Source: Bacteroidota bacterium
GTDB taxonomy: Bacteria > Bacteroidota > Bacteroidia > Flavobacteriales_D > Crocinitomicaceae
Reading direction: 5' to 3'
Assembly: GCA_006227105.1 (NCBI GenBank)
Contig: SBFR01000062.1
Coordinates: forward strand, 1 to 33,848
DNA length: 33,848 bases
Shown here: positions 1-33,848 of the stretch, piece after piece
Layout: every line of letters begins with the position of its first letter
How positions within the stretch are numbered: the stretch's first letter is position 1
The notes under the pieces: generated by a model
The model's input: only the letters and a program-made list of their open reading frames with translations
The model's database searches: none
What the model was told of the DNA's origin: nothing
Position numbers and translations under genes: made by a program

Positions 1-344
1 GCTCCTGTCCGAATACCTTTTCCAAATCGATCCAGTGTTCGCGCGAAAAAGATCCAAATAGGGAAACTTGAAACGACCATTAACGGTTTTGAAATGGTGC
101 TTAGGGCATATCCAACTTGAACGAAAGGAACTCTTTTACCCTTCAGATCTGATAGTTTCCCAAAATAGCCTTTACTTAAACCAGCCGTCGCTTCTGCAAC
201 TCCCTCGAGAATTCCGATTAAAAAGGCGGAGAAACCTATACTTTCTAGAAAAATTGGCATAACCGGGTAAAGCATTTCACTGGCGACGTCAGTGAAAAAG
301 CTTACGATCGATAAAATCCAAATTGTCCGAGTAATGTATTTCAT
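1..344 (-). CDS. MFS transporter, N-terminal part (runs off left edge)
   Basis: The minus strand reads open from an ATG at 344 to the window edge, giving the first 114 residues of a membrane protein. Visible motifs are FFTDVASEMLYPVMPIF near the start, then EGVAEATAGLSKGYFGKLSD followed by GKRVPF, and FFARTLDRFGKGIRTGA at the edge. This succession is typical of a major facilitator superfamily subgroup of uncharacterised permeases; the conserved loop between helices 2 and 3 (GKLSDLKGKR) is the MFS A-motif. The substrate cannot be inferred. The gene is divergent from the haloperoxidase-like gene at 450, with about 105 bp between them. A weak -7-like TAATATTG lies about 14 bases upstream of the start. 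The small plus-strand reading frame inside this region (68-262) is a shadow. Confidence 0.85.
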   Translation of the reverse strand, partial: MKYITRTIWILSIVSFFTDVASEMLYPVMPIFLESIGFSAFLIGILEGVAEATAGLSKGYFGKLSDLKGKRVPFVQVGYALSTISKPLMVVSSFPIWIFFARTLDRFGKGIRTG

Positions 345-373
345 GGCTACTGAAACCAATATTAGGTAAAATC

Positions 374-411
374 ATTTGAAAGTCGAAATTAACACGCATC
401 GTCTTTCAAAT
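374..411. repeat. Spaced inverted repeat in divergent promoter region
   Basis: ATTTGAAAG at 374-382 and its exact reverse complement CTTTCAAAT at 403-411 are separated by 20 bases. They sit between the divergent MFS and haloperoxidase-like genes. No U-tract follows, so it does not look like a terminator. A regulator-binding site is possible but unproven. Confidence 0.35.
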
Positions 412-434
412 TTCATAGATCAAGATGCATTTGT

Positions 435-442
435 TACCTTCG
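435..442 (+). promoter_or_regulatory. Possible -7 box (TACCTTCG)
   Basis: TACCTTCG matches the Bacteroidota -7 consensus TAnnTTTG except for one base. It ends 7 bases before the ATG at 450, so the transcript would be almost leaderless. No clear -33 element is seen. Confidence 0.3.
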
Positions 443-449
443 TTTCGGT

Positions 450-1790
450 ATGAGAATAATAAGACCACTAATTACACTGACCTTTTTAATTCAGGTTTCA
501 TTTTCAATTTCTTTTTCGGCAAATGGAAACTTGCCAAGACAGCTTGAGTGCAGGAATGTGCATGAATCATGGTTGACTTTTGCTTTCGACCTGACAAGAA
601 ACACAGTAGGGTTTTCTGCTCCGGTAAGCGCAAGAGCGTATGCGTATTTGTCAATAACCAGTTATGAAAGTACAGTTGAGGTTTATGAAGATCTTCAAAG
701 CATTTCAGGGCAATTGAATGGTTATACGAGATCTAAATGGGCCTCCAAGAAGGAAAGAAAAAAACTGAATTGGCCTATTGTCGCGAACGCAGCTGATAAG
801 TATATGATTGATTATCTGTATAGAGGAATGCCTCCTTCGTACAAAGAGAAAACAGATCGTCATTTTGATTCTTTGAAAGCATGTTATGCGCTAGGGTCAT
901 CTGATAAAGTGATGAATATGTCCATGGAATATGGAAGAATGATCGCACAGGAGATCTTGAACTGGTCGAAAACAGACTTGGGAGATGAGGGGTATCTGAA
1001 TAATTTTCCGGAAGACTTTGTTCCTGCTGAATGTGAAATGTGCTGGACGAAAACGACTCCCGGTTATTTACCTTCTTTAGTTCCTCATTGGGGAGATAAT
1101 AGACGACTAATTGAAGGAGATTTCAAGATTGTAGAATCATGTAAACCAGTTAATGTTAATCTTGAGAAAGACGGGTGGATCTATAAAGATGCGCTGGAGA
1201 TCTACCAATTGAATTACAGTGAAAATAAGGACCTGGAGATCATAGCAGAATATTGGAATGATGCACCTGGATATTCAGGGACACCTGCAGGACATTTATT
1301 CTGTCTGGCAATCCAAGTTTCAAAAAATAGCCAGGTTTCAGCTTCTGAAGCAATGGAGTTATATGTCAAGCTGGGAATATCGTTGAATGAGGCATCTGTG
1401 AATAGTTGGAAATTGAAGTATACTTACAATTTGTTGAGACCTATAACTGTCATTCACAGAATGATCGATAATCGTTACAATACAATTATCGACAGTCCTC
1501 CATTCCCGGAGTTTCCTTCTGGACATTCATTTCAGTCTGGGGCTGCCAATGCCGTCTTTAATTCAATTTTTGGAGAGAATTACTCATTCATCGATTCAAC
1601 AATGTTATACAGAAGAGATATAGTAAACACCCCAAGAAACTTTAAATCCTTCAACGACATGGGGGAAGAAATATCCATTTCAAGATTGTATGGTGGAATA
1701 CATTACAGGACAACTTTGGATGAGAGTCTAAAATACGGAAGAATTCTGGGGCAATACATTGTGAGTCAGATCAAATGTCGAAAAGAATGA
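450..1790 (+). CDS. Vanadium-dependent haloperoxidase/PAP2-type acid phosphatase family protein
   Basis: This 446-residue protein starts with a signal peptide (about residues 1-23), so it acts in the periplasm or outside. All three vanadate/phosphate-binding motifs of the superfamily are intact: KX6RP (K323, R330, P331), PSGH (356-359, in FPSGHSFQSGAA) and SRX5H (S411, R412, H418 in SRLYGGIHYR). The last His is the residue that binds vanadium or forms the phospho-enzyme. Length and the long N-terminal helical part fit the bacterial haloperoxidase-like branch better than short PAP2 phosphatases. Sequence alone cannot separate haloperoxidase from phosphatase activity. The next gene overlaps its stop codon, so the two are probably translationally coupled. 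Confidence 0.85.
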   Translation: MRIIRPLITLTFLIQVSFSISFSANGNLPRQLECRNVHESWLTFAFDLTRNTVGFSAPVSARAYAYLSITSYESTVEVYEDLQSISGQLNGYTRSKWASKKERKKLNWPIVANAADKYMIDYLYRGMPPSYKEKTDRHFDSLKACYALGSSDKVMNMSMEYGRMIAQEILNWSKTDLGDEGYLNNFPEDFVPAECEMCWTKTTPGYLPSLVPHWGDNRRLIEGDFKIVESCKPVNVNLEKDGWIYKDALEIYQLNYSENKDLEIIAEYWNDAPGYSGTPAGHLFCLAIQVSKNSQVSASEAMELYVKLGISLNEASVNSWKLKYTYNLLRPITVIHRMIDNRYNTIIDSPPFPEFPSGHSFQSGAANAVFNSIFGENYSFIDSTMLYRRDIVNTPRNFKSFNDMGEEISISRLYGGIHYRTTLDESLKYGRILGQYIVSQIKCRKE

Positions 1791-3406
1791 TAAAAGTCCT
1801 TCCTATATCATTTTGTCTTTTTACGACTTTTTGGCTTAGTGCACAGACGTGGTTTCAAGAAGTAAGTGATTCTGTAGGTTTGTCTTATATCTATCCCGGA
1901 AATGAATTTCAAATGGCCGGTGGAGGATTAATGATCATTGATGTGAACAACGACGGATGGGAAGATCTGTATCAATCAGGCGGAGTATTCGAGTCAAAAC
2001 TTTGGCTCAATGAAAGTGGAAAATTCGTAGACAAAACTGAAGATTTTGGATTGAATGTTCTTGAAGGATATTTTATCCAAGGTGCACTTTCGGCAGATTA
2101 CAACAATGATGGTTTTACAGATTTTGTAGTGCTTAATTATGGGAAAGGAATGGGGAGAGGGGATAAAAGGTCGCCGGCATTATTGAAAAACATAGAGGGA
2201 AAGAAATTTGAATTGATCGATCTATCGGAATACATAGAGCCTGGAAATTATTCAAGTGGTAGTTGGGGAGATATTGATAGAAACGGTTTTCCGGATCTTT
2301 ATCTGACGAATTATGTGGAATCAATGGGGGGATTAATGGATGAAAAGGGAAGGGAAATAGGTTATGACCCAGTTTGTTTTGAAAACAGATTGTTAATGAA
2401 TATCGATGGTGTGAATTTTATCGAATCATCAGAAAAATATAAAGTAAACGATGCCGGATGTGGCTTGGCTGCAAGCTTGACAGATGTAGATCAGGATGGA
2501 GATCAGGATTTATTGCTCTTGAATGATTTTGGCGAATGGACTAACAACGGAAATCACTATTTCAGAAATGAATTTCCTAAACCATTTTTTCAGGATGTTT
2601 CTTTAGAAAAAGGATTTGACGTTAAAATGTATGGGATGGGAATTGGTCAGGGAGATGTCGATAAAGACGGAGATCCCGATTATTACATTACCAATATTGG
2701 TAAAAATTATTTGTATTACAATTCAAAAGGAGACTTTACGGATAGATCAACAGAGTTGGGAGTAGATTTAACCTTTGTAAAAGATTCATTAAGGGGTACT
2801 AGTTGGAGTGGATTGTTCTTTGATGCTGATTTCGATGGAGATTTGGACCTCTTTGTTTCAAAAGGTAATGTTTTGACCTTAGTTCCAAGAACTTCCGTGA
2901 AAGACGAAAACAAATTCTTTCTTCAAGAAGATAACAAATTCATAGATGGCTCTTCGGCTTCAGGATTGAATGATTTTTTATCGCACAGGGGCTCAGTGAT
3001 CACAGATTTCGATCATGATGGCGATCTGGATATTATTTCCGCAGTGGTTAAACTACCCTGGGCGGCATTCGCAAAGACAGAACAGAAGATCAAGTGTTTC
3101 AGAAATGATCTGCCCACTGGAAACTGGATAGGTGTTGAGCTGAAGGGTGACGGAAAGAACATTAACAAAGATTGTTTTGGATGCTCAGTCGTTTTTCATG
3201 ACCAGGGAGGAAAATCGTTCAGAGAAGTTGATGGAGGCAGTGGGCAAGCATCACAATCGGGAAGAGTGATTTGGTATGGGTTAGGAGATAAAAAGACGCT
3301 TGAAAGGTTAGATGTCCATTTTCCGGGTCTTACAAAAATGGAATTTGAAAACTTGAAGTCAGGAAATATTTATAAGATTTCGCCTGATGGAACTATTGGT
3401 TTTTAA
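1775..3406 (+). CDS. FG-GAP/VCBS repeat, CRTAC1-like secreted protein with ASPIC/UnbV domain
   Basis: The protein has a signal peptide ending near SAQ, then seven Asp-rich integrin-like repeats, for example DVNNDGWEDLY, DYNNDGFTDF, DVDQDGDQDLLLL, DVDKDGDPDYY, DADFDGDLDLF and DFDHDGDLDI. These form Ca-binding loops of a beta-propeller. The C-terminal part (about residues 445-540, NWIGVELKGDG to GQASQSGRVIWYGLG) matches the ASPIC/UnbV domain of CRTAC1-like proteins. No T9SS sorting domain is visible. The start is uncertain: the longest frame begins at 1775 (16-nt overlap with the previous gene), but an ATG at 1787 forms a classic ATGA overlap and still leaves a good signal peptide, so 1787 may be the real start. 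Function is probably binding or structural on the cell surface. Confidence 0.85.
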   Translation: MSKRMIKVLPISFCLFTTFWLSAQTWFQEVSDSVGLSYIYPGNEFQMAGGGLMIIDVNNDGWEDLYQSGGVFESKLWLNESGKFVDKTEDFGLNVLEGYFIQGALSADYNNDGFTDFVVLNYGKGMGRGDKRSPALLKNIEGKKFELIDLSEYIEPGNYSSGSWGDIDRNGFPDLYLTNYVESMGGLMDEKGREIGYDPVCFENRLLMNIDGVNFIESSEKYKVNDAGCGLAASLTDVDQDGDQDLLLLNDFGEWTNNGNHYFRNEFPKPFFQDVSLEKGFDVKMYGMGIGQGDVDKDGDPDYYITNIGKNYLYYNSKGDFTDRSTELGVDLTFVKDSLRGTSWSGLFFDADFDGDLDLFVSKGNVLTLVPRTSVKDENKFFLQEDNKFIDGSSASGLNDFLSHRGSVITDFDHDGDLDIISAVVKLPWAAFAKTEQKIKCFRNDLPTGNWIGVELKGDGKNINKDCFGCSVVFHDQGGKSFREVDGGSGQASQSGRVIWYGLGDKKTLERLDVHFPGLTKMEFENLKSGNIYKISPDGTIGF

Positions 3407-3407
3407 G

Positions 3408-4484
3408 TTAGAACGATTCCCCAAAACTTACGTAAAAACCGCTTTGTCCGTCATTCCCAATGGCATAATCAAACCGAAGATTCGTGTTTTCATTTTTATC
3501 TACTTTAATTCGGAGACCTACGCCTGCATTTGGACGAATATAGGTTCCGAATGTTTCGGTATTGTGATACAGGGTTGAGATACCGGCGAATCCTGAAAGA
3601 CCAAACCATTTGTATAATGTGTACCGATATTCCATCTGGACCGTTGACAATGAAAGGTCTCGAAAACGACCAAAATAATAACCCCTTACCAATTTGTCTC
3701 CTCCTAACAATGCAATGTCAAAGAAAGGTGCGTTCGAGGTGTTCAGAACTGTATATGCTCTCCCCGAAAAAGTATGATTCTTCTTTTTACCTAGTGTGTG
3801 ATACTTCCTGAGATCCAAGGAGAATTGAGCATATACACCATTCGCAGTTGAAAGTTCTGCATTGTAAAATCTCATATAATATCCATTGGTAGGGGTAAGA
3901 ATGCTGTTTCTTTTGTCAATAAGATATTGCAACTGGAGACCCAAAGCACGAGCATCAATTAATTCTTGAAATGGGATTATCATATCCGTTAACGAGGCAA
4001 CATCCCAGTAGTCAACATATTTCAGTCCTCCACCGAGGAAATGTCCTTTTGAAACTTGTCGAAGTAGATTCAGATCAATTTTTGCTCTGTTGCTCTGATA
4101 ATTGAGTTCATTGGTGTTTATTGTATTTGGTCCGATGCCGTAATACAAATCCGGAAACTTTGAGAAATGAAGAATACCGTTCGTAAACCATTTTTCTTCC
4201 TTGAAAAAGTAATTCCATTCCGCTTCAGCAATGAATTGTTTGCGCATTGTGTAGTTCAATTCAACTTTTGCGTTGGACGTTCTCGTTAAAGAATCCTGAT
4301 AAAAATTCATTTGAAACAATGCGACAGCGCCAAAATAGAATTTAGTTTCAGGGCTGTAACCTAATGCTGGAACCGGTAAGATTTTAATTTTTTTCGTCTT
4401 TCTTTCAGTTATGCTGTCTTGCGAATAACATAACGGCATGACAATTAAAAATGAGAGAACAAATATGCCAGCAGTTCGGATCAT
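3408..4484 (-). CDS. BamA/TamA-family (Omp85-type) outer-membrane beta-barrel without POTRA domains
   Basis: The 358-residue protein has a signal peptide (about 1-21, ending CYSQ) and then directly a barrel rich in alternating aromatic strands. LLGGDKLVRGYYFGRFRD at about residues 258-275 carries the VRGY loop-6 signature of Omp85 proteins, and the chain ends in Phe (SFGESF), the usual C-terminal barrel signal. It is far shorter than BamA (about 800 residues) and has no room for POTRA domains, so it is not the essential BamA. The start overlaps the stop of the upstream FG-GAP gene by 4 nt (ATGA), implying coupled translation. Its stop lies one base from the stop of the convergent gene ending at 3406. 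The cargo or role is unknown. Confidence 0.8.
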   Translation of the reverse strand: MIRTAGIFVLSFLIVMPLCYSQDSITERKTKKIKILPVPALGYSPETKFYFGAVALFQMNFYQDSLTRTSNAKVELNYTMRKQFIAEAEWNYFFKEEKWFTNGILHFSKFPDLYYGIGPNTINTNELNYQSNRAKIDLNLLRQVSKGHFLGGGLKYVDYWDVASLTDMIIPFQELIDARALGLQLQYLIDKRNSILTPTNGYYMRFYNAELSTANGVYAQFSLDLRKYHTLGKKKNHTFSGRAYTVLNTSNAPFFDIALLGGDKLVRGYYFGRFRDLSLSTVQMEYRYTLYKWFGLSGFAGISTLYHNTETFGTYIRPNAGVGLRIKVDKNENTNLRFDYAIGNDGQSGFYVSFGESF

Positions 4485-5920
4485 TTCTTAAGAATTCCAT
4501 TTTCATATGGTCCTAAATAACCTGGCCAGGAAACGTTCAGATCTTTATATGGCAAAGAAATAGACTCAATTATACTGTATTGATCGAAACCTTCCATTGG
4601 TAAAGATGAGGTTCCTATGATCAGTTCCATTTTACCATCATTGTCGCTATCGACAAGGGAAGGTGAGGAAGCCATAGATACTCCAGGTCTAACGTTACCG
4701 ATGAAATAGTTGGAATTATCGTTAATGTCGACCACTCTGACTTGATTTACCGTGGTGAATTTCTCTTGGTCAATTAGTGTGTTGTGAACATAGATCAATT
4801 CATCAATTCCATCATGATCAATGTCAGCTGAAACTCCAGGAGAATACTGATTAAATCCAGTTTCTTCTGAGTAGATCGTCGACCCGTCCTTGCCATCCAG
4901 TACGATCAATTTAAAGGAAGAATACATCGGGAATGAACCGAAAGCCAAAATAGTAAAGACATCAGGTATTTTATCTTCGTTGAAATAGCCAAATGAAGGG
5001 GTGACGTAGCATTCATATCCTTCGTGTTCTTTTTGCCAGATGTTTCTGTTATTGGCGATATCCACGGCTGTGATTTTCCCACTCATGTGAGCTACCACAA
5101 GGTCGTCATGTTTGTCACCGTTGAGATCTGCCAAAATTGAATTCAAAATGATCCCTTTAATTTCATCTTTAAGCAACAACTTGGAATTTTTCATTTTTCT
5201 TTTGGACAGGTCTGTGAAATCAACCGACCAAAGACTACCGTCAACTGTTTCTCCTCCAGACGCATAAATGATCTTGATGTTTCCTTCGGAATCAATAATC
5301 GTATGTGGGGCATAATACGATTCTCGGTCCTCATGAAAGCTTACATCATTTAAAATATCTCCATTTTTTCCTGAAAGGATCATGATCCGGGCAGCAGGTC
5401 TCTTTTTTTGATTAGGAAGCGCCAGGTAATCTCCTCCGTTAGTAACCAGAAGGTCTTTATAACCATCTTTGTTCTGGTCTTCAACCCATTGTGTGCAGAA
5501 GAAGTTTAGCCATCCCGCTTTTCTAGGATCTGCGTTTTTTTCTTTCCAGAATTCCCACAGAATTTCTCCAGTTGCTCCGTTAATTGACATGAAACAAGCT
5601 TCTCTACCTCCAATGAAAACGTCCATAATACCATCGCCGGTGATATCTTGAAAGAGTGCGCTAGTGTATAGTTGCGATCTTGATGGAGCTTCCCATAATA
5701 ATTGACCATTTTTTCCATCAACAGCAATGACAGCATGTTGTGTGTATTGATGCTCTAAACCTCCACCGATGATTACATCCAGAACCCCGTCTTTGTTTAG
5801 GTCTGTAAATCTTGGAGAAGAAAAAATACTGGCAGAATCAACCTTTAAGCTCCAATTTGTTGACTGTCCAAAGCAAGCGAATGCTAATGAAAAATAAAGC
5901 AAAACAATAGTGTACCTCAT
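4481..5920 (-). CDS. Secreted FG-GAP/PQQ-like beta-propeller protein
   Basis: A signal peptide (residues 1-18, ending CFGQ) precedes about 460 residues of propeller-type repeats. Asp-rich FG-GAP loops (DLNKDGVLDVIIGGG, DITGDGIMDVFIGG, DQNKDGYKDLLVTNG, DLNGDKHDDLVVAH, DIDHDGIDELIYVH, DSDNDGKMELIIG) alternate with PQQ-like blades (AVDGKNGQLLWE, SINGATGEILWE, VLDGKDGSTIYSEE). The C-terminus contains SWPGYLGPYENG, a motif normally found at the N-terminus of PQQ-like propellers. There is no T9SS sorting domain, so export to the surface would need another route. A -7 box (TACCTTTG) lies 14 bases upstream of the start, so the gene may have its own promoter as well as readthrough from the cytochrome gene. 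Confidence 0.8.
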   Translation of the reverse strand: MRYTIVLLYFSLAFACFGQSTNWSLKVDSASIFSSPRFTDLNKDGVLDVIIGGGLEHQYTQHAVIAVDGKNGQLLWEAPSRSQLYTSALFQDITGDGIMDVFIGGREACFMSINGATGEILWEFWKEKNADPRKAGWLNFFCTQWVEDQNKDGYKDLLVTNGGDYLALPNQKKRPAARIMILSGKNGDILNDVSFHEDRESYYAPHTIIDSEGNIKIIYASGGETVDGSLWSVDFTDLSKRKMKNSKLLLKDEIKGIILNSILADLNGDKHDDLVVAHMSGKITAVDIANNRNIWQKEHEGYECYVTPSFGYFNEDKIPDVFTILAFGSFPMYSSFKLIVLDGKDGSTIYSEETGFNQYSPGVSADIDHDGIDELIYVHNTLIDQEKFTTVNQVRVVDINDNSNYFIGNVRPGVSMASSPSLVDSDNDGKMELIIGTSSLPMEGFDQYSIIESISLPYKDLNVSWPGYLGPYENGILKK

Positions 5921-5934
5921 GATTAAACTTTCAT

Positions 5935-5942
5935 CAAAGGTA
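5935..5942 (-). promoter_or_regulatory. -7 promoter box (TACCTTTG) for the FG-GAP gene
   Basis: Read on the minus strand, TACCTTTG fits the Bacteroidota consensus TAnnTTTG exactly. Fourteen bases separate it from the ATG at 5920. No -33 TTG-type element is obvious. Confidence 0.5.
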
Positions 5943-5989
5943 CCTTAAATCTTAATAATTGATAAGGCGATCAGATCAATTACACATGA

Positions 5990-6469
5990 TCAGTGAAGAT
6001 CAAAAGACCTGGTCAAGTCTCTGCTTATACCTGCCGAATGACAGCTAATACAACTGCTTCCTTTATCGGAGACACTATAGGCAACATCTCCATTTGGTTT
6101 ATATTCTCCCCAAACCCAGTTTTCTCCTTGAAATTTCGATTCACTGTCTTTCTTCATTACTACATAAAAAGTAAGCTCTCCCCCTGAATAGACTTCTTTG
6201 ACGATGACAGAACCATTCGAGAATTCTGCTCCAACCGGAAGTTTACCATCAGCTCCTAAAGAAGATACCGCAGTACTATTGAATTTTAGCTTGAAACTTC
6301 CATGTGGACTACCACCGGCTCCAGAATAAAGCGTGTCTTTATTTTTATAAAACTGAAGGTCAGTAGCTTTTGCTGCTTCGTAAAGTTCTTCATTCAATTT
6401 TTTCTTCTGGCAGGAAACAATTGTCAGTAGTGATATGCTCAGAATAAGTGCTTTGTTAAAAATGTTCAT
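5990..6469 (-). CDS. Cytochrome P460-like haem lipoprotein
   Basis: The 159-residue protein has a lipoprotein signal (LLTIVSC, lipidated Cys20) and one c-type haem-binding motif, CISCH (C140, C143, H144), close to the C-terminus. The central region (SPHGSFKLKFN, GSVIVKEVYSGG, TFYVVMKKD, NWVWGEYKPNG) matches the layout of the cytochrome P460 family, in which a Lys may cross-link to the haem. P460 proteins include hydroxylamine- and NO-oxidising enzymes, but most Bacteroidota members have no assigned substrate. It should sit on the periplasmic face of a membrane. It lies 69 bases upstream of the FG-GAP gene on the same strand and may be co-transcribed with it. Confidence 0.8.
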   Translation of the reverse strand: MNIFNKALILSISLLTIVSCQKKKLNEELYEAAKATDLQFYKNKDTLYSGAGGSPHGSFKLKFNSTAVSSLGADGKLPVGAEFSNGSVIVKEVYSGGELTFYVVMKKDSESKFQGENWVWGEYKPNGDVAYSVSDKGSSCISCHSAGISRDLTRSFDLH

Positions 6470-6601
6470 AGTTTGTGAATTGATCTGTTCTAACGGCTAT
6501 CGATTAAAAATAGTATAAATTGACCTATTCCAACATTTCATTGTTAAGACCTTCTTCTCTAATCAAGAAAAAATGAGAGAACGAATAATTAATTTCACGT
6601 C

Positions 6602-8611
6602 ATGAATAAGGATCAGGCGCTGGGTAGGATCAATTTTCTTTCTGAAGAGATCGAAAAGCATAACCATTTGTATTACGTCGTAAATCAACCAGAAATTTCT
6701 GATTACGATTTTGATGTGCTCCTTAAGGAACTTGAGGCTCTTGAAGCACAATTCCCGGAATTTGCATCCGAACATAGCCCTACAAAAAGGGTTGGGGGTG
6801 ATATCACCCGAAAATTTGAAACTGTAGTTCATCGTTTTCCAATGTTATCCCTTTCAAATACGTATTCTGAAGAAGAAATTCAGGATTGGGAGAACAGGAT
6901 CAAAAAGTCGATTGATGAAAAGGTCGAATATGTTTGTGAGCTCAAATATGATGGCGTAGCAATTGGGATTCGATACCAGAATGGTTTACTGACTAGGGCT
7001 GTTACTCGAGGTGACGGAACTCAGGGCGAAGATGTAACGAACAATGTAAAAACCATTCGTTCTGTACCCTTGAAATTGAAAGGAGACTTTCCTGAAGATT
7101 TTGAGATCAGGGGAGAGATCTTTATGCCATTGACGAGGTTTTTGAAGCTGAATGCTGAACGGGAGGAGAATGGAGAACAGTTGTTTGCTAATCCAAGGAA
7201 TACAGCTGCCGGGACACTGAAAATGCAAGATTCAAAAATTGTTGCAGAGCGTGGGCTGGATTCCTATTTATATGGTTTTTACGCGGAAACAAATCCATTC
7301 AAGGGGCATTTTGAAGCAGTTGAAACAGCTTTAGATTGGGGGTTCAAAGCGCCGACACCTAAAAATAGATTGATTGAAAAGACAGATTCCATTGCGGGGA
7401 TCATGGACTTTATTCATTACTGGGATAAACACAGAGATGATTTACCTTTCGAAATAGATGGGGTTGTCATCAAAGTGAATGACTACGGAATTCAAAAGAA
7501 ACTTGGATTTACGGCCAAATCACCCAGATGGGCAATTGCCTTCAAATTTAAAACAGAGAGAGTAGAGACCCAACTTGAAAGTGTTACCTATCAAGTTGGG
7601 AGAACCGGTGCAATTACACCAGTTGCAAATTTGAAACCTGTTCAGCTAGGTGGTACCACGGTTAAAAGAGCATCATTACATAATGCTGATCAGATCGAAA
7701 AACTGGATCTACATGAGAGTGATTATGTGTACGTCGAGAAGGGTGGAGAGATCATACCTAAGATTGTGGGAGTAAACCTTGAGAAAAGACAGCCAATTGC
7801 AGGAAAGCTTATTTATATTTCGGCGTGTCCGGAATGCGGATCAGAACTGATACGAAGAGAAGGAGAAGCACAACATTTTTGTCCGAATGAGAAAGGTTGT
7901 AGCCCTCAGATCAAAGGAAGGATCGAGCATTTCATTTCGAGAAAGGCAATGAATATCGAAGGATTAGGAGCTGAAACAGTCGATATGCTCGTTGAAAGAA
8001 ATATGATCTCAAATTATGCGGATCTGTATGAATTGACCTATGATCAAGTTTTACAAATGGATCGTATGGCCGAAAAGTCTGCGGAAAATTTGATCAGCGG
8101 AATAAATGCATCTCGAGATGTACCATTTGAAAGAGTGCTATTCGCTTTGGGGATCAGGTATGTCGGTGAGACAGTAGCTAAAAAACTGGCGAAATATTTC
8201 AAGAATATGGATGCACTGATGAGTGCGAGTTACGATGATCTAGTCGCTGTTGATGAGATTGGAGAGCGAATTGCAATTTCAATCCAGCAATTTTTTCTTG
8301 ATGATTATAACAAGGGGCTGGTTGAACGTTTGAGATCCTATGGTCTTCAATTTGAGTTAAAAGAAAAAGAAGGAGCCAGCAATGTTTTGGAAGGGAAAAC
8401 GTTTGTAGTAAGTGGTGTTTTTAATGCTTTTTCCAGAGAAGAGATCAAAGAGGTTATTGAAATGAATGGGGGAAAGAACGTTTCCTCAGTTTCATCCAAG
8501 ACCGATTATCTTCTTGCAGGAGATGGGATGGGACCGTCCAAGTTGAAGAAAGCGACCGATCTGGGAGTAAAGATCCTTTCAGAAGATGAATTTATTAAAA
8601 TGATAGGATGA
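6602..8611 (+). CDS. ligA: NAD-dependent DNA ligase LigA
   Basis: This 669-residue protein is a full-length bacterial DNA ligase, which seals nicks using NAD+ in replication and repair. Domain Ia is at the N-terminus (HLYYVVNQPEISDYDFD). The adenylated lysine is K115 in the motif LKYDG. The OB domain includes QVGRTGAITPVA, and the four-Cys zinc finger uses C409, C412, C427 and C433. Helix-hairpin-helix repeats follow (about 445-580), and a BRCT domain closes the protein (about 590-669, GKTFVVSGVF). The ATG at 6602 is the natural start, as the upstream sequence is AT-rich and non-coding. It heads a long plus-strand run; the next gene overlaps its stop by 4 nt. Confidence 0.98.
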   Translation: MNKDQALGRINFLSEEIEKHNHLYYVVNQPEISDYDFDVLLKELEALEAQFPEFASEHSPTKRVGGDITRKFETVVHRFPMLSLSNTYSEEEIQDWENRIKKSIDEKVEYVCELKYDGVAIGIRYQNGLLTRAVTRGDGTQGEDVTNNVKTIRSVPLKLKGDFPEDFEIRGEIFMPLTRFLKLNAEREENGEQLFANPRNTAAGTLKMQDSKIVAERGLDSYLYGFYAETNPFKGHFEAVETALDWGFKAPTPKNRLIEKTDSIAGIMDFIHYWDKHRDDLPFEIDGVVIKVNDYGIQKKLGFTAKSPRWAIAFKFKTERVETQLESVTYQVGRTGAITPVANLKPVQLGGTTVKRASLHNADQIEKLDLHESDYVYVEKGGEIIPKIVGVNLEKRQPIAGKLIYISACPECGSELIRREGEAQHFCPNEKGCSPQIKGRIEHFISRKAMNIEGLGAETVDMLVERNMISNYADLYELTYDQVLQMDRMAEKSAENLISGINASRDVPFERVLFALGIRYVGETVAKKLAKYFKNMDALMSASYDDLVAVDEIGERIAISIQQFFLDDYNKGLVERLRSYGLQFELKEKEGASNVLEGKTFVVSGVFNAFSREEIKEVIEMNGGKNVSSVSSKTDYLLAGDGMGPSKLKKATDLGVKILSEDEFIKMIG

Positions 8612-9078
8612 TGACAGAGATGACTTCGCTATGGAAAAAGGTTGAAAATCTCGTAGTGGTTTTTCAATATCGAAATGAAGAACACTATCGGGCATTCAGG
8701 AAAGAGCTGGACGTGATGTTGAATGACAGTAAGGTGAAATTACTAGATATCATAGTTACCATACCTGGGGAGATCAAAAAAGAAGATCTACCTCCGCATC
8801 GCTTGATCCATTTTATTTCACCAAAGGATTTTAACTGGTTAGGTAAGATGAAAGGCGATCTTCTGGATAGCGTCTTTTCCAAAAAATATGATCTGGTGAT
8901 CAATTTTGGACATGATATTCCTGGTCTGGATAAACAACTCAAAAAATTAAAAGTTAAATTTCATGTTGGTGTGAATACATCTGTGAAAGATGTAGATATA
9001 CATGTCAAATGTAAAGGGACCGATATGCATGAAATGGTTAGCTTTGCAAAACAAACGTTAGAAAAATTATCAGCCTAA
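8608..9078 (+). CDS. DUF6913-type conserved Bacteroidota protein
   Basis: A 156-residue cytoplasmic protein without signal peptide or membrane segment. The motifs HFISPKDFNWLGKMKGD and KKYDLVINFGHD resemble the family called DUF6913, found beside ligA and dapA in many flavobacteria. The assignment comes from remembered motifs and gene order. It starts in the ligA stop (ATGA at 8608; a second ATG at 8611 is equally possible) and ends in a TAATG overlap with dapA, so the three genes are tightly coupled. Its function is not known; constant company with dapA suggests a housekeeping role rather than an accessory one. Confidence 0.7.
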   Translation: MMTEMTSLWKKVENLVVVFQYRNEEHYRAFRKELDVMLNDSKVKLLDIIVTIPGEIKKEDLPPHRLIHFISPKDFNWLGKMKGDLLDSVFSKKYDLVINFGHDIPGLDKQLKKLKVKFHVGVNTSVKDVDIHVKCKGTDMHEMVSFAKQTLEKLSA

Positions 9079-9959
9079 TGAGAAATCCATTCAAAGGTGC
9101 GGGGGTTGCTCTTGTAACTCCTTTTAATTCAGATTATTCGATCGACTTTAAAGGTCTAGAGAAGTTGGTTCAGCTTCAAATTGATGGAGGAACAGATTTT
9201 CTGGTTGTTCAGGGGACAACGGGTGAGTCGCCAACGTTGAGTCAGGATGAAAAGATGAAGGTTTTAGACACCGTTCTTGCAGTTAATAATGGAAGATTAC
9301 CTGTGGTGTACGGAGCGGGTGGAAATAACACAATGTCTGTTGCAGAATCGTTTAAAAAGATACCTGCTGGCGTGAATGGAATATTGAGTGTCTCTCCGTA
9401 CTATAACAAACCGATACAGAAAGGGATCATTGAGCATTATAAATACATTGCTGATCATACGGATCTACCAATTATCCTTTATAACGTTCCTGGACGAACA
9501 GGTTCTAATATGCTACCGGAAACAACATTGGCCCTTTCAGAAATAAAGAACATTGTTGCGATGAAAGAGGCTTCAGGAAACATGGAGCAGATCATGGAGC
9601 TTATTCGATTGAAACCGGATGGTTTTGGAATCTTATCAGGTGACGATGCAATCACTATGCCTCTAATTGCTGCAGGTGCAGACGGAGTAATTTCGGTTGT
9701 TGCTAATTCGTTTCCGGAGAAGTTTTCAAAAATGGTTTCTGCGTCATTGAATGGAGATCTTGAATCAGCTAGAAAGGAACATTACGATCTTTTACCCGTA
9801 ACTAAGATGTTCTTTGAAGAAGGAAACCCAGGGGGAGTTAAAGTGGCCTTGAAAGTTCGCGGGTTGATGGAGGAACATATGAGAATGCCTTTGCATCCTG
9901 TTTCGGAAGGGCTGCGTCAAAGAATTACATCAGAAACTAAAGCGCTTTTGTCGAAGTAA
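9078..9959 (+). CDS. dapA: 4-hydroxy-tetrahydrodipicolinate synthase
   Basis: This protein condenses pyruvate with aspartate semialdehyde, the first committed step to diaminopimelate and lysine. The 293-residue length is standard. Catalytic residues are present: the Thr pair in GTTGES (T47, T48), SPYYNKP, the proton-relay Tyr135 with Arg140 in LYNVPGRTG, and the Schiff-base Lys163 in AMKEASGN. The GDD segment (ILSGDDAITMPLI) is also typical. It starts within the stop of the previous gene (TAATG). A 29-base gap follows before the DHH phosphoesterase. Confidence 0.97.
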   Translation: MRNPFKGAGVALVTPFNSDYSIDFKGLEKLVQLQIDGGTDFLVVQGTTGESPTLSQDEKMKVLDTVLAVNNGRLPVVYGAGGNNTMSVAESFKKIPAGVNGILSVSPYYNKPIQKGIIEHYKYIADHTDLPIILYNVPGRTGSNMLPETTLALSEIKNIVAMKEASGNMEQIMELIRLKPDGFGILSGDDAITMPLIAAGADGVISVVANSFPEKFSKMVSASLNGDLESARKEHYDLLPVTKMFFEEGNPGGVKVALKVRGLMEEHMRMPLHPVSEGLRQRITSETKALLSK

Positions 9960-9988
9960 CGAAATCGCTACCAAGGATTATAGAAAGA

Positions 9989-10993
9989 ATGACAGTTTAC
10001 CAGGAAATATTTGATGAAATTCAAAAAGCAAATAAGATCGTAATAACCTCACACCGATCTCCCGACGGAGATTCTATAGGTTCATCGATGGGCTTATATC
10101 AATTCATCTGTAAACTTGGTAAAACGGTTCATGTTGTTCATCCTGATAAAGCTCCAGGATTTTTACATTGGGTTCAGGATGTTCACCAGATCGAGATCTA
10201 TGACGAGGAGAAAGAAAAAGCTGCTGAGTTAATTACCGGTGCTGATCTTCTGTTTTCTTTGGATTACAATGCGCCAGATCGAGTTGGGCCAGAAATGGAA
10301 ATCTTCTTGAGAACTTCAAAAGCGAGAAAGATCGTGATCGATCACCATTTAAATCCGGATATTGAATTTTATGATATTGTATTTTCCGATACCTATACTG
10401 GTTCGACTTCTGAATTGATCTTCAGGTTGATCGAAGGTTGCGGAAAATTGGATTTGTTGGATTCAGCCGTTGGTACACCATTGTATTTGGGAATCATGAC
10501 TGACACCGGATCCTTCAGATTTCCGTCGGTAAGTCCTGAAACACATGAAACGCTTGCCAAATTGATGAGAGCTGGAGTGAAGCACTATGAGGTTCACGAG
10601 CAGGTTTTTGATACCAATACGCTTGATCGATTGAAATTAAGAGGCTTTGCGACGAGCGAAAAGATCGAAGTGATCCAGGATCTCCCCGTTGCGTTTATAT
10701 CGCTTACATCAGAGGAACTAAATAAATTCAATTACGAAAAAGGGGACACCGAAGGACTGGTCAACATGGCTCTTTCTATTCAAGGTATAAAAATGGCGGC
10801 GCTTTTTTCTGAAAAGGATGGAGTGATCAAAATTTCATTGAGATCTAAAGGAGAACAGATCGTTAATGTTATGGCAAGAGACCTTTTCGATGGTGGAGGG
10901 CATAAATATGCGTCTGGGGGAATTTATTACGGAAGCCTTAATGAAGCCGTTTCTCTATTTAAAAGTAATCTATCAAAATACTGGAATTCATGA
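9989..10993 (+). CDS. DHH-family phosphoesterase, NrnA/MgpA type (oligoribonuclease / pAp phosphatase)
   Basis: The 334-residue protein carries the DHH-domain motifs for two metal ions: SHRSPDGDSIGSS (H22, D26, D28), LDYNAPDR, and the signature DHH at 118-120. The C-terminal DHHA1 domain holds GGGHKYASGG. This is the layout of NrnA/MgpA proteins, which degrade short RNA oligonucleotides and dephosphorylate 3'-phosphoadenosine 5'-phosphate; some relatives cleave cyclic-dinucleotide products such as pGpG or pApA. Which activity dominates here cannot be read from sequence. Its stop overlaps the start of the GldI-like gene by 4 nt. A DHH gene beside gldI is, as I recall, common in flavobacteria. 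Confidence 0.88.
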   Translation: MTVYQEIFDEIQKANKIVITSHRSPDGDSIGSSMGLYQFICKLGKTVHVVHPDKAPGFLHWVQDVHQIEIYDEEKEKAAELITGADLLFSLDYNAPDRVGPEMEIFLRTSKARKIVIDHHLNPDIEFYDIVFSDTYTGSTSELIFRLIEGCGKLDLLDSAVGTPLYLGIMTDTGSFRFPSVSPETHETLAKLMRAGVKHYEVHEQVFDTNTLDRLKLRGFATSEKIEVIQDLPVAFISLTSEELNKFNYEKGDTEGLVNMALSIQGIKMAALFSEKDGVIKISLRSKGEQIVNVMARDLFDGGGHKYASGGIYYGSLNEAVSLFKSNLSKYWNS

Positions 10994-11505
10994 AATTGAT
11001 TCTTGGGTTTTTAGCTGCTTTTGTCCTGTTTTCGTGCGGAAATGGAGAGGAGAATGATCCAAAGAAAGTAGAATGGAATAGTGAGAAGTCCACTACCATG
11101 AACAAGAATCTGGCGGTCGAAGAACAATTACAGATCAAACTTTATTTGGAGCGACACAAGGATTGGAAAATGAAATCTTCGGGCACAGGACTTCAATACT
11201 ACATTTATGAGGAAACAGAAGGTGATTCGGCACTTATAGGTCAGGTGGCGCAAGTAGAATTGAAAATTTCCCTTCTTGACGATACTGAAGTGTATAAAAC
11301 GGCAGAAGATGAGGTGAATGAGTTTGTGATTGATAGAACGGATATTGAGTCAGGTATTCATGAAGGGATTAAAAAAATGAAAGTGGGAGAAAAGGCTAAG
11401 CTAATTATCCCTAGTCACCTCGCACATGGACTTATCGGGGATCTGGATAAAGTCCCGCCGTTATCTGTTTTGATCGTTGATATTCACTTGGTTAAACTTA
11501 AATAA
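10990..11505 (+). CDS. FKBP-type peptidyl-prolyl isomerase lipoprotein, GldI-like
   Basis: A 171-residue lipoprotein (AAFVLFSC, lipidated Cys16). The C-terminal domain, about 75-171, has the FKBP pattern: ESGIHEGIKKMKVGEKAKLIIPSH, then LAHG and a closing IVDIHLVKL strand. The spacer before it and the sequence SHLAHGLIGDLDKVPPL resemble GldI, the prolyl isomerase needed for gliding and T9SS function in Flavobacterium. Several active-site aromatics of human FKBP12 are not obvious, so catalytic activity is uncertain. It is translationally coupled to the DHH gene (ATGA) and to the next FKBP gene (TAATG). I leave the symbol blank because GldI and generic FKBP lipoproteins are hard to separate by eye. 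Confidence 0.78.
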   Translation: MKLILGFLAAFVLFSCGNGEENDPKKVEWNSEKSTTMNKNLAVEEQLQIKLYLERHKDWKMKSSGTGLQYYIYEETEGDSALIGQVAQVELKISLLDDTEVYKTAEDEVNEFVIDRTDIESGIHEGIKKMKVGEKAKLIIPSHLAHGLIGDLDKVPPLSVLIVDIHLVKLK

Positions 11506-12344
11506 TGAGAAGAGTTGGATTTTTGGTTGTGTTGATTGCATTGGCATCATGTGATACTTCCGGTGTAGAACAGAAAAAGTCGGATGAGAAACCACTTGTA
11601 CAGAAAAAAGCAGATAACTATTCACTGGATAAGGATCACGAGGTTCAAACAACCAAGAATTTCGATAATGGATTGATGATCGAATGGTTTGAAAGAGGAG
11701 ATGGGGAATCGATTAATGCTGGAGATCTGATCAGTATCGATTATAAAGTGCGATTAAAAGACGGCAATGTTGTAGATGGAAATCATTTGCTTAAAATGGA
11801 AAGCTTGCCTTTTATGGTAGGTTATAATATGCAAACAAAGGGATGGGATATTGCCCTTAAGGGAATGAAAGTTGGAGATTTTGCCAGGATCAAGATTCCT
11901 TCACATTTAGCGAGAGGTGAGAAAGGTGTCAATGGTTTGATTCCGCCGAATGCAGATAATTTTCTAACCATCAGAATTCTGTCCAAGATCAAACCGGATC
12001 GTGTTGTGGATGGCACGAAGGTTTGGATTTTGGAAGAGAACAAAAACAATAAGGAAAAATTCGGGGAAGGGTATAGTGTATCTTTTCATGCGATGGCGAG
12101 TTCTCCGTCATCAGCGTTGTTTGCTAATACATTCAGGACGAATCAGCCCTTTGTTTTTTCACTAGGTGACCAGGGAATTGTCCCGGGATTAAGGAAAGCG
12201 TTAATAAATGCTAAAACATCGGATAGACTATATATCCTTGTGCCAGCTTCAGATGCTTATGCTGATAAAGGTTACATGGATTTTGTGAAACCGGGAGAGG
12301 ATGTCTTCTATAACATACTTGTGATGGAAGTCGCGAAAAAATAA
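11505..12344 (+). CDS. FKBP-type peptidyl-prolyl isomerase lipoprotein with two FKBP-like domains
   Basis: A 279-residue lipoprotein (LIALASC, Cys16). Residues about 55-160 form a good FKBP domain: DLISIDYKVRLKDGNVVDG, TKGWDIALKGMKVGDFARI, KIPSHLARGEKG and LIPPNADNFLTIRIL. Residues about 168-279 look like a second, more divergent copy: GYSVSFHAMASS, PFVFSLGDQGIVPGLRKAL and VPASDAYADKGY, then a closing FYNILVMEV strand. The role is probably folding of periplasmic or exported proteins. It follows the GldI-like gene by a TAATG overlap; the pair may act together. The next gene has its own promoter, so this likely ends the transcription unit, although no terminator hairpin is visible. Confidence 0.82.
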   Translation: MRRVGFLVVLIALASCDTSGVEQKKSDEKPLVQKKADNYSLDKDHEVQTTKNFDNGLMIEWFERGDGESINAGDLISIDYKVRLKDGNVVDGNHLLKMESLPFMVGYNMQTKGWDIALKGMKVGDFARIKIPSHLARGEKGVNGLIPPNADNFLTIRILSKIKPDRVVDGTKVWILEENKNNKEKFGEGYSVSFHAMASSPSSALFANTFRTNQPFVFSLGDQGIVPGLRKALINAKTSDRLYILVPASDAYADKGYMDFVKPGEDVFYNILVMEVAKK

Positions 12345-12355
12345 GACGGTTTTAT

Positions 12356-12363
12356 TATATTTG
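12356..12363 (+). promoter_or_regulatory. -7 promoter box (TATATTTG) for the M23 peptidase gene
   Basis: TATATTTG is a perfect TAnnTTTG box placed 38 bases before the ATG at 12402, in a 57-base intergenic gap. No convincing -33 element precedes it. Confidence 0.55.
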
Positions 12364-12401
12364 AGCGACAAACTAGAAAGATTAAATCCTCTGCAAGGGA
12401 C

Positions 12402-13349
12402 ATGATCAGAATATATTTTCTTTTTCTCTCCATTTTTCTATTCGGCAAAAGCTTTGCCCAAACCCCTATTGATACAGTTGAAACGATCAATGGTCCGCTT
12501 GTGATCTTCAATGACAGAACTTGGCAATACCTCGATGATATTGGTTTTGACGGGATTTTGAATCCAAAACTGAATGCACTTCTTGTTGAAGATACCTTTT
12601 ATCAATTTGTTCAAACCTGGGATCATGATGTATGTTATACTTCTGACCGTCAGAACGATCTTTCCAGATTAAGAGACACATTATGGTTGTGTGTTCTTGA
12701 AGATCAGCATAGCGAATTTTATCCACCGGTATCAGGAATTGTTACTTCGAGGTATGGATATCGATCCGGCCGTTACCACAATGGTATTGATCTGGATCTT
12801 GAAACAGGTGACACTGTTTATTCTTGTTGGTCGGGTAAGATCCGATATGCAAAATTCAACGATGGAGGATTCGGAAATCTTGTGATCGTTCGCCATTACA
12901 ACGGACTAGAGACGTTTTATGCGCATTTAAGTAAACTACTTGTTGTTCCAGATCAGGATGTTGTGGCTGGAGAACCGATTGGTCTGGGAGGTAATACCGG
13001 AAGGTCATATGGATCGCATTTGCATTTTGAGGTAAGATTTTTTGATGCACCTATGAATCCGGAGGAGATCATCGATTTCGAAAAACGACAGTGTAAAGAT
13101 GAGAATCTGATGGTTCATAAAGGTTTGTTCCGTCCAGGAGCAAAACCGACGGATCAGGATGAGCATGGTGAAAGCCCTTCTTATGCTGCTGTGAACAATA
13201 CAAATAGAGTATATTACAAAGTTCGTTCAGGAGATACACTTACAGCAATTGCCGCAAGGAATAAAACAACTGTTTCTAAGCTTTGTCAGTTGAACGGAAT
13301 TCGTCCTACGACAACAATTCAGATCGGTCGTAGCCTAAGAGTGAGGTGA
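12402..13349 (+). CDS. M23-family peptidoglycan endopeptidase with C-terminal LysM domain
   Basis: The 315-residue protein has a signal peptide (about 1-19, ending SFAQ). The LytM-type zinc metallopeptidase domain spans about 108-215: GIVTSRYGYR, the zinc ligands H126 and D130 in HNGIDLD, YAHLSKL, and the catalytic HLH (H206, H208) in SHLHFE. A LysM peptidoglycan-binding domain closes the protein (about 268-315, YYKVRSGDTLTAIAARNKTT). All active-site residues are present, so it should cut peptide cross-links in the wall. It appears to have its own promoter between the FKBP genes and bamD. Confidence 0.93.
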   Translation: MIRIYFLFLSIFLFGKSFAQTPIDTVETINGPLVIFNDRTWQYLDDIGFDGILNPKLNALLVEDTFYQFVQTWDHDVCYTSDRQNDLSRLRDTLWLCVLEDQHSEFYPPVSGIVTSRYGYRSGRYHNGIDLDLETGDTVYSCWSGKIRYAKFNDGGFGNLVIVRHYNGLETFYAHLSKLLVVPDQDVVAGEPIGLGGNTGRSYGSHLHFEVRFFDAPMNPEEIIDFEKRQCKDENLMVHKGLFRPGAKPTDQDEHGESPSYAAVNNTNRVYYKVRSGDTLTAIAARNKTTVSKLCQLNGIRPTTTIQIGRSLRVR

Positions 13350-13419
13350 ATTTAAGATTTCTTGTGAAAATCTGTGCCTAATTCGAAATCACAAAATGGA
13401 TATATCAGCTGAATTCTTT

Positions 13420-13427
13420 TACTTTTG
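13420..13427 (+). promoter_or_regulatory. -7 promoter box (TACTTTTG) very close to the bamD start
   Basis: TACTTTTG matches TAnnTTTG and ends only 6 bases before the bamD ATG at 13434. If used, the mRNA leader would be just a few bases. The TTG inside the box is in frame with bamD and can be mistaken for its start codon. Confidence 0.45.
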
Positions 13428-13433
13428 TTGCCA

Positions 13434-14312
13434 ATGAAATTGCTGATCACATTATTATTCTTCTCAATTGGATTTGGATTTGTTTCCTGCTCAGACTATA
13501 ACTCTATTGTTAAAGGCGATGATTATGAGCTGAAGCTAAAGGAGGCAAACAAGCTGTATGACAAAGGTCAAAGTTATCAGTACAAGAAAAATGGAGAATT
13601 AAAAATTGATCGATTTGGAAATCCGAAGATCAAGGATAATTCGCTATTTCAATCCATTACACTGTATGAGCAGATCTATCAAAGAATGCCAAAAACAGGT
13701 GAAGGTGAATTATCGTATTTCAGAATAGGTAAAGCCTATTATCTGGGTAAAGATTTTTATATGGCTGGATATTATCTGGGTACATTTGTTCAGCGTTTCC
13801 CGGTTAGTGTGAAATGTGAAGAAGCTTTGTTCTTGTCGGCGATGTGTTCTGTGAATAATTCGCCTGATCATACACTGGATCAGCAGGAAACAGAATTGGC
13901 GATCAATGACCTTCAACAGTTCATAAATCGATATCCGGCATCTACTTTGGTGGATTCGTGCAACCACATTATGGATCGTTTGCGTTTGAAGCTCGAGCGT
14001 AAGGATTACGAATCTGTTAAGCTGTATGTGAAGATGGAAGATTACAGAGCAGCTGTAACCTCTGCATTGACTTTTATGGAGGATCACCCACGTTCTGATA
14101 AACGAGAAGAGATCTATTATCAATTGGTTCGAAATTCATATATGTTGTCAAAAAACAGTATTGAATCGAAAAAAAGAGAGCGTATTGAAGAATCTATTGA
14201 AAGAAGTCGTAACTTTGTGGCCGAATTCCCTGATTCCAGGTACAAAAAAGAAGTCGACAATTATTTTGACCTGTTGAACAAGGAACTTGAAACATTAACA
14301 TCCGGAAATTAA
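13434..14312 (+). CDS. bamD: Outer-membrane assembly lipoprotein BamD
   Basis: This is the BamD-type lipoprotein of the beta-barrel assembly machine. From the ATG at 13434 the signal is MKLLITLLFFSIGFGFVSC with lipidated Cys19; an in-frame TTG at 13425 would only add three residues and lies in the probable -7 box, so I reject it. The body consists of TPR-like helices, such as LSYFRIGKAYYLGKDFYMAGYYLGTFVQRFP, with later pairs around AINDLQQFINRYPAS and AAVTSALTFMEDHP. This is the YfiO/BamD pattern. The neighbours (omega-like subunit, coaBC, porD, recN) fit the known flavobacterial bamD block. Confidence 0.9.
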   Translation: MKLLITLLFFSIGFGFVSCSDYNSIVKGDDYELKLKEANKLYDKGQSYQYKKNGELKIDRFGNPKIKDNSLFQSITLYEQIYQRMPKTGEGELSYFRIGKAYYLGKDFYMAGYYLGTFVQRFPVSVKCEEALFLSAMCSVNNSPDHTLDQQETELAINDLQQFINRYPASTLVDSCNHIMDRLRLKLERKDYESVKLYVKMEDYRAAVTSALTFMEDHPRSDKREEIYYQLVRNSYMLSKNSIESKKRERIEESIERSRNFVAEFPDSRYKKEVDNYFDLLNKELETLTSGN

Positions 14313-14318
14313 TACCTT

Positions 14319-14639
14319 ATGAATATTAAGAATAGTTCTGCTGAGCGCTCTACAGTTACACGTGACACCATTAAATTGGAAGATCAGACTGGGAATGTTT
14401 ATGAATCGATTGTGGTTCTTGCGAAAAGAGCAAACCAGATCAGTGTTGAAGTTAAAGAGGAGCTTACTCAAAAACTTCAGGAATTTGCATCTTCTACAGA
14501 TAATCTTGAGGAGATCTTTGAAAACAGAGAGCAGATCGAAATTTCAAAGTTCTATGAGAAATTGCCGAAGCCAGTTGCTTTAGCGATCGAGGAGTTAGAA
14601 CATGAGCAGATTTACATTCGTAAAGCTGAAGAAAAATAA
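14319..14639 (+). CDS. rpoZ: RNA polymerase omega subunit-like protein
   Basis: A 106-residue protein with the Bacteroidota omega-type sequence. GNVYESIVVLAKRANQISVEVKEEL matches the RpoZ helix region, and EEIFENREQ followed by FYEKLPKPVALAIEEL is the clade-specific tail. Omega helps assemble and stabilise RNA polymerase. The protein is divergent from E. coli RpoZ and rests on the family pattern plus position between bamD and coaBC. It begins 6 bases after the bamD stop and ends 5 bases before coaBC. Confidence 0.8.
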   Translation: MNIKNSSAERSTVTRDTIKLEDQTGNVYESIVVLAKRANQISVEVKEELTQKLQEFASSTDNLEEIFENREQIEISKFYEKLPKPVALAIEELEHEQIYIRKAEEK

Positions 14640-14644
14640 TTCAA

Positions 14645-15841
14645 ATGCGTGGTAAACGCATCCTTATTGGTATAACTGGTGGAATAGCGGCGTACAAGAT
14701 CGCATTTCTCATCAGGTTATTAAAAAAATCAGGGGCAGAAGTCAAATGTATAATGACTCCTGCCTCTTGTGATTTTATAAGTCCCCTTGTGGTTTCGACG
14801 TTATCCGGAAATCCTGTCGGTATTGAATTCTGGAACAAGCAAACAGGTGAATGGAGCAATCATGTGGAGTATGGATTGTGGGCTGATTTAATGGTGATCG
14901 CACCGCTAACGGCAAATACGTTGAGTAAAATGGTTTCAGGAGGATGTGATAACCTCTTGTTAGCCTCTTTTTTATCCATGAAAGGACCGGTTATGGTTGC
15001 GCCTGCCATGGATCTCGATATGTACGCTCATCCAACCACACGAAGAAATCTTGATCAGCTCATGAAGGACGGGGTACAAATAATCCCTGCTGAAAGTGGT
15101 GAACTAGCTAGTGGTCTAGAAGGAGAGGGGAGGATGGCCGAACCCGAAACCATTCATGCTAAGATAGAAGAGCATTTCAAAAACAAAGGAAAGCTTATTT
15201 CTAAAAAAGTCTTGATTACTGCTGGGCCAACCTATGAGGCAATTGATCCAGTTCGTTTCATAGGAAACCACTCATCTGGAAAAATGGGTTATGCAATAGC
15301 CCAAGCATTGTTAAATGAAGGTGCCGAGGTTGTGTTGATCTCAGGCCCGACTAATCTTCAGCTCGAACATCCTAGCTTGAAGATCATTAAAGTGACCAGT
15401 GCCGATGATATGTTCATTGAAGTAAAAAAACACTGGTCAGACTCTAATATCGGTGTCTTTTCTGCTGCGGTAGCAGATTACCGTCCTAAAGAAAAAGCTG
15501 ATCATAAGATCAAAAAGAACGATGATGAGCTGAAATTGGAGCTCGTTAAAAATCCGGATATTCTCGAATGGGCGGGATCTCATAAATCATCCGGTCAGTT
15601 TTTAGTAGGTTTCGCTTTGGAAACTGAAAACATGATCGAAAACGGTAGAGCGAAGTTATTGAAGAAGAATCTTGACCTTATCGTAATGAATAATTCAACG
15701 GAAGAGGGAGCAGGCTTTTCAGTTGATACAAATAAAATATCTATCTTAGATGCTAACAATAACTTGACGGTTTTTGAGTTAAAGTCTAAGTCCGAATCGG
15801 CAAAAGATATTGTGAATGTTATAGTAGAAAACTTGAAATGA
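14645..15841 (+). CDS. coaBC: Bifunctional phosphopantothenoylcysteine decarboxylase/phosphopantothenate-cysteine ligase
   Basis: Two steps of coenzyme A synthesis in one 398-residue protein. The N-terminal flavoprotein half (CoaC) begins ILIGITGGIAAYK and keeps the catalytic His73 in NHVEYGLWAD. The C-terminal half (CoaB, from about 188) has VLITAGPTYEAIDPVRFIGN and AAVADYRP, with the ligase KIKK loop. Unusual points in the decarboxylase half: the expected PAMN motif reads PAMD (D123), and the flap Cys (E. coli C158) is Ser156 in ELASGLEGEGRM. Both positions are offset by exactly two from E. coli numbering, so the alignment is firm. I believe relatives in the same phylum share these changes. 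Its stop overlaps porD by 4 nt. Confidence 0.95.
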   Translation: MRGKRILIGITGGIAAYKIAFLIRLLKKSGAEVKCIMTPASCDFISPLVVSTLSGNPVGIEFWNKQTGEWSNHVEYGLWADLMVIAPLTANTLSKMVSGGCDNLLLASFLSMKGPVMVAPAMDLDMYAHPTTRRNLDQLMKDGVQIIPAESGELASGLEGEGRMAEPETIHAKIEEHFKNKGKLISKKVLITAGPTYEAIDPVRFIGNHSSGKMGYAIAQALLNEGAEVVLISGPTNLQLEHPSLKIIKVTSADDMFIEVKKHWSDSNIGVFSAAVADYRPKEKADHKIKKNDDELKLELVKNPDILEWAGSHKSSGQFLVGFALETENMIENGRAKLLKKNLDLIVMNNSTEEGAGFSVDTNKISILDANNNLTVFELKSKSESAKDIVNVIVENLK

Positions 15842-16740
15842 GAATTGTTGTATTATTTCTTTTAAGTCTTGTTATTGGCAGAGGTCATGCCCAGGAATTG
15901 AACTGTCAGGTTAGTATCATTACTGATGCTAGACTGGAAGTTACCTCTGTTGAGAAGGAGATCTTTGATCAGTTGAAGCAAACGATCTATGATCTAATGA
16001 ATACAACTCAATGGACGAAAGATAAATTCAAAGTTGAGGAAAGGATCAATTGCAATATTCAGCTTCAGATCAATGAAATTCCTTCATCTGGAAATTACAA
16101 AGGATCTATTCAGGTTCAGTCTTCTAGACCAGCATTTAATTCGTCCTACAATACGACCATTTTCAATTTTCAGGACGATGATGTACAGTTTTCATACAGT
16201 AGAAATGCCGTTCTTGTTTATGCTCCGAATCAATACAGAGACAATCTGACTTCAATCCTGGCATTCTATGCTTATTTCATTATTGGGATGGATTATGACA
16301 CCTTTTCATTGAAAGGAGGGACTCCATATTTTACTGAAGCGCAAAACATCGTTTCGAATGCTCAAGTTTCACCTCTAGCCGGTTGGAAATCCAATGAAGC
16401 CGGAAAACGAAATCGCTTTTACCTCGTTGATAATATTCTTCATCAACTGTTTGAGCCACTTAGAGAATGTAGCTATGAATATCACCGCAAAGGCGTGGAT
16501 ATGCTTTACGATGATAAAATTGCAGGTCGTCAAGCCATTTTTGATGCTCTTTCTAAATTGAATAAAGTAGCAGCTACTCGTCCCAATTCTGTGAATACAT
16601 TGAATTTCGTTCAGGCGAAAAGAGATGAGATCAAGAGCTTATATTCTGATGCAGAATTGAAGGATAAAAATGAAATGGTGAATCTGTTAAAGAGGATTGA
16701 CCCAGCTAACGCTTCAAGGTATCAGGAAATTCTAAACTGA
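15838..16740 (+). CDS. porD: PorD-family (DUF4835) type IX secretion-associated protein
   Basis: The 300-residue protein has a signal peptide (about 1-18, ending GHAQ) and matches the DUF4835/PorD family of Bacteroidota: ELNCQVSI at the mature N-terminus, YKGSIQVQSSRPAFNSSYNT, a DNLTSILAFYAYFIIGMDYDTF segment and GKRNRFYLVDNILHQLFEPLRE. Family members are linked to the type IX secretion system, though the molecular role is unclear. It is a periplasmic protein. It is coupled to coaBC by ATGA and to recN by a one-base stop/start overlap (TGATG). The coaBC-porD-recN order is standard in flavobacteria. Confidence 0.87.
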   Translation: MRIVVLFLLSLVIGRGHAQELNCQVSIITDARLEVTSVEKEIFDQLKQTIYDLMNTTQWTKDKFKVEERINCNIQLQINEIPSSGNYKGSIQVQSSRPAFNSSYNTTIFNFQDDDVQFSYSRNAVLVYAPNQYRDNLTSILAFYAYFIIGMDYDTFSLKGGTPYFTEAQNIVSNAQVSPLAGWKSNEAGKRNRFYLVDNILHQLFEPLRECSYEYHRKGVDMLYDDKIAGRQAIFDALSKLNKVAATRPNSVNTLNFVQAKRDEIKSLYSDAELKDKNEMVNLLKRIDPANASRYQEILN

Positions 16741-18392
16741 TGATCCGTCATCTTAGTATTAAAAACTTTGCGTTGATCAAAGAACTGACGTTTTCCTTTG
16801 ATCAGGGTTTTACTGTTATCACAGGTGAAACCGGATCAGGAAAGTCGATTTTTTTGAATTCGCTTAATCTTTTGTCTGGTGAAAGGGCCGACTTTAATGT
16901 GATCGGAACAGACGGAGATAAATCTGTGGTAGAAGCAGTTTTTAATACTGAAGGGCTTGTTATCGATGATCTTTATACTGAGAATGATCTAGAGGCTGAG
17001 GATGAATTGATCGTTCGACGAGAGATCAGTAAAACAGGACGATCAAGAGCATTCATTAACGATACTCCGGTACAATTGGGGGTGATGCGTCAGTTTATGA
17101 CGAAGCTGATCTACATTCATTCGCAGTACAACACGATTGAATTGAAAGACCCTGAATATCAGTTAGAAATACTGGATATTCTTGCAGGTACAACTGAGGA
17201 AAAGGACCGATTCCAGAAGAAATTCACCTTTTATAAAAAACAAAGACAAAAACTGGAGTCCCTCAAAACTGAACAGCAAAAGACAATACAGGAGAAAGAT
17301 TATATTGACTTTCAATTGAAAGAATTGGAGTCGTTGCAATTGGAAAAAACGGACTACAAGTCGATCGAAGAGGAGTATAGTTTTATTGAGAATTCCGAAA
17401 AGATCAAGGGAGCCCTTCAGGCTGTTTCAGAAATGAATGAAGGTGATGAAAGTTTTGTTGGTGGACTGATCAGGGCAAAGAATACGCTGGATAAGATCGA
17501 TATGAAGAGCGATCGATTGAAAGATCTTCATGAACGTTTGTCTTCGCTGTTGATTGAAATCAAAGAACTTTCCAGCGAAGCATCCGAAATAGCATATGAT
17601 CTTGATAGTCCTAAAATGAGTAGGGAAGAGCTTGAAAATAAATTAGATCGATACAATCTGGTTTTGAATAAGCATGGATTAAAAGATCAGTCCGAACTGG
17701 TCATTTTTATGACTGAATTGCAAACTCGGGTCACCAATGAGGTCGGAATGCTTGAAGAAATTTTGCTGCTTGAAAAAGAAGTGGAGGATCTGAATTCTGA
17801 GTTGATGATTCTTGCTAAAGATCTCCACAATTCCAGAAAAAATAGTGTCGATTCGATCGAATTAAAAATTAAGTCACTTTTGTCGGATCTCAAATTACCG
17901 GAAACGATTCTTCATTTTCAATTAGAAGAGCGAGGAGCTTTGAATGATCAAGGAATGACGGATTTGAAAATGTATTTTTCAGCAAATAAAGGGGTTGCGC
18001 CTGTGTTGATCGAAAAGGCTGCTTCCGGTGGTGAATTATCCAGGGTGATGTTAGCACTTCAAAAGCTGATTTCAGAGAAAAAACAATTGCCGACGGTTTT
18101 GTTTGATGAGATCGATACAGGAGTTTCAGGAGAAGTTGCTCAAAAAATAGGAGAATTACTTTTGAAAATGGGTAGTAACATGCAGTTGATGGCGATCTCA
18201 CATTTACCACAAGTGGCAGCCAGAGCACAACATCATTTGAAAGTAGAAAAATCGTCAACAGGTGAAAGTACATACACCAACATTCGTAAGCTTAGTAAAG
18301 AAGAGTCCATCGAGGAAGTTGCTCGTTTAATGAGCGGTGAGCGAATTGATAGTGCAGCAATAGAAAATGCAAAAGTATTGATGGGACTATGA
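16740..18392 (+). CDS. recN: DNA repair ATPase RecN
   Basis: A 550-residue SMC-like ATPase acting in double-strand break repair. Walker A is GETGSGKS (29-36) in the N-terminal lobe. A long charged coiled coil occupies about 155-375 (for example EKDYIDFQLKELESLQLEK). The C-terminal lobe has the ABC signature region KAASGGELSRVMLALQ, Walker B with D456 and E457 (LFDEIDTGVSGEVAQKIG) and the D-loop/H-loop part MQLMAISHLPQVAARA. Length is normal. The start lies in the porD stop and the end overlaps the GSCFA gene (ATGA). Confidence 0.96.
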   Translation: MIRHLSIKNFALIKELTFSFDQGFTVITGETGSGKSIFLNSLNLLSGERADFNVIGTDGDKSVVEAVFNTEGLVIDDLYTENDLEAEDELIVRREISKTGRSRAFINDTPVQLGVMRQFMTKLIYIHSQYNTIELKDPEYQLEILDILAGTTEEKDRFQKKFTFYKKQRQKLESLKTEQQKTIQEKDYIDFQLKELESLQLEKTDYKSIEEEYSFIENSEKIKGALQAVSEMNEGDESFVGGLIRAKNTLDKIDMKSDRLKDLHERLSSLLIEIKELSSEASEIAYDLDSPKMSREELENKLDRYNLVLNKHGLKDQSELVIFMTELQTRVTNEVGMLEEILLLEKEVEDLNSELMILAKDLHNSRKNSVDSIELKIKSLLSDLKLPETILHFQLEERGALNDQGMTDLKMYFSANKGVAPVLIEKAASGGELSRVMLALQKLISEKKQLPTVLFDEIDTGVSGEVAQKIGELLLKMGSNMQLMAISHLPQVAARAQHHLKVEKSSTGESTYTNIRKLSKEESIEEVARLMSGERIDSAAIENAKVLMGL

Positions 18393-19327
18393 GGAAATTC
18401 ATGCTCCAAACTATCATCAGCGAATTTCCATTTCGAATAGGATACGAGGACGACATATTGTTACTAGGGAGTTGTTTTTCAGATGATATAGGTGCTAAGT
18501 TTTCATACTTCGGTTTTAATTCACTTTCCAATCCGCATGGTACTATCTTTCACCCTGACGTGATCGCTAGGAACATCTTGGAAGGATTGTCTGGTCAAAT
18601 GAAGGTGAGACAAGTAGAAAGGGATGGAATTCTGTTGTCTTATAATGCCGGATCCCAGATCTATGGGACAGATTCAGAACAGTTGATCGAGAGATTAAAT
18701 GAACGGAACGAATTACTTAAAAAATACCTAAACAGTTCTAAAGTGATATTCATAACATTTGGAACAGCATGGGGTTACATCGAAAAGGAATCCGCAGAAG
18801 TAGTAGCTAATTGTCATAAAGTTCCTTCACAGAATTTTGAGAAGAGATTGTCATCGGTGGAGGAAATGGAAAAGAATTGGTTAGAGACCATAGACAAGAT
18901 CAAGAAAGTAAATCCATCAGTCAAAATAGTTCTAACAGTTAGTCCTGTGCGTCATAGCAAGGAAGGCTTGGTTGAAAACAACAGAAGCAAGGCCCGTTTG
19001 ATCGAATTGGCTTATCGATTATCAGGAAATGATGATATTTTTTATTTTCCATCTTATGAGATTCTGATCGATGAATTAAGGGATTATCGTTTTTATAAGA
19101 AGGATCTTGTGCATCCGTCTGCTCAGGCAATTGAGATCATTTGGGAAAGACTCATTGAGCATATTCTTGATGAGAAACATGCTAATTTACTTGAGTTGAT
19201 TGGTCAATACCGTTCCATGTGTGAACATGATCTCCTGCATCCTGAAAGCTCGAGTGCATCTTCATTTGAGAAAAGGAAAGCAGATTTAAAAGAAAAGATA
19301 ATGAGCTCTGGAATAGAGATCAAATAA
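18389..19327 (+). CDS. GSCFA-domain protein
   Basis: A 312-residue protein of the GSCFA family, whose name comes from an N-terminal motif that here reads LLLGSCFSDDIG. Other family blocks are NPHGTIFHP, ITFGTAWGYIEKES, NCHKVPSQNFEKR, LTVSPVRH with a later NNRSKARL, and KDLVHPSAQAIEIIWERL. The arrangement of an early Gly-Ser block and a late DxxH-like LVHPSA resembles SGNH/GDSL hydrolases, so an esterase-type activity is plausible but unproven. No signal peptide is seen. The gene overlaps recN by 4 nt and ends the plus-strand run at a strong hairpin terminator. Confidence 0.82.
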   Translation: MRKFMLQTIISEFPFRIGYEDDILLLGSCFSDDIGAKFSYFGFNSLSNPHGTIFHPDVIARNILEGLSGQMKVRQVERDGILLSYNAGSQIYGTDSEQLIERLNERNELLKKYLNSSKVIFITFGTAWGYIEKESAEVVANCHKVPSQNFEKRLSSVEEMEKNWLETIDKIKKVNPSVKIVLTVSPVRHSKEGLVENNRSKARLIELAYRLSGNDDIFYFPSYEILIDELRDYRFYKKDLVHPSAQAIEIIWERLIEHILDEKHANLLELIGQYRSMCEHDLLHPESSSASSFEKRKADLKEKIMSSGIEIK

Positions 19328-19352
19328 AAAAGGGGCATTAAGCCCCTTTCTT
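19328..19352. terminator. Bidirectional intrinsic terminator
   Basis: AAAGGGGC (19329-19336) pairs with GCCCCTTT (19342-19349) around a 5-base loop, with A-rich sequence before and T-rich after. It lies between convergent genes ending at 19327 and 19370 and can serve both. Confidence 0.85.
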
Positions 19353-19369
19353 ATGATCATCGTTTAGGT

Positions 19370-20659
19370 TTAGTCGGTAACTGTTACGGTACCACGATAT
19401 TCATTTCTTTCTCCAGGAAGCGGATTCTTGATCACCACTTTCCATGCAAATGGAGTATATCTTTTTACTTGTTGTCCATTTCGTTTGTCAGTACCATCCC
19501 ATCCTTGAGTTGCATCCGACGATTCGAAGATTACTGCTCCATTCGCAGCATCTACAATAATTAATGTGAATTCAACATCACGAACTGTCAGCGCAAATGG
19601 CATAAAGCTGGTGTTCTCGCCAATTGATGAATTCGGACGGATCGCATTTGCGGCTAATAAATTATAATCTTCTTCGATAGTAACCTTACGAGCAACACTG
19701 CTTTTACAGCCATTTGAACCTGTTACTTCATGAACGATGTTGTAATTGCCTTTTTCGAAAAGGTTGAACTCGGCATTTTTACCTTCTCTTATAATTCCAT
19801 TGATTGACCAATTGTAATTTGAGCCAGTTGAACCAGATTCTACTCTTACAACAGGGACACCATTGTCAAACGTATTTGCCTCAACAATTGAGAATTCTGC
19901 ATTCGGTCCCTCAAGTACTTTGAACGAGTCTCCTTCAATGAAATCTGCACCCTTCATCACGCCTATTTTATACGTTCCTGCCTCATCTCCAATAAATGTC
20001 AAAGAAGATTTAGGCTTAATCGTTGTAATTAATCCATTCGCCTGGATCAACGTAATTGGTGCTTCATTTTTGTTTTGAATCTTCACTGATTCTCCAAGAC
20101 AAATATTTTCAATCTTAGGGATTGAAATTTGACTCGGTGAATTCGAAGCTTGCTGTGTAGTAGAAGAATTATTTCTTTGGTTGTCAGCAGTATTGTTTGC
20201 ATTGCTGTTTGAACCATTTTGTGTCGTAGTATTGGTGCTTCCAGAATTTTGTGAAGTACTTGATGTATTTTGATTGCTTGAGCCACTATTCTGGGCTGTC
20301 ACATCATTCAGGTCAATTTGAACGAATTCGTTGTTTTGAACACCTTTAACATCAGTACCTGTGTTATTGTCAACTGAATGATTCGGTTGATTTTTAGAAT
20401 CATTAGAGTTCGTTTCTGTAGTCTGTGAAACAGAAGGTGTAACTTTTTGCTCCTCTGAATTGTTTGAAAGAAGTATAGCGCTGATAGATACAGCAGCAAT
20501 AACCGCAGCTCCACCAAGATACCACTTCAGATTAGAAGCAGGTTTGGTAGGCATCACCTGATCCAGACGTTTACTCATCTGATCCCAGGCTGCTGCATCG
20601 TAAGGCATTTCATGTCCTTCGACGCTTTTCTTTATTATTTCTTCAATATTCATTTTCAT
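19370..20659 (-). CDS. Probable transmembrane anti-sigma factor with PKD-like and CHU_C-like C-terminal domains
   Basis: A 429-residue protein in four parts. Residues 1-45 are a short cytoplasmic region (IIKKSVEGHEMPYDAAAWDQM) like that before the membrane helix in many Bacteroidota anti-sigma proteins. One transmembrane helix follows at about 46-65 (WYLGGAAVIAAVSISAILL). Next is a linker (about 68-185) almost entirely Asn, Ser, Thr and Gln. After that come a PKD-like segment (about 255-325, SNYNWSINGIIREGK to KSSVARKV) and a C-terminal domain (about 340-429, FTLIIVDAANGAVIFES, QGWDGTDKRNG, YRGTVTVTD) resembling the gliding-motility/T9SS type B (CHU_C) domain. It begins 1 nt after the ECF sigma gene, the classic sigma/anti-sigma arrangement. 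The anti-sigma role is inferred from context and topology. Confidence 0.68.
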   Translation of the reverse strand: MKMNIEEIIKKSVEGHEMPYDAAAWDQMSKRLDQVMPTKPASNLKWYLGGAAVIAAVSISAILLSNNSEEQKVTPSVSQTTETNSNDSKNQPNHSVDNNTGTDVKGVQNNEFVQIDLNDVTAQNSGSSNQNTSSTSQNSGSTNTTTQNGSNSNANNTADNQRNNSSTTQQASNSPSQISIPKIENICLGESVKIQNKNEAPITLIQANGLITTIKPKSSLTFIGDEAGTYKIGVMKGADFIEGDSFKVLEGPNAEFSIVEANTFDNGVPVVRVESGSTGSNYNWSINGIIREGKNAEFNLFEKGNYNIVHEVTGSNGCKSSVARKVTIEEDYNLLAANAIRPNSSIGENTSFMPFALTVRDVEFTLIIVDAANGAVIFESSDATQGWDGTDKRNGQQVKRYTPFAWKVVIKNPLPGERNEYRGTVTVTD

Positions 20660-20660
20660 T

Positions 20661-21230
20661 TTATCGAATATTCATGAATTTATCACTCAACATTTTTTGA
20701 AGATTCATTTTAGCTTTGGCGAGATTGGATTTCGAGGTACCTTCACTGATCCCAAGAATTTCTGCAATCTCTTTATGAGAGTATTCTTCCAATACGTATA
20801 GATTGAAAACAGCGCGATAAGCAGGTGATAACTTCTGGATAGCTTCCATTGCTATTTCTGCTTTGATATCCGTGATTTCCAACTCTTCACGCATTTCTAT
20901 CTCATCCTCGGCGCCAAGTTTAAAATCATTGTCGTTGTCGGTGAGATAGGGGTCCTTTTTCGATTTTCTGATAGAATCAATTGCTGTGTTTGCAATGATC
21001 CTTCTAATCCAACCTTCAAATGACCCTTTATAGTCAAATGCTCCCAATTTTTCAAAGACCTTAATGAAACCTTCCTGTAAAACTTCCTGGGCAGTATCCC
21101 TGTCGTTCATGTATCGCATGCAAACCACAAGCATCTTACCGTAGAAATGCCGGAACAACTCTTCTTGTGCACGTCGCTCGTTACGCAGACAGCCTTCAAT
21201 GATCAATTTGAGTTTTTCCTTATTCTCCAC
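20661..21230 (-). CDS. ECF-type RNA polymerase sigma factor
   Basis: A 189-residue sigma-70 family protein with only regions 2 and 4, as in ECF sigma factors. Region 2 (about 20-90) includes MRYMNDRDTAQEVLQEGFIK and SFEGWIRRIIANTAIDSIRK. Region 4 (about 130-180) has LSPAYRAVFNLYVLEEYSH and the helix-turn-helix KEIAEILGISEGTSKSNL. The start codon is GTG at 21230: no in-frame ATG exists between it and the upstream stop, and the first internal Met is too late. Transcribed with the downstream probable anti-sigma gene (1 nt gap), it should respond to an envelope signal. A possible ECF-type promoter lies just upstream. Confidence 0.93.
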   Translation of the reverse strand: MENKEKLKLIIEGCLRNERRAQEELFRHFYGKMLVVCMRYMNDRDTAQEVLQEGFIKVFEKLGAFDYKGSFEGWIRRIIANTAIDSIRKSKKDPYLTDNDNDFKLGAEDEIEMREELEITDIKAEIAMEAIQKLSPAYRAVFNLYVLEEYSHKEIAEILGISEGTSKSNLAKAKMNLQKMLSDKFMNIR

Positions 21231-21247
21231 ATCAGTTTCGTTGATTA

Positions 21248-21270
21248 GACGCTAGGTTTTTGGGCGGGTT
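21248..21270 (-). promoter_or_regulatory. Possible ECF-type autoregulatory promoter (AACC-N15-CGTC)
   Basis: On the minus strand AACC (21270-21267) is followed after 15 bases by CGTC (21251-21248), about 17 bases before the GTG start of the sigma gene. AAC near -35 and CGTC near -10 are typical of ECF sigma promoters, and no TAnnTTTG box is seen here. Confidence 0.3.
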
Positions 21271-21392
21271 GCCTTTTGACGAAAAATATTCAAAAAATCC
21301 CGATAATATTGGACAAAATAAACGAATAATTTTTCAAAATGATTAATTTCGTCAACGAACAAAATCGAATTAACAGAAATAAATTAAATAAA

Positions 21393-22334
21393 ATGAAAGT
21401 AACAGTTGTAGGAGCAGGAAACGTTGGAGCTACATGTGCTGATGTTCTTGCTCACAGAGAGATCGCAAATGAGATCGTCTTATTGGACATCAAAGAAGGA
21501 TTTGCAGAAGGAAAAGCTTTGGATATCTGGGAAACTTCCCCGATCAATCTTTATGATTCAAGAACAATCGGTTCTACGAATGATTATTCAAAGACGGCGA
21601 ACTCTGATGTAGTAGTGATCACATCTGGACTTCCAAGAAAACCAGGAATGTCTAGAGATGACCTTATCGCTACCAATGCAGGAATTGTGAAGACTGTTAC
21701 TGAAAATGTGATCAAGTATTCTCCGGATGCGATCATCATTATCGTTTCTAATCCACTTGACGTAATGACATACTGTGCTTACTTGACAGCGAAGGTTGAT
21801 TCAAGTAAAGTATTTGGTATGGCAGGAGTTCTTGACACAGCACGTTACCGTTCATTCCTTGCTATGGAATTGAATGTTTCTCCGAAAGATATCCAAGCAG
21901 TATTGATGGGTGGTCATGGTGATACGATGGTTCCACTTCCAAGATATACAACAGTTTCTGGTATTCCGGTTACTGAATTGATCTCTGAAGAAAAGTTGAA
22001 TGAGATCATCGAAAGAACAAAATTCGGTGGAGGAGAGATCGTTAAGCTTCTAGGTACATCTGCATGGTATGCTCCAGGAGCTGCTGCCGCACAGATGGTT
22101 GAAGCGGTGATCAGAGATCAGAAGAGAATCTTCCCGGTTTGTGCTTGGTTGCAAGGAGAATATGGAATGAAGGACATTTATCTTGGAGTTCCTGTTGTAC
22201 TTGGTAAAAAAGGTATTGAGAAGATCATTGAACTTGATTTGAATGCTGATGAAAAAGCACTTCTTAAGGAGTCTGCAGAGGCTGTGAAAGGAGTTATGGA
22301 TGTACTTGATGGAATGAATCTTATCAATGCATAA
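21393..22334 (+). CDS. mdh: Malate dehydrogenase
   Basis: This enzyme interconverts malate and oxaloacetate with NAD in the TCA cycle. From the ATG at 21393 it is 313 residues, starting MKVTVVGAGNVGA with the Rossmann loop at residues 7-13. Substrate-binding Arg residues lie in LPRKPGMSRDDL, VSNPLDVMTY holds the catalytic-loop Asp region, and the active-site His is in GGHGDTMVPL. An in-frame ATG at 21339 would add 18 residues of low-complexity Asn/Ile/Lys sequence with no family support, so the shorter start is preferred. The preceding bases (aaattaaataaa) are an A-rich leader typical of Bacteroidota starts. A strong terminator follows. Confidence 0.95.
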   Translation: MKVTVVGAGNVGATCADVLAHREIANEIVLLDIKEGFAEGKALDIWETSPINLYDSRTIGSTNDYSKTANSDVVVITSGLPRKPGMSRDDLIATNAGIVKTVTENVIKYSPDAIIIIVSNPLDVMTYCAYLTAKVDSSKVFGMAGVLDTARYRSFLAMELNVSPKDIQAVLMGGHGDTMVPLPRYTTVSGIPVTELISEEKLNEIIERTKFGGGEIVKLLGTSAWYAPGAAAAQMVEAVIRDQKRIFPVCAWLQGEYGMKDIYLGVPVVLGKKGIEKIIELDLNADEKALLKESAEAVKGVMDVLDGMNLINA

Positions 22335-22364
22335 TTAGCCTGAAAATCATAAGATTTAATATTG

Positions 22365-22389
22365 AAGGGTCCTTGATGGACCCTTTTTC
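22365..22389 (+). terminator. Intrinsic terminator after mdh
   Basis: AAGGGTCC (22365-22372) pairs with GGACCCTT (22378-22385) around loop TTGAT, followed by a run of T. It ends mdh transcription before the next plus-strand gene. Confidence 0.88.
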
Positions 22390-22459
22390 TATTTACCTCA
22401 TTAGGTTTTTAGAATGTAAATGGCGAAATTTGAAGACAAGCTAAAATTATACGTATCTC

Positions 22460-24277
22460 ATGAAAAGAAATTTACTTCTTATTTCATTCATTCTTTTTGG
22501 AGCATATTCTTTTGCACAGGAAGAAATAGACAATGATCAAATTACATTCAGACGTGGAGAATTCCTTGGAATTAGTATTCCTTTAAAGGATCTGCCGACA
22601 GCAGATGATTCCGGCGATAAAGAAATGGCGAAGGATCATCAGATTCGAGAAAGCCGCAAAAGACCTGAAGCAGTGAACCAAGATGCTTTACCGGCAGGAA
22701 TGGATCCGATTCGTCAGGAATCTTTTGGTACGACTCCTTTAAAAGCACCGATAAAAAACTGGGATGGACAAACAGGTGCATTTCCACCGGATCCTTCAGG
22801 AGCAGCTGGACCAAACCATTACGTACAAGCAGTCAATTCAAAGTATAGAGTTTATGATAAAAACGGTACTGCTGTTACCAGCTCGCTAAATTTGAGCTCA
22901 CTTTGGGCAGGGAGTAGCAATGATGGTGATCCGATCGTATTATACGACAGACATGCTGATCGCTGGGTGATCACTCAATTCCAGATCTCAGGAAATAAGA
23001 TTTTGTTTGCTGTTTCTACAACTCCAGATCCAACTGGTACTTATTACACGTACTCGTTTACAATGCCAACGTTCCCAGATTACCCGAAATTTTCAATCTG
23101 GGCAGACGGTTACTACATGACTTCAAATACAGGACAGAAAAACCTGGCAGCATTCCAGCGCGAAAAGATGTTGGTTGGTGATCCTACAGCTGCTATGGTT
23201 GGATTGAATTATAATTATTCTTCTCATTATGGTTTTAAATGTATCCTACCTGCAGATGCGGATGGTGCTTTACCTCCATATGGAACACCGCAATACTTCT
23301 TTTATTTCCAAGATGATTCATGGAATGGAGTTTCTCAGGATGTGATCAAAATTCTGAAAATGGAGGTGGATTGGAATACTCCTACAAATAGCTCTGTAAG
23401 TGTTCATCAGACATTGTATCCTACAGCATTTAATTCGGTGTTCACAACCACCTGGAATGACATTGTTCAGAAGAATTCATCTCAGAAACTGGATGCGATT
23501 TCTTCTATATTCACGTTTAGAGCTCAATACATCAGATGGAGTGACTACAATACAGTAATGTTATGTCATGTAACAGATATAGATAATAACAACACTGGAG
23601 GTATCCGTTGGTATGAATTAAGAGAAGATCAGTCGACTGGACAGTTTTCAATCTATCAGGAAGGAACCTATGCTCCAGCAGATGGAGATAGCCGTTTTGT
23701 GGGAAGTATCGCTATGGATATGAATGGAAGCATTGGTTTGGCATATTCAATCTCAGGACCTAATTCATTTCCTAGTTTAGGTTATACGGGAAGGTTCCCA
23801 TGGCAGCCACTAGGTCAAATGTGGGCTCAGGAAACAATTGCAGTGTCTGGAGTGAGTGCGCAATCAGGAGGAAACCGATTTGGAGATTATTCTCACATGT
23901 CTCTTGATCCAAATGGAACTACATTCTGGTTTACAGGAGAATATATTGGAACAAGTGGAAGTAGAAGAACGAGAATTTTCTCCTTTGAAGTTCAAGATTT
24001 CTTGGGTACACCACAGACTCAGCTGAATGAATCAGAAATGGTTGCTTATGTAAATAATGGAGATCTTAACGTTGAATTGAAAAATGTTCAGTTCGATGCG
24101 AATGTTGAGGTCGAATTATTTGAAATGAATGGTCGTTCTATCCGTAAAGGAAGTGGAAAGATCATGGGAGGAATGATGAAGTATGTTTTTGATGTAAACG
24201 ATCTGCCTGCAGCGACTTACCTTGTAAGAGTTGGCAATCATGACGCGCAGAGAGTACAAAAGATCATCATTCAGTAA
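22460..24277 (+). CDS. T9SS-secreted protein with type A C-terminal sorting domain
   Basis: A 605-residue exported protein with a signal peptide (about 1-19, ending YSFAQ). The mature part has WDGQTGAFPPDPSGAAGPNHYVQAVN and SSNDGDPIVLYDRHADRWVITQF, with later blocks such as WYELRED and GGNRFGDYSHMSLDP. The repeated strand pattern suggests a large beta-propeller; this family is widespread in Bacteroidota without an assigned activity. The last 80 residues are a T9SS type A domain: VEVELFEMNGRSIRKGSG, LPAATYLVRVG and the terminal KIIIQ. It should therefore cross the outer membrane through T9SS and be attached to the surface or released. It has its own transcription unit between two terminators. 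Confidence 0.85.
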   Translation: MKRNLLLISFILFGAYSFAQEEIDNDQITFRRGEFLGISIPLKDLPTADDSGDKEMAKDHQIRESRKRPEAVNQDALPAGMDPIRQESFGTTPLKAPIKNWDGQTGAFPPDPSGAAGPNHYVQAVNSKYRVYDKNGTAVTSSLNLSSLWAGSSNDGDPIVLYDRHADRWVITQFQISGNKILFAVSTTPDPTGTYYTYSFTMPTFPDYPKFSIWADGYYMTSNTGQKNLAAFQREKMLVGDPTAAMVGLNYNYSSHYGFKCILPADADGALPPYGTPQYFFYFQDDSWNGVSQDVIKILKMEVDWNTPTNSSVSVHQTLYPTAFNSVFTTTWNDIVQKNSSQKLDAISSIFTFRAQYIRWSDYNTVMLCHVTDIDNNNTGGIRWYELREDQSTGQFSIYQEGTYAPADGDSRFVGSIAMDMNGSIGLAYSISGPNSFPSLGYTGRFPWQPLGQMWAQETIAVSGVSAQSGGNRFGDYSHMSLDPNGTTFWFTGEYIGTSGSRRTRIFSFEVQDFLGTPQTQLNESEMVAYVNNGDLNVELKNVQFDANVEVELFEMNGRSIRKGSGKIMGGMMKYVFDVNDLPAATYLVRVGNHDAQRVQKIIIQ

Positions 24278-24301
24278 TGCTGAATTAATTTGAATGAAAT
24301 A

Positions 24302-24329
24302 AAAAAGGAGGGTTTATGCCCTCCTTTTT
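24302..24329. terminator. Bidirectional intrinsic terminator
   Basis: AAAAAGGAGGG (24302-24312) pairs perfectly with CCCTCCTTTTT (24319-24329) around a 6-base loop. It sits between convergent genes ending at 24277 and 24334 and has A- and T-runs on both sides, so it works in both directions. Confidence 0.92.
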
Positions 24330-24333
24330 CTTT

Positions 24334-25728
24334 TTAATTTTCATAGGCTCCAATATCCGGAGGATCATTTCTTGGATTACCATCAATGTCAGTGAAAATG
24401 GTGGTAAATACTCCATTGTTATTTAATGGAGAAGCGGAATAGAACTTAAAATCGTAGTTTCCAGTATTGACGAACATCGGATTCGAATTCCAAATGATGT
24501 TCTGATAAAAAGATTCCGTTGAAGCAGGGGTTCTTTTAATCAAACAGTGATGAATATCAAAATTAAGATTGACCATTGCATCAGGAATGGTGTCAAATGC
24601 AATTTCGCTATCCTGACTTCCGTAGATCACTGAATTCATGATCACACCTTCATTGATCGATCCAATATTCTGGGTGCCGTTTGCATAATCATTGTAAAAG
24701 TTACTGATACCAACAGCAGGACCCGTCGCCGAACCATAACCCACAAGATCACAATGATTAAAATTAAAGTCACCACCTTCCAGTACAAGTAATGCATGTG
24801 TCCCGTTTTTTGCAATTACACAGTTCTCAGCTTTGACTTTTGCACCTGAGTATATGAATACACCATATCGAGCATTGTTGAAGATCTTGGTGTTTGTTAC
24901 TGTAAGCGTGTAACTGCTTGAAGTATTGGGATCCTTTGAAAATAAGTGGATTCCGGAGGTTCCATTCTTAATGATCGCATAATTGATCGTTGAGGGTCGC
25001 GCTTCATGAAAATAGATCCCATAATATTGTCCGGTTACGTCATCGTACCAGGATTCCAGTCGATCTCCCTGAAAAACAACTTCATTTCCAAGAGTTCCGT
25101 TGATGTTCAAGGTGCCTTTGTAATTGTATAGGATTGCATTTTTATGCAGATAGATCTGAGTTCCTGCAGGTATGGTTAGTGTCTTGGCCGAATCGATCGC
25201 TGCATATCCATAAATGACATGAGGTTTATCATTCAACCATGGGTTATCGATATCATCATTCAAATCTTTGTAATGGAAGTAAGCATCCTGTCCCCACGCA
25301 GCCAGTTTTACATATTGATCAACCCCATTGGTTCTGAATCGAATGGAATCTTCAATGATCAAGGGGAGAGTAAGATTATTGACTTCAAGTGTAACCTCCA
25401 CAAAGCCATATAGACTATCTTTTCCTTCAAGCTCTATATTTTCGATCAACGTTTCATTCAAACCGTCAATGTTGATCCTGAAAGGTGAATCTGTTCCTCC
25501 CATTAGTTCGATCTCTTCGATCAGAACAGTTTTATTTTCTTTGTTGTAGATCTTGAACTGCTGAGTGGTGGATCCAATGGTCGTGAAAACAGTGTCAAAA
25601 ACAACCGTGTCCTTTGAAAAATCAAGATTGCCTTTGGAAAACAAAATTGGTTTTTTGCAAGAACTTGTTGCTACAATGGTCAACACTGTAAGCACAAAGA
25701 ATAAGAACCGAAATACTTTTTTATTCAT
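24334..25728 (-). CDS. Right-handed beta-helix lipoprotein with choice-of-anchor Q-type end
   Basis: From the ATG at 25728 the protein has 464 residues with a lipoprotein signal (TIVATSSC, Cys24). Residues about 30-150 form an Ig-like region (VVFDTVFTTIGSTTQQFKIYN). The rest is parallel beta-helix sequence: LTIPAGTQIYLHKNAILYN, GIHLFSKDP, NARYGVFIYSG, ALLVLEGGDFNFNHCDLVG. The C-terminus DIDGNPRNDPPDIGAYE is the recurrent end of choice-of-anchor Q proteins. A longer frame using TTG at 25737 is rejected because that TTG lies in the probable promoter box. The substrate or ligand is unknown; beta-helices often bind or cut polysaccharides, but no catalytic motif is obvious. Confidence 0.8.
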   Translation of the reverse strand: MNKKVFRFLFFVLTVLTIVATSSCKKPILFSKGNLDFSKDTVVFDTVFTTIGSTTQQFKIYNKENKTVLIEEIELMGGTDSPFRINIDGLNETLIENIELEGKDSLYGFVEVTLEVNNLTLPLIIEDSIRFRTNGVDQYVKLAAWGQDAYFHYKDLNDDIDNPWLNDKPHVIYGYAAIDSAKTLTIPAGTQIYLHKNAILYNYKGTLNINGTLGNEVVFQGDRLESWYDDVTGQYYGIYFHEARPSTINYAIIKNGTSGIHLFSKDPNTSSSYTLTVTNTKIFNNARYGVFIYSGAKVKAENCVIAKNGTHALLVLEGGDFNFNHCDLVGYGSATGPAVGISNFYNDYANGTQNIGSINEGVIMNSVIYGSQDSEIAFDTIPDAMVNLNFDIHHCLIKRTPASTESFYQNIIWNSNPMFVNTGNYDFKFYSASPLNNNGVFTTIFTDIDGNPRNDPPDIGAYEN

Positions 25729-25734
25729 GTACAG

Positions 25735-25742
25735 CAAAACTA
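25735..25742 (-). promoter_or_regulatory. -7 promoter box (TAGTTTTG) for the beta-helix lipoprotein
   Basis: On the minus strand TAGTTTTG fits TAnnTTTG and ends 6 bases before the ATG at 25728, the same spacing as at bamD. A leader of only a few bases is predicted. Confidence 0.45.
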
Positions 25743-25800
25743 ACGTTTTTAGAGAAGGATTATTTTGTTTTAAAAATTATCGTGATTAAAAAAGTTTCAA

Positions 25801-25808
25801 TATATTTG
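25801..25808 (+). promoter_or_regulatory. -7 promoter box (TATATTTG) for L31
   Basis: TATATTTG is a perfect TAnnTTTG box 38 bases before the ATG of the ribosomal protein L31 gene, the same box and spacing seen for the M23 peptidase gene. Confidence 0.6.
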
Positions 25809-25846
25809 CACTCCGTTTTGGGAAAAACTGAATTAATATTTCAAAG

Positions 25847-26101
25847 ATGAGAAAAGATATACATCCGGAAGATTATAGATTAGTCGTATTTAAGGACATG
25901 TCAAATGAATATTCTTTCATTTGTCCTTCATGTGCAACGTCAAGCGAAACAATTACTTGGGAGGACGGAAATGAGTATCCACTTGTGAAGTTGGATATCT
26001 CTCACAAATCTCATCCATTCTTTACAGGAATTGTTCAGTTTGTCGATACTGCAGGACGTATTGATAAGTTCAAGAACCGTTATGGTCGTACAATGAAATA
26101 A
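25847..26101 (+). CDS. rpmE2: 50S ribosomal protein L31, type B
   Basis: An 84-residue type-B L31: MRKDIHPEDYRLVVFKDMS, the SETITWEDG insert typical of type B, SHKSHPFFTG and VDTAGRIDKFKNRYG. L31 sits at the bridge between the ribosomal subunits. Type-B forms usually lack zinc-binding Cys, yet this one has CPSC at residues 26-29. Two Cys are fewer than the four of zinc-binding L31, so a full zinc site within one chain is doubtful. It is transcribed alone, with a clear promoter box and a terminator. Confidence 0.95.
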   Translation: MRKDIHPEDYRLVVFKDMSNEYSFICPSCATSSETITWEDGNEYPLVKLDISHKSHPFFTGIVQFVDTAGRIDKFKNRYGRTMK

Positions 26102-26120
26102 TCATTTCGATTGAAGATAT

Positions 26121-26148
26121 AAAAGCCTCCGATTTCGGGGGCTTTTTT
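26121..26148 (+). terminator. Intrinsic terminator after L31
   Basis: AAAAGCCTCCG (26121-26131) pairs with CGGGGGCTTTT (26136-26146) with one G-T wobble and a 4-base loop, followed by more T. It separates the L31 gene from the WG-repeat operon. Confidence 0.9.
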
Positions 26149-26193
26149 CTTTTAAAACAATTGGAAAAGATCAGCGTTTCTAGTGAATAGTGC

Positions 26194-26201
26194 TAACTTT
26201 G
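26194..26201 (+). promoter_or_regulatory. -7 promoter box (TAACTTTG) for the WG-repeat operon
   Basis: TAACTTTG matches TAnnTTTG and ends 9 bases before the ATG at 26211. It follows the L31 terminator, so the operon probably starts here with a very short leader. Confidence 0.5.
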
Positions 26202-26210
26202 ATTTAATCA

Positions 26211-28316
26211 ATGTTCAGATCTGTTGCCATACTCATTTTGATCCTCATTTCTTTTCAGAGCTATTCGGGAAAGATAGAAAGAGGCTATGAAGCACTGAAG
26301 ATCTTTAACTATTTCAAGGCTAAATCTTGTTTTGAAAAATCAATGAAACGTCAGCCTTCTGCTGCCGCTTACGGTTTGTCAATCATTTATTTCAGGAAGG
26401 ATAATCCATTTCATAATATTGATTCGGCGTTGAGGTACATAAAGATCGCTGAAGATAAATTCAGTGAGCTGGATGAGAAAAAGAAAGAAAAGTGGAAGGT
26501 GTTTGGTTTCGAATACTTGAGCATCATTGATCTGAGAAGTCAAGTCAGCAGTGAGCATTTCATTCGTGCTGCAATGTCACCCTCTGAGAAATCTTATGAT
26601 TCATTCATGAATGAACATCCGTGGGCAGGAGAATTTGAATTGGCGCATTATCGAAGAGATTCAATAGCCTATCAGAGCGCTTTGGAAACGAACAAGAGCG
26701 CAATAATGAATGATTTTCTGAAGAGGTATCCTGATTCAGAGTTTTATAATAAGGCTCAAGAAGATTTCTTTAGATTCCAGTATTTCGAAGTGACGAACAG
26801 CGGAAACTTGTCTTCTTACCTGGATTTTCTTAAATCTCATCCGGAAAGTCCTTATGCTCAGCTCGCCGAAGACAGGGTCTATGAGATCGTAACCGGACCA
26901 AATAGCATTGCGAGTCTTGTGGTTTTTGTCAAAACCTATCCGAAGAATAGAAATGTTGGAGAAGCTTGGAGAAGGATCTATCAGCTTTTTATGTCTGATT
27001 ATTCTCAGGAAAGATTTGAAGAGTTTAAACTAACCTATCCGTCATTTCCTTACACAGAGGAACTCGAACTGGATTTTACCTATTCAAAGAGAGAGTTGCT
27101 CCCTTATTTGAAAGAAGGCAAGTATGGCTATATAGATTTTGAAGGTACGGTGATCATTGAACCGGAATACGATTATGCCGGGTTTTTTAAAGAAGGACTT
27201 TCAGTGGTTTCAAAAGACAATAAGTTCGGGTTCATCGATAAAGGAAATCGAGTGAAAATTCCATTAACGTATGACAATGCGCTCGATTTTGATCAGGGTA
27301 GAGCTGTTGTTGAGTTGAATGAGTTGCTGGGGATGATCGATCGAAACGGGGTAGTCGTATTTGATTTTGAATTCGAAGATCTTGGAAATCTAAGTGGAGG
27401 GTTGATCTATGCCAGTAAAAATGGATTGTATGGCTACTATGACAAAAATGCGAACCTGAGAATCCCTCATCAGTTTGACGAAGCATTCAGTTTTATTGAT
27501 GACAAGGCTAAAGTAGTGAAGGAAGAAAAAGAGGCATTTGTCGATATCTACGGAACATACCTTGTGCCACCGGGTTACAGTGAAATCCGCTTCTTTAATG
27601 ACTCCTTGTTGATCTTTGAGAACAATGGAAACTATGGATTGATGTACCGCAATTGCACGGTTTATCTGGAGGCGCAATTCCAGGAGATCGGTGATCTGGT
27701 GGAAGGCCGTGCTTTAATAGTAAAAGATGATTATATCGGATACCTGGATCAAAAAGGGAATGTTGTGATTGCTCCTAAATTTGATCTCTTCCCGAATTAT
27801 CAGGATAAAGGAAGTTTTAAGGATAAATTGGCGGTTGTGAAATACAAAGGTAAATACGCGGTCATAGATCCGACAGGTAAATTGATCATTCCCAATATTT
27901 TTCAGGATCTTGGAAGTGTTTCGGATAAGATCGCCTTTTCAAAAGGAAAAGGGTGGGGATATATGGATAAAGCAGGTAAAGAGATCATGAAGCCGGCATA
28001 TGAGTATGCAGAAAGTTTTCTCAATGGATTCGCAATTGTCGAACTTGGTGGTGCTCAAGGTGTAATAGATCCGAAAGGATCTGTTATAGTTCCGCTCGAA
28101 TACGGTTCAATTGTTGATGTGAATAATGCATTCTGGATGGTTTCGAAATTTTCGAAGTACGGATTGTTGAACAAAAAAGGTGAAATCGTCGTACCATTAG
28201 AATACGACAAGATCATACGAATGGATGACATGTTTGTACTCGTAAAAGAAAACGAAATCCATTACTTTTATGAGAAGGAAATGAGAATGATCAAAGAAAA
28301 GGAACTGAATGAATAG
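26211..28316 (+). CDS. WG-repeat protein with N-terminal TPR-like region
   Basis: A 701-residue exported protein with a signal peptide (about 1-19, SFQSYS). Residues about 25-295 are helical and TPR-like (FNYFKAKSCFEKSMKRQPSAAAYG, FLKRYPDSEFYNKAQEDF, FLKSHPESPYAQLAED). From about 298 to 680 come 11 consecutive WG (KWG) repeats with a period near 34 residues, for example GKYGYIDFEGTVIIEPEYDYA, DYIGYLDQKGNVVIAPKFDLF, GKYAVIDPTGKLIIPNIF and SKYGLLNKKGEIVVPLEYDKI. WG repeats are thought to form beta-rich binding surfaces; no enzymatic role is evident. It overlaps the TonB-like gene by 8 nt, so the two are probably coupled. Confidence 0.87.
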   Translation: MFRSVAILILILISFQSYSGKIERGYEALKIFNYFKAKSCFEKSMKRQPSAAAYGLSIIYFRKDNPFHNIDSALRYIKIAEDKFSELDEKKKEKWKVFGFEYLSIIDLRSQVSSEHFIRAAMSPSEKSYDSFMNEHPWAGEFELAHYRRDSIAYQSALETNKSAIMNDFLKRYPDSEFYNKAQEDFFRFQYFEVTNSGNLSSYLDFLKSHPESPYAQLAEDRVYEIVTGPNSIASLVVFVKTYPKNRNVGEAWRRIYQLFMSDYSQERFEEFKLTYPSFPYTEELELDFTYSKRELLPYLKEGKYGYIDFEGTVIIEPEYDYAGFFKEGLSVVSKDNKFGFIDKGNRVKIPLTYDNALDFDQGRAVVELNELLGMIDRNGVVVFDFEFEDLGNLSGGLIYASKNGLYGYYDKNANLRIPHQFDEAFSFIDDKAKVVKEEKEAFVDIYGTYLVPPGYSEIRFFNDSLLIFENNGNYGLMYRNCTVYLEAQFQEIGDLVEGRALIVKDDYIGYLDQKGNVVIAPKFDLFPNYQDKGSFKDKLAVVKYKGKYAVIDPTGKLIIPNIFQDLGSVSDKIAFSKGKGWGYMDKAGKEIMKPAYEYAESFLNGFAIVELGGAQGVIDPKGSVIVPLEYGSIVDVNNAFWMVSKFSKYGLLNKKGEIVVPLEYDKIIRMDDMFVLVKENEIHYFYEKEMRMIKEKELNE

Positions 28317-29085
28317 GTTGATGGTTTTCATAGATAAGTACATCTACGGTATTATTGCCGCTCTCACAGTCTATGTGGCAGTGTTTGTGTATTTACAATT
28401 GGAGACCTATACCGAATATTTTCCGATCGAATCTTTTTACAAAGGGTCAAGGATAGATATTCCGGAAGATGAAATTCATCTGTTGAAAGAGAATCTGGAA
28501 ATTCCTGCGGATTTCCAGCCAACCAATGTCAAGAGCATTGCACAAGATGCCAATGATAAGCGTAAAAAATCCTATGAAGATTGGGCAGCTACGCAAAGTA
28601 GCGGTGATCCTGAAAAGTCTGTAAAGGATTATGAGAAAGAGCTTTTTCAGAATGCGAAAGGGGTAGAAGAAAGAAAGAGACTTCAGGAGGAGATGGATAA
28701 TCGCAAGAAAAACGAGACCACGATCAATAAAAAGAACGAGAATACGAATTCCTCATCCAAGTCCTCGCCAAATGCTTATGCAGGTGAAGTAATGGTGAAA
28801 TGGTCACTTCAAGGTAGAACTCCTCATCAAAACAACGAATGGTTTGTGCGCAATCCGGGATATACTTGTGGGTTTGGATCTACCGGAAAAATCACGGTGC
28901 GTATTCGAGTGAACAATAATGGGGATGTCATCAGTGCAACCTGTGATCCGTCTTTGAGCACGAGCTCCGACCCATGTATGGTTGAGCAATCTGAGAAATA
29001 TGCTCGGATGTCAAGATTCAACTATGCTGCCGGTGCTGCTAAAAATCAGGAGGGCATTATCACTTATACCTTTATTGCTCAATAA
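28309..29085 (+). CDS. TonB-like protein with N-terminal membrane anchor
   Basis: The 258-residue protein has one N-terminal transmembrane helix (about 12-32, YIYGIIAALTVYVAVFVYL). A charged region about 85-150 follows (KSVKDYEKELFQ, EERKRLQEEMDNRKK) and then a Ser/Asn linker. The C-terminal domain (about 165-258) fits the TonB fold: KWSLQGRTPHQNN, STGKITVRIRVNNNGDVISAT, ending GIITYTFIAQ. TonB passes proton-motive force to outer-membrane transporters, but no exbB/exbD or TonB-dependent receptor is nearby, and the linker is Ser/Asn-rich rather than Pro-rich. Function in this operon is therefore open. It is joined to its neighbours by an 8-nt overlap and a TAATG. Confidence 0.75.
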   Translation: MNRLMVFIDKYIYGIIAALTVYVAVFVYLQLETYTEYFPIESFYKGSRIDIPEDEIHLLKENLEIPADFQPTNVKSIAQDANDKRKKSYEDWAATQSSGDPEKSVKDYEKELFQNAKGVEERKRLQEEMDNRKKNETTINKKNENTNSSSKSSPNAYAGEVMVKWSLQGRTPHQNNEWFVRNPGYTCGFGSTGKITVRIRVNNNGDVISATCDPSLSTSSDPCMVEQSEKYARMSRFNYAAGAAKNQEGIITYTFIAQ

Positions 29086-29891
29086 TGAATTCAACCGATC
29101 AACTTTACAGTGATCTGATCGATCGTTTTGCCCTTAAGCCAGATGATACCTTATTTCTCTCGTCTGATCTGGGGAAACTGGCGAATTATTTTAAAAGTCA
29201 GGGTGTAAAGTTTGATGTTAATGAATTCATCGATTCGATTCAACAAAGAATTCCTCTGGGAACGCTGATCATTCCGGCGTATACGGATAATCTCAGGGAT
29301 GGAGATACATTCGAGCTGTTGAGATCGAAGCCTACAACAGGAGCATTGTCCAACAGGGTGTTTAAAAGAAAGGATTTTAAAAGAACCAAAGATCCGCTTC
29401 ATTCGGTTTTTGTCTGGGGTAAAAAAGCAGAAGAATTAACGGAATTGAAGGATGAGAGCACATTTGGTCCGAACAGTATTTTTGGCTTTCTGGAGAATGA
29501 TAATGCCGTAATGGTCATCATCGATGTACATTTCAATAACAGCTTTACGTTCGTGCATTTCGTTGAGCAGCGATTGAATGTTAAATTCCGAAAAGCCTAT
29601 TACTGGAAGATCAAAGTCGCTGACGAGGAGAAAACATATGAGAAGAATTTGATTTTCTACACCAAAAAAATGGGTGTGGTTACTGATCTGGATGAGCTAC
29701 AAGCCTATTTGATCGAGAAGAATTGCGTGCAGAACAATGACTTCCATGGGATTCCGGTTTTGAGGGTAGATCTGAAAAACTCAGCCAAATGGACAGAAAC
29801 CTTCATTCGTTCCGTGGGAAAAACATATCGTTTTGACCCTGTATTGTGGTTAAAGCAACTGGTTAAAAAACTGATCGGCAGGAAATACTAA
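29085..29891 (+). CDS. AAC(3)-fold acetyltransferase family protein
   Basis: A 268-residue cytoplasmic protein matching the aminoglycoside 3-N-acetyltransferase-like family: GTLIIPAYTDN, KPTTGALSNRVF, KDPLHSVFVWGKKAEEL, TFGPNSIFGFL and the TxxHxxE motif (T155, H158, E161). Members of this family use acetyl-CoA; many chromosomal ones act on sugars or unknown small molecules rather than antibiotics, and this one should not be called a resistance gene. The length is normal. It starts in the stop of the TonB-like gene (TAATG). The menB promoter box overlaps its stop codon. Confidence 0.8.
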   Translation: MNSTDQLYSDLIDRFALKPDDTLFLSSDLGKLANYFKSQGVKFDVNEFIDSIQQRIPLGTLIIPAYTDNLRDGDTFELLRSKPTTGALSNRVFKRKDFKRTKDPLHSVFVWGKKAEELTELKDESTFGPNSIFGFLENDNAVMVIIDVHFNNSFTFVHFVEQRLNVKFRKAYYWKIKVADEEKTYEKNLIFYTKKMGVVTDLDELQAYLIEKNCVQNNDFHGIPVLRVDLKNSAKWTETFIRSVGKTYRFDPVLWLKQLVKKLIGRKY

Positions 29892-29896
29892 TTTTG
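29889..29896 (+). promoter_or_regulatory. -7 promoter box (TAATTTTG) for menB
   Basis: TAATTTTG fits TAnnTTTG; its first three bases are the stop codon of the AAC(3)-fold gene, and it lies 19 bases before the menB ATG. menB may thus be expressed separately from the upstream operon. Confidence 0.45.
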
Positions 29897-29915
29897 CCGA
29901 ACCAATCAATAAAAC

Positions 29916-30749
29916 ATGAACTGGACAACAATTAAGGAATACGAGGACATCACCTTCAGGTATTGTGACGGAGTAGCAAGAATAGCATTTAACAGACCTG
30001 ATTGCAGAAATGCTTTTCGGCCTAAAACAGTTTCAGAATTACTTGAAGCACTGATCATCAGTCATGAGTCTCAGGAAATTGGGGTTGTTTTGATTTCAGG
30101 TGAAGGACCATCTCCAAAAGATGGTGGTTGGGCTTTTTGTTCCGGTGGAGATCAGCGAGTAAGATCTACGACAGGATATAAAGGAGAAGATGGCGTCAAT
30201 CGCTTTAATATTTTGGATGTTCAACGTCAGATCCGTTTCATGAATAAGGTGGTGATCGCTGTTGTTCCAGGTTGGGCAGTTGGTGGTGGACATAGCTTAC
30301 ATGTTGTTTGTGATCTTACGTTAGCGAGTAAAGAACATGCGATCTTCAAGCAGACGGATGTCGATGTAGCCAGTGTTGATGGAGGTTTTGGTTCGGCTTA
30401 CCTTGCTCGTCAGGTAGGACAAAAAAGAGCAAGAGAGATCTTTTTCCTGGGTAAATCATACTCGGCACAGGAAGCCTTTAATATGGGAATGGTAAATGCC
30501 GTTGTTCCACATGAAGATCTGGAAAAAGTGGCTTTTGAATGGGCTCAGGAAATACTAACGAAAAGTCCTACAGCTATCAAAATGTCAAAATTTGCATTCA
30601 ATTTGATAGACGACGGATTAGTTGGTCAGCAAGTATATGCAGGAGAAGCTACTCGACTGTTATACATGACTGATGAAGCGGTAGAAGGAAGGAACGCCTT
30701 TCTTGAAAAACGGAAAAGAGATTTTTCGAAATTCCCTAAGTTTCCTTAA
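29916..30749 (+). CDS. menB: 1,4-dihydroxy-2-naphthoyl-CoA synthase MenB
   Basis: The enzyme closes the naphthoquinone ring in menaquinone synthesis. The 277-residue crotonase-fold protein has the MenB-specific NRPDCRNAFRP, FCSGGDQRVRSTTGYKG, GWAVGGGHSLHVVCDLTLAS and the C-terminal GEATRLLYMTDEAVEGRNAF. Position 148 is Asp in FKQTDVDVASVDGG, as in the bicarbonate-independent MenB type (Mycobacterium Asp185), whereas E. coli has Gly and needs bicarbonate; D155 is the other conserved acidic residue. No other men genes are in the window. The following phosphatase-like gene starts in its stop (TAATG). Confidence 0.95.
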   Translation: MNWTTIKEYEDITFRYCDGVARIAFNRPDCRNAFRPKTVSELLEALIISHESQEIGVVLISGEGPSPKDGGWAFCSGGDQRVRSTTGYKGEDGVNRFNILDVQRQIRFMNKVVIAVVPGWAVGGGHSLHVVCDLTLASKEHAIFKQTDVDVASVDGGFGSAYLARQVGQKRAREIFFLGKSYSAQEAFNMGMVNAVVPHEDLEKVAFEWAQEILTKSPTAIKMSKFAFNLIDDGLVGQQVYAGEATRLLYMTDEAVEGRNAFLEKRKRDFSKFPKFP

Positions 30750-31717
30750 TGCTATTGAAGAATTATAAAATATCGATCTTATTCGTACTTCTCCTTGGAG
30801 TTGCTGCATTTTCATTTACACACAAAGTCGAAGTTGATGAAGTTGTCAGAAAATATCAAACAGAGAATATAATTGTATTGATCATTGATGGGCCACGTCT
30901 TACAGAGACTTTTGGAGATGATAGTTGTCGTTACATCCCAAACCTGTCTAAAGAACTGGCTCCGCAAGGTGTGTTGATCAAGGGATTCAGAAATAATGGT
31001 CCTACCTACACAAATGCAGGGCACTCTGCGATCACAACGGGGCACTATCAAAGGATCAATAATAATGGCGAGGAATTGCCAAAAAGACCTTCGATGTTTC
31101 AGTATTTTCTGAAAAATTCCGGATTCGATTCCACTCAGGCAATGGTGATCGCTTCGAAAGGAAAACTTTCGATCCTGACAGATACAAAGGACAAGAAATG
31201 GCGAGGGCAATACAGGCCTTTTATGTATTGCGGCACCGATGGAAAAGGAGAGGGCTACACTTCAGATGTCTATACTTGGAGGGATGCACAAAAATTATTG
31301 AAACAATATCACCCAAAGCTGGTTCTGATCAATTTACTGGAAGTAGATGTGAAAGGGCATCAGAATGACTGGCAAGGATATCTCAAAGGAATAAGAAACA
31401 CTGACAAGACAGCATTAGAATTGTGGGATTTTATCCAAAATGATTCTATTTACAGCGGTAAGACTACCTTGTTGATCACTAATGATCATGGTCGTCATCT
31501 CGATGGACGTAAAGACGGATTTGTTTCGCACGGCGATAATTGCGAAGGTTGCCGACAATTGTATCTGATCGCTTTGGGTCCTGATTTTAAGCGCAATGTA
31601 GTTCTCGAAAACAAGTACGAACAGATCGATATTTCAGCCACGATCGCTCAAATGCTGCATTTCGATATGATCACCTCAGAGGGGATCGTGATGAAGGATC
31701 TGTTTTTGGAGAAATAA
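30749..31717 (+). CDS. Alkaline phosphatase superfamily (phosphodiesterase/sulfatase-fold) exported enzyme
   Basis: A 322-residue protein with an N-terminal signal or anchor (about 7-23, ISILFVLLLGVAAFSF). A complete set of likely metal ligands is visible: D47 in LIIDGPR, the probable nucleophile T86 in PTYTNAGHSAITTG, D200 and H204 in EVDVKGHQND, D246 and H247 in NDHGRH, and H261 in VSHGDN. This is the two-metal layout of nucleotide-pyrophosphatase/phosphodiesterase and alkaline phosphatase relatives; it carries an additional CEGC pair. The substrate is unknown. Co-transcribed with menB (TAATG overlap), though there is no obvious biochemical link. A hairpin terminator follows. Confidence 0.82.
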   Translation: MLLKNYKISILFVLLLGVAAFSFTHKVEVDEVVRKYQTENIIVLIIDGPRLTETFGDDSCRYIPNLSKELAPQGVLIKGFRNNGPTYTNAGHSAITTGHYQRINNNGEELPKRPSMFQYFLKNSGFDSTQAMVIASKGKLSILTDTKDKKWRGQYRPFMYCGTDGKGEGYTSDVYTWRDAQKLLKQYHPKLVLINLLEVDVKGHQNDWQGYLKGIRNTDKTALELWDFIQNDSIYSGKTTLLITNDHGRHLDGRKDGFVSHGDNCEGCRQLYLIALGPDFKRNVVLENKYEQIDISATIAQMLHFDMITSEGIVMKDLFLEK

Positions 31718-31745
31718 AAAAAGGCCACTAATAGTGACCTTTTCA
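31717..31745. terminator. Intrinsic terminator between convergent genes
   Basis: AAAAGG-c-CACT (31719-31729) pairs with AGTG-a-CCTTTT (31733-31743) with one internal mismatch and a 3-base loop, flanked by A- and T-runs. It lies between the phosphatase-like gene and the convergent dehydrogenase gene. Confidence 0.75.
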
Positions 31746-31760
31746 ATTTGAAATATCTGA

Positions 31761-32651
31761 TTATTTCTTAAAATTATCAGCTACGATCAGGTCTTTTGTT
31801 CCATGTGTCCATGAATAGAAACCTTCACCTGTTTTAACTCCTTTCTTTCCGGCAGTAACCATGTTTACCAATAACGGACATGGAGCATACTTTGGGTTTC
31901 CGAATCCGTCGTGCAACACTTCAAGGATGGCTAGACATACGTCTAATCCAATGAAATCTGCCAATTGAAGTGGTCCCATTGGATGAGCCATTCCAAGCTT
32001 CATCACCGTGTCAATTTCTTCAACACCGGCAACACCTTCAAACAACGTATAGATCGCCTCATTGATCATTGGCATCAAAATACGGTTCGCAACGAAACCA
32101 GGATAGTCATTTACTTCAACTGGAACTTTGCCTAATTTTCTTGAAAGATCCATGATCAAGTTCGTTACTTCATCAGATGTAGAGTAACCTCTGATGATCT
32201 CAACCAGCTTCATAACAGGCACAGGATTCATAAAGTGCATTCCGATCACTTTATCCGCTCTTCCTGTTACACTTGCGATCTTCGTAATTGAGATCGAAGA
32301 TGTGTTTGTAGCAAGGATCACTTCCGGAGAAGTCAATTTATCAAGATCGGCGAAGATCTTCAGCTTTAGATCTATGTTTTCTGTTGCAGCTTCAACTACC
32401 AGTTCAACTCCTTTCACGCCCTCTTCCATAGAAGTGAAGGTTTTGATCCTGGAAAGTGTTTCATTTTTCTGAGCCTCAGTTAAAACTTCCTTCGCAACCT
32501 GACGATCAAGGTTCTTGGCGATGGTCGCCAATCCTTTATCCAGACTTGTCTGAGAAAGATCGATCAAGTTTACCTGATATCCTGTTTGAGCAAAAACGTG
32601 GGCAATTCCATTCCCCATAGTTCCTGCACCGATCACTGCAACATTTTTCAT
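31761..32651 (-). CDS. 3-hydroxybutyryl-CoA (3-hydroxyacyl-CoA) dehydrogenase
   Basis: A 296-residue NAD(P)-dependent enzyme that oxidises or forms 3-hydroxyacyl-CoA. The Rossmann loop is GAGTMG (8-13). Catalytic motifs follow in order: ATNTSSISIT (Ser), GMHFMNPVPVMKLVEI (the His-Glu pair) and NDYPGFVANRILMPMINEA (Asn). The C-terminal domain begins near MGPLQLADFIGLDV, and GEGFYSW is a typical end block. Stand-alone single-domain length indicates the Hbd/PaaH type rather than the large FadB fusion. A perfect -7 box lies upstream. Confidence 0.94.
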   Translation of the reverse strand: MKNVAVIGAGTMGNGIAHVFAQTGYQVNLIDLSQTSLDKGLATIAKNLDRQVAKEVLTEAQKNETLSRIKTFTSMEEGVKGVELVVEAATENIDLKLKIFADLDKLTSPEVILATNTSSISITKIASVTGRADKVIGMHFMNPVPVMKLVEIIRGYSTSDEVTNLIMDLSRKLGKVPVEVNDYPGFVANRILMPMINEAIYTLFEGVAGVEEIDTVMKLGMAHPMGPLQLADFIGLDVCLAILEVLHDGFGNPKYAPCPLLVNMVTAGKKGVKTGEGFYSWTHGTKDLIVADNFKK

Positions 32652-32669
32652 TCTTGTAATTTTTTCCTA

Positions 32670-32677
32670 CAAATATA
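32670..32677 (-). promoter_or_regulatory. -7 promoter box (TATATTTG) for the dehydrogenase gene
   Basis: Read on the minus strand this is TATATTTG, a perfect TAnnTTTG box, 18 bases before the ATG at 32651. Confidence 0.55.
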
Positions 32678-32689
32678 ACCACTTGAAAC

Positions 32690-32697
32690 TATCTTCG
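32690..32697 (+). promoter_or_regulatory. Possible -7 box (TATCTTCG) for the YdjM-like gene
   Basis: TATCTTCG differs from TAnnTTTG by one base and lies 42 bases before the ATG at 32740. It is the best candidate in the divergent 88-base gap. Confidence 0.28.
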
Positions 32698-32739
32698 TTC
32701 CCGTTTGTTAGTTGAATTAAACAATACTGTACAGAAGAT

Positions 32740-33762
32740 ATGGACTCATTGACTCAGGTGGTTTTAGGTGCAGCAGTGGCAGAGGCTGTGGCAGGAAGGA
32801 AGATGGGAGCGAAGGCAGCCATGTGGGGGGCGATAGCGGGTACCATACCTGACTTGGACGTCTTCTTAAGAGCATTTTATCATCCCATTGATGCGGCACT
32901 GGTGCATCGAGGATTTTCACATTCGATCCTATTTTCTGTCATTTTCGGGCCAGTGTTCGCCTGGTTGACCTATCATTTGTACAAAAAGAGATATGAGCTT
33001 AAAACCTGGAGGTGGCTGTGGTTCCTGGCTTTAATTACTCATCCGATCCTTGATATGTTTACCAATTACGGGACGGAATTTTTGTGGCCTATTTCCACGA
33101 GGATCACTTTTAACACTGTTTTTGTGGTCGATCCTCTTTATACGGTGCCGTTTATGTTCTTTTTATTGGTAGCGCTTTTTATGAAACGAGAGTCAGAAAG
33201 AAGAAGGAAATGGAATATGACTGGTATTTACTATTCTTCCGGGTATTTGTTGTGGGGTGTGATCGTTAAACTTTTTATTCTGTCGGGTACGACTTCAAAT
33301 TTTAAAGAGGCAGGTTACGAAATAAAGACGGATATGGTAACGCCTATGCCATTGACCTCATTTTACTGGATGATGCTGGTGGAGGATGAAAAGAACTTTT
33401 ATGTGGGTTACAAATCTCTCTTTTATCCGTTTGAAAAGATGGATATTGATACTGTTCCCAAAAATCAAGCTCCTTTGGATCAGCTAAAGTGGAAAGGAAA
33501 GAACTATTCAGAAACCTTAAAGTTTATTTCCAAAGGATGTTATACCACAGAAATGAAAGGAGAGGATACATTGATCTTTTACGACATGCGCTTTGGGTTG
33601 CTGTCAAAAATGACCGCGAATAAGGAAAAACACCCTCTTTTTGGATATGAAATGGTTATTGACAACAACACTGTTCAAAAAACCGATAATATCAGAGGTA
33701 GGGGTATGTCAAACCACCTTAATTTTGGATGGTACATTAATAAAATCTTTAATCATGAATAA
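32740..33762 (+). CDS. YdjM/DUF457-type membrane-bound metal-dependent hydrolase
   Basis: A 340-residue inner-membrane protein. MDSLTQVVLGAAVAEAVAGRK, the GTIPDLDVF motif, HRGFSHSILFS and THPILDMFTNYGTE carry the conserved His and Asp residues of the YdjM-like family, predicted metal-dependent hydrolases. Hydrophobic stretches occur around 65-80 (SILFSVIFGPVFAWLTY), 95-105, 130-150 (PFMFFLLVALFM) and 170-190. The C-terminal third is soluble. The substrate is unknown; relatives include DNA-damage-induced YdjM of E. coli. The next lipoprotein gene starts 8 nt before its stop, implying coupling. Confidence 0.85.
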   Translation: MDSLTQVVLGAAVAEAVAGRKMGAKAAMWGAIAGTIPDLDVFLRAFYHPIDAALVHRGFSHSILFSVIFGPVFAWLTYHLYKKRYELKTWRWLWFLALITHPILDMFTNYGTEFLWPISTRITFNTVFVVDPLYTVPFMFFLLVALFMKRESERRRKWNMTGIYYSSGYLLWGVIVKLFILSGTTSNFKEAGYEIKTDMVTPMPLTSFYWMMLVEDEKNFYVGYKSLFYPFEKMDIDTVPKNQAPLDQLKWKGKNYSETLKFISKGCYTTEMKGEDTLIFYDMRFGLLSKMTANKEKHPLFGYEMVIDNNTVQKTDNIRGRGMSNHLNFGWYINKIFNHE

Positions 33763-33848
33763 TTTCCTCCTTTCTGCAGTATGTTTCGCATTGATCTTTC
33801 AGGGATGTGCTCAGTCTGAAAATCAAGAAACCAAAAAGGAGGCAAAGG
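33755..33848 (+). CDS. Lipoprotein, N-terminal part (runs off right edge)
   Basis: An ATG at 33755 opens a frame that stays open to the window end: MNNFLLSAVCFALIFQGCAQ, with a lipobox (IFQGC, lipidated Cys18), then a charged SENQETKKEAK stretch. It overlaps the YdjM-like gene by 8 nt. Only 31 residues are visible, so the family cannot be named. Confidence 0.65.
   Translation, partial: MNNFLLSAVCFALIFQGCAQSENQETKKEAK

Follow-up and report, generated by a model that had tools for sequence, protein, structure and literature searches.

A candidate trans-envelope switch for type IX secretion type B surface proteins: an ECF sigma factor and its membrane partner with a CHU_C ectodomain

The gene pair and its promoter

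The stretch of DNA analysed here (the window; 33,848 nucleotides, contig SBFR01000062.1 of assembly GCA_006227105.1, Crocinitomicaceae) contains a gene for an ECF sigma factor and, separated from it by one base, a 3' neighbour encoding a 429-aa membrane protein (Table 1). This arrangement, reported in the initial annotation, is confirmed by the coordinates, the spacing and the sigma profiles. The sigma factor is a plain ECF protein comprising regions 2 and 4 only (Pfam Sigma70_r2, 3.9e-15, and Sigma70_r4_2, 9.4e-18), and profile search matched it to TIGR02937 at 9.5e-32. Its start codon (21228-21230) is GTG in most of the genus.

Table 1. Features of the sigma/anti-sigma locus in window coordinates
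Feature	Position	Strand	Remarks
Hairpin AAGGGGC-ATTAA-GCCCCTT	19330..19348	.	between two converging genes; probable shared terminator; read from sequence
Anti-sigma-type membrane protein with CHU_C ectodomain	19370..20659	-	429 aa
Residues 331-429, CHU_C (T9SS type B sorting-domain-like)	19373..19669	-	without RWG motif
Residues 251-330, PKD module	19670..19909	-	invariant C318
Residues 181-250, Ig/PKD-like module 1	19910..20119	-	invariant C187
Residues 66-180, low-complexity tether	20120..20464	-	length conserved, sequence not
Residues 44-65, membrane helix	20465..20530	-	AlphaFold2 places TM helix at 44-64
Residues 1-43, cytoplasmic N-terminus, presumed sigma-binding	20531..20659	-	two predicted helices; invariant W25
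ECF sigma factor gene	20661..21230	-	GTG start, 189 aa; orthologues in alignment A2
Predicted ECF promoter GGCAAC-N16-CGTC of the sigma/anti-sigma operon	21248..21273	-	autoregulatory (predicted)

The upstream regions of the sigma genes have one motif in common, GGCAAC-N16-CGTY, which matches the window once against 0.08 matches expected and is found exactly in 65 of 80 loci from titled genome records and as a close variant in 14 others (79/80). Since such conservation immediately before a sigma operon typically points to ECF autoregulation, we infer that the sigma factor controls its own operon through this promoter. The motif ends only 17 bp before the GTG start, which leaves a very short leader.

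Architecture of the membrane protein

An AlphaFold2 model of the window protein, built with 35 orthologues, has N-terminal helices at residues 5-13 and 22-32 and a disordered region of low confidence at residues 62-174; from about residue 180 onwards the ectodomain is all-beta and modelled with confidence (pLDDT 88-97 for the most part). The short cytoplasmic N-terminus, single membrane helix and long low-complexity linker proposed initially are thus borne out. A PKD-like part is also present, but it is not single, as two Ig/PKD-type modules (about residues 181-250 and 251-330) precede the CHU_C domain. The protein has the position directly 3' of the sigma gene, the cytoplasmic N-terminus and the one TM helix of membrane anti-sigma factors, and no anti-sigma profile matched its N-terminus in Pfam and TIGR-type profile searches. 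The same N-terminus is present in short anti-sigma factors of lineages that use PorP, described below, and residues 1-43 are presumed to bind the sigma factor.

Invariant positions in alignment A1 comprise W25 in the N-terminus, C187 and C318 in the Ig/PKD modules, and L334, P354, W387, G389 and W406 in CHU_C. The tether between the TM helix and the first cysteine varies in sequence and measures 99-155 aa (median 119). Between the window and a 93%-identical sister, pN/pS was 0.33 in the tether and 0.04-0.09 in the three outer domains, these being rough values from few substitutions. The pattern suggests an ectodomain under strong constraint and a tether constrained in length only.

The N-terminal motif, E-x-PY/FN-x-x-x-W...L, is repeated in some relatives: four to five tandem copies occur in anti-sigma factors fused to PorP (L184, 3644-5539 on the minus strand, L310, L311, L313, L315 and L316), and two copies in some CHU_C anti-sigma factors (L031, L045, L047, L037 and L038). 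One anti-sigma factor might hold several sigma factors through such repeats.

Identity of the CHU_C domain and its divergence from cargo

Searched alone, the window protein gave no match to a CHU_C profile, the best hit being PKD_3 (E 0.06). Among the 35 orthologues, PF13585 (CHU_C) was found in 20, with a best value of 2.8e-16, and TIGR04131 in 15, both counted at E 0.01 or better, while PKD_4 was found in 24. An ectodomain profile can be aligned to tails of normal giant proteins of the T9SS type, one of them from the same genome (G000:C72, E 1.3e-51). The initial call of a C-terminal CHU_C domain is accepted for the window protein because its orthologues match the CHU_C profiles; it was correct, but not provable from the window sequence alone. 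A PDB fold search returned only strings of Ig-like domains, with GhpA of Aureispira as the best; no structure of a type B C-terminal domain (CTD) has been solved, according to PMC12618676.

The anti-sigma copies of the domain differ from those of secreted cargo. The RWG motif is missing from all 52 anti-sigma CHU_C domains and present in 20 of 20 cargo tails examined; a terminal K/R is found in only 17 of the 52; and the PNGDGxND loop, kept in other families, has been lost in the family of the window. The sequence contains no cleavable N-terminal Sec signal peptide, the TM helix following directly on the 43-residue N-terminus. In Flavobacterium johnsoniae, secretion of the SprB CTD is stopped by mutating any one of five conserved type B motifs, among which RWG is not necessarily included (PMC12618676). 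On a tree of CHU_C tails, with cargo sampled only at sigma sites or beside a sigma/anti-sigma pair, the cargo and anti-sigma domains fall apart. Because the RWG motif of cargo is missing from every anti-sigma copy, the domain is suggested to be a non-exported decoy sensor rather than an exported substrate; without RWG, and in the window's family without the PNGDGxND loop, it may make an altered contact with the shuttle, or none.

Conservation and genomic neighbourhood

The sigma and anti-sigma genes lie side by side throughout the initial set of 43 genomes, which covers nine families of the order and holds 47 loci, including four duplicates. With adjacency in every one of these genomes, the pairing is not due to chance. 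A malate dehydrogenase gene lies divergently upstream of the pair in 45 of the 47 loci, and this near-constant neighbour indicates that the locus is old and stably kept. Relatives were sought in the genome collection with the sigma alignment, and among 80 loci in titled genome records, found independently, an anti-sigma factor of more than 340 aa directly follows the sigma gene in 76, three of the four exceptions ending at a contig end. The domain order, whose conservation beside ECF genes the initial annotation proposed to survey, is conserved next to this ECF gene across many families. Titled records with the pair include Fluviicola chungangensis (L117), Taishania pollutisoli (L118), Lishizhenia tianjinensis (L129) and Brumimicrobium (L126, L128 and L131). 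A pair of the Fluviicola/Crocinitomicaceae type also occurs in records titled Glaciecola amylolytica, Candidatus Kuenenia, Polynucleobacter and Chryseobacterium (L104, CP034120.1; L074; L090; L086), whose titles or bins are probably mislabelled or contaminated.

Co-occurrence with the T9SS has no power as a test of a functional link, as SprA is almost universal (288 of 296 genomes). The initial annotation had also cited a nearby porD and a GldI-like gene in support of a T9SS role. The PorD gene (15838-16740; NF052317, 3.6e-104) is convergent and carries no sigma site in the window; the GldI-like gene (10990-11505) scores 85.8 bits, below the GldI cut-off of 157.6 bits. The proximity of both reflects mainly genus-level synteny, and neither is retained as evidence. 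Beside the malate dehydrogenase gene, the window encodes a 605-aa protein (22460-24277, plus strand) with a T9SS type A sorting tail (Por_Secre_tail, 1.6e-6), which is kept in near relatives.

Predicted regulon

Seven congeneric genomes contain 40 sites of the promoter pattern and 38 of the reversed pattern; the count shows no excess and was set aside in favour of a test of location. Of the 40 sites, 30 have loci; 26 of these fall between genes, no more than 300 bp upstream of a gene read in the same direction, compared with one of 32 reversed-pattern sites (p 3e-12; p 1e-10 without the sigma factor's own sites). The 40 include seven sites at the sigma operon and four that overlap or abut other genes.

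All 14 downstream operons that are complete in the assemblies encode a CHU_C-tailed protein among their first three genes, ranging from a 113-aa stand-alone CHU_C domain to 3423 aa; Pfam confirmed the domain for four of them. With 40-51 CHU_C matches per genome, about 5% per operon would be expected by chance, and many of the 14 are orthologues or paralogues and hence not 14 independent events. The remaining site-bearing operons are truncated where a contig stops, in most cases inside a large gene with Ig/PKD repeats. All four operons at non-self sites in the window's own genome are truncated by contig ends: two are orthologous to sister-species operons whose giant ends in CHU_C, a third shares long regions with such operons, and the fourth (C29) shows no clear relationship to them. 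Two genomes of other genera that have a CHU_C anti-sigma factor agree with this, carrying sites before proteins of 1356 and 1389 aa (G214) and of 1036 aa (G035), all with CHU_C. No resolved site in the seven congeneric genomes precedes a recognised T9SS machinery gene. In G+C-richer genomes chance matches to the motif dominate (G245: 24 sites, control 77), and no regulon is therefore claimed for them.

The gene pair, its domains, its promoter and the target sites are solid as facts of sequence, and it is very probable from them that the sigma factor is linked to type B cargo, not to the T9SS machinery or the nearby porD. The link to the T9SS drawn in the initial annotation accordingly survives in part: sites at CHU_C adhesin operons and the PorP/SprF exchange described below speak for it, but the predicted targets are cargo, not machinery.

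In several of the operons the giant CHU_C gene is separated from the sigma site by a gene for a small secreted protein, roughly 140 aa long, whose sequence ends in VYKLKGVNKIIYIxPQExIL (L236, 11233-11655, minus strand; L242, 1167-1580, plus; L245, 410-832, minus; L253, 2869-3285, minus); the one tested had no Pfam match. The sigma-linked giants seen complete mostly have no adjoining porP, much like the type B cargo termed 'orphan' in F. johnsoniae. In the 2.9-Mb genome G000, cargo tails far outnumber shuttles, with 43 CHU_C matches against 18 of PorP_SprF.

Exchange of CHU_C for PorP/SprF

In some lineages a close relative of the sigma factor is present and the CHU_C anti-sigma factor is absent. 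Short anti-sigma factors of about 210-320 aa are found there instead, with the same N-terminus, TM helix and tether and nothing beyond. The next gene encodes PorP_SprF in six of the seven loci first checked (Pfam E 1e-60 to 1e-67) and, by a profile built from these six, in 10 of 13 further loci, giving 16 of 20 in total; eight of these loci have a sigma site immediately before porP, either exact or with the first G changed to A. At L184 and L310-L316 a PorP_SprF barrel forms the continuation of the anti-sigma factor itself (six tested, Pfam E 6e-12 to 6e-24), and the next gene encodes a small lipoprotein-like protein ending in CHU_C. Profile scores, the promoter motif and the N-terminus of the partner suggest that the sigma factors of the PorP lineages are orthologous to that of the window. 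In the window's genus none of the 18 PorP_SprF genes has an exact sigma site, and the PorP genes of three genomes lack one.

Pull-down and cross-linking show PorP/SprF barrels binding to type B CTD proteins (PMC9143113), whose secretion depends on these barrels (PMC12618676). Because two known binding partners are exchanged or fused around one sigma factor, contact between CHU_C and PorP probably matters to the switch, the fusion and the operon exchange being the best evidence for this.

Comparison with known systems

The C-terminal domain of the anti-sigma factor is homologous to the type B CTD (PF13585/TIGR04131) of systems such as SprB-SprF of F. johnsoniae and PG1035-PorP of Porphyromonas gingivalis, and PorP/SprF occurs in the same sigma context in other lineages. 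Unlike in cargo, the domain is here carried by an inner-membrane anti-sigma factor that has neither a cleavable signal peptide nor RWG. The open-licence literature consulted describes no CHU_C or PorP anti-sigma factor.

The flagellar anti-sigma factor FlgM, which acts on sigma28, is soluble and exported. In both cases the inhibitor carries a signal of the export system and the sigma factor serves late substrates, here as predicted from promoter sites; the present anti-sigma factor, however, is membrane-anchored and its signal has diverged. FecIR-type cell-surface signalling likewise combines an outer-membrane barrel, an inner-membrane anti-sigma factor and an ECF sigma factor (PMC9249621, PMC11637429), but the barrel here is PorP/SprF, not TonB-dependent, and with no FecR or STN match to the anti-sigma factors in Pfam the pair falls outside that type. 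The switch may work like the FlgM or FecIR types, yet it is not a member of either.

Two further ECF systems are tied to type IX secretion genes. In P. gingivalis, machinery promoters are the target of SigP, which works with the response regulator PorX (PMC4800418); this PorXY-SigP pathway is affected by PorA, a CTD protein (PMC7712824). The pair described here differs in having a dedicated anti-sigma factor and predicted cargo targets, and control of the SigP type, over porT, porV, porP and ruvA, was not seen among the resolved sites of the seven genomes. Flavobacterium psychrophilum has a sigma/anti-sigma pair, THC0290_1774/1773, associated with SM6 promoters (PMC9723704). Compared by description, it is also an ECF/anti-sigma pair within a T9SS-related regulon, but its targets include the machinery genes gldN and porU, whereas those predicted here are cargo operons.

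Alternative explanations

Several other functions were weighed. The regulator could be SigP-like and serve the T9SS machinery itself, as part of the broad surveillance circuit envisaged in the initial annotation; ECF control of por genes is known (PMC4800418), and in F. psychrophilum the promoters of the pair, gldN and porU belong to one CGT-box class (PMC9723704). The seven genomes, with no resolved site before a recognised machinery gene, and the window, with none at porD, make this quite improbable. Were the pair instead an ECF system for general envelope stress or ligand sensing, its ectodomain being a beta-sandwich recruited without any tie to secretion, this would fit the abundance of CHU_C and PKD domains in these genomes and the divergence of the anti-sigma copy from cargo. 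Such a system would hardly be expected to have CHU_C operons as its predicted regulon, or to be coupled through the same sigma factor to PorP/SprF in other lineages, and is regarded as unlikely.

Two alternatives keep the link to secretion. Unexported type B cargo in the periplasm could act on the CHU_C/PKD ectodomain, directly or via a protease, in the manner of RseA/DegS; since such cargo is the predicted target, a signal at the level of cargo would close the loop. This leaves the PorP/SprF exchange unexplained, and if accumulation activated the sigma factor, the feedback on blocked cargo would be positive, so that a free-cargo sensor appears no likelier than the envelope-stress system. Somewhat less likely still is FlgM-like export, by which the T9SS would remove the anti-sigma factor, or its cleaved ectodomain, and so switch on late cargo genes. 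The anti-sigma factor does bear a domain derived from an export signal, the predicted target genes encode T9SS substrates, and the PNGDGxND loop is kept outside the window's family. Against export stand the TM anchor with no cleavable signal peptide, the complete loss of RWG together with the scarcity of terminal K/R, and the sensitivity of SprB secretion to mutation of single motifs noted above.

Proposed mechanism

Sensing of occupancy is the reading preferred here. That the ECF sigma factor and its anti-sigma partner form a switch across the envelope, reserved for T9SS type B surface proteins and working by such sensing, is given even chances from the sequence data, and through it the cell may match the production of surface proteins to export capacity. 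Its specific form, held a shade more tentatively, is that a decoy type B domain, carried on a tether that spans the periplasm, detects a vacant PorP/SprF shuttle or translocon and so sets the level of type B adhesin transcription, PorP being used in sister lineages. In the window's genus, the sigma factor would transcribe its own operon and a few operons of giant CHU_C-tailed adhesins, as predicted from promoter sites. The N-terminal segment of the anti-sigma factor would hold it at the inner membrane, while the tether, with its roughly 120 residues and a reach of up to about 40 nm when stretched out, would cross the periplasm and offer the CHU_C-derived domain to the outer-membrane type B route, where a PorP/SprF-like shuttle or the SprA translocon is the putative contact. 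A free shuttle or translocon would engage the domain, and the sigma factor would be freed, possibly by pulling, proteolysis or conformational change. Backed-up cargo would outcompete the domain, and the sigma factor would stay held. Adhesin synthesis would thus be under negative feedback, although the direction of the response is a guess. Sister lineages would solve the same task with PorP on the anti-sigma factor or in its operon.

Significance

The best characterised regulator of the T9SS, PorXY-SigP, acts on machinery genes. The pair is widespread across families and occurs in the cultured genera Fluviicola, Brumimicrobium, Lishizhenia and Taishania, and the predicted promoter, regulon and binding partner make it directly testable how bacteria with a T9SS match the synthesis of giant adhesins to export capacity. 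If the proposal is true, these bacteria would have a dedicated feedback circuit for type IX secretion, in which, because CHU_C is exchanged for PorP between lineages, the CHU_C-PorP contact would be what is sensed.
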